DNA from: a virus
DNA: 46,207 nt
Virus record (IMG/VR): IMGVR_UViG_3300042560_001347
Span: 1 to 46,207 of that record
Strand: one strand, 5' to 3'
In this document: one piece after another, positions 1 through 46,207 of the stretch
How positions within the stretch are numbered: the first letter of the stretch is position 1
Layout: each line of letters starts with the position of its first letter
Position numbers and translations under genes: made by a program
The notes under the pieces: model-generated
The model's input: only the letters and a program-made list of their open reading frames with translations
Told to the model about the DNA's origin: nothing
The model's database searches: none

Positions 1-113
1 ACACCCCGACAGCCCGACACCCCGACAGTCCGTTACCCCGACAGCCCGACAGCCCGACAGTCCGGTACCCCGGCAGCCCGACACCCCGACAGCCCGGCAG
101 CCCGACAGCCCGA
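1..113. repeat. Degenerate CCCGACAG/CCCGACAC octamer array
   Basis: The window opens in an array of imperfect 8-base units of the form CCCGACAG or CCCGACAC, with variants such as CCCGGCAG and TCCGGTAC. The units combine into longer higher-order repeats and the array probably continues left of the window. A minus-strand reading frame runs through it but encodes only reiterated Gly-Cys-Arg, so it is not a credible gene. Role unknown: iteron-like binding sites, a recombination or packaging region, or an assembly boundary are all possible. Confidence 0.85.
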
Positions 114-189
114 CACCCTGCACTCACACCACCCGCAGTCCAAATCCCCGGCACCCTGCACTCCCACAACCCGCAGTCCAAATCCCCGG
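114..189. repeat. Tandem 38-bp repeat, two copies
   Basis: Two adjacent 38-base copies (114-151 and 152-189) differ at two positions by my reading. Each contains CCGCAGTCCAAATCCCCGG. They follow directly on the octamer array and precede a gene-free stretch to 315. Together with the array this makes about 190 bases of repeat DNA ahead of the first gene. Function unknown. Confidence 0.8.
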
Positions 190-243
190 CACCCGACCAC
201 CACCCCCCTCGCTCCCTCGCTGTCCGCCACATATAACAGGCAC

Positions 244-288
244 GCCCGTTTCAAAAATCTCCGGCATCCCGAAACGGGCTGCTTGACA
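244..288. promoter_or_regulatory. Inverted repeat followed by a TTGACA hexamer
   Basis: GCCCGTTTC (244-252) and GAAACGGGC (271-279) form a perfect 9-base inverted repeat with an 18-base spacer. TTGACA at 283-288 looks like a -35 element for the gene at 316, but no good -10 lies at the right spacing (ACTTTG at 306-311 is poor). The repeat could be an operator or a weak hairpin. The rest of 190-315 shows nothing recognisable. Confidence 0.35.
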
Positions 289-315
289 TTAGCGCAATCA
301 CACGCACTTTGCCGC

Positions 316-486
316 ATGGACCCTACGCTACCTTCCCACCTCACCCGGCTACCCGCCCCTCGTGAGTGCCCTGCATGCAAGCGCACTGGGTTCTACGAGA
401 AGCCGAAACGGAACTGCTACTACTGCCCGCACTGCCGGAACCTCTTCGGAGAGATACACGACACCCCGAAATCCCTACACCAATGA
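316..486 (+). CDS. Small zinc-ribbon protein
   Basis: The product is 56 residues. Two cysteine pairs, CPAC near the middle and CYYCPHC further on, separated by a basic stretch, form a compact zinc-ribbon. Such small phage zinc-ribbons usually bind nucleic acid or modulate polymerase, but nothing here fixes the role. I chose ATG 316; an in-frame TTG at 283 would add 11 residues but overlaps the TTGACA hexamer. The stop overlaps the next start by four bases (ATGA 483-486), making this the first gene of a coupled four-gene set. Confidence 0.65.
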   Translation: MDPTLPSHLTRLPAPRECPACKRTGFYEKPKRNCYYCPHCRNLFGEIHDTPKSLHQ

Positions 487-956
487 ACCTCGCCCGTGAC
501 ATCACCGACCAGCGATTCGGCAACTGGCGAGTGCTCCACCGCACTCCCACTACCCCCCAGTCAAAATCGAAGGGAACCATGTGGACCTGCCAGTGCATCT
601 GCGGCACCCTCCGCCCCGTCAACGCGGCTCACCTCCTCCGATCCCGCTCAACCTCCTGCGGCTGCCTCAACCCGCTGCGCTTGCCCGACCACCGCGTCCG
701 CACCCAACGGAACCCCACCTACCGCGCATGGGTCAGCATGAAGACCCGCTGCCTCAATCCGAACCACCCTACCTACGCCAGCCACGGCGCACGCGGCATC
801 ACGATCACCCCCGAGTGGCTCAACTACGACCGCTTCGTCGCCGACATGGGCCACCGCCCGCCCGGCACCACACTCACCCGCTCACATGGCAGCACGAGCT
901 ACAGCCCCGGCTGCTGCGTATGGGCCGCAACCAATCCCCCACCCATCACCCCATGA
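483..956 (+). CDS. HNH/homing-endonuclease-like protein, C-terminally truncated
   Basis: The product is 157 residues and resembles the protein at 40960-41655. Shared parts are a start with FGNWRVL, a zinc-ribbon (CQCICG ... TSCGC), a middle helix region containing W..MK.RC.NPNH, and a segment with FVADMG followed by YSPGCCVWA. In the full-length relative YSPDNCVW leads into a C-terminal helix-turn-helix; here the reading frame stops within about 12 residues, so the DNA-binding tail is missing. It is probably a decayed or domesticated free-standing homing-type endonuclease. ATGA overlaps tie it to both neighbours. Confidence 0.75.
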   Translation: MNLARDITDQRFGNWRVLHRTPTTPQSKSKGTMWTCQCICGTLRPVNAAHLLRSRSTSCGCLNPLRLPDHRVRTQRNPTYRAWVSMKTRCLNPNHPTYASHGARGITITPEWLNYDRFVADMGHRPPGTTLTRSHGSTSYSPGCCVWAATNPPPITP

Positions 957-1273
957 ACCAATACCGCGTCTTCAACCACATCAGTTCCAAGCACGGGACC
1001 ATCGTCAACGCCACGCCGTTGCCGCCGCCCAACAGCCAGTATCTCATCACCGACACCCGGCAGGTGTATCACCAATCGGAGCTTCACCTCGTTGGCGATG
1101 AACCACCCCCGCCACCCGCTCGATACCACATCCTCGACGTGTCGCATACGCACGACCATCTTGCAGCCGTCATCAAGGACCGCGAGGAGGACGGTCACGT
1201 CGTCGCCGAGATTCCGCACTTCCCCGATGCCCGGCTGGTGTGCGACGCGCTGAACGCTTACACGAAGAAATGA
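953..1273 (+). CDS. Hypothetical protein, 106 residues
   Basis: I do not recognise this protein. It has a short proline run (about residues 49-57) between a beta-rich N-terminal half and a C-terminal half that ends in a helix-like ARLVCDALNAYTKK. The C-terminal pattern resembles small phage proteins with an alpha-helical dinucleotide- or clamp-binding tail, but that is only impression. Start and stop both overlap neighbours by four bases, which supports the ATG at 953 rather than the much longer upstream extension of the frame. Confidence 0.6.
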   Translation: MNQYRVFNHISSKHGTIVNATPLPPPNSQYLITDTRQVYHQSELHLVGDEPPPPPARYHILDVSHTHDHLAAVIKDREEDGHVVAEIPHFPDARLVCDALNAYTKK

Positions 1274-1491
1274 ACCGCCGCATCAGCCTCCTCGACCGCC
1301 GCTTCACCCGGCTCCTCGTCACGCATGACGCCGGGGCGAACGAGCACGGCAACAGCCAGTGGGTGTGCCTGTGCGACTGTGGCAAGGAGACGATTCAGCC
1401 TTACCAGCACCTCGTATCGGGCAGAGTGAAGTCGTGCGGCTGCCTACGCCGTGAGCCTCGAAGGTCAGAGTTGGACCGCTGCGGGGTTTGA
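1270..1491 (+). CDS. Minimal zinc-ribbon protein related to the HNH family
   Basis: The product is 73 residues and contains only the N-terminal module of the HNH-type proteins at 483 and 40960: WVCLCDCGKE, then VSGRVKSCGCL. The HNH and HTH portions are absent. Its last residues (LDRCGV) resemble the LEDCGV ending of the full-length element, and the last 21 bases match that ending at about 16 positions. It may therefore be an internal-deletion derivative, keeping head and tail. The ATGA overlap with the previous gene supports the start. It faces a minus-strand gene across 43 bases. Confidence 0.6.
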   Translation: MNRRISLLDRRFTRLLVTHDAGANEHGNSQWVCLCDCGKETIQPYQHLVSGRVKSCGCLRREPRRSELDRCGV

Positions 1492-1516
1492 ACCCGCATC
1501 TAGGTGGTAGGCCACC
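1481..1516. terminator. Paired hairpins between convergent genes
   Basis: GCGGG (1481-1485) pairs with CCCGC (1493-1497), and GGTGG (1503-1507) pairs with CCACC (1512-1516). They sit at the tail-to-tail junction of the plus gene ending at 1491 and the minus gene ending at 1535. Neither is followed by a T-run, so a bidirectional terminator is only a guess. Read on the minus strand, the first hairpin looks like a tRNA T-arm, but no full cloverleaf folds around it. Confidence 0.3.
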
Positions 1517-1534
1517 CATGCTACACTAACGTAC

Positions 1535-1921
1535 TCAGTCGTACGCCATCCGGTTTTCAAGCCGGTTGCACCAAGCGGAAATCTCTGGAGTCCTCCGGCG
1601 TATGGCGATACCGCACGTCGGGGCCGAGTACAAGTCGCCATGTGGGTTGCGCCACTTACACCTCTGCACCAACGGGATACGCGCCCACGGACCCAGCGCA
1701 GTGACCCCATCGGACACTTTCACCCCCTCCCTGCTGGCGTGCAAACTGATTGGCACTGCCCCCGGTCCTACCACCAGCTCCACCTCTCGCGTGCGCCCCA
1801 GCATGCGGAACCAGTCAACCAACTCGTAGGCGTGGCTGCTGAACGCTTCTACGTCATCCAGCGGGAGTATTGACCACGGGCGAGTGAATAGCGAATCAGA
1901 GGTTGGGTGGACACGCGTCAT
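1535..1921 (-). CDS. Hypothetical protein, 128 residues
   Basis: Not recognised. The sequence is mixed alpha/beta with no visible membrane segment and a basic C-terminal third. It is the last gene of a three-gene minus-strand unit (regulator, DUF5664-like, this) in which each junction overlaps by four bases, and that is the main reason to call it real. The ATG at 1921 lies in the overlap with the upstream stop. Confidence 0.6.
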   Translation of the reverse strand: MTRVHPTSDSLFTRPWSILPLDDVEAFSSHAYELVDWFRMLGRTREVELVVGPGAVPISLHASREGVKVSDGVTALGPWARIPLVQRCKWRNPHGDLYSAPTCGIAIRRRTPEISAWCNRLENRMAYD

Positions 1922-2235
1922 GGCTTCCGTGGTCTGTTGTCAATCAGTTGCCCGTGCTCTGCTGCGTCGATGACGATGGCGCAGCCTGCGGCAACGTGGC
2001 CGAGGTGATGGGCACCGCTCTCCGGGTCAAGGTCTTCACCGCTCATCACGGCGTCGATGTGGCGACGCATGGCACCGAGGTAGGTCATCAGCTCGACCTT
2101 GTCCGTGCGCCAGTTCCAAGGCCCGTACTTTTTCGAGCCACACGCCAACGCCTTCGCCGTCTCGCGGTTGAAAGACGGCGGCAGCAGTTGGAGCTGCGAT
2201 TTCGCCTTCCCTGCCTCGCCCTTCGGATCGCTCAT
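1918..2235 (-). CDS. DUF5664 / dATP-dGTP diphosphohydrolase-like N-domain protein
   Basis: The product is 105 residues. It contains KKYGPWNWR in the first half and HIDAVMSGEDLDPESGAHH followed by GHVAAGCAIVIDA in the second. This is the pattern of the small phage family annotated as DUF5664 or dATP/dGTP diphosphohydrolase N-terminal domain, an all-helical MazG-like fold expected to act on nucleotides in the cytoplasm. I name the family from memory of its motifs; activity is not demonstrable here. The ATG at 2235 overlaps the stop of the upstream regulator by four bases. An upstream in-frame extension to 2322 would run into that regulator gene and is rejected. Confidence 0.7.
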   Translation of the reverse strand: MSDPKGEAGKAKSQLQLLPPSFNRETAKALACGSKKYGPWNWRTDKVELMTYLGAMRRHIDAVMSGEDLDPESGAHHLGHVAAGCAIVIDAAEHGQLIDNRPRKP

Positions 2236-2432
2236 ACCAGACCTCCCATCGCAAGATACTTGGCGGCGATCATCGCCTCTTCGCGGAACACCTCTTCGCC
2301 CGAGCAGCGGCGAGTGATGCACTCGGGCCGCACGCCGACGACGGCGGCGAAGTTCTGACGGGTCAGCCCAGTATCTTTCACATAGGCGGCGTACTTCTTG
2401 GCGCGGGGTGGTTGTTTGGCGGGTTTGCTCAT
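2232..2432 (-). CDS. Small helix-turn-helix regulator (Cro/CI-like)
   Basis: The product is 66 residues. A basic N-terminus is followed by a helix-turn-helix of the XRE type: TGLTRQNFAAVVGV, then a recognition helix with PECITRRCSG and a stabilising helix with EEAMIAAKYLA. It leads a three-gene minus-strand unit. Directly upstream is a perfect inverted repeat (2459-2481) overlapping the likely -35, so autoregulation is the natural inference. It may control the divergent pair at 2509 and 2781. No lysogeny gene is visible beside it. Confidence 0.75.
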   Translation of the reverse strand: MSKPAKQPPRAKKYAAYVKDTGLTRQNFAAVVGVRPECITRRCSGEEVFREEAMIAAKYLAMGGLV

Positions 2433-2438
2433 TCCTGC

Positions 2439-2502
2439 ACCGTAGGCGCGAGCACGGTTAAGTCAACATTTTCTTGACTTATCATCGAAGGGGAGGCACG
2501 GT
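2439..2502. promoter_or_regulatory. Bidirectional operator-promoter region
   Basis: TAAGTCAA (2459-2466) and TTGACTTA (2474-2481) form a perfect 8-base inverted repeat with a 7-base spacer. Each arm contains TTGACT as a -35 in its own direction. On the minus strand TTGACT (2461-2466) is followed after 16 bases by TACGGT (2439-2444), six bases before ATG 2432. On the plus strand TTGACT (2474-2479) is followed after 17 bases by CACGGT (2497-2502), six bases before GTG 2509. A repressor bound here would block both directions. The -10 hexamers are weak matches, and both transcripts would be nearly leaderless. Confidence 0.6.
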
Positions 2503-2508
2503 TGCTGA

Positions 2509-2784
2509 GTGACTCCACTCGACCTCACCTACCTCCTCGCCCTGCTGGCCGCTGCCCTTCTCATAGCAACGCCATATCTACTGCGCCACCTCGCCCTCAA
2601 CAACATCGAAGCACTCATGCGTGACTTCTGCGTGTCTCCTACGCGGGCCAAGGCAGCGACCGTCCTGCACCTGCTTGCCAAGCACTCGGTAGCGCGGGAG
2701 GAGATCGACAGCGACACCTACGCCCGCTGGCTGGATATGCGGCTGGCGATGGACCGGCTTAACTCATTCAGGAGCACGCTATGA
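2509..2784 (+). CDS. Small membrane-anchored protein, 91 residues
   Basis: Residues about 7-29 form one hydrophobic segment rich in Leu and Ala, followed by a soluble, helical, charged domain of about 60 residues. A bitopic inner-membrane protein with a cytoplasmic tail is likely; the function is unknown. The start is GTG at 2509, with AGGGGAGG (2489-2496) somewhat far upstream. It is transcribed divergently from the HTH regulator and coupled to the next gene by an ATGA overlap. Confidence 0.55.
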   Translation: MTPLDLTYLLALLAAALLIATPYLLRHLALNNIEALMRDFCVSPTRAKAATVLHLLAKHSVAREEIDSDTYARWLDMRLAMDRLNSFRSTL

Positions 2785-3041
2785 CCACGCATCAGCTAGC
2801 ACGATACTTGCTCGACCACACCCCCGATCTCCCTGTGGAGATAAATGGTTGGGGTAGCTACGAGGGATGCAGCTACGAAGTCACTGGAGCCAGCATGAGT
2901 GAAGAAGGCGAGCGCGTGCTTCTAGGCCACGGGTGGAGAGATGGCGATGAATGGCGGGAGTGGGGAGGCAGCGCAACAAGGCTAGGCTCCCCCATCACAC
3001 CAGATCAAGCACCTCCCGTGCCTTCCGCTTCCGGTGCATAG
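2781..3041 (+). CDS. Hypothetical protein, 86 residues
   Basis: Not recognised. It is acidic with a Gly/Trp-rich middle (NGWGSYEGCSYEV, later HGWRDGDEWREWGG) and a proline-rich tail. Its last 47 bases overlap, tail to tail, the end of the zinc-finger gene on the opposite strand. The start overlaps the previous stop by four bases. Confidence 0.5.
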   Translation: MTTHQLARYLLDHTPDLPVEINGWGSYEGCSYEVTGASMSEEGERVLLGHGWRDGDEWREWGGSATRLGSPITPDQAPPVPSASGA

Positions 3042-3411
3042 TCGCCGCGATCTTGCTGTGGTCGGGGCAGTCACCCGGTTTCACCTTGCCGCTCAACACG
3101 AGCTTGGTGAACCACCGCTTCACGGTGTCCACCCCACGCCCAGTCATCGAGGCGATCACCGCGTAGCCCACCGACCAATCAAGGTCAGCTTGTTCTGCCG
3201 GAGATAGGAACGGCCTTTTAATGCCCAGCCGGACGCGCATGCGCAGGCGTTGCGCTTTGAGGTGCTTCGGGCAAAGCCTGCTCCTCGCTGCCCTCTTGTC
3301 GGGCTTGCCACCGCAGATCGGGCACCGGCCAGCCCCCTTTCGTAGGAGCTGCCAACGGTATTGCCGTGTCATCTTCTTCGGGAACGGGCGCTTTTTCGGC
3401 TTCTTCTTCAT
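2995..3411 (-). CDS. Zinc-finger plus helix-turn-helix DNA-binding protein
   Basis: The product is 138 residues. A Lys-rich N-terminus precedes a four-Cys/His knuckle (CPICGG ... RLCPKHL) and then a helix-turn-helix-like segment SVGYAVIASMTGRG with VDTVKRWFTKL. This suggests a DNA-binding regulator or an accessory protein of late expression. I start at ATG 3411 (MKKKPKKRPF); an upstream in-frame ATG at 3459 would add 16 residues. It is divergent from the portal gene, so the shared 95-base gap probably holds promoters for both. Confidence 0.6.
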   Translation of the reverse strand: MKKKPKKRPFPKKMTRQYRWQLLRKGAGRCPICGGKPDKRAARSRLCPKHLKAQRLRMRVRLGIKRPFLSPAEQADLDWSVGYAVIASMTGRGVDTVKRWFTKLVLSGKVKPGDCPDHSKIAATMHRKRKAREVLDLV

Positions 3412-3506
3412 GTGCGGAGTCCGATTTATATTGACGAAACCCCTATTGTCTATCAACATAGTCGGGAATCTGGTTGTGATCCCTCAAAACCGGATTCTAA
3501 TACGGC
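3412..3506. promoter_or_regulatory. Divergent promoter region ahead of the portal gene
   Basis: This AT-richer gap separates the minus-strand zinc-finger gene from the late plus-strand block. Candidate elements are TTGACG (about 3431-3436) and TTGTGA with TAATAC 18 bases later on the plus strand, and TATAAA upstream of ATG 3411 on the minus strand. None is close to consensus. The portal ATG at 3507 has no Shine-Dalgarno sequence. Confidence 0.3.
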
Positions 3507-5798
3507 ATGCCCGAACTCCTCGACAGCCTTCCATCCGAATCGGCAATCCAGAATCCCGCGCTCCCCGGCGCTCGGATCAAGAAGGCCAGTGACATCGTCT
3601 CCGACTTCCAGACGCTCTTCGATGAGGACTTCATGGCAGCGCAGGACCGCGCACGAGCGCAGTCGATGGTGGATGGCGACAGCCCCTACTCCGAAGGCGA
3701 ACTCCGCCGCATGGGCATCCACGGCATCACCAACGTCAACTGGGGCGACCTGACCTCCGCCCAGCGTGAAGCCGAGCAGCCTTTCAACGACATCCTCGAA
3801 TCCATGTCGTCCTTTGGCCGCGTGCCGTTCCGCAAAGGAGCCGTGTCAGACGAGCAGCGCAACCGCCTTGAGCGCGTCATCGAAGAGGAGCTTTACCGGC
3901 TCATCACGAAATGGGATGACTTTCACTTCCGCTGGACGCTCAACTCCCACTACTTCACGATGTGGGGGGTATCGTTCACCTACCACGACGATCACCTCGA
4001 CTGGCGGTGGAACGTCGGCAGCATGCAGGACTTCAAGATTCCTCGTGGCACCAAGGCGTCCATCAACGAGCTGGACCGCATCACCTGCAAGGTGAGCATG
4101 CAGCCGTCCGACCTTTACAAGAAGCTGCCACCCGAGGGCGTCGTCATCGACAACGGCTGGAACCCGAAGCAGATTCTCAAGTCCGTCAACCGCGCCCAAC
4201 CCAAACCCCTCAACACCTCCGACCCGGAAGCGTTGCAGGCGATGTACAAGGACAACGCTGTCTTCGCCGGGAACACCGCCGTCGTGGTCGAGGTCGTCCA
4301 CATGTGGGTGAAGGAACTCGACGGCAGTATCAGCCACTACATCGCTGACTACAACGGCAAGCCCGACGACGCTGACGGCTTCCTCTACGAACGGCGCAAT
4401 GAGTTCGGCAGCATGCAGCAGTTCATCAACGCCTACCTCTACGGAGTAGGCACCAACGGCGACCTTCACAGCATTCGAGGGAACGCCTACGCGCTGTTCT
4501 CCAGCGCCTACGCCCTCAACAAGCTGCGTTGCGCCTTCCTCGACAAAGCCCGCGATGAGGCCACCACTTTCCTTTCCACCGAGAACGAGGACGCGACCAT
4601 CGACACGATGCTCACGCCTCGCGGTCCCTACTTTCAGGTCAACACCGGCACAACTTTCGTAGAGCGCAAAACGCCTCCCGCCGCGCACGCGCTCGTCCCG
4701 GCCATCTCCGCCATGACCGACGTGTTCCGCATGCGGACAGGCGGCATGGCCCCAAGCTCGACCTCCTCGATGGACCGTGGGCAGAAGACCAAGTATGAGC
4801 TTCAACGCCGCGACGAGATGGACGGCAAGATGTCCTCGGACGTGCTGCGCCGGTTCTTCACCGCATGGGGCCGTGACTACAAGGAAGTCGTTCGCCGGGT
4901 ATCCAACCCCGACCTCACGGTAGAGCACCCCGGTGGTGCCGAAGTCATGGAGTTCCGTCGTCGCTGCGTCGAACTTGGCGTTCCCGAGGAAGCCCTGTTT
5001 CAACTCGACTACGACAACATCAGCCTCAACATGGGCATCGGCAAGGGCAGCACATCGGAGCGCCGTGCATCCCTCGGCTACCTCAACGAGTTCGCGATGC
5101 CGCGCCTCGACCCCGCAGGACAGCGCACGCTACTTCGCGATTCCATTGCCTCCTACACCGACGCCCGCTATGCGCTCGAACTGGTGCCAGAGGAAGAAGG
5201 TCAGCGCCCGCCCATCGACCAGCAGATCGCCAACATGGAGAACCAGCTCATGCAGCTCGGCGTCGCCCCCGTGCTGGAGCCGAATCAGGATCATGTCGTC
5301 CACTGCGGCACGCACATCCTGCTGCTACAAGACCTCAACGAGAAGATCACCGTCGCCGCTGTCGAGTTGCAGGACGTCATCCCACAGATGCAGGTCGCCG
5401 CCGAGCACGCCACCGCGCACATGGAGTTCATCGACCCGATGAGCGAGCCATACCCCGTGTTCAAGGAAGCCTTGCAGCAACTCAACGAGGTCATCACCAA
5501 CGGCGCGAAGCACATCGCAGGAGAAGAGCGCAAGGCACAGAAGGCAGCCGCCATGGGCCAACCCGCACCCGACACCGCTGGCACGCCGCCCGGCATCGAG
5601 ATGCAGGCAGCCGACGCCCGCGCACGACTGGAGTCGATGCAGCAGGAGAGCGTGTTCAAGCTACAAGCCAAGGAGGCAGAGACGAAGCAGAAGCTCGCCA
5701 TCAACGACGCCTTCGCCGCGCAGAAGATCAAGCACGCCGAGCTACTCAATCGCGTCAAAATGCAGACGTCAACCCGCACACCCGCACCTCGTAAATGA
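3507..5798 (+). CDS. Portal (head-tail connector) protein
   Basis: The product is 763 residues, a size typical of podovirus portals. The portal forms the dodecameric ring at one capsid vertex through which DNA is pumped by the terminase and later ejected. Support comes from the N-terminal pattern NVNWGDLTSAQREAEQPFND, a long alpha/beta core, position directly upstream of endolysin, scaffold and capsid genes, and an Ala/Gln/Glu-rich helical C-terminal barrel (about residues 590-750) ending in a basic tail. No frameshift is seen. The start is ATG 3507; the stop overlaps the next ATG by four bases. Confidence 0.8.
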   Translation: MPELLDSLPSESAIQNPALPGARIKKASDIVSDFQTLFDEDFMAAQDRARAQSMVDGDSPYSEGELRRMGIHGITNVNWGDLTSAQREAEQPFNDILESMSSFGRVPFRKGAVSDEQRNRLERVIEEELYRLITKWDDFHFRWTLNSHYFTMWGVSFTYHDDHLDWRWNVGSMQDFKIPRGTKASINELDRITCKVSMQPSDLYKKLPPEGVVIDNGWNPKQILKSVNRAQPKPLNTSDPEALQAMYKDNAVFAGNTAVVVEVVHMWVKELDGSISHYIADYNGKPDDADGFLYERRNEFGSMQQFINAYLYGVGTNGDLHSIRGNAYALFSSAYALNKLRCAFLDKARDEATTFLSTENEDATIDTMLTPRGPYFQVNTGTTFVERKTPPAAHALVPAISAMTDVFRMRTGGMAPSSTSSMDRGQKTKYELQRRDEMDGKMSSDVLRRFFTAWGRDYKEVVRRVSNPDLTVEHPGGAEVMEFRRRCVELGVPEEALFQLDYDNISLNMGIGKGSTSERRASLGYLNEFAMPRLDPAGQRTLLRDSIASYTDARYALELVPEEEGQRPPIDQQIANMENQLMQLGVAPVLEPNQDHVVHCGTHILLLQDLNEKITVAAVELQDVIPQMQVAAEHATAHMEFIDPMSEPYPVFKEALQQLNEVITNGAKHIAGEERKAQKAAAMGQPAPDTAGTPPGIEMQAADARARLESMQQESVFKLQAKEAETKQKLAINDAFAAQKIKHAELLNRVKMQTSTRTPAPRK

Positions 5799-6142
5799 AC
5801 CCACTTCTATCCGCACCCGCCGTCGCTAAGATGCGCGGTTCCAGTGTCCTCCGCGAGGCGATGGCGACGCTGCTCGCTGACTCTGCCATGGAGCAGGCGC
5901 TCGAAGCCTTGGAGACGGCAACCCGCCCAACGAGCATCCCGCCACCGATCCCCGGCAATCACCCTGACACGGCTATCGCGCATGAGTTCTACCGCATGCT
6001 TGGCGTCACTCAGGCCGTCTCGGCTCTCCGGTCTCTCGCCACCCCCCTCGGATCACACGACAGCGAGAACACCCTCGAAGGGACTGAGTTCACCCACGCG
6101 CTGCCGGAAGAGCTACGCATGAGAAAGGGCAACGGCCTATGA
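5795..6142 (+). CDS. Hypothetical protein between portal and endolysin
   Basis: The product is 115 residues and not recognised. The N-terminal half is alanine-rich and helical; the middle is proline-rich (TSIPPPIPGNHP). It overlaps both neighbours by four bases. A small head-assembly or accessory role is plausible from position only. Confidence 0.6.
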   Translation: MNPLLSAPAVAKMRGSSVLREAMATLLADSAMEQALEALETATRPTSIPPPIPGNHPDTAIAHEFYRMLGVTQAVSALRSLATPLGSHDSENTLEGTEFTHALPEELRMRKGNGL

Positions 6143-6645
6143 GCACACCACTACTACCCTCCGCCCTCGTCACCGTCGCCCTCCGAGAAGTCGGCGTCAG
6201 CGAGTCGCCTCCTAACTCAAATCGCGGTCCACGCGTGGACGAGTTCAAGGCTGCCACCAACCTGAACCCGAAAGCCTCGTGGCCTTGGTGCGCTGCTTTC
6301 GTGTGCTGGTGCGTGCAACAGGCTCTCCGCCAGACTGGCACCAAGGAGACGAAAACCTTCAAGCGACCGCGCACAGCCGGAGCGTGGGACTTCGAGAACT
6401 GGTCACTCGCGCAGGACGGCTCCACGAGCACCAAGAAACCCCATCGAGGGGACATCCAACGCGGCGACATCGTGTGCTTCACGTTCAGCCACATCGGCAT
6501 CGCGCTGTCGGCACCAGATGCCAAAGGCAACGTGAAGACCGTCGAGGGGAACACGGATGGGGCAGGCAGCCGCGAAGGTGGTGCTGTCCTCACCAAGGTC
6601 CGCCACGTCTCGAAAATCCGCAGCCGAATCCGTTTTACCGTTTAA
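6139..6645 (+). CDS. CHAP / NlpC-P60-type endolysin
   Basis: The product is 168 residues, a single peptidoglycan hydrolase domain. Catalytic residues fit the cysteine-peptidase triad: Cys51 in WPWCAAFVCW, His118 in FTFSHIGIAL and Asn138 in VEGNTDGAG. The N-terminus (ALVTVALREVGVSESPPNSN) is the usual opening of CHAP amidases or endopeptidases. There is no signal peptide, so it would need a holin or act as a virion-associated lysin. Its place between portal and scaffold is unusual: the holin-like gene is about 5 kb away at 11595. A structural lysin is therefore an alternative. Confidence 0.8.
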   Translation: MSTPLLPSALVTVALREVGVSESPPNSNRGPRVDEFKAATNLNPKASWPWCAAFVCWCVQQALRQTGTKETKTFKRPRTAGAWDFENWSLAQDGSTSTKKPHRGDIQRGDIVCFTFSHIGIALSAPDAKGNVKTVEGNTDGAGSREGGAVLTKVRHVSKIRSRIRFTV

Positions 6646-6648
6646 CCC

Positions 6649-7878
6649 ATGAGCACACCCGCACAACCCGCACCAGCCCCCGCCGCCCCCGTACCCGTCG
6701 CCCCAGCCGGGGAGATGAACACCGAGGGATTCTCCGCAGCCCTCGCCGCTCGCCCCGGCGATCCGGCCCCAGTTGCCCCCACATCCGAGGAGCAGCAGAT
6801 CGAACAACAGATCAAGGAGCAGTCTGCTCCGAAGGTTGAGAAGCCCGCAGCCGAGGAGGATAGGCCCGAGGAAGCGCCGAAGGAGAAATCGCCTTTCGAT
6901 GATCTCCCATCCGAGGAAGTGGAGAAACCCGCAGCCGAGGAGAAGAAGCCGGACGAGCAGGAGGTGGATACCGCCAACTGGCCCAAGAAGCAGCGTGAAG
7001 CCTTCGCCGCCGCCCGCGTGGCGCAGAAGCGTCTGACGGAAGAACTGAGCAAGGCTCAGGAAGCCATCAAGCAGCGCGACGCCGCGATTGAGGAGGCCAA
7101 GAAGACCGGCAAGCCGGACGAGGCTACCCTCAAGGAACTCGAAGAGCTTCGCCAGTGGCGCTACTCCGAGGAAGTTGAGGCATCCCCCGAGTGGAAGCAG
7201 GCCGTCGCCGATCCACTCTCGAAGACTTTTGCTAGTCTCAAGGAGATCGCCGAAGCGATGAGTGTGGACAACGAGGAGCTTCTCAAGGCCACCGACGAGC
7301 CTCTGTCGTGGAAGCGCAACGCGGCGATCCACCGTCTGTTCAAGGCAGCCGCCGAAGCTGCTGACTCACCCGCCGACTCGTTGGAGATTCAAGCCGCTGC
7401 CGACGCTGCCATTCAGGAAGCGAACAAACTGCCATCCTTCTACGCGAAGATGGACGAGATGCGTGCCAAAGCGCAGGAAACATGGCAGTCCCTCAAAGCT
7501 CGCACCGAGGAGCAGAAGTCCCAGCAATCGAAGCAATCAGAAGAGGAGTTCCTCAAAGCGAGCGAGCACCTTCTGCCCCAGCTCAAGACGAAGTGGCCTT
7601 CCTTCTTCAAAGACGAGGCCACCGCGAAGTCCGTCGCCGAGGCCCGCATCGACGCCACCCCCGAAGGGCAGGCATTGCAAGCTCAGAAGGCCGCTCTCTT
7701 CAAGCCAGCGTTGACCGAACTCATGGCTGCCCGCGCCAAGATCGCCGAACTTGAGAAAGCTGTCGCCGCGTGGAAGGGCAGCAAGGCAGAGATTGACAGC
7801 AGGACGCCCACATCCGCGAAGCCCGATGACGGCGAGATGGATGAGGACGGCTTCGCCCGCGCATTGGCGAAAAAGTGA
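6649..7878 (+). CDS. Candidate capsid scaffolding protein
   Basis: The product is 409 residues, with an Ala/Pro-rich start, then a long Glu/Lys/Ala/Gln-rich region with strong coiled-coil character (about 100-170 and 250-380). Composition, length and position immediately before the capsid gene fit an internal scaffold that guides procapsid assembly and then leaves. A short phrase recurs at both ends (MNTEGFSAALAARPGD near residue 23, MDEDGFARALAKK at the C-terminus), which might be capsid-binding motifs. No protease signature is seen. The gene is followed by a terminator-like hairpin. Confidence 0.7.
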   Translation: MSTPAQPAPAPAAPVPVAPAGEMNTEGFSAALAARPGDPAPVAPTSEEQQIEQQIKEQSAPKVEKPAAEEDRPEEAPKEKSPFDDLPSEEVEKPAAEEKKPDEQEVDTANWPKKQREAFAAARVAQKRLTEELSKAQEAIKQRDAAIEEAKKTGKPDEATLKELEELRQWRYSEEVEASPEWKQAVADPLSKTFASLKEIAEAMSVDNEELLKATDEPLSWKRNAAIHRLFKAAAEAADSPADSLEIQAAADAAIQEANKLPSFYAKMDEMRAKAQETWQSLKARTEEQKSQQSKQSEEEFLKASEHLLPQLKTKWPSFFKDEATAKSVAEARIDATPEGQALQAQKAALFKPALTELMAARAKIAELEKAVAAWKGSKAEIDSRTPTSAKPDDGEMDEDGFARALAKK

Positions 7879-7917
7879 TTGCAGATAGCGGGGGTTCCCC
7901 GATACTCGGTCAACAAC

Positions 7918-7962
7918 ACCCCCGACGCCTCTGACGCAAGCGCACCAACGGGGGTTTCTTTT
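7918..7962 (+). terminator. Rho-independent terminator after the scaffold gene
   Basis: ACCCCCG (7918-7924) pairs perfectly with CGGGGGT (7949-7955), followed by a T-rich tract TTTCTTTT. It lies 40 bases past the scaffold stop and about 240 bases before the capsid start, so it may separate the transcription of the two genes or act as an attenuator. The 24-base loop is long. Confidence 0.65.
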
Positions 7963-8002
7963 GCCCGCACTCAATTCCCTACAAATCCGATCAACAATCT
8001 GG

Positions 8003-8204
8003 TTGACAGGTTCTACCCGGTAGCACAGACTCCGGCCAGAAGTGTAACAAGCGCCCGAGACCTTCGCGGGCATCAACAACAGGAGCGTTCAACTCTCAGG
8101 ACACCTCCCCTGACTCGCAAAGGCCAATCCGCCTTGTCGCGTCAACTACGGGGAACTCCGCAAGTGAGCAGGCAGGGCACACCAACACCCCACCACCTCC
8201 TATT
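8003..8204 (+). promoter_or_regulatory. Candidate capsid promoter and long leader
   Basis: A perfect TTGACA (8003-8008) is followed after 17 bases by CAGACT (8026-8031), a weak -10. A transcript from here would have a leader of about 170 bases. The leader contains GCCCG ... CGGGC pairing near 8053-8073. Just before the ATG is CACCTCCT (8194-8201), the sequence of the 16S rRNA tail rather than its complement, so there is no Shine-Dalgarno. The whole interval 7879-8204 has no convincing gene. Confidence 0.45.
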
Positions 8205-9383
8205 ATGCCTGCTGACCCCCTCAACGAAGAATTCATTTCCGACGCTTCCCGTATCCAAGGGAAGATCGAACGCATTGGCCGCGAAGAAGGCCGTGTATCC
8301 GCCCTCATGCGCAAGGAAGTCCTGCCCGAGAACATCGGCTTCAACTTCTCCACTGTCATCGTCAAACGCTCCAACGGAACGGGCGGCGGCTGGCAAGCGG
8401 TTTCCACGCCTGACGGCTCCGGCAACAACTGCGTGCCGACACCCACCGTCGTCGCCAACGCGATGACCCAACTCACCTACTCCGCCGCCCAGACTCGCAT
8501 CGACTCTGTGGATGTGTGCTTCTCGGACCTCCGCGCTGCATACAACGCCACTGAGCAGATCGCAGCTATGCGCGAGAACTTCGTCGGCAACGTCGTCGAT
8601 ACTTGGGAAAATCGCGACAAGGCGATGTTCTTCGAGAAGTCCGGCCACAAGATCGTGTTCAACGGTTCTCTCTCCGAGACGACCAACGGCACGACCATGC
8701 CTGCCACCGTGGCGACCTCCACCATCAACCAAGGTCTCCTCGACCGCCTCTACGTTCGCATCACACAGGACGGCGGCGGCAAGGAACCCTACGCCAAGCG
8801 TCAGGGTGCAGCCATCATCCCTGCGATCATGTCGATGGAAGCCAACGAGCGTCTCACCAATGGCGCGACCGACATCCAAGACAACTTCCGCTGGGCTGAG
8901 TCCGGCAAAGGTGCCGAGGGTGCCACGCTGCTCCAGAGCTGGAACATCGACCGCACCTATCGTGGGTTCATGCACGTCATCGACAACAAGATGCCGCGCT
9001 TCGACTTCGTCAACGGTGCATGGGTCGAGCGTCCGTTCTACATCTCCAGTGCCACCACCATCGGTGACGAGGCCATCGTCAACCCGGCCTACGAAAGCGC
9101 CGAGTTTGAAGACCTCTACCTCTGGCACCCCGATGTGGTCGTGCGTCAGGTTCCCACTCCGAAGGGTAGCTTCGGTTCCGGCACCAGCGCGAAGACCGTC
9201 AGCTTCAACGGCGACGTTGTCTGGCTGAACATCGCCAACAAGGAGACGAACCCCTACAACGACATCGGCTTCTACAGCGCCCGTCTCTACGCCGCCTACA
9301 AGCCGAAGAAGCCCCAATACGGCTACGTCGTGCGCTTCAAACGCTGCCCGAACGTCGTGACCACCTCCTGCCCAGCTTACTAA
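8205..9383 (+). CDS. Major capsid protein
   Basis: The product is 392 residues. It builds the icosahedral head. Support is position after a scaffold-like gene, a size normal for an HK97-fold capsid, a mixed beta-rich sequence with an N-terminal helical arm (ISDASRIQGKIERIGREEGR), and a strong hairpin terminator directly after the stop, as is common for highly expressed capsid genes. I do not recognise a specific capsid family, so the HK97 fold is inference. The ATG at 8205 gives MPADPLNEEF and lacks a Shine-Dalgarno sequence. Confidence 0.8.
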   Translation: MPADPLNEEFISDASRIQGKIERIGREEGRVSALMRKEVLPENIGFNFSTVIVKRSNGTGGGWQAVSTPDGSGNNCVPTPTVVANAMTQLTYSAAQTRIDSVDVCFSDLRAAYNATEQIAAMRENFVGNVVDTWENRDKAMFFEKSGHKIVFNGSLSETTNGTTMPATVATSTINQGLLDRLYVRITQDGGGKEPYAKRQGAAIIPAIMSMEANERLTNGATDIQDNFRWAESGKGAEGATLLQSWNIDRTYRGFMHVIDNKMPRFDFVNGAWVERPFYISSATTIGDEAIVNPAYESAEFEDLYLWHPDVVVRQVPTPKGSFGSGTSAKTVSFNGDVVWLNIANKETNPYNDIGFYSARLYAAYKPKKPQYGYVVRFKRCPNVVTTSCPAY

Positions 9384-9398
9384 GCTCAATGGAGAACG

Positions 9399-9429
9399 GT
9401 GAGCCAGTCCCGTGCGGGGGCTGGCTCAC
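9399..9429 (+). terminator. Strong hairpin after the capsid gene
   Basis: GTGAGCCAG (9399-9407) pairs perfectly with CTGGCTCAC (9421-9429). Four further inner pairs, one of them a G-T, extend the stem to 13 with a five-base loop. No T-run follows, so it may act as a partial terminator or an RNA-stabilising structure for the capsid mRNA. The gene-free gap runs from 9384 to 9471. Confidence 0.65.
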
Positions 9430-9471
9430 TCCCCTAACCCGCACGTTTCCGCACGAATTTTCCCACATCCT

Positions 9472-9696
9472 ATGACCGTCATCCCCATTCCCGCAACCCT
9501 CGACCTCGCAGACCGGATGGACGGCGACGAGTTTGAGGTCACTACCCTCGTCCGCCGCAAGGGCAACGAGTTGGAAGTAGTCACAATCGAAGGAGAACCC
9601 GTAGCCGCCATGGAGTCTGAGGACGAAGGCGACGATGTCGAAGTCGAGATGGACGCCGAAGCCTTCGACCGAGTGCTGAAAGGAGGCCCACGATGA
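9472..9696 (+). CDS. Small acidic protein, 74 residues
   Basis: The protein is very acidic: the second half is dominated by Glu and Asp (ESEDEGDDVEVEMDAEAFD). The start at ATG 9472 follows the capsid hairpin. Small acidic proteins next to capsid genes are often head decoration or assembly factors; that is inference from position. It overlaps the next gene by four bases, and its last codons contain the AGGAGG Shine-Dalgarno of that gene. Confidence 0.6.
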   Translation: MTVIPIPATLDLADRMDGDEFEVTTLVRRKGNELEVVTIEGEPVAAMESEDEGDDVEVEMDAEAFDRVLKGGPR

Positions 9697-9962
9697 ACGT
9701 CGGCACTCCCTACTCGCAGGCGGCACGCGACGCCGCCCTAGCTGCTATCGGCGGTGATTCGTTCCCCGAGAACATCATCAACCTGCTTCAACAGTTGGTT
9801 GTCGCCACATGCGTTAGCAGTGCTGTCCTTTCTCAAGGAAGCCCATTCTCGGCTGCCGCTCAGGCGGAAGCAGTCGCAAGCATCGGAGGCACGGCGCTTG
9901 GCAACACCATCCCAGACCTCCTTCAACAATTCATCATCGCTACCGCGATTCACGGAGTATGA
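9693..9962 (+). CDS. Two-repeat small structural protein, 89 residues
   Basis: The protein consists of two copies of one motif of about 36 residues (4-39 and 49-84): G-[TS]-P-[YF]-S, then an Ala-rich helix, IGG, and a segment ending in LLQQ-hydrophobic-IAT. A third copy opens the next gene, the tail-fibre-like protein. The motif may be an attachment or trimerisation module that binds the two proteins together on the virion. It has a good Shine-Dalgarno (AAAGGAGG). Confidence 0.65.
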   Translation: MNVGTPYSQAARDAALAAIGGDSFPENIINLLQQLVVATCVSSAVLSQGSPFSAAAQAEAVASIGGTALGNTIPDLLQQFIIATAIHGV

Positions 9963-11047
9963 CCACCGTAGGCACCCTTTATTCCAGCACCGCACGCACC
10001 ACCGCCCTCGACAGCATCGGGGGCAACTCCTTTGACTCCACCATCCCCGGCTTGTTACAGCAGGCCATCGTGGCTGTTGGTAACAACGGCGGCGGGGGAG
10101 GCGGATCGACTGCATGGGGTGCGATCACTGGCACGCTATCGAATCAGACGGACCTTCAAACGGCGCTGAACGCCAAAGTCGCTTTGACCGGCAACACCAT
10201 GACAGGGCTTTTGCAATTCACCGGCACCACGCATGCTGGGATTCGCCTGAACAACCTCACCACCGTTCAGCGTGACGCCATCGCATCCCCACAGGCGGGC
10301 ATGTGCATCTGGAACACGACCGCCGCACGCCTGCAACTCCACAACGGCTCCGCTTGGACCGCTGGTATGGTGCGCCTCGATGGTGACACCATGACGGGGG
10401 CGTTGGTTCTGCCAGTCGGTAGCGCAGCGGCAACAGCCTTGAACTTCGGCACCGCAGGAACGGGACTCTACTCAGCCGGAACGAACCTCATCGGGTTCGC
10501 CACAGACGGGGTGGTGAGGGCCACGCTCGGGCTTGCAGGAGGAGTTGGGAATCTTAGCATAACTACCCCCTCTGGCAATCCGACCTTAACATCGCCAACT
10601 AGCCTCATCTCCATCGGGTCTTCTAGTTGTAGTGCTACAATGTGCAATGGCCTATGGACCGTATCTAATGTAACCGGAAACCTGACTTCGGGTAACCGCG
10701 CCTACCTGCTTTCTTTGGGTGGTGACGTGGTTCTGCAAGGAGACGCAGCGGACGTGCTGGCGCAGCGCCGTGGCGCAAATGCGCAGGCTTTCCGGGTGTA
10801 CGGCACGTTCACCGACACCAGCAACTACGTCCGCCTCGCGCTCACCACGACATCGACCACAATGGGTATCGTCTGCCAGACGGCGGGCACGGGGGCTGAC
10901 GACATCGACCTTGGTTTGACGACAGCGGGGACGGGATTGCTTGCCATCTCGACCGCCGCTAGCGCCGACATCGGCGTCGCCTCGACCCACTCTGTGCGGA
11001 TGAAGTTCAACGGCACAGAATACAAAGTTCTCCTCGCTACCCCATAA
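9959..11047 (+). CDS. Tail-fibre-like protein
   Basis: The product is 362 residues. It begins with the third copy of the 36-residue motif (5-40) and a Gly-rich hinge (GGGGGGST). It continues with tail-fibre phrases: LSNQTDLQTALNAKVAL, two GDTMTG/GNTMTG repeats, and LTTVQRDAIASPQAGMCIWN followed by LQLHNGSAW. The C-terminal half is Thr/Gly-rich beta repeat sequence. This is the usual composition of a fibre shaft involved in host recognition. No intramolecular chaperone or enzymatic domain is visible, so it may be a short fibre or an adaptor. Confidence 0.75.
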   Translation: MTTVGTLYSSTARTTALDSIGGNSFDSTIPGLLQQAIVAVGNNGGGGGGSTAWGAITGTLSNQTDLQTALNAKVALTGNTMTGLLQFTGTTHAGIRLNNLTTVQRDAIASPQAGMCIWNTTAARLQLHNGSAWTAGMVRLDGDTMTGALVLPVGSAAATALNFGTAGTGLYSAGTNLIGFATDGVVRATLGLAGGVGNLSITTPSGNPTLTSPTSLISIGSSSCSATMCNGLWTVSNVTGNLTSGNRAYLLSLGGDVVLQGDAADVLAQRRGANAQAFRVYGTFTDTSNYVRLALTTTSTTMGIVCQTAGTGADDIDLGLTTAGTGLLAISTAASADIGVASTHSVRMKFNGTEYKVLLATP

Positions 11048-11051
11048 CGCC

Positions 11052-11354
11052 ATGAACATCACCATCACTCCCGAACAAGAGGCGATCTTCGCCACCGAAG
11101 CAGCCGAGCGCAATAAGACGCTTGCCGAAGGTCAGGCACCCCACACGGCGGAGAGCGTCGCACTCCTACTTATTGCCGCGAGCGCGGAAAGCTACGCCAC
11201 CACCCACGAGGCAGCGATCCGCGCAGCCCTCGCTCAAAACGACGACCTTATGCGAGTAGGCAAGGCCGTGTCCCTCGCTCCCCCAAACAAGCAAGCCGCA
11301 GCCATTGCCGCAGCCGAGGCAGCCCTCCTCTCTGTTCATATCCCCAAGCAGTAA
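11052..11354 (+). CDS. Hypothetical helical protein, 100 residues
   Basis: Ala- and Glu-rich, probably all alpha-helical, beginning MNITITPEQEAIFATEAAER. A similar opening occurs in small phage tail or fibre-associated proteins, but I cannot name a family. It lies four bases after the fibre gene. Confidence 0.55.
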   Translation: MNITITPEQEAIFATEAAERNKTLAEGQAPHTAESVALLLIAASAESYATTHEAAIRAALAQNDDLMRVGKAVSLAPPNKQAAAIAAAEAALLSVHIPKQ

Positions 11355-11367
11355 AACCCCGCACACC

Positions 11368-11598
11368 ATGACACCCACCGACATCGCCGCAGACCGCCAG
11401 TTCATTCAAGCACAACTCGAAGGGCTGGCCCCTCAAATCCGACAGCACACCATCCTACTCCGAGCTTACACCGCAGGCGGTGACGCCGTGAAGGAGATGA
11501 AAGACAAAGTGGCCGCAGTGCTCGGAGGCCAGATCGCTATGCGAGAAAGCCTCGAAGCTGACCTTGCCGCCCTCGACTCCACCGACTCCGCCGCATGA
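11368..11598 (+). CDS. Hypothetical coiled-coil protein, 76 residues
   Basis: Short helical protein with heptad-like spacing throughout. The ATG at 11368 is preferred over an upstream in-frame extension into the previous gene. The stop overlaps the ATG of the membrane protein by four bases, so it may belong to the lysis functions. No family recognised. Confidence 0.55.
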   Translation: MTPTDIAADRQFIQAQLEGLAPQIRQHTILLRAYTAGGDAVKEMKDKVAAVLGGQIAMRESLEADLAALDSTDSAA

Positions 11599-12014
11599 AA
11601 CACCTCGCCGCACTCTTGCACGTCCCTTCTGACATCCTTGGATACGTCAGCAGTCTAATCGTGGCTTCGGGTGCGATGGTGGCGACGACGATTCAGGGCA
11701 TCTTCCCAACGCCCGACGCCGCAGCCGAGTGGCCGTTCTACGGCGTCCTCATCTCGTCCAACGTCGTCTTGTTCCTTTCTGTCGCGGGTATCCTTCGATG
11801 GGTTGGGACGAAGTGGTTGGCGCAGCAAGCCGTGACCACCGCAGCCATCGTGGAGAACAGCGAAGCCCTGAAAAAAGTCAGCGAGACTTTGGAGAAGCAG
11901 AACACATGGTTCACTGACTTCGGCAAGAATGCACTCCAGTTTCAGTTCGAGCACGCCCGCATGAGCGTTCACGCGCAGCACCAGCAGGAAGGAGGAGGGC
12001 ATGACCGCCACTGA
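11595..12014 (+). CDS. Holin-like membrane protein
   Basis: The product is 139 residues. Two hydrophobic segments (about 14-33 and 49-70) are separated by a short polar loop (FPTPDAAAEW) and followed by a coiled-coil and a hydrophilic His/Gln-rich tail. This topology fits a class II holin, which would permeabilise the inner membrane for the endolysin. The next gene is a DUF1353 protein, a family often found in phage lysis regions. The endolysin itself is 5 kb upstream. Confidence 0.5.
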   Translation: MKHLAALLHVPSDILGYVSSLIVASGAMVATTIQGIFPTPDAAAEWPFYGVLISSNVVLFLSVAGILRWVGTKWLAQQAVTTAAIVENSEALKKVSETLEKQNTWFTDFGKNALQFQFEHARMSVHAQHQQEGGGHDRH

Positions 12015-12459
12015 GTACCGCCTCCCGCCTCGCGTGCGAGCCATCCCCGGCACCGAGGGATTTCTGTTCTTCGGTCGCACGATGTTCGAGCTTCTTGAGC
12101 CTTGGACTTTCGAGGTGCGCGGCCACGGCTCATTCACGATCCCCTACGGATACAAGTTCGACCGCGCCAGCACTCCGAAGATTGCATGGCTCATCGGCTT
12201 CACCCGTGACGGCCTCACGGAAGTCCCGGCTCTGGAGCACGACTTCCTCTGCGACCTTCTCGCTGGCGGCTCCCCATGGCTCGCTGAGAGGCTGGGCAAG
12301 ATTCCCGACAGCCCTCCGCCTGCTGTCGTCCACCAACATTTTGAGGACCGTCTCCTCGAAGAGGGGATGCGTCCCTCCAAGGCCCGGACAATGGGCTTCG
12401 CCGTCAAAGCTCTCGGCCCGAAAGGCTGGCTTAAACCCTCACGCTGGTTCAACACCTAA
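12001..12459 (+). CDS. DUF1353 family protein
   Basis: The product is 152 residues. It matches the phage DUF1353 pattern: a beta-rich start, then FTIPYGYKFDRASTPK, then LEHDFLCDLL, where a conserved His-Asp follows a helix. The biochemical role of the family is unclear; it is common near lysis genes. The start overlaps the previous gene by 14 bases and has a strong Shine-Dalgarno (GGAAGGAGGAGGG). Confidence 0.75.
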   Translation: MTATEYRLPPRVRAIPGTEGFLFFGRTMFELLEPWTFEVRGHGSFTIPYGYKFDRASTPKIAWLIGFTRDGLTEVPALEHDFLCDLLAGGSPWLAERLGKIPDSPPPAVVHQHFEDRLLEEGMRPSKARTMGFAVKALGPKGWLKPSRWFNT

Positions 12460-12464
12460 CACTC

Positions 12465-13184
12465 ATGCCTGCCTCAAGCGTTTACCTCATCCGCAAAAAC
12501 CGCCAGTGGGTTCACTACTCTCAAATCGAGGATGTGACGCTCACGGGTGCCATCAATTCCTACTCGTCCGTCACAGGCGTTGCATCTACCAACGTCATCA
12601 CTGTGACCGGCGCGTCGATCCCCACGGGCACACCGTTCTACTTCCAATCTATCGCTGGCGGTTCCAGCATCACTACGGGAACGATCTACTGGGCTGTCAA
12701 CTCCAGCGGCAGCACGCTGCAAGCTGCACTCACTCCGGGTGGCGCAGTAGTGTCGCTCGGCAGCAACATCACCGCAGCCGTTATCATCGCCACCGCCGAC
12801 GAGATGAACGTGTGGAGTTCCGAGTTCCGTGACATCTTCAACCAGACTGGCGCTGGATGGGGTGCTCTTGGCACTTTCTCCACTGCCTCCGTCAACAAGG
12901 CCAGCGATGCTGTCGTCGGTCAGGCTGGCGTCGTCCTCACCCCCGGCGCTATGACTGTCGGTGCGCTAGGGCCACCCGGCATAGAGACCGGCGTGAAGCT
13001 CGGCTCTTCTACCGCCACCGCTGCCATCTCCGACGAGATCACGCACAGCCCGCTCCGTCAGACGCTTCTCAAACGAACGCACTGGAAGTTCGACCGTGGT
13101 TCAGGCCACACCCCGCGATACCTCTACGCGACGTGGGCGGATGGCGACATCGTCGCGAACAACCCTCCTGAGACCGACGCATAA
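12465..13184 (+). CDS. Hypothetical virion protein, 239 residues
   Basis: Not recognised. Residues about 20-110 are Thr/Ser/Gly-rich beta sequence (TNVITVTGASIPTGTPFYFQ), resembling phage fibre or tail tip domains. The C-terminal part is more globular and ends at a one-base overlap (TAATG) with the next gene. A structural role is inferred from composition and neighbours. Confidence 0.6.
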   Translation: MPASSVYLIRKNRQWVHYSQIEDVTLTGAINSYSSVTGVASTNVITVTGASIPTGTPFYFQSIAGGSSITTGTIYWAVNSSGSTLQAALTPGGAVVSLGSNITAAVIIATADEMNVWSSEFRDIFNQTGAGWGALGTFSTASVNKASDAVVGQAGVVLTPGAMTVGALGPPGIETGVKLGSSTATAAISDEITHSPLRQTLLKRTHWKFDRGSGHTPRYLYATWADGDIVANNPPETDA

Positions 13185-14008
13185 TGCCCTCGACCAAGCC
13201 ACCCAACGGCCCGACAGGCGGATACTTCGACCTGCTGCCCTCGCCCGATCCGAGCCAGTTCTCGCTTCGGGTGCGCGAGGATGCCAAGGATTTCCAGCCG
13301 ACGCTGCTGCCTACCTACGGCACCCGCTACGCTGCGGCCAACTGGTTGAAGACGAAACCCCGAGTCACATTCGAGGGGTTCAAGGACTACGTTTACACGC
13401 ATTGTGAACGCACGGACCAGTATCTCTGGTTCTACTTCGGCAAGAACAAGACGCCCGCGCAACGCAGCACCCCATTCCGCACGTTCTACGACACCCGTGG
13501 GTATGTGTGGCCTGCCGTTCTTGAGGACGTGTACATCGTCCAGTCCACGACGTTCGTGCAATCGACCTACAACGGCACGGCCACCGTGACCTCGCCGTCG
13601 CTGTTCCCGCGCTACCGCTACCGGCCATCGGTCAGCGTGTCGTCCGTCATCAAGGTCGAGCAGTTCCTCGCCGAGACGCCGTGGAGCGAGCAAGAGCTGA
13701 CCCACGAGCAGCCGGTGCCGACCGACGTGAACGCCTCCTACCTTGGAGTGTCGGTCGATTTTCCGCGATGCCTGCATGGCGACATCACTTTCCGTGAACT
13801 CGTGCCGGGGGCCAGCATCGTGTCTGGCGTCGGCATGGTCACACCCCCGCTTGGCCGCGATCCCACGAGGATGATCTTTCCAGCGACAAACTTCACCGAC
13901 TGGTCGCCCTTCATCATCGAGGATAAGCAGCAGCCGACAAACGGCTTGTGGCTGCGTGAGCGTGTGACAATCTACCCGCCACCACAACCTGAGACCACCT
14001 TCCAATGA
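13184..14008 (+). CDS. Hypothetical virion protein, 274 residues
   Basis: Not recognised. It is rich in Phe, Tyr, Trp and Pro, with several beta strands and a cysteine pair in the last third. It is tightly coupled upstream (TAATG) and downstream (ATGA). It probably belongs with the previous protein to a tail or fibre sub-assembly. Confidence 0.6.
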   Translation: MPSTKPPNGPTGGYFDLLPSPDPSQFSLRVREDAKDFQPTLLPTYGTRYAAANWLKTKPRVTFEGFKDYVYTHCERTDQYLWFYFGKNKTPAQRSTPFRTFYDTRGYVWPAVLEDVYIVQSTTFVQSTYNGTATVTSPSLFPRYRYRPSVSVSSVIKVEQFLAETPWSEQELTHEQPVPTDVNASYLGVSVDFPRCLHGDITFRELVPGASIVSGVGMVTPPLGRDPTRMIFPATNFTDWSPFIIEDKQQPTNGLWLRERVTIYPPPQPETTFQ

Positions 14009-14178
14009 TTACCACCACCGCAGGCACATTCGAGGCGGACTCGCCTTTCATGCGTCGTCCTTGGGCGTGGGGTATGGACAACATCGGGGTGACACAGAGC
14101 GGCGACTCCCGCACGATTGTCGTGCAACCGATGCCGGGTGCGAAAGTAAAAGTTGAAAGGTTTGCCTATCAAGGGTAG
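14005..14178 (+). CDS. Small protein, 57 residues
   Basis: Begins MITTTAGTFEADSPFMRRPW and ends in a basic VKVERFAYQG. The ATG overlaps the upstream stop by four bases and the frame closes seven bases before the TTG/ATG of the glycosyltransferase, so it fills the gap exactly. No family recognised. Confidence 0.5.
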   Translation: MITTTAGTFEADSPFMRRPWAWGMDNIGVTQSGDSRTIVVQPMPGAKVKVERFAYQG

Positions 14179-14187
14179 CCTGACTTG

Positions 14188-14904
14188 ATGATAGGTCTGA
14201 CTGTAACAACCCCTTCCTACAATAAGCTCACCGCCGAAGCCTGCAAAAGGTTCGAGAAGAACACGGGTTTGAAAACACGAGTGGAGATCGCCCCCACTGA
14301 CGATGATGGGTTTCCGGCGAAGCTGGAGTTGTGGAGGACAAAGGCGGACGCGGTTTTCTTTGACTCCGATTTGTGGGTCATCCGGCCAACCGACTTCTCG
14401 AAGCTCCCCGACTGGTCAGTCGTGCATGACCCCTGTGTGTTCCACCCTGATTCCTTTTGCTTCAAAGACTGCCAGCAACCCTTCGAGGAAGGTGGCCTTC
14501 TACGGGATCGGTACTTCAACACTGGCATGATGAAGGTGGACTTCCGCAAGCCCCTCAACCGTGAGGTGTTCAAACGCGCTGCCAAGATCGCTGCAAAGGT
14601 CAAAGCTGGAAAAGCGTGGAAGCCCCATGACACCACGGATCAGTACTACATCAACCGGGCCGTCCTCGAACTCGGCGTCTCTGTCACGCTTCTCCCCTAC
14701 TCCTTTAACTACTACCACAAGGCGGTGGAGTGGGGAGTGCTGTCATTCACCCCACGAGAGGTTCGCTGCCTCCATGCCGCAGGATACCCACTGAAACGGA
14801 AGCTAGCTGCCCTGCGAAGCCAGTTTCGTGTCTTCGGGTCGCAGACTCAGCCCATGCAGCTAATGGCATTGCAGCACAAACACACCGTAACCTTCGAGAT
14901 ATGA
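14188..14904 (+). CDS. GT-A-type glycosyltransferase
   Basis: The product is 238 residues. DSD in ADAVFFDSDLWV is the metal- and nucleotide-sugar-binding DxD motif. It is followed by YFNTGMMKVD and DQYYINRAV, phrases typical of GT8-like transferases. It would move a sugar from a nucleotide-sugar to an unknown acceptor in the cytoplasm. It is the first gene of a cassette with an FkbM methyltransferase and a second DxD enzyme. I use ATG 14188; a TTG directly before it (14185) would add one residue. Confidence 0.7.
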   Translation: MIGLTVTTPSYNKLTAEACKRFEKNTGLKTRVEIAPTDDDGFPAKLELWRTKADAVFFDSDLWVIRPTDFSKLPDWSVVHDPCVFHPDSFCFKDCQQPFEEGGLLRDRYFNTGMMKVDFRKPLNREVFKRAAKIAAKVKAGKAWKPHDTTDQYYINRAVLELGVSVTLLPYSFNYYHKAVEWGVLSFTPREVRCLHAAGYPLKRKLAALRSQFRVFGSQTQPMQLMALQHKHTVTFEI

Positions 14905-15521
14905 AGCTCTACAGCAACTACTATTGGCCCGATGCGGACCAGCGAACCGCCGAGGCAGTCATGCGCGAAGTCGTTCTCTTGCCCTCCTACCTAAAGCACT
15001 GCAAATCGAAGCGCACCTGTATTCAGGCTGGCGGTAACGTCGGCGTGTATGCGCAGGAGCTTTCACGTTCGTTCGACTTGGTTATCACGCTTGAGCCGGA
15101 CCCCGACAACTGGGCGTGTCTGACGAAGAATGTGGTATCTCCCAACATCGTCGCCCATCACGCCGCTATCGGAGATACCCGAGGTAGGGTATCTACGTTC
15201 CGGCAGCCGCATGAAGAGGCCAACTATGGGGCGACCATGGTGCAGGCATCAGAAATCGGAGTGCCGGTCAAGGTCGTCGATGACGCTGGCCTTGGCGAAC
15301 TCGACTTCTTGCTCCTTGATGTGGAGGGGTATGAGCTGCCAGCAGTAAGGGGCGCAGTGGAAACAATCAAGCGTTGCCGCCCGGTGATCGCCGTGGAGGT
15401 GAAGGGTCTCGGGTCACAGTTTGGGTACACCAACGACGCCCTGAAATCTTTCGTAGAAGCACAGGGATACCACATCGCGGATCGTATCGGCAGAGACATC
15501 ATCTTCACACCTCTCCCATGA
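14901..15521 (+). CDS. FkbM-family SAM-dependent methyltransferase
   Basis: The product is 206 residues. The SAM-binding motif I is in CIQAGGNVGVYAQELS, with an acidic ribose-binding residue after it (LEPDPDNW). The FkbM signature follows in LDFLLLDVEGYELPAVRGA, with VIAVEVKG after it. FkbM enzymes typically O-methylate sugars or small metabolites, which fits the two flanking glycosyltransferases. ATGA overlaps on both sides. The much longer upstream extension of this frame is rejected because it lies inside the glycosyltransferase gene. Confidence 0.85.
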   Translation: MKLYSNYYWPDADQRTAEAVMREVVLLPSYLKHCKSKRTCIQAGGNVGVYAQELSRSFDLVITLEPDPDNWACLTKNVVSPNIVAHHAAIGDTRGRVSTFRQPHEEANYGATMVQASEIGVPVKVVDDAGLGELDFLLLDVEGYELPAVRGAVETIKRCRPVIAVEVKGLGSQFGYTNDALKSFVEAQGYHIADRIGRDIIFTPLP

Positions 15522-16774
15522 AGCACACTCTCGTTTGCGTCCTCAAGTCCGGGGGTCAATACACATCTAAGCACGTCGAAAGGTTGCGTGCTCAAACGTG
15601 GTATCCAGTCGTGTGCCTGACTGACGACATATCTGTCACAGAACCGAAGCTACCGCTTACCCGTGGGCTGGCTGGCTGGTGGTCGAAGTTGGAGGTATTC
15701 GACCACGATTTCGGAGCGCCAGTTTGTTACCTCGACCTTGATGTGGTTGTGCAGAACCTCCACTGGCTGAACCCCCTCGAAGATAGCTCGTTTTACGGGA
15801 TGGAGGATGCTTTCAAGCCGGACGGCTGCCCGCTGAATAGCTCAGTCATGGTGTGGGATGGTGGACCACGGAAGCAGGTTTTCGATGGTCTCTCCGAGCA
15901 GGAGATGCAGCATCCGGGTGGAGACCAGCAGTGGATTTGGCGCAAGCTGGGGGAGGGGATGAAGTTCCTCGAACCTCCGTCTGTGGTGTCATACAAGAAG
16001 CACGGCAAGGCACCTGAGTTCGGAGTCGTGGTCTATCACGGCAAGCCTAAGCCATGGGACCGGGAGCAGTTCGAGCACGAACTTGTGTGCCTGTTCCCCG
16101 CTTCGCAGACCAACCTCAAGGAGCAGTTCAACACCGCATGGGGCGCTCTTCACACGGACATCCAGAAATACTCGGCAGGGCAGAGGGCACATGCGAAGTG
16201 CTGGCTCACCTATAGGGCATTGGACGGCAAGGTGACGTACGGCGACTGGCTGCAAAACGTAGCCAATGTGGCACTTCCACCCATGATCGACAGGAAGGTC
16301 GAAGCTAGGTGGCACACCTCGCAACTAGCTGCCGAGGTATTCCTCAACATTCAGCAAGGCAAAGCGTGGCAGGCTCAAGCCAAAGGGTATATCGCCACCG
16401 CGCAGGACGGGAAGCTGCTGGCGGAGAACCCCGGAGCCGTGCTGAACTTGGTCCGTGTCGGGTGCTTGCTGGCGTATCAGCAGATGATGGATGGGCAGGA
16501 AGATGAAGCAGCGGGCACCGTCAACAAGTGCTTCCAGTTGTGGACCTCATCGTGGGGGGGCATCGACCCTCTACGCTATCCCTTTCGCTTTATCGAAATG
16601 CGGCAAGACTCGGCACCCCTGTACGCCATGGCCCGAATCATGCACAAGCTGGGCAGGATCAAAGTTTACTTTAATCAGCCGGACTGGGCAGAGAAGGTGC
16701 TTAAAGAGGCGGAGTCGTCTCACTGGTGGAAAAGCATGCTGCTCCTCGGCAAACATCGGAGCGCCATCTGGTGA
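15518..16774 (+). CDS. Glycosyltransferase with long C-terminal region
   Basis: The product is 418 residues. The N-terminal domain (about 1-190) is GT-A-like: LVCVLKSGGQY at the start, CYLDLDVVVQ carrying the DxD motif, and GDQQWIWRK further on. The C-terminal region (about 220-418) is helical with repeat-like spacing and has no motif I recognise; it may bind the acceptor. The last gene of the cassette, it is followed after six bases by a convergent HNH endonuclease. Confidence 0.65.
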   Translation: MKHTLVCVLKSGGQYTSKHVERLRAQTWYPVVCLTDDISVTEPKLPLTRGLAGWWSKLEVFDHDFGAPVCYLDLDVVVQNLHWLNPLEDSSFYGMEDAFKPDGCPLNSSVMVWDGGPRKQVFDGLSEQEMQHPGGDQQWIWRKLGEGMKFLEPPSVVSYKKHGKAPEFGVVVYHGKPKPWDREQFEHELVCLFPASQTNLKEQFNTAWGALHTDIQKYSAGQRAHAKCWLTYRALDGKVTYGDWLQNVANVALPPMIDRKVEARWHTSQLAAEVFLNIQQGKAWQAQAKGYIATAQDGKLLAENPGAVLNLVRVGCLLAYQQMMDGQEDEAAGTVNKCFQLWTSSWGGIDPLRYPFRFIEMRQDSAPLYAMARIMHKLGRIKVYFNQPDWAEKVLKEAESSHWWKSMLLLGKHRSAIW

Positions 16775-16780
16775 CACGGG

Positions 16781-17296
16781 CTACTTAACGTGTTTCCACA
16801 ACCTCCTCGAAGTGATCTTCTGAATGCTTTGTTGGGCCATATTGAACTTCGCTCCGATGACACTTTGGGAAAGCCCGATTCTGTACATCTCGCGTATCTG
16901 ACGGACCTGATCGTCGGTCAACTTTGCTTGGGGTAGCGCGGACCCCATTAGCGGAGCAGAACGGCCTTTGGCTACCCTGTCGAGGTTGTTATCCTCGATG
17001 GTCCCAAGCATCAGGTGGTTCGGATTCACGCAGCAGCGGTTGTCGCACTTGTGCAGCACGCACATCCCTTCCGGCACCGGCCCGTAGTGAATTGCCCATG
17101 ATATACGATGCGCCGTTGTGTGGACATCCCCCACCTTGATTTTCCCATACCCTGCTTTGCTGAGAGTTCCAGACCAATCCCAGCAGCGATCTAGGCCAGC
17201 GTACTGAGGGACCGACTGGGGTGGCAGGTTGGAGACTCTGTTACGGCTCCAGAAGAGGCGTAGCGTTTGATGGGTGATCTCAATGGTGTTTGGCAT
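16781..17296 (-). CDS. HNH homing endonuclease (HNH_3 type)
   Basis: The product is 171 residues. It has CWDWSGTLSKAGYGKIKV, then TAHRISWAIHYGPVPEG, then the HNH core LHKCDNRCCVNPNHLMLGT (His82, Asn91, His94). A C-terminal helix-turn-helix, starting KLTDDQVRQIREMY, provides DNA specificity. Free-standing enzymes of this type nick or cut phage DNA and spread by gene conversion. It runs against the surrounding late genes and separates the two structural blocks, so it is probably an insertion. Confidence 0.88.
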   Translation of the reverse strand: MPNTIEITHQTLRLFWSRNRVSNLPPQSVPQYAGLDRCWDWSGTLSKAGYGKIKVGDVHTTAHRISWAIHYGPVPEGMCVLHKCDNRCCVNPNHLMLGTIEDNNLDRVAKGRSAPLMGSALPQAKLTDDQVRQIREMYRIGLSQSVIGAKFNMAQQSIQKITSRRLWKHVK

Positions 17297-17335
17297 AAGA
17301 GTGGTGAGTGTAACGCCAACCCGGCAGCACGCAAA

Positions 17336-17364
17336 TTGAAAACAAAATCCCCGTGACAGATAAT
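17336..17364 (+). promoter_or_regulatory. Near-consensus promoter for the second late block
   Basis: TTGAAA (17336-17341), 17 bases, GATAAT (17359-17364). Transcription would start near 17371, about 15 bases before ATG 17386. This is the best sigma-70-type promoter I see in the window and fits the need to restart transcription after the inserted HNH gene. Confidence 0.6.
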
Positions 17365-17385
17365 TGTTGACCGTTATGATAGGGA

Positions 17386-18189
17386 ATGGCTGACATACCT
17401 CTCATCACGGATCAATACGGGCGCACCCGCCAAATGACTGCGCAGGAGTTCAAAGCCGCCACCGGGCGCATTAGTGCTGCTCCAAGGAACCCGCGATACA
17501 TGGGCGGGCTGAATAACTACTACGCTTTGCAGAATCGCAACGTGCCCACTTTCTCCGACCCACGCCGACCCGGCATGTCCGCTCGCGAGATCGGTGAAGA
17601 CGCCGCGAGCCTGGGGTACACCATCGGTGCTCAGGGCGTTCGCCCCAGCTACATGCCCAACAATCCGCAGGGTCAGATGACGGCGGAGCAGCTTCGCCAG
17701 TTCAATATCGCCACTGCGAAAGCGTCCGGCAACTTCTCAGCGATCCGTGAGAAGTTTCTCCGTGAGAACCCCGGCGATACCATGGATGAGCGAGGCAACA
17801 TCGTTCGGGGGGGAGCAAAGGCGACAGCGCCAGCCCCGGCCATGAAGCGCGACGATACTTTGCTTGGCCTCGCGGGCATTGACGTTGAAAAGCTGCGTCC
17901 CGACTTCTCCGCCGCCAAGGCAGCGCCCATCGTGGAAACCCCCGCCCTCGTCACCGCCGCACAGCGTCGCCAGATGCTCGCCGACGCGGCTTCTGGTCGC
18001 AGTGAGTCCCGCGTAGGCGACCGTGTCGCTGGCATCTCTTCGGGCTACGGCACCGGCTCTTCCCGTCTTCTGAAACCCGGCGAAGCTCGTCCCGTCGCCA
18101 TGACCACCGACGAGTTCGGCAAGCCGGAGACGATGAAGAGCTTCCTCGAACGTCGCAAAGCAATCCAGAAATCGAAAGGCATGACCTAA
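17386..18189 (+). CDS. Hypothetical virion/internal protein, 267 residues
   Basis: Not recognised. It is rich in Arg, Ala, Pro and Gly, with little predicted structure in the first third and a Lys/Arg-rich tail. Such sequences are common among podovirus internal or ejected proteins. It leads a block that continues through 181-, 313-, 455- and 3251-residue proteins with gaps of one or two bases or one-base overlaps. Confidence 0.6.
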   Translation: MADIPLITDQYGRTRQMTAQEFKAATGRISAAPRNPRYMGGLNNYYALQNRNVPTFSDPRRPGMSAREIGEDAASLGYTIGAQGVRPSYMPNNPQGQMTAEQLRQFNIATAKASGNFSAIREKFLRENPGDTMDERGNIVRGGAKATAPAPAMKRDDTLLGLAGIDVEKLRPDFSAAKAAPIVETPALVTAAQRRQMLADAASGRSESRVGDRVAGISSGYGTGSSRLLKPGEARPVAMTTDEFGKPETMKSFLERRKAIQKSKGMT

Positions 18190-18190
18190 T

Positions 18191-18736
18191 ATGGCCGAAG
18201 ACTGGGCATCCAAAATCCGCGAAAGCATTCAGCGCAGCAATCAAGCGATGGACCTCTACCAGCGTCAGGGGCAGGCCGCAGCGATGAACTATGAACGCGA
18301 CCGCCGTGACCCAATGCCATCCGGCCTTGTCAGCGGGAACCGCACGCGCTACACCGCGCTCGACACGGGCGGCATTGCTGACATACCCATGTTCACACCC
18401 GCGCCCGCTGGTATGACAGCCGACCGTTTCAGCGGTGCCCCGATTGAGAGTGCGTCCTTCTACGGCTCCGGCCAGATCAACGAGATCAAGCCCCCCGAGG
18501 ACTATGAAGAGGGGCAAGGCGGTGGCGAAGGCCAAGGAGGGGCACCCACGCCCAACCGTCGTCCTCGCCGCCCTTCCACTCCGATGAAGAGGAACTACAT
18601 GGGTTCCGCTGGTGGGGGTGGCCTCGACCAGCACTTCCAGAATCAGCGCAACGCAAGCTCGTGGGAGAACCTTCAACGGCGTAGCAATTACATGCCGCCG
18701 AGTCAGCAAACCCCTCGCCAACGCTTCGCCTCCTAA
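18191..18736 (+). CDS. Hypothetical low-complexity protein, 181 residues
   Basis: A charged helical N-terminus (WASKIRESIQRSNQAMDLYQ) is followed by a Gly/Pro/Arg-rich disordered region containing EGQGGGEGQGG and GSAGGGGLD. This is likely a small virion or ejection protein. It ends in a one-base overlap (TAATG) with the next gene. Confidence 0.6.
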   Translation: MAEDWASKIRESIQRSNQAMDLYQRQGQAAAMNYERDRRDPMPSGLVSGNRTRYTALDTGGIADIPMFTPAPAGMTADRFSGAPIESASFYGSGQINEIKPPEDYEEGQGGGEGQGGAPTPNRRPRRPSTPMKRNYMGSAGGGGLDQHFQNQRNASSWENLQRRSNYMPPSQQTPRQRFAS

Positions 18737-19677
18737 TGGACACACGCACCACATTGGCGGACGCCCGCGCTGCCCTCTACGATCTCATCAACGTCGATGA
18801 TCCGAACGACCCGAAGTTCCTTCGCATCCTCAACGAGGTCCGTGAACGCCTCATCAACTCGGGGAAGTGGAAGGGCTGCGTCGTTTCCACGGTGTTCGAC
18901 TCCTCGGCTGGCTTCATCACGCTGCCCTACGACTATCTCTCCGTCCTCGGCACGACCTACGACCGCTATCCCGCGCCCGTGTTCACGCAGTTCCACGAGT
19001 ATGTGGAGCAAGGTCCGGGCGAGTTCGATGAGACGCTCAAGTTTCCCGGCCAACTCATCGACATGGGCGACGGCTTCGCTACGCAGGCCAACATTGAAAC
19101 GGCTGGAGTGATCCGCGTTTACTCCTCCGCCGCTGACAATGCCAAGGTCGTCCGGTTGTTCGGTGAAGACCAGAACGGCGACACGATCTACGATTCCTCG
19201 GGCAACGAAGGCGTGAACGTCACGCTCGCGGCTCCCTACGTCGCCACCACGGCGCAGTTCTCCAAGGTCACGGCAGCACAGAAGCCCGCATCCTCCAACC
19301 GCGTATACCTGAAAGTGTGGGACGGTGTGACCGAGACTCAAATCGCGGAGTACCAGCCCAACGAAACCCGCCCCATGTATCGCCGCTACAAGACCGGCGA
19401 GGCTGAGAAGGCGATCCGCGTCATCTGCCAACTGCGCTACATGCCAGTCTCCGCTGAGACCGACTGGGTGAAGCCCGGCAACATCTCTGCCCTTCGAGCT
19501 GGCATCCGTGCGTGGCTCTTCGAGGATGGCAGTGACATGGCTTCCGCCGACGAGTCCATGGTCCGCGCCTACAACTTCCTGAATGACGAAGCCAAGGCCA
19601 CCCGTGGGGGCGCTCGCGTCACCGTGGACATGGTCGGCGGCACTTTCGGACGAACCTACATCCCTTTCATGCGCTAA
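18736..19677 (+). CDS. Possible head-tail adaptor / tail tubular protein
   Basis: The product is 313 residues. The N-terminal part (about 1-75) is helical, with ILNEVRERLINSGKWKG followed by beta strands (GFITLPYDYLSVLG). This resembles the opening of podovirus connector or tail tubular A-like proteins, which link portal and tail. The remainder is beta-rich. The assignment is from overall pattern and position before the internal proteins, so it is tentative. Confidence 0.5.
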   Translation: MDTRTTLADARAALYDLINVDDPNDPKFLRILNEVRERLINSGKWKGCVVSTVFDSSAGFITLPYDYLSVLGTTYDRYPAPVFTQFHEYVEQGPGEFDETLKFPGQLIDMGDGFATQANIETAGVIRVYSSAADNAKVVRLFGEDQNGDTIYDSSGNEGVNVTLAAPYVATTAQFSKVTAAQKPASSNRVYLKVWDGVTETQIAEYQPNETRPMYRRYKTGEAEKAIRVICQLRYMPVSAETDWVKPGNISALRAGIRAWLFEDGSDMASADESMVRAYNFLNDEAKATRGGARVTVDMVGGTFGRTYIPFMR

Positions 19678-19678
19678 T

Positions 19679-21046
19679 ATGGCTGACCCCTTCCAAGAAC
19701 TCGGCATCACCCGCCGCCCGCTGTTTCAGATGTTCGGCCTCCCCGAAGATCGTGGAGCCGGAAGCCCGTTCATGGCTCAAGCCGTGCGGAACGACCGCAT
19801 CACGCAAGCCGCGCAGATGAAGCTGGATCAAGACATCGCCGACATCGAGCGCCGTGGTCAGGCCGAGGCTGCCGCCGACGAGTTCGTGCGGCAGAACCCC
19901 GACGCCGCGATGGCCGGGTCGAGCCGCTACGGCGATATTCAGCGATACCAGATGATGCAGCAGCGTGGTCCGAGCTACTCGGATGCCGTGCTGTCTCGCT
20001 CGCTCGCCAACAAGCTGTCGCCCGCTGCTCGGGAGAAGTTCTACCAGAACCTTGAAGCAGGCATGGGCGTAAACGCCTCCTACGACGACGCGGAAGCGGA
20101 TGAGGAAGACATGAAGCTGCGTGTCGGGTTGGTTGAGGCTGGCGTTCCCCGCGCCACCATCGAAGGGATGCAAGGTCGCATCGACCGGCTCACGGCTGCC
20201 GAGCTTCTCGCAATGGCGAAGAACGGCGGTGGTAGCGGTGGCAAGAACCCCGAGATGCAGGCGCTTGAGGACAACTATGAAATGCTTCGGAAGGAGTATG
20301 AAGACGCCCGCACGTTGGGTGAAATCAGCCCGGAACTGGAGAAGGACTACCTAGACACTCGTGGCGAACTGCTCAAACGTCGTCGTTCTATGTACACCCC
20401 GCAGCAGCGAACCCCCGACGCCGCGAAGCAGATCGTCGGACAGGTGGCAGAAGGCAACGCGGCTGGAGTTGACCTCCGTCCGACTGGCGCTGCCCCACCC
20501 CCTCCAATCGAGGGGCCAGCGGCGATCCCGGCCAGCGTCGGTTACGACCAGATAGACGACTACCTAAAGCAGATTGAAGAGCAGAAGGCAAAGGTTGGCG
20601 AGGAAGCCGCTGTGGCCGAGCAGTGGACGCAGCAGAAGAGCGCGTTGCAGAAGCGCCTCGAAGCTGCATTCCCAGACACCAAGATTCCCGGCACCAGCAC
20701 CACGCGGCTTGAGATCATCGCTCAGAACATCCTTAAGGACAAGCCCCTTGAGGACAAGGAAACCCTCGACGCGGAAGGGAATACGGTTGTCTCACCCGCC
20801 AGCATCTACGCACTCAACAAGATCGGGCTTGGTCCTGTCTATGACGCCTTTGCCGAAAAGGGCAACCTCCGCACCGGACCGCAGGGCGTATCCAATCGTG
20901 AGCTTGTCAAAGCGTGGGCGGAGGAGTTCCTCAAGAAGCGCAACCTCGCCAAAGCTCCGATAGATCAACGGTTGGACATCGCCCCCGAAGAGCGCGTCAT
21001 TGGAGCAAAACTTCTGGATAAGTACCTCCCAGCAACTACTAAGTAG
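19679..21046 (+). CDS. Internal virion protein, 455 residues
   Basis: Long, charged, Ala/Gln/Glu-rich helical protein with coiled-coil stretches (about 195-250 and 305-350) and a proline-rich linker between them. No enzymatic motif. Placed directly before the giant polyvalent protein, it is probably another component of the virion interior or ejection apparatus. ATG 19679 follows the upstream stop by one base; upstream extension of the frame is discarded. Confidence 0.6.
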   Translation: MADPFQELGITRRPLFQMFGLPEDRGAGSPFMAQAVRNDRITQAAQMKLDQDIADIERRGQAEAAADEFVRQNPDAAMAGSSRYGDIQRYQMMQQRGPSYSDAVLSRSLANKLSPAAREKFYQNLEAGMGVNASYDDAEADEEDMKLRVGLVEAGVPRATIEGMQGRIDRLTAAELLAMAKNGGGSGGKNPEMQALEDNYEMLRKEYEDARTLGEISPELEKDYLDTRGELLKRRRSMYTPQQRTPDAAKQIVGQVAEGNAAGVDLRPTGAAPPPPIEGPAAIPASVGYDQIDDYLKQIEEQKAKVGEEAAVAEQWTQQKSALQKRLEAAFPDTKIPGTSTTRLEIIAQNILKDKPLEDKETLDAEGNTVVSPASIYALNKIGLGPVYDAFAEKGNLRTGPQGVSNRELVKAWAEEFLKKRNLAKAPIDQRLDIAPEERVIGAKLLDKYLPATTK

Positions 21047-21048
21047 CC

Positions 21049-24000
21049 ATGCCCAACTGGTACGACATCACCCGCGACGAGGAATATCAGTCTCTCTCCC
21101 CACAGGCTAAGGCCGACCTCAAGCAGCAGTTCTTTCAGCGTTCCTTCGCAGCCGATGATGAGTACAAGGGCCTGTCAGACAGTGGGAAGCAGGCAGTGTT
21201 TCAGAGCTTCATGCAGCAGCCCGATGACACGGGCCAGAACATCGTCACCAGCACACTCGGCTCCGCCGCACGCGGTTTCGGCGAAGTCGTTCCCGGCGCT
21301 ATCGAAGGCGTCGGTGCCCTCACAGGCATCGAAGAGATTCGTGGTGCTGGGCAAGCCGTGCGCGGTGGCCTCGAATACCTTGCACCCACCAACCCGATTT
21401 ACGAAGAAGGAAACATCGCCAAGGTCGCCGGAGTCGGCGGTCAGATCGGCAGCTTGGTCGCCACAGCGGGCGTCGGCGGTATCGCCAGCAAAGCTCTCTC
21501 TGGCGCGAAGATCGCCGCAGGAGCCACGGCTGCCGAGCAAGCCGCCCTTGCAGCACAAGCTGTCGGGCGCGGTGCCAAGGCAGCCTCTTACCTCTCGTCC
21601 GGTCTCCAAGGAGCCGCTGGCGGGGCCAACGAGGCAGAACGATACGGCCTCGAAGGGCCAGAGGCTTACCTCCGCATCCTTGCTGGCGCTGCCACGGAAC
21701 TCGGCAGCGAGGCTCTCCCCTTCGGCACTCTCACTGAAACCGCAGCCGCTCGCCGTCTGCTCGGCGAAGCGTTGCCGAACGCACCCGGCATCCGTCGCTC
21801 TGCGGTCACGGAGGGGGCGGAGGAAGTCGCTGCTCAGGTTGGCGGCAACCTTTCCACACAACTACTCGCCCCTCTCGGCACGGAAACTCCCGACCTCCTC
21901 GAAGGTGCTGGCGAAGCCGCTGCGCTCGGCGCAGTTGGCGGCGGCATGTTCGGTGCCCTGAACCGGCTCACGACGCCACGCACCCCCACCGTCGCCACCC
22001 CACCGCCCGTTCAGCCCGTCCAAGATGTCGCTGCAAATGTCGCCGCTGCCGACGAAGGGAGACCTGACTTAGCCGCAACACCAAATGTCGGCACGCCTGT
22101 CACCCTCGATGGGCAGAACTTCACCGTCACCATTCCGCCCGGCTCCGGCGTCTCGCCCGACGCGGTGGCCGGGTTCTACGACGACCCTGACACGCTTCGT
22201 GCTCTGCATGATCGTGGTGACATCCGCCTTGAGCAGGTCATCACACCGACGGAGACCGTCGATACCACGGACCTGAACAACAACGTCGCGGCGTCCGCTC
22301 CCTTCGCCCCGCAAGTGGCGAAGACGATGCAGGAGATCGCCGTTGAGGACTCCCTTCCCCAGCTTGCTGGGGACGTGGCTGCCGTGAAACCAGACCCCTT
22401 TCCTACCCAATCGGAACAATGGCTCCGAGACCGCTGGCAGCGGCTCGATGATACCCGTATGCGGCTTATCGAGAACGGAATGTTAGGGCAAGCCGCTGCG
22501 ATAGAGGATGAGCAAAAGCGGGTAGAGCGTTCCCTCTTATCACGATCTTCCCAGCCTGCCGTTACCCCCGCACAAGAAACCCCCGTCACTCCGGCTGAGA
22601 GTGACGGGGGCAGCCTTGGTCAGATGACACCTGCGGCGGGAGGGTCGAGTCCCGACGTTACCGCAGACATGGTTCCTCAACAGGAACCCGTGTCAAGTGC
22701 GGAAATCGCGCCTGCGGCTGACCCGTTCGCTGCGGCGGGGGAGCCGGTTGCCGAGGATGTTTTCCAGCCAGCGTCAGGGCAACCCGACTTGGGCGCAGGT
22801 GCCGCTACAACCCCGCGAGGGGCCATTGAAAGTCCCACAGCACCGCTGGCTGGAAAACCCGTAAAACCGGATCGCCCGAAGAAGGAGACCCGGAGACCCC
22901 CTAAGACGGTCGAAGCTGCGGAAGCGGCTATCGCGGAGCAAGCCGCTGCGGCTGAGTTTGTGGGTGATATTAGGGCAGAAGGACAGGAGGCCCGTACGCG
23001 CCAGAAGAAGGCGGCATTTATCACCGAGTTCGCAGAGGGTAGGAGGGAACCCGCCTTCCTCCAACAGCTACTAAGTGGTGGCTGGGATAAGGCACTGGAT
23101 GACGTTCAGCGCGGGCTTGTGACCGCCGACAGAGCTGAAAAGCTCGCGAAGGATGCAGAAGGTCGCGGCCTTATTGACGCCTTCACAGCAAGGAGGTTCT
23201 CTCAGCAGCCAGCACCCATCGAAGCGAAACCGAAGAAGGCCAGCCGCCCGAAAGTGGCGCAGCCTGCCGCCGTTGTCGAGCCAGCCGAGAAGCCCTCCCC
23301 CGGCCCACTTCGTCCGAAGTTCGTAGCCGGTGAGACGGTGTCGTTCAAGATCAACGGCCAGACCGTCATCGGCACCATTCAGCGTGTGAGCGGAGGTGGT
23401 AACGCCACCGTCGCCTACAACTGGAACGGGAAGAAGGATCAAGAGATCGTGCTGCGCACCTCCGAGATTCAACGCCCTGTGCTCGCTGTCGCCGAGGAGC
23501 CGAACTACAAATACACGCAAGAGCAGAACGCTCGCAAGGCTGCCCGCTTTGGCCTGCCAACGCAGCCCGGCGTCACGGTCAACGCTGGCGGCACCATCAA
23601 GACGGCACTCGAACGCATTGCCTCCGACCCCGCGATGCCCCAGATGTTGCGTGCCGTGGCCCGTGCATTGCAGAAGCAGAACTACGACGGCGTTGATCTA
23701 CGCATCGAGGCAGACGGTCGCCTTAACTACGCTGGCAAGTACGACCGGATGGATGATGGTCGTGCGCTCATCAGCCTCAACCTGCGTGCCGTATCTCGCG
23801 GGCAAGTTGACGCCATTGGTGTGTTTCTCCACGAGGTGCTCCACCACGTCACGCTCGGCAAGATCGAAGAGCCGCAGGGCGAGATCGAGACGCAGGCTGT
23901 CGAGGCACTCGACACTCTCCGCAAACGCATCAAGGCGTATGCGGGCATGCAGCAGCAGGCGACCGAGTTTTCTTACGAGTTGGGGTCGACTGGCGAGTTC

Positions 24001-27000
24001 GTCACTGCCCTCTTCACGCGCCCCGACTTCCAAGACCTCATCGCGGGGATTCCCGACACCTTTGTCCCCGGCACCCCCGGCTCGAAGTTCCGCAGCGTGT
24101 TGTCGGAAATCTTCCGCATCATCGCGCAGCTCGTCACCGGGCAGAAGGTGCAGAAGGGTGGCATCCTCGACCAGTCGTTCGCATCCACGCTCGCCTTGTT
24201 CGAGACGCCCCAACGGGCTGCTCGTGGACAGGGTGTGGACTACGCCTACGCGGGGGAGTCGGCGGAAGTTCCGCAGTTCATGCGTGACTCGCTCGACACT
24301 GCAAAGGCGATGGCGGCGGCAGGCAAGACGAGCGAAGAGATTCGCGCCGTCACTGGCTGGTTCCCCGGCAAGTATGACGGGAAGATGCGTTGGGAGGTGC
24401 CGGATGATGGGGCGACCATAAATAAGGAATACTTGAAGGAATTTGCCAATGGCGAGCGATCATCTATCACTCTTGGTAGATTTTTAGATCATGCTGCCCT
24501 ATACGAGGCATACCCAGAGGCATTTGATTTAACTGTAGAGTATGATGAACTTCTGAAGAGTGGGGGCGCTTTTCAAGGCGACACTATTTACTTCGGTCCA
24601 AACACAACGCGAGTTGATGGCACTTTGCTGCACGAAGTTCAGCACTGGATTCAGGATAAAGAGGGATTCGCTAAGGGCGGAGACTCTAAAATGGCTTTTG
24701 CTGACCCTAGGATGGGAATTGGCAGCAAGAAGGGACTTGCCGCTGCTAATAAAATCCTGCGAGAAATTCTCAATAACATGAAATCGCCCATGTCAATTGA
24801 GGATTTCGCTAAACGAGCGTGGGACTCAGATGTCATCTCTAATGAGATCATGGAATCTTACGATGACTACAGGAAATCATTTCTCAAGGCGTCTAACGAT
24901 CCAAATAACATACGCCTCGCTCAGCAGACAGCGGGTAAAGAGTGGTATCGCCGCCTAGCAGGCGAGATCGAAGCCCGCGATGTCCAAGCACGGCAGAACT
25001 TCACACCCGAGCAGCGCAAGGCAGTTGCCCCCTACTCCAGCGAGAACATCGCCAAGGAAGACGCCATCGTGATGTTCGGCGGCACGTCGCGCCAGTCCGC
25101 CACCGACACCCCCTCCACCCTCGCCCTGTTCGAGACGCCCCAACGGGCTGCTCGTGGTCAGGGTGTGGACTACGCGATGGCTGAGGATCGCCCCACCCGC
25201 ATCAAGCTGTCACCATCCGAGGCTGAACTCGCTGACTGGCTAGTTGGTGGACCCATGGGGGATACCTCCTCGATGGAAGAGGTGCTGGAACGGGATGTAG
25301 CAGAGTCGGAATTACCCACTGTTGAGAACGGGGAGCTTGTGCTGCCAGTCGAAGACGTGGCGACGGATGCGCTATACCGGGTGTCCGTGCAAATGGAAGA
25401 CATGATTGACGGGTACCGTGACGACGGGGCTACCCCTGCCCAAGTAGCGGCAGCCCGACGCGCTGCTAGGTCGCTCGCCGAAAAGATTCGTGCGACGTTG
25501 CCGAATGCACGTCAATCCGCCACCAACACCCCCTCCACCGCGCAACCCACCTTCACACCAGACGAAGCCCGTGCCATCCTGACCAAGCGGTTCGGGAAGG
25601 CGGTGGCTGACAAGTTTAACATCGAAGTGATGGCTCCTCGCCGCATGGGCAACCGTGAGGTGGAGGTCGATGCCGAGCTTCGCGGTGGCACGATCTCGCT
25701 GAACCTCAAGTTCATGGACAGCGAGGAAATGCTCATCCAGAAAGCCGAGCACGAGATGGCCCATGCCGTGTACACCGACAAGGGTGTGCAGGAAGCATGG
25801 CGCGAGTTGTCCGCCTCCATGCCGCCCGATGTCCGCGCACGCATCACCGAACGCATGGTCGAGGCTGGCTACGACTCCCGTGTTCTCAATGAGGAGGTGC
25901 TCGTGCGCTTCCTCGAAGAGGTCCGGGCCAACACTTCCCCCTCGAAGTGGAAAGCGTTCATGGACGCTGTTATCGACGCTTTCCGCCGCTTCTTCGGCGC
26001 GATGCCCGACGAGCGCACCGCACGCCTCGCCGCTGCCCGCATCATCGCAGCCGGTGAAGCGGCTGTTGCACGCGGGCTTGACCCCGCGAAGCAGGCGTTC
26101 GGGCAGAGCGTCTCCGATTTGCTGGGCAAGATGGATGCCGAGTACATGGCTGCCGTGGAGGCTGGCGACATGGTTAAAGCACAGCGCATGGTGGATGCGG
26201 CGGCGAAGGCGGCAAATTACGATACATCTTTACCATTGGTGCATCACACTTTTCGCGATTTTACCGTGTTCAAGATGGGAGGATATAAGCAGCCATACGG
26301 CGGGGCTGGTTGGAGCGGCAAAGGCGTATGGATGGAGCCTGAAAAACTATACCTTGCCAAAAAAGCAAAAGGCAAGAAGCCGAATATCGCTCACACTCAC
26401 GAGTATGAATCAAAGCTAGCCAAGGAGAAGTATGCGGACACAGAACGCCGCATGAAGACCCTACGCTTGTATGCTAAAATACTCAACCCTGTTGGGATAT
26501 ATGGGGCAAGTGGGACCGATTTTGCACAAGAACAGCGCGACGAGCATGGATTTAGTCGGTCCTTTCCCCTTATCATCACCGACAAGGATTTGGAAATCCT
26601 GAAAGCTAAGCAGAAGGACGCAGCTTTCACTGCTGATGAAAACGGGAATATCGAAGAAGTCATCGTTTTCTCTCCTGAGCAGATCAAGTCCGCCGACCCC
26701 ATCACCCGCGATGACGCTGGCAACGTGATCCCGCTGTCGAAACGCTTCGGCCCATCGCCCGACATCCGATTCTCCGTCGCCGGTCCACGCAAGGTCGCCA
26801 CCCAGCGCACAGGTGTCATCACTGACAAGTATCCCGGCGTCATCAACCTCGAAGTCCCGATCACATGGCCTGAACAGGTCAAGCTGGCGCAGGATGCCAT
26901 CACCAAGTACAAGAAGGCCAGCCAATCGAAGGACAAGGTTCAGGTGCTTGCCGACACTCGTGATGCGATCCTCACTGACAACGACATCCTTCTCAGCACG

Positions 27001-30000
27001 AAGATGGTTGCCCTCGACCTGCTCGCGCAGCAGGGGTCTATCCTCGCCAATCTCGCGCAGGCGGAGAGCGGATCACAGGTCAAGCTCGACGACTTCGCCA
27101 ATATCACAGCAACCGCCAACGGTGTTCTGGAGTCCAACCCTGCCGAGTTCGCTGATTACAGGTTCACGACCGGCGATGAGCTGGCGAAGCGGGCCTCCGA
27201 GGCTGGCCGCATGCTCAACATCATTCAGGCGATTGCCCGGCTGACCCCCGAGGGGTACATTCGCAGCGTGGAGCGCGTGCGCCAGAAGAAGGTGGACGCG
27301 GCGACCGAGCAGCAGTTCGGCACGCAGAACGTGATGGGTGAGATCGAGAAGTTGTGGCGCATGATGCAGGAGGCCGGTGCCACTGACCGTGGTCTCGCTA
27401 TCGCTGCCGCCCTGAAAGCGTTCATGCCCAGCCGGAAGAACGCAGCCCGTCTCATCGACCAACTGTTCCCGCAGGCGGGCATCCGTGACCGGATGACCAA
27501 AGGCGGCGAAGGGCTGGTGCGCGACTTCTTCCAGATGATCGCTGGCCCACGTGATCCGAAAAGTCCGCTGGCCGAGTTCGATGAATCCATTCAGTCGGCT
27601 CTCTCTTCGATGCTTCGCAAGGTGATGGAAGCACGCGGACTCGTCGCCGACAACCAGACCGTCCAAGCCACGGACATCGACAAGCTGGTGCGCTCTGTCA
27701 GCGCCGACCCGCTTCGCTTCGACAAGATCGCCGCAGCCGACGCCGCGATGCAGGATGAGCTTGCCAAGATTGAGGACGCCGAGCGCCGTGCCACGCTGCA
27801 ACAGGCGTGGGAGGAAGCCACCTCGAAGATGTACACCAACGTCGCCAACGAGGCTACGCTTCGCCGTGCTGTGAATGCCGAGTTGAAGGCAGCGGGCGTG
27901 AAGTGGAACGAGATGTTCGACAAGGGGCAGAAGCCCGCCGCGCTCCGCGCCAAGGTGGTCGATGCCGTGATGCAGAAAGTCGGCGCTCTGGTGACAGGGC
28001 AGACTGACCCTACTGCCGAGATCGCCGAACTGGAGAAGCGTTTGCAGGCTGAAACAGATGAGCAGAAACAGAAGCAACTGCGAGAGCAGATCGCCGATGT
28101 CCGGTCACAGGCAAACGCGCTGAAATCCAACCTCGACATGCTACGCTCCGAAGTGGGTGCCGCCTTCAACTTCATCGCGGAGACGAAGCGCGTGCAATGG
28201 CTCGCCTACCGCGCGGGCATCGAAGCCCGCCGCCGCGTTGCCGAGCGCCGGAAGGACATGCTTGCCGCGCTCCGCAATCGTGGTGTGGCTGAGAGCGCAC
28301 TCATGCGTCTCGCTGAGAAGATGGCGGGACCACAGCGCCCCGGTGCCGAGCCGAACCCCGTCTCCACGCTCATCGGCGAGCACCTCAAGGAACCCGTCGA
28401 AGGGTTCACCGACAAGCTCGTCGCCCTCGGCGTGGATCAAGCCACCGCCGATGCCCTCGACGCGATCTCCGGCACCGTGCGTGCCGACCTCGCGAAGCTG
28501 GCGGAGGCCAACGCTGTGAAGCGTCTCACGGACTCCCTCAAGCCGAAGACCAAGGCCGCGAAGTCTGCCATCCCGCGACTCCTTCGAGTGCTGCTGGAAG
28601 CAGGGAAGACTGGAGCATTCGACTCGAAGGCGTTCAACGACGCACTCGGCGAAGCCTTCGACCTGCCACCGATGACCGCTGACCAGCAGAAGGAAATCAG
28701 CCGCCTTGTGTCGGAGATCAACAAGCTGCCGCAGGGTGCCGCTCGCGTGGACAAGCAGCAGGAGCTAATGAACTACATGGCGCTCGTGCAGGGTGTATCG
28801 GTTCGCGACATGCTGCTCTCCATGTGGTATGCCAACATTTTGTCTGGCGTCTCGACGCAGACCATTGGGCTTGCCAGTAACACGGTCAACCTCGCCCTGC
28901 GATCCACGTTCCTCGCGCTCACCAACAACCCCGCTGACTTCGCGAACTACCTTCGAGGGGCACTTGGCGTCGGCAAGGATGCCGGTATTCAGGAGGTGAA
29001 GGCTGCCCTCGGCTCGTTCACGAAGCTCATCAAAGGGCAGCCCGAGCAAGTGCGTGCGCAGTTCAAGGTCGGACGTCTCGACTCCCCTGAGATCGCCAAC
29101 GCCCTCGAAGTGCTGTTCCGCAAAGGACCGACGACCATCCCGGAGTGGATCGCCTATATCGGCTCCGCAGGAACACGGCTGCGTGCGGTGTTCCGCATTA
29201 TGTCGGCCATCGACGCATTCTACTGGAATAGCGCCCGCGAAGGTATGTACCACCTCGCCGCCTCCCGCACCGTCCGCAAGATGGCGAAGGAGAAGAGCAT
29301 GACGACAGAGGAGTCCAACGCTGAGTTCATCCGCCAACTGGGCGGCGGGCCGGAGGCATACGAGCAAGCGTTGAAGGACGCCGAAGCCGCTCTCAAGAAA
29401 GCAGGCCAGCCTGCCGACATGTTCACGATGGACCGCATGGCGCGTGAAGCGATTGACAAGGTCCGCATGAAGCTGAACCCGGAAGCCGTGCAAGCGGCGA
29501 ACCGCTGGGCGGATCGCATCGTCTTTCAAAACGAGCCGGAGGGCATCGGCAAGATTATCAGCGCACTTATCCGCGCCATTCAGGGAGTCAACATCGCAGG
29601 GTTCCCGCTCGGCACGATGCTGGTCCCCTTCAACAAGATCGTCTCGGGCCTCTTCGAGCAGTCCCTTGATTACACAGGCATTGGGATCGTTCGCGGCATC
29701 CTCGGCATGCACATCTCCGACGCCCGTATCGACTGGAGCCGCAAAGGTATGCCCGGCATCTCCCCCGCCGACAAGGCGACGGTGTTCGACGATGTCGAGC
29801 GTTGGGAGCGTGCGATGGCCGGTTTCCTCGGCCTCACCATGTCCGCCGCTGCCTACATCGCGGCCAAGGCAAACATGGACGACGATGACGATGAAGTCCC
29901 GTTCATGCTTTACGCCTTCGGTCCCACGGACAAGAACAAGCGAGAGCAGATGCCCGAAGGCTGGGTGCCGTTTTCCATCAAGATCGGAGACACCTACTAC

Positions 30001-30804
30001 CGCTACGCTGAGTGGCCTCTCGGGATGGTGCTCGCTGGTTTCGCCTCAGCCTTGGACGCCGAGCGTTATGGCAACATGAAAGAGAAGGACACGCTGGACC
30101 GCATTGGCTACTCTGCCATGCTCGGCCTCAAGGGCTTTATGACGCAGGGCGTTCTCTCCAACGTGGACACGGCCATCGACGTGCTCATGTTCAAGGCCAC
30201 CGGGAAGAAGTACACCGACATCCCGGTCAACGCAGCCAAGGGTCTGATTCCCGCGCAAGGTGCCCTTCGAGATGTGAGTTCGCTGTTCGACAATACCAAG
30301 GTCAGCAACGACAGCATCGCGGCTGCTTTGATGAAGGACTTGCCCGTCGTCAAATCGTTGGGCACCAAGCCTGAGCTGAACATGTTCGGAGAGCCAACGC
30401 TCATGGAAGGCGAGGCCGTCCTGCGCCGGTTCCTGACACAGCGCCGTCCGCACGCCGAAGCCGACTACCTCACCCGCAACAAGCTATACATCCCCGGCAT
30501 GGACGAGACCGTGACCATCGGGCAATATCTGCCGCCGACAGAGCGCGACCGCTTCAAGCGTCGGGCGATGCAGATGCAGGCCATGGAGAACGGCGTGTTC
30601 ACGGCAGAGCAGAATTACGACTTCCGCAAACGTGCTGGCGAGCTGACGAAAGCAGCGGTGCAGCGCATTATGAAGCAGGCTCCAGCCGTCCGCACCGAGG
30701 AGCAACGGAAAGCCGTGCAGAACCTTATCGACAAGCAAGTTGGCCTTGCCCGACGCCGGGCGATGGTTGAAGCTGTTCCCTATCAACCCCCACCCGCACA
30801 ATGA
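21049..30804 (+). CDS. Giant polyvalent internal virion protein
   Basis: The product is 3251 residues. It starts with a 60-residue helical region, then Ala/Gly-rich hydrophobic segments (about 60-300), then Pro/Ala linkers. Motifs in order: an SH3-like stretch near 762; HEVLH at 928-932; an LPD23-like module with TGWFPG and HEVQH (1195-1199); HEMAH at 1568-1572; an ADP-ribosyltransferase-like module opening LPLVHHTF (His1732/1733) and closing with VIVFSPEQIKSADPITR; then over 1300 residues of coiled-coil and a C-terminal hydrophobic, Asp-rich region. This matches the polyvalent proteins of phages and conjugative elements, whose domains are delivered with the DNA to disarm host defences. Two modules are AT-rich, and 62-bp direct repeats flank the first. 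No frameshift. Confidence 0.85.
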   Translation: MPNWYDITRDEEYQSLSPQAKADLKQQFFQRSFAADDEYKGLSDSGKQAVFQSFMQQPDDTGQNIVTSTLGSAARGFGEVVPGAIEGVGALTGIEEIRGAGQAVRGGLEYLAPTNPIYEEGNIAKVAGVGGQIGSLVATAGVGGIASKALSGAKIAAGATAAEQAALAAQAVGRGAKAASYLSSGLQGAAGGANEAERYGLEGPEAYLRILAGAATELGSEALPFGTLTETAAARRLLGEALPNAPGIRRSAVTEGAEEVAAQVGGNLSTQLLAPLGTETPDLLEGAGEAAALGAVGGGMFGALNRLTTPRTPTVATPPPVQPVQDVAANVAAADEGRPDLAATPNVGTPVTLDGQNFTVTIPPGSGVSPDAVAGFYDDPDTLRALHDRGDIRLEQVITPTETVDTTDLNNNVAASAPFAPQVAKTMQEIAVEDSLPQLAGDVAAVKPDPFPTQSEQWLRDRWQRLDDTRMRLIENGMLGQAAAIEDEQKRVERSLLSRSSQPAVTPAQETPVTPAESDGGSLGQMTPAAGGSSPDVTADMVPQQEPVSSAEIAPAADPFAAAGEPVAEDVFQPASGQPDLGAGAATTPRGAIESPTAPLAGKPVKPDRPKKETRRPPKTVEAAEAAIAEQAAAAEFVGDIRAEGQEARTRQKKAAFITEFAEGRREPAFLQQLLSGGWDKALDDVQRGLVTADRAEKLAKDAEGRGLIDAFTARRFSQQPAPIEAKPKKASRPKVAQPAAVVEPAEKPSPGPLRPKFVAGETVSFKINGQTVIGTIQRVSGGGNATVAYNWNGKKDQEIVLRTSEIQRPVLAVAEEPNYKYTQEQNARKAARFGLPTQPGVTVNAGGTIKTALERIASDPAMPQMLRAVARALQKQNYDGVDLRIEADGRLNYAGKYDRMDDGRALISLNLRAVSRGQVDAIGVFLHEVLHHVTLGKIEEPQGEIETQAVEALDTLRKRIKAYAGMQQQATEFSYELGSTGEFVTALFTRPDFQDLIAGIPDTFVPGTPGSKFRSVLSEIFRIIAQLVTGQKVQKGGILDQSFASTLALFETPQRAARGQGVDYAYAGESAEVPQFMRDSLDTAKAMAAAGKTSEEIRAVTGWFPGKYDGKMRWEVPDDGATINKEYLKEFANGERSSITLGRFLDHAALYEAYPEAFDLTVEYDELLKSGGAFQGDTIYFGPNTTRVDGTLLHEVQHWIQDKEGFAKGGDSKMAFADPRMGIGSKKGLAAANKILREILNNMKSPMSIEDFAKRAWDSDVISNEIMESYDDYRKSFLKASNDPNNIRLAQQTAGKEWYRRLAGEIEARDVQARQNFTPEQRKAVAPYSSENIAKEDAIVMFGGTSRQSATDTPSTLALFETPQRAARGQGVDYAMAEDRPTRIKLSPSEAELADWLVGGPMGDTSSMEEVLERDVAESELPTVENGELVLPVEDVATDALYRVSVQMEDMIDGYRDDGATPAQVAAARRAARSLAEKIRATLPNARQSATNTPSTAQPTFTPDEARAILTKRFGKAVADKFNIEVMAPRRMGNREVEVDAELRGGTISLNLKFMDSEEMLIQKAEHEMAHAVYTDKGVQEAWRELSASMPPDVRARITERMVEAGYDSRVLNEEVLVRFLEEVRANTSPSKWKAFMDAVIDAFRRFFGAMPDERTARLAAARIIAAGEAAVARGLDPAKQAFGQSVSDLLGKMDAEYMAAVEAGDMVKAQRMVDAAAKAANYDTSLPLVHHTFRDFTVFKMGGYKQPYGGAGWSGKGVWMEPEKLYLAKKAKGKKPNIAHTHEYESKLAKEKYADTERRMKTLRLYAKILNPVGIYGASGTDFAQEQRDEHGFSRSFPLIITDKDLEILKAKQKDAAFTADENGNIEEVIVFSPEQIKSADPITRDDAGNVIPLSKRFGPSPDIRFSVAGPRKVATQRTGVITDKYPGVINLEVPITWPEQVKLAQDAITKYKKASQSKDKVQVLADTRDAILTDNDILLSTKMVALDLLAQQGSILANLAQAESGSQVKLDDFANITATANGVLESNPAEFADYRFTTGDELAKRASEAGRMLNIIQAIARLTPEGYIRSVERVRQKKVDAATEQQFGTQNVMGEIEKLWRMMQEAGATDRGLAIAAALKAFMPSRKNAARLIDQLFPQAGIRDRMTKGGEGLVRDFFQMIAGPRDPKSPLAEFDESIQSALSSMLRKVMEARGLVADNQTVQATDIDKLVRSVSADPLRFDKIAAADAAMQDELAKIEDAERRATLQQAWEEATSKMYTNVANEATLRRAVNAELKAAGVKWNEMFDKGQKPAALRAKVVDAVMQKVGALVTGQTDPTAEIAELEKRLQAETDEQKQKQLREQIADVRSQANALKSNLDMLRSEVGAAFNFIAETKRVQWLAYRAGIEARRRVAERRKDMLAALRNRGVAESALMRLAEKMAGPQRPGAEPNPVSTLIGEHLKEPVEGFTDKLVALGVDQATADALDAISGTVRADLAKLAEANAVKRLTDSLKPKTKAAKSAIPRLLRVLLEAGKTGAFDSKAFNDALGEAFDLPPMTADQQKEISRLVSEINKLPQGAARVDKQQELMNYMALVQGVSVRDMLLSMWYANILSGVSTQTIGLASNTVNLALRSTFLALTNNPADFANYLRGALGVGKDAGIQEVKAALGSFTKLIKGQPEQVRAQFKVGRLDSPEIANALEVLFRKGPTTIPEWIAYIGSAGTRLRAVFRIMSAIDAFYWNSAREGMYHLAASRTVRKMAKEKSMTTEESNAEFIRQLGGGPEAYEQALKDAEAALKKAGQPADMFTMDRMAREAIDKVRMKLNPEAVQAANRWADRIVFQNEPEGIGKIISALIRAIQGVNIAGFPLGTMLVPFNKIVSGLFEQSLDYTGIGIVRGILGMHISDARIDWSRKGMPGISPADKATVFDDVERWERAMAGFLGLTMSAAAYIAAKANMDDDDDEVPFMLYAFGPTDKNKREQMPEGWVPFSIKIGDTYYRYAEWPLGMVLAGFASALDAERYGNMKEKDTLDRIGYSAMLGLKGFMTQGVLSNVDTAIDVLMFKATGKKYTDIPVNAAKGLIPAQGALRDVSSLFDNTKVSNDSIAAALMKDLPVVKSLGTKPELNMFGEPTLMEGEAVLRRFLTQRRPHAEADYLTRNKLYIPGMDETVTIGQYLPPTERDRFKRRAMQMQAMENGVFTAEQNYDFRKRAGELTKAAVQRIMKQAPAVRTEEQRKAVQNLIDKQVGLARRRAMVEAVPYQPPPAQ
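24184..25175 (+). repeat. 62-bp direct repeats bracketing an AT-rich module
   Basis: Copy 1 is 24184-24245 and copy 2 is 25114-25175; three mismatches in 62 bases. The offset is 930 bases, exactly 310 codons, so the frame is kept. Both encode LALFETPQRAARGQGVDYA. Between them lies a module whose start is about 41% GC by hand count (24421-24540). A shorter related phrase (RQSAT-D/N-TPST) recurs near 25090 and 25510. Confidence 0.9.
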
Positions 30805-31025
30805 CACCTACACCATACTCTGACACTGAAATTCTCGCCCTTACCTTTCGTGACGGCAAGTTTGACCCCGCTCGCGTGCTTGCCCTATACGCCGATCCCG
30901 CCAAATGGAGGCAGGTTGGGGATGGAAAAGACACCCCCTGCCAGTGGTTGTTCACCGGGCCTTTGCTCCCCGGCTACGCGCTTGCACAACGTGCCTTGGA
31001 GGCATCGCCCCCACCCGCACAATGA
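30801..31025 (+). CDS. Hypothetical protein, 74 residues
   Basis: Begins MTPTPYSDTEILALTF and has an aromatic middle (ADPAKWRQV, CQWLFTG). It overlaps the giant gene and the following gene by four bases each. Both the giant protein and this one end in a Pro-Pro-Ala-Gln tail, encoded by a repeated CCCCCACCCGCACAATGAC junction at 30786-30804 and 31007-31025. Confidence 0.55.
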   Translation: MTPTPYSDTEILALTFRDGKFDPARVLALYADPAKWRQVGDGKDTPCQWLFTGPLLPGYALAQRALEASPPPAQ

Positions 31026-31219
31026 CTCACCTCCACAGCATACCCGTAGGAAACGAAGAGCCGGTGCATTTGGCGCGTGAATCCTGCTGGTGCTACCCTG
31101 TTCAGGACACCGAGGAACCCAGCCTGCTCATCCACAACGCCAAGGACTGCCGCGAGAGGTTCGAGAGGCAGGGTGCCGACACCGGAGAGCAATCGTTATG
31201 GGTGCTCGTGAAAGGGTAA
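31022..31219 (+). CDS. Hypothetical Cys/His-containing protein, 65 residues
   Basis: Contains HLARESCWCYPVQD, then IHNAKDCRERFERQG. A short N-terminal CWC and a later His/Cys could bind metal. The pattern of a product description region with HNA-DCRE is familiar from small phage proteins of unknown role. Start chosen by the ATGA overlap. Confidence 0.5.
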   Translation: MTHLHSIPVGNEEPVHLARESCWCYPVQDTEEPSLLIHNAKDCRERFERQGADTGEQSLWVLVKG

Positions 31220-31223
31220 CACT

Positions 31224-31808
31224 ATGAAGCGCCCCGCTAACCCCTCGTCCGTGCCCCGTGGTGGCTGGCGATACGCCGACCCGCTCACTGGCATCCCCCA
31301 CAAGGAAACCGACCTCACGGTGCTGTTGCAGGTGATCCGTAAATCGCGCATCGCCAACGGCCACCCAATCGAAGGAGAGTGGGACCGCGTGGTGCTCGAC
31401 GACATCTGCCGAGAGAACGAGAGCATTGACTGCCGGGGAGAAGGAGACGCGGACACATGGGTGTCTGGTGACGCTCTGCGCCGGTTCGTGAACACGTTGA
31501 TCGAGCAGCATGGCAGGGAGATGGTAAGCGAGGAAGAGCACCGTCGTAGGGCCGACATCTGCCTGACCTGCCCCAAGATCGGGCCAACGTCATGCGTGCC
31601 CCCGTGCGGTTGGCTTACCGCGAAGCTGACTGACCTGCTGGCCGGGAAGAGGCTCCACCGCGCTTCCGAGCTGCACAAGCGATCCTGCACCGTGTGCAAG
31701 TGCAACCTCGACTCCAAGACATACTACTCCCTCGATGCCCTACGAGCGGTTGACGCCAAGCTGGGCGTCGATGCTGGGGAGTACTGGAGCGGGTGTTGGA
31801 TGCGCTAA
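31224..31808 (+). CDS. Cysteine-rich zinc-binding protein, 194 residues
   Basis: The C-terminal half carries many cysteines: CLTCPK, then CVPPCGW, then SCTVCKCNLDSK, and a last one near the end. Two treble-clef or rubredoxin-like metal sites are likely. The N-terminal half is an alpha-helical domain without known motif. Its TAA stop shares bases with the TAG stop of the convergent gene (31805-31808), so there is no room for a terminator between the two transcription units. Confidence 0.6.
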   Translation: MKRPANPSSVPRGGWRYADPLTGIPHKETDLTVLLQVIRKSRIANGHPIEGEWDRVVLDDICRENESIDCRGEGDADTWVSGDALRRFVNTLIEQHGREMVSEEEHRRRADICLTCPKIGPTSCVPPCGWLTAKLTDLLAGKRLHRASELHKRSCTVCKCNLDSKTYYSLDALRAVDAKLGVDAGEYWSGCWMR

Positions 31809-32122
31809 AGGAGCGACAGCATATACCGCAGCGCAGGCTCTCGATTCTCATCATCTGTGAAGAGAATAGCTGTGCTGAGGGTGTCGTGCGCTAGCTCCCA
31901 CAGTACTCCGCGTGCCTCAAAGGGGACGTGCCACTCGTACTCCCCGATCCACACTTGCAGCGTCTTTGGCTCCTGCTTAAAGGCGTCAAGCGCCTGAACA
32001 TGCACCGGCCCACGCCTAATCCAGCAGCTTTCGTCCTGAAAGCGTCGGACGAAATGCCACTCTTCTACGAGGCGTAGTGATTTAATCAGCTTTTTAAATA
32101 TCTCAGTGTCTAGCTTTGTCAT
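31805..32122 (-). CDS. Hypothetical protein, paralogue of the one at 32840
   Basis: The product is 105 residues. It aligns by eye with the 97-residue protein encoded at 32840-33133: a W-hydrophobic start, an R/K-R segment, then WI..G.V.V.A, then a hydrophobic strand, then an E....L.E.AH motif. Both are probably small alpha/beta proteins of the same unknown family. I prefer ATG 32122; a TTG at 32155 would extend it into the upstream gene. It is the last gene of the long minus-strand block. Confidence 0.55.
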   Translation of the reverse strand: MTKLDTEIFKKLIKSLRLVEEWHFVRRFQDESCWIRRGPVHVQALDAFKQEPKTLQVWIGEYEWHVPFEARGVLWELAHDTLSTAILFTDDENREPALRYMLSLL

Positions 32123-32144
32123 AATCGGGTCTGGTTGGGGTGGG

Positions 32145-32441
32145 TTACTCGGCAATAGGTACTTGGATGAGGGGGCGCAGGATGTCGTTCAACGGGCGGA
32201 GAGTGCCGTGCTTGTTGTACAGCCGGGCTGGCAGTTCGTCGGCGACCCATTTCTTGTACGCTTCCGTCATCTGCTCTTTGATTAGCGTAGGAGGTAGGCT
32301 TCCAAGAACATCATCGAGGAGATTAGCGAAGTCGGTTTTCCCGACCCCTTCATCCGCTTGAATCGACGATGCGGGGAACGGCTGCCCCTCAAAATGGGTG
32401 GCGACCATCGGGTGACTAGGTGGGGTGGGCTCGTTTTGCAT
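32145..32441 (-). CDS. Hypothetical protein, 98 residues
   Basis: Proline-rich start, then a helical region (FANLLDDVLGSLPPTLIKEQ) and EAYKKWVADELPARL. No known motif. ATG 32441 is preceded by a 13-base tandem repeat. Confidence 0.5.
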   Translation of the reverse strand: MQNEPTPPSHPMVATHFEGQPFPASSIQADEGVGKTDFANLLDDVLGSLPPTLIKEQMTEAYKKWVADELPARLYNKHGTLRPLNDILRPLIQVPIAE

Positions 32442-32442
32442 A

Positions 32443-32475
32443 GGTGTGGCTTTAGGGTGTGGCTTTAGGGTGTGG
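32443..32475. repeat. 13-base tandem repeat upstream of a start codon
   Basis: GGTGTGGCTTTAG occurs at 32443-32455 and 32456-32468, followed by a partial third copy. It fills most of the 42-base gap before the minus-strand ATG at 32441. It could be a slippage product or a binding site for a translation or transcription factor. Confidence 0.75.
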
Positions 32476-32483
32476 AGTGAGGG

Positions 32484-32843
32484 TCAGCAGTAGCCGCCAA
32501 ACAGAACGCCCGCGTGATCGTGGCACGCAGCCATGGCCGTTGCCAGTTTCAACGGGCCGTCGCGTCCGCAGAAGTGGATGCTGCGTTCCGTGAAGTCCCA
32601 GTTGGAGCAGCCGTCCCACTTGATGTCGCCAATGGTGGTTGGGTAGCTCTTCGAGTAGTCGTCCAGTGAGAACATGCCCTCGTCGTCGGTCTCGAACTGA
32701 ATGCTGTCACCGCTTTTGCACGCCTCGTAGATTACGAAGTTCACGCTCAACGGATGTCCGGTGTGGCCTACCATCGCGCTTGGTGTAGCCACGACGAAGT
32801 AGCCGAGTTCAGGGAGCCAGATGTGTTGGGTTTCGGTGTTCAT
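32484..32843 (-). CDS. Hypothetical protein, 119 residues
   Basis: Not recognised. It is rich in aromatic and acidic residues, with HIWLPELGYFVVA at the start and CHDHAGVLFGGYC at the end. Start set at ATG 32843 from the four-base overlap with the upstream gene. Confidence 0.5.
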   Translation of the reverse strand: MNTETQHIWLPELGYFVVATPSAMVGHTGHPLSVNFVIYEACKSGDSIQFETDDEGMFSLDDYSKSYPTTIGDIKWDGCSNWDFTERSIHFCGRDGPLKLATAMAACHDHAGVLFGGYC

Positions 32844-33133
32844 GCAGCAGTTTTCAGGAATCCAAGGATGAGTTCTTCGTTGCCTTTGGCATCGCCGTTG
32901 ACGAGCTTCTCGAAGATTGGGTGCGCGGCTTCCCGCAGTGTGTGGAAGTGCTCCGGTGGGATGATCCACGGAACGCCGTTTACCTCGACTGCTAGACGGG
33001 GGCCGAACGCCATAACGAATACCTTGCCAGTGTGTATCCACTCGCCGGAGGCGCGTTTCATGTACGACCAGCGATCCGGGTAGGACAGCAGGCGGAGGAG
33101 TTCGTCAAGTATCTGTTGTTGGGTGGAGGTCAT
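32840..33133 (-). CDS. Hypothetical protein, paralogue of the one at 31805
   Basis: The product is 97 residues: an N-terminal helix (QQQILDELLRLLSYPDRW), beta strands with EWIHTGKVFVMAFG, and a C-terminal helix. See the 31805 entry for the shared pattern. It sits directly downstream of the glycosyltransferase with a four-base overlap. Confidence 0.55.
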   Translation of the reverse strand: MTSTQQQILDELLRLLSYPDRWSYMKRASGEWIHTGKVFVMAFGPRLAVEVNGVPWIIPPEHFHTLREAAHPIFEKLVNGDAKGNEELILGFLKTAA

Positions 33134-34377
33134 GGCTCAGTGCTTTTGAGTTTCCCGCCTTTTGCGATGATGTAGCCGAACTCCCGCAGCAGGGGAGCGA
33201 AGTCGCCGAGAGAGATGCCGAGACCTTGGGCCATCTCGATAGCGACGCCCTTCTTCGATTTGCGCATGGCCTCGAAAGCAGTGCGCGTGATCTTGGGTTT
33301 CAGGATAGCCACGTCGAGGGTGTGCGTTCCGTTTGCGTCCGTCACTGTCGGGGCTGGAAGGTACTCCGTCACCGTCTCCCGGTGAAGCTGAACCGCCTCC
33401 ACGATGGCTGGCGTCGGCGGAGCAGGTGGCGCTTCGAGTGCTTGCGTGAGAGTCTCGGACTCGGCTTCGGTCAGTGCGATAGCCGGAGTAGGTGGGGGCG
33501 TATCGGGAGGAGACAGAGCGTTGACTGCTTCCGTGAAAGGCGCAGACCCAGCTTCAATCAGAGGCGGCAACTCCATCTTCGGCGTTACACGCTCCTTGGG
33601 AACGTAGTACTCCGCAGCCCCCAGCAGCAACTCCGCCAGCGTGCCGTCCTTGCACCCGTGGACGAGCACCGCCTCGGGGGGCACAAGGCCACCGCGCTCG
33701 CGGCGTGGCTTATCGAGAGGCACTGGCTTGCAGGTGATTCCTTTCCCCGTGCGCTTGTATTCGTGCGTCTGCCACATATCAGCGATGAGTGTGGTGTTGG
33801 CGATTCCGGCTTGGTTCATCGCGTGACGCAGGTAGAAGTCGAACGGGGTGTGTGGGTTGCGATCCGCAGGCTTCACGAGGTCGGACAGCAGCGGACGGAA
33901 TCGCTGGTCACGGTCCATGTTCGCAGGATAGACGCCGCAACCCATCATCATAAGGTCGTCTTCCTTCACCACGAGCTTGCCTTCCTCGACCCACGCTGTC
34001 GGGACGACGTTGCCCATGAACGGGCTGCCGCAGAGCGTGTAACCGTTGCGGATGGCTTGCACCCAACCGCGCTTCACGGGCAGCATGTCGAGTTCCATCC
34101 ACAACCACGGGCCGTTCCAACCGATGTTGGGGATCGTGAAGACGGTGGCCGCGAACTGGGCACCCGAGGCAACGGGCCAGCCGCCAGCGAAGTCCACCTC
34201 GAAGGTGTGGACGTTGGCGTTGAGCGCGGCTGCTGCTTCATGGGCTTCCGCCTTGGCGGATGGCGTGGCGAAGAAGCAGATGGTGGCTTCCTCAAGTCCG
34301 CCGAAGTGCTGGAGCACTTTGACGAAGGTCGGGAGCAGGTGCTTGTCGTGGTTGGATACGGGGATGGCGATGTTCAT
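33130..34377 (-). CDS. Glycosyltransferase-like protein with C-terminal extension
   Basis: The product is 415 residues. The N-terminal domain (about 1-280) has MNIAIPVSNHDKH, a Rossmann-like half, and WLWMELDMLPVKRGW, where ELD takes the place of the DxD motif. A Pro-rich linker (about 290-345) follows, then a small C-terminal domain with a helix-turn-helix flavour (MAQGLGISLGDFAPLL). The same E-x-D..P..GW phrase occurs in the gene at 36086, so the two are paralogous. It is likely part of the second sugar cassette; acceptor unknown. Confidence 0.6.
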   Translation of the reverse strand: MNIAIPVSNHDKHLLPTFVKVLQHFGGLEEATICFFATPSAKAEAHEAAAALNANVHTFEVDFAGGWPVASGAQFAATVFTIPNIGWNGPWLWMELDMLPVKRGWVQAIRNGYTLCGSPFMGNVVPTAWVEEGKLVVKEDDLMMMGCGVYPANMDRDQRFRPLLSDLVKPADRNPHTPFDFYLRHAMNQAGIANTTLIADMWQTHEYKRTGKGITCKPVPLDKPRRERGGLVPPEAVLVHGCKDGTLAELLLGAAEYYVPKERVTPKMELPPLIEAGSAPFTEAVNALSPPDTPPPTPAIALTEAESETLTQALEAPPAPPTPAIVEAVQLHRETVTEYLPAPTVTDANGTHTLDVAILKPKITRTAFEAMRKSKKGVAIEMAQGLGISLGDFAPLLREFGYIIAKGGKLKSTEP

Positions 34378-34571
34378 GGTGTGTCGTACGGCTTGATTCC
34401 TTCGATGGGGGTGGAGGTGACCGGCTCGCGTGGGCAATCGCAGCAGGAGGTGTCGGGTGATCCGTAAAGCTGGGCAGACATCATGCGACGGGTTGCCTCA
34501 ACGGCGATTGCCCGTTTCTCCTCCTCGGGGAGACAGTCCCACAGGATGTTTGATATGTGTTGCGGACTCAT
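34374..34571 (-). CDS. Hypothetical protein, 65 residues
   Basis: Begins MSPQHISNILWDCLPEEEKR, with a CC..C motif in the second half. A helical head and a disordered tail. It overlaps both neighbours by four bases, which is the main evidence. Confidence 0.5.
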   Translation of the reverse strand: MSPQHISNILWDCLPEEEKRAIAVEATRRMMSAQLYGSPDTSCCDCPREPVTSTPIEGIKPYDTP

Positions 34572-34939
34572 ACGGGCACCTCCTCTTCGTAGGTCAGGTA
34601 GAAAGGGACTTCAACATACTTGCCGTCCACGAAGTTGTATCGTTGACGGCAGTGGTCTGGCACAAGGGCCACCCCATCTGAGTCAGCTACGCCGCCGTGC
34701 TTCTTCACCCACTCCTCCTCGGCGGCTTTAGCTGCGGCAACCCCACGGATGACGACTAAACTGCCTTCCTTCTTCACGGTGTCCCAGAACACCAACGCCT
34801 CGCACTCGGCGGTGTAGTAGGCCGGGTTCGCCATAACACGAGTAACGAGCTTCCTGACAGTGGAGACAAGCCCCGTCACCTCGATAGCGGCAGCCAGCGT
34901 GGCGGAAGCGAGTATCTTGAAGATGGAACGGCGGTTCAT
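34568..34939 (-). CDS. Exported-type protein with twin-arginine-like signal
   Basis: The product is 123 residues. The start MNRRSIFKILASATLAAAI has a twin-arginine motif (RRSIFK) followed by a hydrophobic stretch, as in Tat signal peptides or N-terminal anchors. The rest is a charged domain with no known motif (VVIRGVAAAKAAEEEWVKKHGG). Export or membrane anchoring would be unusual for a gene inside a glycosyltransferase cassette. It could alternatively be an ordinary type II membrane anchor. Confidence 0.55.
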   Translation of the reverse strand: MNRRSIFKILASATLAAAIEVTGLVSTVRKLVTRVMANPAYYTAECEALVFWDTVKKEGSLVVIRGVAAAKAAEEEWVKKHGGVADSDGVALVPDHCRQRYNFVDGKYVEVPFYLTYEEEVPV

Positions 34940-35952
34940 GGCATCTTGTATCCAACGCTCTCACACGCCGCCCGGTAGCGCGTGAGTTCGTTGTCGGTTT
35001 GTCGGTTGCGGAAAAACTCGGGCACCCGTTCGCAGTTGGCAAGGTACACCTTCTGCCGGACAACCTCGGGCGTGCTGTTCTCGTCTCTGGCTACCCGGCG
35101 CAGGAGGTGGTCGAACACGATCTCACGGTGCTCGCCATACTGCCAGCCCCCTCGTGGGACAACAGCGGTGTCGAGTTCGGCGAAGCGTGAAGCGGACGGC
35201 GGGATGACGGGATCGCCGTAGGCGAGACCACCGTCAGCCACATACCAGTTCTGCCCATCGAAGGGATAGATGCAGTCGGGTTGCCAGAGGCAGGTCTCCT
35301 GAATGCGCGGCACTTTGAGTCCCTCGAACACAGCGTTGGGGGATGACTGGTTCCCGATGCAGACCTCCGCCCCCGCTGCGAACCGTGCCAGTTCGTAGAG
35401 GTTGGGGAATGCCATGCGGTCCACCTTCCGACCGACGTGCTTCTGGAACGCGTCGTGTTCATGCGGCAACCCGACGAACGCGCACCTGTCGCCGAATCGC
35501 TCGACGATCTGGTGCCACGGGAAGTAGGGATTCTGATAACGCGGGCTGCGGTGAATCGGGATGCGGTCGTGCTTGATGGGGTCAGCCGTGAGCCACGCAG
35601 CGCCTTGGTCGAACGCCGCCATGCTGAATCCCTGCTTCCCTGCTTCGAGCTTCTGGGCGTATGCCAGCGTGTAGCGCCACGAGTGGTGGCGGCGGAAGCC
35701 GACGAGCGTGCCCCACGATTGGGGGTGTAAGGCAGCGAGGTCGAGGTCGCACGGGCCGTCGTCCACCGTGACGCTGCGGACGTAGGGGCATGACTCGTAG
35801 AGAGGGCGGATGATGCTCTCGCGCTCAAGGAACGGAGCAACATGCGGGCGGCGATCCACGAACAGGATGTCGTGCGGCCCTCCTTCGAGGGCTTTGATGA
35901 CTGACAGTGAGAACACCGCGTCGCCGAGGTCGCCGGAGAGCTTTACGCGCAT
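34936..35952 (-). CDS. GT-B glycosyltransferase, family-9-like
   Basis: The product is 338 residues. MRVKLSGDLGDAVFSLSVIK is the classic start of heptosyltransferase-like (GT9) enzymes. Near the C-terminal domain EVCIGNQSSPNAVFEGLKVP resembles the donor-binding region. Such enzymes transfer sugars to lipopolysaccharide cores or related glycans; the phage substrate is unknown. ATG 35952 overlaps the small upstream gene by ten bases. Confidence 0.65.
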   Translation of the reverse strand: MRVKLSGDLGDAVFSLSVIKALEGGPHDILFVDRRPHVAPFLERESIIRPLYESCPYVRSVTVDDGPCDLDLAALHPQSWGTLVGFRRHHSWRYTLAYAQKLEAGKQGFSMAAFDQGAAWLTADPIKHDRIPIHRSPRYQNPYFPWHQIVERFGDRCAFVGLPHEHDAFQKHVGRKVDRMAFPNLYELARFAAGAEVCIGNQSSPNAVFEGLKVPRIQETCLWQPDCIYPFDGQNWYVADGGLAYGDPVIPPSASRFAELDTAVVPRGGWQYGEHREIVFDHLLRRVARDENSTPEVVRQKVYLANCERVPEFFRNRQTDNELTRYRAACESVGYKMP

Positions 35953-36089
35953 GGGGTAGTAAGGTGTCGGTCGTCTTCCGCCGCTTTGAGCGCGGCCTCT
36001 GCCTTCTCGGCGCGGGCTTTCCACTCCGCGACTTTGGCAGCGAGGATGTCGTTGAGTTCGCGGAGGTCGGCTATCTGCTCCTCGCTCAC
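35943..36089 (-). CDS. Small coiled-coil protein, 48 residues
   Basis: Starts at GTG 36089, overlapping the upstream stop as GTGA, and reads SEEQIADLRELNDILAAK, then AEWKARAEKAEAALKAAEDD. It is a single amphipathic helix. The frame fills the gap between two glycosyltransferase genes and ends ten bases inside the next one. Coupled translation is likely; the role may be oligomerisation with a neighbour. Confidence 0.55.
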   Translation of the reverse strand: MSEEQIADLRELNDILAAKVAEWKARAEKAEAALKAAEDDRHLTTPCA

Positions 36090-36694
36090 AGCAACCCCTC
36101 CTTCACGCACTGGATGAGCTGTTGCTTGGAGTCCTTGTGGAAGATGACCGCGTCGGGGCGGACCAGCTTCAAATCAGGCGGGAAGTCGTGGTGGCGCTCG
36201 ATGTCGCCGTTCGTCTTGTAGTGGGCGTAACGATGCTGGATGAGTGGAGTGCGGTGGACGAGGCCCATGCAGTTGCTCACCACCCAGCCGTCGAACCCGT
36301 CGTGCGTGATGCCGTCAGGGATGATGTCGTCGACCTCGCCGCTGAACACACCGATGCCGCCGATGCGGTCGTGGGGTGCATTGTAGTCGGAGGTCCACAT
36401 CATGTGACAGCCGTAACGCTTGGCTTGCTGCCACTCTGCCGTGATGGCGGCGAGCCACCCCTTTCGCAGGGGGATCGAGTCCGCTTCGAGCCAGAAGAAG
36501 TCCTTCCCCTTCATGTGCTTCGCGGTTTGCTTGAACGACCAGTTCGGCAGTCCGGGGTACACCAAGCCAGTAGGCTCGGGCTGCGCGAACTTCTCAACGC
36601 GGGTGCCGTCTAGCTCGGCGCAGAATGACACGAGGTTGTCAACGGCGCTGCGCTGTGTCGGCGGGCGGTAGATGATGACGGGGAGGGGGGTCAT
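36086..36694 (-). CDS. Glycosyltransferase-like protein, 202 residues
   Basis: MTPLPVIIYRPPTQRS opens a Rossmann-like fold. FFWLEADSIPLRKGWLAAI contains an ExD motif and is shared with the gene at 33130 (WLWMELDMLPVKRGW). FDGWVVSNCMGLVHR resembles acceptor-site loops. It is coupled by four-base overlaps to the class I methyltransferase upstream and the small coiled-coil gene downstream. Confidence 0.6.
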   Translation of the reverse strand: MTPLPVIIYRPPTQRSAVDNLVSFCAELDGTRVEKFAQPEPTGLVYPGLPNWSFKQTAKHMKGKDFFWLEADSIPLRKGWLAAITAEWQQAKRYGCHMMWTSDYNAPHDRIGGIGVFSGEVDDIIPDGITHDGFDGWVVSNCMGLVHRTPLIQHRYAHYKTNGDIERHHDFPPDLKLVRPDAVIFHKDSKQQLIQCVKEGLL

Positions 36695-37266
36695 GCTTTC
36701 AGGTAGATGAAGCAACACTGCGCCAGAGCACCGTGCTGCGTTTGGTCGAGGTCGCGATCCCATGTGAGGTCGAGACGGTATTGGTCAAGCTCAAGCCGGG
36801 CATCCATCAACGTCAGCCCTGCTTCGAGTCCGATGCGTCGCATGTCGCGCATCGCGTAGAACGGGTGCTTGGGACGCTGCAACGGATCAATCAAATCGAA
36901 GGACGCCTTGTGGTCGTCATTGTAGCGCGAGGGCCACTGCCACCGTTCGTAGTATGTCCACGACGGGACGAGGACGTAGAGGTAGCCGCCGTCCTTGAGC
37001 ACCCGGCTCCAGTTTGACAGGGCCACCGGCACATCGGTCATGTGCTCCAGACAGTGAGCCGAGACCACGGTGTCGAAGGAGCGGTCGTCGAGGGTGGCGA
37101 GATACTGGGCGTCGCCATCGGCCATATCCCACCCTACGACAGTGTGAGGCGGTGGCAGTTTGATCGGGTCAGGCCCGCAGCCGATGTCGAGGACACTCCC
37201 TCGAATGTGCTCGTAATCGCCGTTGCGGTAACGAGCGTTGTGGGATTTGGACATTTCGTTGCTCAT
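36691..37266 (-). CDS. Class I SAM-dependent methyltransferase
   Basis: The product is 191 residues. SAM motif I is VLDIGCGPDPIKLP, motif II has VVGWDMADGDAQYL, and FDTVVSAHCLEHMTD is the typical motif IV region of Methyltransf_11/25 enzymes. A small-molecule or sugar acceptor is likely, given the surrounding glycosyltransferases. ATG 37266 is chosen; ATG 37254 is also possible. A GAGGAGG lies about 20 bases upstream. Confidence 0.75.
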   Translation of the reverse strand: MSNEMSKSHNARYRNGDYEHIRGSVLDIGCGPDPIKLPPPHTVVGWDMADGDAQYLATLDDRSFDTVVSAHCLEHMTDVPVALSNWSRVLKDGGYLYVLVPSWTYYERWQWPSRYNDDHKASFDLIDPLQRPKHPFYAMRDMRRIGLEAGLTLMDARLELDQYRLDLTWDRDLDQTQHGALAQCCFIYLKA

Positions 37267-37315
37267 GCGTCGGAAACCCCTCAACCCTCCTCGTGTTATC
37301 GTCAAGCTAAATCGG

Positions 37316-39277
37316 CTACCGGGCCGCATTTGCCCAGCCTTTCGACGAACCGAGCGTCTTGGGGGCGAGGTCCGTGTACTTGCCCCGGCCCGTTGGCGCG
37401 GAGGTCGCGGCTATCAGGGCTTCCCACCTCGCGTCGGTCGGTGGCCCGGCCACCTTGACCTTGGTCGCCGCTCGCACGTTCGGTGTGAGGCCGAGGCGTC
37501 GGCGGGCGATTTCGATGCAGCCGAAGAAGGCGTCAGCACGGTCAGGCGATTTCCCGCTGGTGCGCTTGCGCATGATCTTCTTCGATTCCACCTCCATGAC
37601 ATCCCTGCCGGTGAGGCTGTAGAGGCGAGCGGCCATCTGCATGCACGTGGCGTTATCGAGTCCGCGAATCTGGCCTCCACGCATGAGGTCTTTCCCGACG
37701 CCCCACAACTCGGAGACCTTGTTGGCGAATCGCTTGTTGCCGGGGCGTGGGTCGGTCGAGGACACGGGGCGCTCCGATGCGTTGCCGCCGAAGCTGACCA
37801 TCTGGAAATCGCGGCCCATCGTCCCGGCCATGAGCGTCGAGAACGGATCGCCCGCTCCGGTGCTGTCCACACCACGGTTGGCCGTCTCCACGCCATGCCT
37901 GTTGCAGGCTGCGTGGAAGGCGGTGACGAGCTGCTGGTTGCGGTCCACCTCCTTGTTCGAGGCATCGACACCCTTCATCAGGTCGATGGTCTCCACGATC
38001 TCGATGCCGACGACATTCTTCATCGACAGCGGGTTGTAGTAGGTGCCGACGTTGCAGATGCACACCGGAGCCTCGTCTCCCCCGGTGCTGAATGATGGGT
38101 CTAGGAACGCAACCTTCGTGGGGTTACTGACCCACGTCTTCACTTTGGCCTGCGAGTTGGTCGAGGTGATCTCTGCCCCGCTGTAAATGGCGTGGCTCTC
38201 GCCGTCCGGCGACAGGAAGCCGCGCACCATGCGGTAGTATTCCGGCGACTTCTCACCCTTGTCAGCGCGAATCTTTTCCAGCTTCTCCAGCGTCAGGAGA
38301 CCGGGCCACACTTCACGACCAGCGACGACGTTGGGTGACTTCTCCCCATCGAAGCGGATGCAGTAGCCGTTCTTAGTTTCCCAGCCGTCCATCGTTTCGT
38401 CGATGCTAGCGTAGCCGCCCTTCGGTTCCATGACCACCCCGAAAGGATCGAAGGGGGAAGTGGGGTTGCTTATACCGATGAACTGAGCACGCTTGTTCGA
38501 CTGCAAGTTGGAGGTGGCAGTCTCGTAGAAGGAGTGCGTGAGCAGGGCAAGCTCGTCCGCGATGACGATCATCAGGCGAGCCTTGAAGCCGATCTTCGTG
38601 CTGGCCTCGCCGTCATGGCCTTTGCCGCCAGCCACCAGCTCGATACCGGCCAGCTTGTTCTGGGTGCCGTCTGACATGATGTGGGCGATCTTGCCCGCCG
38701 ATGACACGAGCTTGCCATCCATGTACTTCTCACCCCCGAACACTTTCGCGGCCTCTTTCCAGTACCCTTCGATGCGCCCCCAGATTCGGCCACGCGATTC
38801 TTGGAGTGTGGTTGAGGTGACGAACACCTTCACGTTGGCGGGAGAGGCGAACCGCTTCTCGTCGTCAATCACCGCGCCCTCGGGGAACGGCGGCTCCTCG
38901 CCAATCAGAAATCGGCAGATGGCATACACGCCGAAGAAGTCCGACTTGCCGGAAGAGGCGTGACCGGCCACCGCGAGGTTGTCGTACACGGCAGCCCCTC
39001 GAAGCATTCGCATGGCGTAAGGGTTCCACAGGAACCGGAAGTTGGGGTTCGAGTCCGGGCGATCCCAGATGAGCGACACCAGCCGCATGAAGTGCTCTTC
39101 CCACGGCATCAGTTGCGCCCCACGGCGGCGGAACATGGCGTAGTTGCCGAGAATCAGCTTCTCGATGGCGATGGCTTGCAGCCTGTCAGGGTCGGTGCCA
39201 GCGGGCACACGTTGCAGGCGCGGCCATCTAAAGCCGTACTGGATGACTACGTTAGCGGGTGCCGGGGTGCGGGCCAT
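37316..39277 (-). CDS. terL: Terminase large subunit
   Basis: The product is 653 residues. This is the packaging motor that pumps DNA through the portal and cuts it. ATPase: Walker A AGHASSGKS (104-112), Walker B LMIVIADE (Asp241, Glu242). Nuclease: Asp393 in AFLDPSFS, Asp471 in GVDSTGAGD and Asp582 in SPDRADAF form the RNase-H-like metal site. It is encoded opposite to portal and capsid, on the strand of the replication genes. No small terminase is recognised in the window. The start is preceded by a promoter-like pair. Confidence 0.92.
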   Translation of the reverse strand: MARTPAPANVVIQYGFRWPRLQRVPAGTDPDRLQAIAIEKLILGNYAMFRRRGAQLMPWEEHFMRLVSLIWDRPDSNPNFRFLWNPYAMRMLRGAAVYDNLAVAGHASSGKSDFFGVYAICRFLIGEEPPFPEGAVIDDEKRFASPANVKVFVTSTTLQESRGRIWGRIEGYWKEAAKVFGGEKYMDGKLVSSAGKIAHIMSDGTQNKLAGIELVAGGKGHDGEASTKIGFKARLMIVIADELALLTHSFYETATSNLQSNKRAQFIGISNPTSPFDPFGVVMEPKGGYASIDETMDGWETKNGYCIRFDGEKSPNVVAGREVWPGLLTLEKLEKIRADKGEKSPEYYRMVRGFLSPDGESHAIYSGAEITSTNSQAKVKTWVSNPTKVAFLDPSFSTGGDEAPVCICNVGTYYNPLSMKNVVGIEIVETIDLMKGVDASNKEVDRNQQLVTAFHAACNRHGVETANRGVDSTGAGDPFSTLMAGTMGRDFQMVSFGGNASERPVSSTDPRPGNKRFANKVSELWGVGKDLMRGGQIRGLDNATCMQMAARLYSLTGRDVMEVESKKIMRKRTSGKSPDRADAFFGCIEIARRRLGLTPNVRAATKVKVAGPPTDARWEALIAATSAPTGRGKYTDLAPKTLGSSKGWANAAR

Positions 39278-39286
39278 GCGGAGCGC

Positions 39287-39314
39287 ATGATACCCGCTGG
39301 CGGGGGTAGGTCAA
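39287..39314 (-). promoter_or_regulatory. Promoter-like pair ahead of the terminase gene
   Basis: On the minus strand TTGACC (39309-39314), 16 bases, TATCAT (39287-39292). The predicted start lies within a few bases of ATG 39277, giving an almost leaderless terminase mRNA. The -35 overlaps the end of the SNF2 gene. Confidence 0.45.
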
Positions 39315-40963
39315 GGGGCGTCGGCAGCGGCCTTCTCCACGGTGAACGCCATCCGTTCACTCAGTTTCGCGTCATCACGCACCGCTTCGAGGAGCATCAG
39401 GGCGGACAGGAGTCGTTGCTCGGTGTCCCGTTTCTCTTGCAACACGGTAGCCACGGCGTCGTCTGCCGTGCCGGGGCACATGAGGCGATACACCGTCACC
39501 ACGTCATGCTGCCCCCGGCGTGCGAGGCGTGCGATCATCTGCTCGTAGAGTTCACGGCTGTATGTGAGTGACATCCACACCATCGTGGAACTGCCACGCT
39601 GGAGATTGAGGCCGTGGCCCACGGACGCAGGATGGCCTACGAGCAGGGGTATTTTGCGCTGGTTCCACTGCTCAAGTAGCGCGAGTTGCTGCGTTTCGTT
39701 CCTCGCGTCGGAAAAGAACCGGGCGTCTGGAAATGCCTTCTGAATCCGCTCTTTCTCATGCTGATAGATGCAGGCAACTAACAGGGGGGTCTTGACTTCC
39801 TTTTTCAACTTTCGTAGCGCCTCGATTTTGAGGTTGTGGATGTCGTGTGTTTTGCGGTCCTCGTCATACACCGCACCACTCGTGAACTGGAGCAGCTTGG
39901 TGACAAGAGCGGCGGCGTTAGCTGCCGTGATGTTCTTGGTGCCGAGTTGTAGCACCAGCTCCTTCTCGAACTCCCGATACTGGCGCATCATGGCGTCTGG
40001 CATCTTGATCTCCACATCTTCGACAACCGTGTCCGGCACATCCTTGAGCCAGTCGGAGGATCGCAGGGTGATCGTGATGTCCGCGATTCGCTGCTCAATG
40101 GCCTCCTTGGCGTTGGCATTCGGTGCCCAGTTGTATTGCATGTAGTCGGTCGTGTGGAAGTAGGACCGCTTGAACATCTCGAAGTTGGGGCCGAGCCGTT
40201 TGCCGTCATCGAGCAGACGGACTTGGGCGAACAGGTCGAGCAGGCTGTTGGGTGCCGGGGTGCCTGTGAGCGCGATGCGGTTGGGCACTTTATCGGCGTT
40301 CTCGCGGAGCCACTTACGCAGGCGATTGCCACCCTTGTTGTCGGGTGCTTTTAGCTTTGTGGACTCGTCGTAAACTATCGTGTCCACGGGTACGTCGCTG
40401 CGCCCTTCGAGATATTCTTCAACGAATCCGGGACAGTTCTTTTGCACCTCATCGTAAAACTGGAGCCACGGAAACAGACGACCGTTGCGTAGCTCCGCTT
40501 TCTCGGCGTCGGTGATCGGCCCACGCTTCTTCCGGTTGGATGACATCATGCAGCCGAACGGCAGTTCTCCGGTATCGCGCAGATGGGTGAGTTCACCCTG
40601 AGTCGGAGCACGGCGCTTCTTCACCGTGATCGTCCGCGAAGTGAGAGCCTCATAGTTGATGAGGTAGATATGGGCAGCGCCGGTAAGGAATGCGTGGCGA
40701 CCGGATGGCGTTCGCAGGTTGGCGACCTTCATCCAGCGGAACTGGTCCCACTGCTTCACTTCGAGGGGCCACGTCAGATTGACGACGCGGATCGGAGCGA
40801 TGACGAGGACACCCTTGCATTCGAGGTTTTGGAACCGCTGGTTGAGGTGGTATAGCGTGGCGCTAGACTTTCCAATACCACACCCGACGGCTGCGAAAGC
40901 GATTGGCGTGCTGTCGAGATGACGGATCATCCGCCACTGGGGTTCTTCGGGGGTGAATATCAT
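39311..40963 (-). CDS. SNF2/DEAD-like helicase
   Basis: The product is 550 residues. Motif I is GCGIGKS (27-33), a variant of the usual GLGKT. Motif II is DES (199-201) in IVYDESTKL, motif III TGTPAPN (233-239), and motif VI IARLARRGQ near the C-terminus. A long insertion (about 110-190) separates motifs Ia and II. Phages carry such single-subunit SNF2-type ATPases in replication or recombination regions. Its ATG overlaps the stop of the HNH gene (TATGA) and uses a GGAGGA located in the 23-bp repeat. Confidence 0.88.
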   Translation of the reverse strand: MIFTPEEPQWRMIRHLDSTPIAFAAVGCGIGKSSATLYHLNQRFQNLECKGVLVIAPIRVVNLTWPLEVKQWDQFRWMKVANLRTPSGRHAFLTGAAHIYLINYEALTSRTITVKKRRAPTQGELTHLRDTGELPFGCMMSSNRKKRGPITDAEKAELRNGRLFPWLQFYDEVQKNCPGFVEEYLEGRSDVPVDTIVYDESTKLKAPDNKGGNRLRKWLRENADKVPNRIALTGTPAPNSLLDLFAQVRLLDDGKRLGPNFEMFKRSYFHTTDYMQYNWAPNANAKEAIEQRIADITITLRSSDWLKDVPDTVVEDVEIKMPDAMMRQYREFEKELVLQLGTKNITAANAAALVTKLLQFTSGAVYDEDRKTHDIHNLKIEALRKLKKEVKTPLLVACIYQHEKERIQKAFPDARFFSDARNETQQLALLEQWNQRKIPLLVGHPASVGHGLNLQRGSSTMVWMSLTYSRELYEQMIARLARRGQHDVVTVYRLMCPGTADDAVATVLQEKRDTEQRLLSALMLLEAVRDDAKLSERMAFTVEKAAADAP

Positions 40964-41655
40964 ACGCCGCAGTCCTCCAACGTGCGCTTACCCCTCTTGT
41001 AAAACAATATCTTCTCCGTGCTCCACCCCTTGTCGTATCTACCCCGCAGCATAGCTCTCGAAAGGCCGAGGCGTATAGCCCATCGAGATATGGACATGCG
41101 CTCACCCCCGTGTTCGAGCATAGCGGTATTGTGGCGATTGTTGCTCTGGTCGAAGCGAGTCCCCCACACGCAGTTGTCGGGCGAGTAAGGGCCGTCGTTG
41201 TTCACACGCTCAATCGTGAGTTTGGGAGATGGCGGCAGCCCCATGTCTGCTACGAAGGTTTCTAGCCCGGTCTTTCCGTCTGCGCCGTGCATCCATCGGC
41301 CACATACTTGCACTCGGTCCTTGTATCGCGGGTGACGCTTGCACCGCTTTAAGATGTCGTGATACACGCCGAACAATGGGTGCTTTGCTCCTCTGACCCC
41401 CATCCCGTGCGTGATATTGCGTCGCACTGTTACCTCGTTTCTATAGCAGCCGCACGATGTCGATTCTCCGAGTGACAAGTAGTGCGAGTTCACTTCTTTT
41501 TCATTACCACAATCGCACCTGCATCGGACGATGTGGTTCCCGCGCTTCTTTCCTGTCAGCTCCACCACGGTCCAACGACCGAACCGCATGCCTGCGGCTT
41601 CTTTCCAGTTGATGCGTTTCTTCTTCGAGGGTATGTCGGGCAGAGTCGTGCTCAT
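40960..41655 (-). CDS. Full-length HNH/homing-endonuclease-like protein
   Basis: The product is 231 residues. It has a zinc-ribbon (VRCRCDCGNE ... TSCGCYRN), a central nuclease-like region with RVQVCGRWMHG, FVADMGLPPSPKLTIERVNN and YSPDNCVWGTR, and a C-terminal helix-turn-helix (MSISRWAIRLGLSRAMLRGR, then YDKGWSTEKIL). This is the complete version of the family whose fragments lie at 483 and 1270. The last residues LEDCGV come from a 23-bp repeat shared with the methyltransferase gene. It is probably a mobile element inserted between methyltransferase and helicase. Confidence 0.8.
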   Translation of the reverse strand: MSTTLPDIPSKKKRINWKEAAGMRFGRWTVVELTGKKRGNHIVRCRCDCGNEKEVNSHYLSLGESTSCGCYRNEVTVRRNITHGMGVRGAKHPLFGVYHDILKRCKRHPRYKDRVQVCGRWMHGADGKTGLETFVADMGLPPSPKLTIERVNNDGPYSPDNCVWGTRFDQSNNRHNTAMLEHGGERMSISRWAIRLGLSRAMLRGRYDKGWSTEKILFYKRGKRTLEDCGV

Positions 41656-41678
41656 GGTAATGTCATGGGTGTTGATTA

Positions 41679-41710
41679 GAGGCCGCTGGTGTTCCTGCAT
41701 CAGCGGCCTC
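41679..41710. terminator. Strong hairpin between the 74-residue gene and the HNH gene
   Basis: GAGGCCGCTG (41679-41688) pairs perfectly with CAGCGGCCTC (41701-41710) around a 12-base loop. It lies in the 91-base gap upstream of ATG 41655. With no T-run on either side, it may be a factor-dependent terminator, or a leader structure controlling HNH expression as seen in some free-standing homing endonucleases. Confidence 0.5.
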
Positions 41711-41746
41711 GTCTTGTAAGGCAATCTCCTCGAAGTGTCAACGGGG

Positions 41747-41971
41747 TCATACCAGTGATCGGATTGCGGATTTCAGCCGTTGTAGTTCGCCACGATTTTC
41801 TTCTTCCCCTTTTTCGAGGTGCTTGATCTTCGCTAATGCGCGTTTCAGCATGTTGACGAGCGCGTTCACGTTTTCGGGTTTCCGGTAGTGGTACTCATTC
41901 TCCTCGAAGTCCCTGACTTGCCAGATGAATACGATCTCTTCGGCAAAGGGGTTGGTGGGTTCGGGCGTCAT
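41747..41971 (-). CDS. Small coiled-coil protein, 74 residues
   Basis: An acidic N-terminal part with FIWQVRDFEENEYHYRKP is followed by a helical, heptad-like C-terminal half (MLKRALAKIKHLEKGEEENR). Unknown function. The start overlaps the methyltransferase stop inside the 23-bp repeat. Confidence 0.6.
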   Translation of the reverse strand: MTPEPTNPFAEEIVFIWQVRDFEENEYHYRKPENVNALVNMLKRALAKIKHLEKGEEENRGELQRLKSAIRSLV

Positions 41972-43170
41972 ACGCCGCAGTCCTCCAACGCGAGCTTCGG
42001 AACTCCGCAGCGTGCGCGGGCGATGGTGTAATACCCTTCGTCCTGCTCCATGCCGATGAACCGGAATCCCTCTTCCTTGCATGCTACTCCCGTGGACCCA
42101 CTGCCCATCCAAGGGTCGAGCACCGATCCACCGGGCGGCGTGATGAGGCGGCACAGATAGCGCATGAGCGCGATGGGTTTGACCGTTGGATGGTTGTTCT
42201 TCGATGGGTTGAACGGGCGCTCGCCTCGCTGCGGAATCGCGGCACCATCTCCCTTCCACTCTTTGTCTGGCAGGTCGGACAACCCGGCGTTGCGCTCCGA
42301 GGGAGATACCTTCGCGCAGTAGAAGAAGCGGGCAGCGGAGCCGGAGTCGCCGCGTGGCTGCATGGGTACAGTGCTGTGACGCATCGCTCCATACACCGCG
42401 TTACCCATCGGTGCCCCGTCCGCACGACTAGCGGCTAGCTGGCCTTTACTCTGAGGAAACAGTCCAACCACCTCATCGCTGCCGTCGTGAATCAGGTTGG
42501 CGGGCCAGCGTCCTTTACTCGTATCTGGACGGTCAAACTCGGCGCGCTCACCGTCATGCTGCGTCCCTCCTGCGAGTGCCCCCGATTTGGCGGTGACTTT
42601 CCCTTGGGGGGTAGCTGACGCACGGTCCGCTTCGGATTGATGCACCACCCGGCACCCGTCCACGTTGATCGCCCCAGTGTGCCACTTGAGCACGTTGGCT
42701 GCGACTGTCCCTTCGAGGGGCTTACGCGCCAGCGTGATCGGTTCCAGAGCAGGCTTGAGCGCGGTGCCCCACCCGTCCCACTCGCCTTCGAGGTTGTGAG
42801 ACTTCGGGAAGCCAGAACCGTACAGCCAAGCCACCAAATCGCGAATCTCGAAACCTGCCAGCCGTAGGCCAAGGGACATTAAATCCTGTGTCCGTGTTCC
42901 TGCAAAGGCGAGGACGTGACCACCGGGCTTGAGCACCCGATACACCTCACGCCACTGCATCGGCTGCGGGACGAAGTTGTCCCACGCCTTGCCCATGAAT
43001 CCGCGCTTGCTCTTCACGTCGTGGTGCCCCGTTTCCAGCCAGTCACGCAGCATGGCGAGCGCGTCAGGTGGATCGCCGAGACCGTATGGCGGGTCGGTGA
43101 CAACCGCGTCGATGCTGTTGTCTGGTAGGGTGGCAAGGAGTGCGAGGTTGTCGCCGTGTAGTAGTGTCAT
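41968..43170 (-). CDS. N6-adenine/N4-cytosine DNA methyltransferase
   Basis: The product is 400 residues. Motif IV DPPYGL (Asp26-Tyr29) comes first and motif I DPWMGSGSTG (about 352-361) last, the order of beta-class N6/N4 enzymes. Between them lies a long target-recognition region. VLAFAGTRTQDLM and NNHPTVKPIALMRYL are the usual flanking phrases. It would modify phage DNA, probably to evade restriction; no cognate nuclease is adjacent. Four-base overlaps on both sides. Confidence 0.9.
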   Translation of the reverse strand: MTLLHGDNLALLATLPDNSIDAVVTDPPYGLGDPPDALAMLRDWLETGHHDVKSKRGFMGKAWDNFVPQPMQWREVYRVLKPGGHVLAFAGTRTQDLMSLGLRLAGFEIRDLVAWLYGSGFPKSHNLEGEWDGWGTALKPALEPITLARKPLEGTVAANVLKWHTGAINVDGCRVVHQSEADRASATPQGKVTAKSGALAGGTQHDGERAEFDRPDTSKGRWPANLIHDGSDEVVGLFPQSKGQLAASRADGAPMGNAVYGAMRHSTVPMQPRGDSGSAARFFYCAKVSPSERNAGLSDLPDKEWKGDGAAIPQRGERPFNPSKNNHPTVKPIALMRYLCRLITPPGGSVLDPWMGSGSTGVACKEEGFRFIGMEQDEGYYTIARARCGVPKLALEDCGV

Positions 43171-43616
43171 ACCTCCCCCTCCATGTTGAGCAGGAACTTC
43201 TCACGATACGACTGCATCTCGGCGGACGACATCGAGCCGTTGCCGTTCATCTCCGCGTGCATGACGTGCGATGGGTTGGCGGAATGCGGGAGATCGAAGA
43301 CGTGACCGAACTCGTGGAGCATGGTGACGTAGAGGTTGTTGCCCTTGCCGGTGAATCGCTGCCACCACGTCGTTGCCCACTTTTGGTCAACGGCGATGAC
43401 GATTTCCCACTTGTCGGGTCCGTGATGTCGGCACTCGGCAATCCGGCCCGGATGCTTCTGGCGGTCGATGTTGCCGAAGTGGATGAGGATGTTGAGCATC
43501 TGCGTCGCGTCCTCCTTGAGAGCTACGAGGTTAGAGAGGATGCTATTCCACTTTGCCGCTGCCTTGCGGGCGGATGAGTGGATGGCGGGTTCAGCGAGGT
43601 AGGTGAGTGTGGTCAT
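43167..43616 (-). CDS. Metzincin-type zinc metalloprotease-like protein
   Basis: The product is 149 residues. HEFGHVFDLPH (His101, Glu102, His105, His111) is the extended zinc site HExxHxxGxxH in slightly varied form, and HVMHAEM with Met119 supplies the Met-turn, as in matrixin-like proteases. No signal peptide or prodomain is visible. It lies between a DNA methyltransferase and a hypothetical gene, an unusual place for a protease. Substrate unknown. Confidence 0.7.
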   Translation of the reverse strand: MTTLTYLAEPAIHSSARKAAAKWNSILSNLVALKEDATQMLNILIHFGNIDRQKHPGRIAECRHHGPDKWEIVIAVDQKWATTWWQRFTGKGNNLYVTMLHEFGHVFDLPHSANPSHVMHAEMNGNGSMSSAEMQSYREKFLLNMEGEV

Positions 43617-43619
43617 AGT

Positions 43620-44213
43620 TCAAGGTTCTCCGATCTGGCATTCAGCCGTGTATAGGTGTTCAAGGGACTCGAAGCGCGGCAGCACTTCGCAGGGTTTCTC
43701 GAAAGCGGTGTCCACGCTCAGGACGCGGTTGTTCGGGACGGCGGCAAACCAGCCCTGCTCGACCTGTAGGACGTGGAGTTGTTTATGCTGTTGGAAGTCG
43801 TCAGCCAGCGCGTTCCCCTCGAAGTCGATGGTGAACAGGTAGCGTGCATTCAGGCGCTCGGGAAAGCCTGCAATCTTGCGCACGTTGAGGAGCTGCGCGT
43901 TGCCGCGTTTCCACAGCGCGAACTCATGCACCGTGAAGGTCGAGGAGAAGGTGTCCCACGGCTGTATCAGTTCCACGTCAGGCAGCTCGCAGGGCTTCCA
44001 GCACAGGGCTTGGATGGGCAAGCAGAACATAGCACCCGCGCACTCATGCTCGTCGAACCGGACTTGGAATTGCAGGCTCGCCGCTTCCTGACAGCGGACG
44101 CCGAGGATGTGGGCTTTCAGGTACTCGCCCTGCCCGCTGGTGTGATTCTGCGTGAACTCTTTGCGGACTAGGCAGCGAACGATGGAGGGAGTGTCGGAGA
44201 GAATGAATGGCAT
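43620..44213 (-). CDS. Hypothetical protein, 197 residues
   Basis: Not recognised. It is an alpha/beta protein with several cysteines (CQEAAS, HECAGAMFCLPIQALCWKPC) in the first half and FTVHEFALWKRG in the middle. The start ATG 44213 lies in a 28-bp repeat that is also found ahead of the next upstream gene. Confidence 0.6.
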   Translation of the reverse strand: MPFILSDTPSIVRCLVRKEFTQNHTSGQGEYLKAHILGVRCQEAASLQFQVRFDEHECAGAMFCLPIQALCWKPCELPDVELIQPWDTFSSTFTVHEFALWKRGNAQLLNVRKIAGFPERLNARYLFTIDFEGNALADDFQQHKQLHVLQVEQGWFAAVPNNRVLSVDTAFEKPCEVLPRFESLEHLYTAECQIGEP

Positions 44214-44506
44214 AGTGTTGGGGTTCGTTGGTCATTTCCATGTGCTTGTTACCAGCCAGCACCAATACCACAAAGTCGCGTATTGGACTTCGTTGCCTTC
44301 GGTATCGACGAAGCCGGATGGTGGGTAAAGGGACCGCTGAAATCTGCGCGGCGATGCCGGGGTAACGCGACGTAGCCAGCGGACGGAGTGAATCCACGCA
44401 ATCGCGTGAGCTTTAGCTTTGACCCACTGTCGCAGGGTTGCCCGCTGCGTGGAGTCGAGTGTGGTAGAGTCTGGTTTCATGGCATAGTGTTGGGGTTCGT
44501 TGGTCA
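44207..44506 (-). repeat. 28-bp direct repeat forming two gene leaders
   Basis: Positions 44207-44234 and 44479-44506 are identical over 28 bases, offset 272. On the minus strand each begins with a TGA stop of the preceding reading frame and ends at or beside the ATG of the next gene. The upstream stop in the second copy belongs to the alternative frame of the cytosine methyltransferase. Confidence 0.9.
44232..44480 (-). CDS. Hypothetical basic protein, 82 residues
   Basis: Begins MKPDSTTLDSTQRATLRQWV, has an Arg/Trp-rich middle and ends in an aromatic hydrophobic tail (YATLWYWCWLVTSTWK). A GTG at 44507 would add nine residues encoded by the 28-bp repeat; I favour the ATG because the repeat looks like a leader. 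No family recognised. Confidence 0.5.
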   Translation of the reverse strand: MKPDSTTLDSTQRATLRQWVKAKAHAIAWIHSVRWLRRVTPASPRRFQRSLYPPSGFVDTEGNEVQYATLWYWCWLVTSTWK

Positions 44507-45640
44507 CGGTTTAGAGGGTTTGGAGGTAGGCGCTGACGAACTCCGCCGCGACTTGGGGAACGATTGCATTGCCGTAACCGCGCAGTCGCACCACTCGGGC
44601 GGGAATCCCATGAGCCAGCGGGAAAAATGCGGGTTCAGTTGGAACGCGGCGGGTTTTCCCGTCTCGGCAGGCGACGAGTCGGGAGGCATTCCAGCATCGA
44701 AGCAGTCCCTCGCCAGACATCGGTTGTCCCGGCTTTGCGGCGTCAGTTTGTTCGCTGTTGGAGTTGCCCATCCATCCAAGTGCATTGGACTCGACCAGCC
44801 CGTGATTGTCTGCACCTGAATCGCAATCGGCATTCCGGCCCCGTTGCCATTCCCGTGCTTCGCCTTGTTCTTGGTCTGGCGGGCATCCCACGTCTCCAAC
44901 CCCTCCCCGTCGTTCATGTTGTTGGCATTGGGTGTCGCCCACCCGGATATTGTCGCCACTTGCCGAGGTAGGTTGGCCGACCCCTTCTCTGAGTCCATTG
45001 CCCGAATCAACGCTTCCGAACTCGCTGAATCCTTGTAGTCCCGCGCATTCGGAGTCGTCCACCCTATCACTGCATCTTGCAACCTCATCGCGTGCCTCCC
45101 CGCTTGTGACGGGCCTGTTCCTCCCGCGCAAGTGTCTGGTGTGGGCCACCCAGTACAGCCTTTGTCGGATGTGCGGCGAGCCGACGCTGTGTGCGCCCAA
45201 TACGGTCGCCCCGCAGGCGTAACCTTCTGACTCCAAGTCTGCTGATACTCCGTCGAGCCAGCCGTGCCCAATCGCGCTTGCAACCTGCTCGCCAAAGACT
45301 GTGTTAGCCCACGGCTGGCCGTCGTCCCTACAGGCGCAGATGAGGGTAAAGAAGACTGGCCAGAGGTGTCTCTCGTCTTTTTGCGCGAGTCCTTTACCGG
45401 CTGTGCTGAATGGCTGGCAGGGGCATGATCCAGTTCCAACAGACTTTGACGCAGGCCATCCGGCGAGTTGGAGGGCAAGGGGCCATCCGCCAATACCAGC
45501 GAAGAAATGACACTGAGTATATCCGCGCAAGTCCCCTGGAGTGACTTCGGTAATAGATCGCTCATCGACAATACCGTTCGGGATGAGTCCGCGTTTGATG
45601 AGTTCTCGCAGCCATGCGGCGGCTTTTGGGTCGTGTTCAT
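44504..45640 (-). CDS. Alternative-frame protein inside the C5 methyltransferase gene
   Basis: This frame is open for 378 residues across nearly all of the methyltransferase gene. It reads like a genuine phage protein: QTWSQKVTPAGRPYWAH, then SARRTSD; five GW-x-[TS]-P motifs (at 164, 193, 233, 281, 290), several followed by NARD/NAN/TAN; and a C-terminal LNPHFSRWLMGFPPEW (335-350). From memory, proteins with exactly these phrases are found in other phages and prophages. The ATG at 45640 is 13 bases inside the methyltransferase start and shows no Shine-Dalgarno. Whether it is translated is unproven; it could be a conserved shadow. Confidence 0.5.
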   Translation of the reverse strand: MNTTQKPPHGCENSSNADSSRTVLSMSDLLPKSLQGTCADILSVISSLVLADGPLPSNSPDGLRQSLLELDHAPASHSAQPVKDSRKKTRDTSGQSSLPSSAPVGTTASRGLTQSLASRLQARLGTAGSTEYQQTWSQKVTPAGRPYWAHTASARRTSDKGCTGWPTPDTCAGGTGPSQAGRHAMRLQDAVIGWTTPNARDYKDSASSEALIRAMDSEKGSANLPRQVATISGWATPNANNMNDGEGLETWDARQTKNKAKHGNGNGAGMPIAIQVQTITGWSSPMHLDGWATPTANKLTPQSRDNRCLARDCFDAGMPPDSSPAETGKPAAFQLNPHFSRWLMGFPPEWCDCAVTAMQSFPKSRRSSSAPTSKPSKP

Positions 45641-45653
45641 TATAATAATTCAT
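44511..45653 (-). CDS. C5-cytosine DNA methyltransferase
   Basis: The product is 380 residues. Motif I FFAGIGG (50-56), motif IV PCQPFS with catalytic Cys80 (the CPCQ cysteine), motif VI as GEQVAS (121-126) rather than the usual ENV, motif VIII QRLYWV (164-169), motif X GYGNAIVPQVAAEF near the end. The target-recognition region is Gly/Asp-rich with recurring VGD/MGN phrases. A second frame is open through the entire gene (see 44504-45640). The ATG at 45653 lies in an AT-rich spot, and an upstream extension to 45830 crosses the neighbouring gene. Confidence 0.88.
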   Translation of the reverse strand: MNYYNEHDPKAAAWLRELIKRGLIPNGIVDERSITEVTPGDLRGYTQCHFFAGIGGWPLALQLAGWPASKSVGTGSCPCQPFSTAGKGLAQKDERHLWPVFFTLICACRDDGQPWANTVFGEQVASAIGHGWLDGVSADLESEGYACGATVLGAHSVGSPHIRQRLYWVAHTRHLRGRNRPVTSGEARDEVARCSDRVDDSECAGLQGFSEFGSVDSGNGLREGVGQPTSASGDNIRVGDTQCQQHERRGGVGDVGCPPDQEQGEAREWQRGRNADCDSGADNHGLVESNALGWMGNSNSEQTDAAKPGQPMSGEGLLRCWNASRLVACRDGKTRRVPTEPAFFPLAHGIPARVVRLRGYGNAIVPQVAAEFVSAYLQTL

Positions 45654-45657
45654 AGGG

Positions 45658-45852
45658 TTAAAAGTCTGCCGCGCCTTTTCCTGCCTCCCATTGTGCAAAG
45701 GCGCACATGCCGTTGCGGAAACGTGGCTTTCGCTCCTTTTTCGGTGGAGGATCAACCGGCGGGATAGCGAGCATGGCGGCGATTTTGGCCTCCAGTTGCG
45801 CGGCGAGGTCTGGCGGGTCGGGCTGGACAAGTGGGCGAGGAAGAAAGTTCAT
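45658..45852 (-). CDS. Hypothetical proline-rich protein, 64 residues
   Basis: Starts MNFLPRPLVQPDPPDLAAQL, with a Pro-rich linker and ends CAFAQWEAGKGAADF. It overlaps the helicase stop by four bases and ends four bases before the methyltransferase start. It could be a small helicase-associated or accessory protein; unknown. Confidence 0.5.
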   Translation of the reverse strand: MNFLPRPLVQPDPPDLAAQLEAKIAAMLAIPPVDPPPKKERKPRFRNGMCAFAQWEAGKGAADF

Positions 45853-46207
45853 GGTTCGCGGAATTGAAAGATTGAGCCAAGGAACAAAAGCGGAAGCTCC
45901 CAGTGACGCTTCCCGCCCCGGTTCTTCTCACACCAAAGGTTGCGCTTTTCGTCGTTGAAGCCGGTTTCCGAGTCCTCGTCGGCAAACTTCTTGAGCATCA
46001 TCACCTTGTCGGCGTCCTGTCCAATGGCCCGGCTTTCGCGTAGTTTGCCGCTGTCGTTGAGCTGCGAGGCTGTCAGGATGACTTTCCCTGTCCGGCGAGC
46101 CAAACGCTTCTGACGGCGACTGATTGAGGCCAAAACGCCCTCCCGCGTGTCGGACTTCCGGGCGCTGGTATCCTCCATGAGTTGCAAGTAGTCCACCACC
46201 ACCACGG
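45849..46207 (-). CDS. dnaB: DnaB-type replicative helicase, C-terminal part (cut by window edge)
   Basis: Only about the last 118 residues are in the window. VVVDYLQLM is the Walker B strand and QRLM-like Asp site of DnaB/RecA helicases. ILTASQLND with KLRESRAIGQDADKVMML is the motif 3/4 region, and CEKNRGGKR carries the arginine-finger end. It unwinds the fork ahead of phage replication. The gene begins beyond 46207, so length and start are unknown. It marks the replication end of the minus-strand block. Confidence 0.85.
   Translation of the reverse strand, partial: VVVVDYLQLMEDTSARKSDTREGVLASISRRQKRLARRTGKVILTASQLNDSGKLRESRAIGQDADKVMMLKKFADEDSETGFNDEKRNLWCEKNRGGKRHWELPLLFLGSIFQFREP

Follow-up and report, generated by a model that had tools for sequence, protein, structure and literature searches.

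The window, a 46,207-nucleotide stretch of viral DNA (positions 1 to 46,207 of IMG/VR record IMGVR_UViG_3300042560_001347), has two overlapping ORFs read on its minus strand, alpha in frame 1 and beta in the +1 frame. The alpha gene (44511..45653, -) specifies the 380 aa catalytic part of a C5 cytosine methyltransferase, recognised by PF00145, phrog_363 and, both by profile and by predicted fold, M.HhaI. Read from an ATG at 45640, the +1 frame stays open for 378 codons, up to the TGA at 44504-44506, seven bases past the alpha TAA. Within it the beta gene is placed at 44504..45565 (-) on the strength of phrog_1008, the conserved open frame and start-codon clustering; from the ATG at 45565 its product would be 353 aa, and from the earlier ATG 378 aa. 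Beta is nested within alpha save for its own final 7 bases, its codons begin at the second position of alpha codons, and the third position of alpha is the second of beta. A reading made from sequence inspection alone had proposed a C5 methyltransferase gene open in two frames, and both ORFs are present.

A 28-bp direct repeat at 44479..44506 has a second, 100% identical copy at 44207-44234, 272 bp away. The sequence-only reading took it as weak support for use of the beta TGA. Each copy lies where a downstream ORF begins, ATGs are part of the repeated sequence, and its overlap with the beta TGA is incidental and no evidence for use of that stop; it is possibly a shared leader or regulatory element. 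About 1.3 kb downstream of alpha and beta is a second DNA methyltransferase gene (41968-43170, -; N6_N4_Mtase, PF01555, E=8.5e-28), so the phage has at least two DNA methyltransferases, and adjoining it is a gene for a predicted matrixin-like metallopeptidase (43170-43616, -; PF00413, E=5.2e-07). A single ORF of 3251 aa at 21049-30804 (+) is very long for a 46-kb phage contig.

The motifs attributed at first sight to the main frame, I, IV, a VI-like element, VIII and X, are conserved columns across relatives. Motif I (HFFAGIGGW, 45483..45509, -) has columns that are invariant or nearly so, and motif IV (GSCPCQPFS, 45405..45431, -), with the catalytic Cys, has P78, C79, Q80, P81 and S83 invariant. 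Motif VI (FGEQV, 45282..45296, -) is GEQV rather than the canonical ENV, with its Glu conserved and G121, E122, Q123 and V124 invariant. Also invariant are R163 and R165 of motif VIII (PHIRQRLYW, 45150..45176, -) and G361, N362, A363, I364, V365, P366 and Q367 of motif X (RGYGNAIVPQVAAEF, 44538..44582, -), where the AF2 model has a helix at 366-379. Motif IX is absent. The match to PF00145 (E=2.8e-11) covers residues 74-177 only and that to phrog_363 (E=9.6e-71) spans the length of alpha. The PCQ of IV, the Glu of VI, the RxR of VIII, the GN of X and an HhaI-like catalytic fold identify alpha as a C5 methyltransferase; it does not qualify as a complete enzyme on its own, as motif IX is in the +1 frame and no folded recognition region is predicted. 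In the AF2 model, for which the input rows were the window and IMG/VR loci only, residues 1-170 are of high confidence with dips near 81-90 and 151-160, pLDDT is 34-50 over 181-310, the part near 321-340 is partly confident, that at 342-359 is low and the motif X helix is confident. The alpha text between VIII and X, with its VGDT/MGNS phrases (44664..45131, -), includes the poorly modelled stretch and has frame-2 codon periodicity.

Three features can be distinguished in beta. Its N-terminal core (GSTxYxLTWKxxxTPxGR, 45179..45322, -), predicted by AF2 as a helix plus beta-hairpin, overlaps the alpha codons of the motif VI to VIII region. A region of GW-x-[TS]-P repeats follows (44717..45151, -; 3' edge approximate), the homologue of a recognition region by hhalign and repeat counts; its motifs number exactly five, as first counted (GWPTP, GWTTP, GWATP, GWSSP and GWATP). 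The third is a motif IX equivalent (LNPHFSRWLMGFPPEW, 44591..44638, -) in which W317, L318 and G320 are invariant; the LNPxxSRWLMGxPxxW block to which it belongs is nearly invariant in related phages, resembles C5 motif IX and recurs in the main frame of single-chain enzymes. The suspicion that the second frame belongs to a recurring phage protein family was borne out by phrog_1008 (E=2.3e-24), whose profile of 329 positions is matched from 42 to 287, the greater part of its length. Beta alone had no match in Pfam or NCBIfam, its profile gave only a chance hit among PDB sequences, and Foldseek with the beta model found nothing convincing in the PDB. The AF2 model of beta alone is poor (mean pLDDT 56.7), with confidence confined to the helix and hairpin at residues 82-129 (mostly 76-93) and to the motif IX helix. 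Such a model is what would be expected of an isolated half-domain, which is not proof, and a small-domain fold for beta is hypothetical.

The openness of the +1 frame was compared with that in synonymous-codon shuffles, which leave the alpha protein and the number of each codon unchanged. A +1 frame as open as that of the window came up in only 1 of 1000 shuffles. Over a set of 91 loci, made up of the window, 80 IMG/VR relatives and 10 loci from annotated phages, the median +1 open fraction is 0.90 vs 0.46 in shuffles, and in 56 of them no more than 10 of 1000 shuffles opened the frame as far; not every locus is significant alone, some GC-rich ones being individually non-significant, because open +1 frames arise readily in GC-rich genes. 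The check proposed at the outset, that second-frame homologues be free of stops, was borne out: almost all of the 90 relatives, divergent phages among them, keep beta open. A stop does break beta in L039, a relative, and in L259, a bacterial copy, at the least. The +2 frame in the same loci is full of stops, and among 23 single-chain relatives serving as control the +1 opening is 0.32 vs 0.30 in shuffles, with none at p<=0.01. The open second frame is not chance, in keeping with the initial judgement that its 378 codons are non-random.

Divergence at alpha four-fold sites, computed over 291 pairs, is 0.54-0.73 through codon 100, drops to 0.16-0.32 at codons 101-160, depressed over the N-terminal core of beta, and is 0.49 in bin 161-170; the poorly aligned middle bins are noisy (0.14-0.62). 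It reaches 0.018 at codons 341-350, over beta SRWLMGxP, and is back at 0.557 past the end of beta (codons 371-380), and the part of beta that lies ahead of alpha codon 100 is little constrained. The single-chain control family has no divergence drop at motif IX. In a nucleotide alignment favouring neither frame, divergence between VIII and X at alpha positions 1, 2 and 3 is 0.34, 0.234 and 0.194, the pattern of beta codons, and of 21 non-overlapping pairs, 19 diverge more at position 1 than at position 3 (p=2e-4, to be read as indicative since the pairs partly share ancestry); one example pair, L032/L056, has 0.20, 0.06 and 0.01. Substitutions between VIII and X track beta codons and therefore point to beta as the constrained protein there. 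The sequence-only reading had suspected dual-coding constraint, and the second refutation it proposed did not come about, since alpha synonymous sites are strongly depleted of variation where beta overlaps. Its implication that the recognition region is in the methyltransferase frame is not supported, the frame constrained there being that of beta. Dual coding of the locus is supported by these comparisons, with the alpha text between VIII and X probably largely filler, a by-product of beta coding.

The identity of beta is best judged against relatives in which everything is in one frame. Single-chain actinophage enzymes (L120, L123-L159) have the same domain order, and in L123-L159 one frame runs from IV to VIII through TP-rich repeats and a PEWMMGWPAGW block to X. 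Their TP-repeat region and PEWMMGWP motif IX are homologous to beta and their IV-VIII part to alpha, yet a single frame holds all the motifs, with +1 neither open nor constrained. Profile-profile alignment (hhalign) puts beta on residues 268-496 of a single-chain C5 methyltransferase (P 96.1, E 3.1e-9) and alpha on residues 73-253 of the single-chain enzyme (E 6e-18), and the one polypeptide of L123 matches both phrog_363 (2e-65) and phrog_1008 (3e-48). Judged by profiles, the C-terminal region of beta, roughly two thirds of it, is the homologue of that segment of single-chain C5 methyltransferases which holds the recognition region and motif IX; no counterpart of the N-terminal helix and hairpin core was identified in the single-chain enzyme. 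It was suggested initially that the second-frame product could be an anti-restriction or specificity partner, and the latter, not an unrelated anti-restriction protein, is favoured because of this C-terminal homology.

Dual coding, the split of the motifs between the frames and the C-terminal homology of beta are what can be read from sequence itself. The interpretation that we prefer, with a probability of about 0.86, is that the locus specifies one two-subunit C5 cytosine methyltransferase from overlapping frames, with alpha catalysing and a separately initiated beta supplying recognition and motif IX in trans, and with the two assembling to methylate DNA. Alpha, with I-VIII and X and without IX or a well-folded recognition region, would be the catalytic chain and bind AdoMet. 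Beta, translated separately from its own internal +1 start, would contribute the target-recognition region with its GW-x-[TS]-P repeats and the motif IX of its LNPxxSRWLMGxPxxW block, and the two would associate as do the large and small domains of an ordinary one-chain C5 methyltransferase. The assembled enzyme would methylate phage DNA, probably protecting it against host restriction.

How beta is made is best considered with two families in mind. In that of the window, +1-frame ATGs are concentrated between alpha codons 26 and 43, a Shine-Dalgarno sequence preceding many of them, and a few loci can start beta only near alpha codon 92. The ATG at 45565 is most likely the beta start in the window, favoured because of this clustering; its Shine-Dalgarno is weak. 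The ATG at 45640, taken as the start at first, fares poorly by comparison, related loci often having +1 stops at alpha codons 1, 18 and 23 and more up to about 37. The second family has 71 loci with a median GC of 0.51, and its beta is open over a median 98% of alpha, an extent reached by 0 of 300 shuffles in 60 of the 71; its beta profile aligns with that of the window family (E 9.8e-18). There, among L160-L239, the alpha and beta starts overlap as NTG-A-ATG-AG (NTGAATGAG), 4 nt apart, with one Shine-Dalgarno before both (median -7.5 vs -4.0 kcal/mol in controls), and the alpha position is ATG, TTG or GTG in 58 of the 71, whereas about a dozen have no usual start codon there.

These arrangements favour independent initiation over programmed frameshifting, in which beta would have no start of its own and alpha ribosomes would slip to +1 after motif VIII, giving a fused catalytic-plus-recognition chain. 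The collinearity of the alpha and beta parts with the single-chain enzyme is what such slippage would produce, and at locus L121/L165 motifs IV and IX share a frame. However, motif X is back in the alpha frame, and a complete fused enzyme would take two shifts; constraint on the beta frame sets in as early as alpha codon 101, before motif VIII is reached; and neither the ATG cluster at codons 26-43, some members of which have a Shine-Dalgarno, nor the starts 4 nt apart behind a single Shine-Dalgarno would be expected, so that frameshifting is improbable. The L121/L165 locus (two handles for the same contig), with IX in frame with IV and X out, is the reverse of the usual split and is either a sequencing error or a real frameshift.

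Products of nested phage genes are often unrelated counter-defence or lysis proteins, and beta could by that general precedent be an independent anti-restriction or regulatory protein whose overlap with a methyltransferase gene is incidental. This is a slightly poorer prospect still, as beta holds the very recognition region and motif IX missing from alpha, with single-chain gene order kept, and no complete beta without an overlapping alpha occurs among 149 genomes of one bacterial family, that of a Tatumella relative, where beta matches are present in 9 genomes and each overlaps an alpha except for one 99-aa fragment. That the second frame is open merely through conserved alpha residues and GC-rich codons, with no product, is refuted as a full explanation and hardly credible in any form: some of the conserved words of alpha do influence what +1 reads (WLMGFPPEW in beta comes from the codons of PLAHGIPARV), GC is commonly high and certain GC-rich loci are non-significant singly, but in most loci shuffles preserving alpha with its codons do not reproduce the opening, alpha synonymous sites are strongly conserved only under the beta overlap, position 1 is more variable than position 3 between VIII and X, the single-chain control is without any of these signals, and the C-terminal part of beta is homologous to in-frame sequence elsewhere.

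The two-subunit methyltransferase proposed here has partial precedents. M.EcoHK31I, whose target is YGGCCR, reportedly has its beta gene nested in alpha in another frame, and a smaller gene nested in a larger one in another frame is also what the window has. C5 methyltransferases split naturally or artificially work from two chains, and split ones come together again in experiments (PMC3404938). The larger polypeptide of M.EcoHK31I has motifs I-VIII and X and the smaller has motif IX, with a predicted recognition domain described in the larger subunit (PMC3404938). The motif distribution is the same here, I-VIII and X in one polypeptide and IX in the other, but unlike that description the recognition region is in beta and its alpha counterpart appears largely filler, the likeness being one of motif layout as described. 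M.AquI (CYCGRG), a natural two-chain C5 methyltransferase, is split inside the variable region (PMC3404938); its second subunit has the distal half of that region together with IX and X, whereas at the present locus X stays with alpha, in the alpha frame, and the two genes overlap almost completely. Two-chain C5 methyltransferases being already known, what appears new is the recognition region in beta, set against the description of M.EcoHK31I.

Alpha is phrog_363 and beta phrog_1008, both labelled 'DNA methyltransferase' and kept as separate families in PHROGs without remark on two frames. Escherichia phage K1ind2 has both frames annotated as nested, ORF29/ORF28 ('C-specific methylase'/'Mte8-like protein'), with no mechanism attached; both are annotated in Xanthomonas phages PhiXhv-5 and PhiXhv-18 also, and several other records give one frame only. 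In Erythrobacter phage vB_EliS_R6L (L093), Pseudomonas phage PACT201 (L094), Cy-LDV1 (L003) and phiKX1 (L004) a minus-strand 'hypothetical protein' is annotated over alpha and beta, with alpha shortened or omitted, the overlapping frames apparently confusing gene callers. A literature search, with most subscription journals outside its reach, found nothing on nested phage C5 methyltransferases and one passing mention of 'Mte8'; the ShiLan paper concerns an out-of-frame HNH insertion, a different matter.

With motif frames assigned by a position-weight scan, motif IX is at +1 and motif X in frame with IV in 186 loci, and both IX and X are in frame with IV in 24 single-chain loci; a few loci have other arrangements, and 26 were unscorable. 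In actinophage loci L141, L142, L143, L144, L147 and L149, IX and X are together in a frame other than that of IV, a layout that may reflect a split of the M.AquI type or else the insertion of an element (compare PMC11855218). The split arrangement is present in enterobacterial genomes and in phages of very different hosts, and mycobacteriophage methyltransferases, e.g. Royals2015 gp75, also carry a +1 beta. Two plasmid records have alpha and beta, one of them bearing phage structural genes. A single beta sequence as query against genome contigs found one locus only.

In a tree of the catalytic part, unrooted and sampled by similarity, the single-chain enzymes are one cluster among the split ones. 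Motifs IX and X are 59 nt apart in 163 of the 186 split loci; among the 24 single-chain loci the distance spans 90-99 nt, and in 19 it is 90 nt. The 31-nt difference changes frame, as an indel between IX and X, in either direction, would be expected to do. A broader proposal, to which we give somewhat better than even odds, is that a widespread class of phage C5 methyltransferases has its recognition half inside the catalytic gene at +1, displaced in frame from its single-chain kin by shifts before the recognition region and between IX and X. One ancestral enzyme would then have been folded onto itself, with the beta repeats free to vary specificity and the alpha text a tolerated filler.

Many phage 'DNA methyltransferase' annotations appear to be of half an enzyme, and alpha expressed alone as annotated would probably be an inactive or non-specific protein. 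The question is also raised of whether the 'predicted recognition domain' of M.EcoHK31I alpha deserves re-examination. Among overlapping gene pairs this one stands out as clean and frequent: each product is predicted to be half of the same enzyme, and single-chain kin serve as controls. It opens to test both the splitting of an enzyme across frames and the site of its specificity, which may be in the beta repeats.
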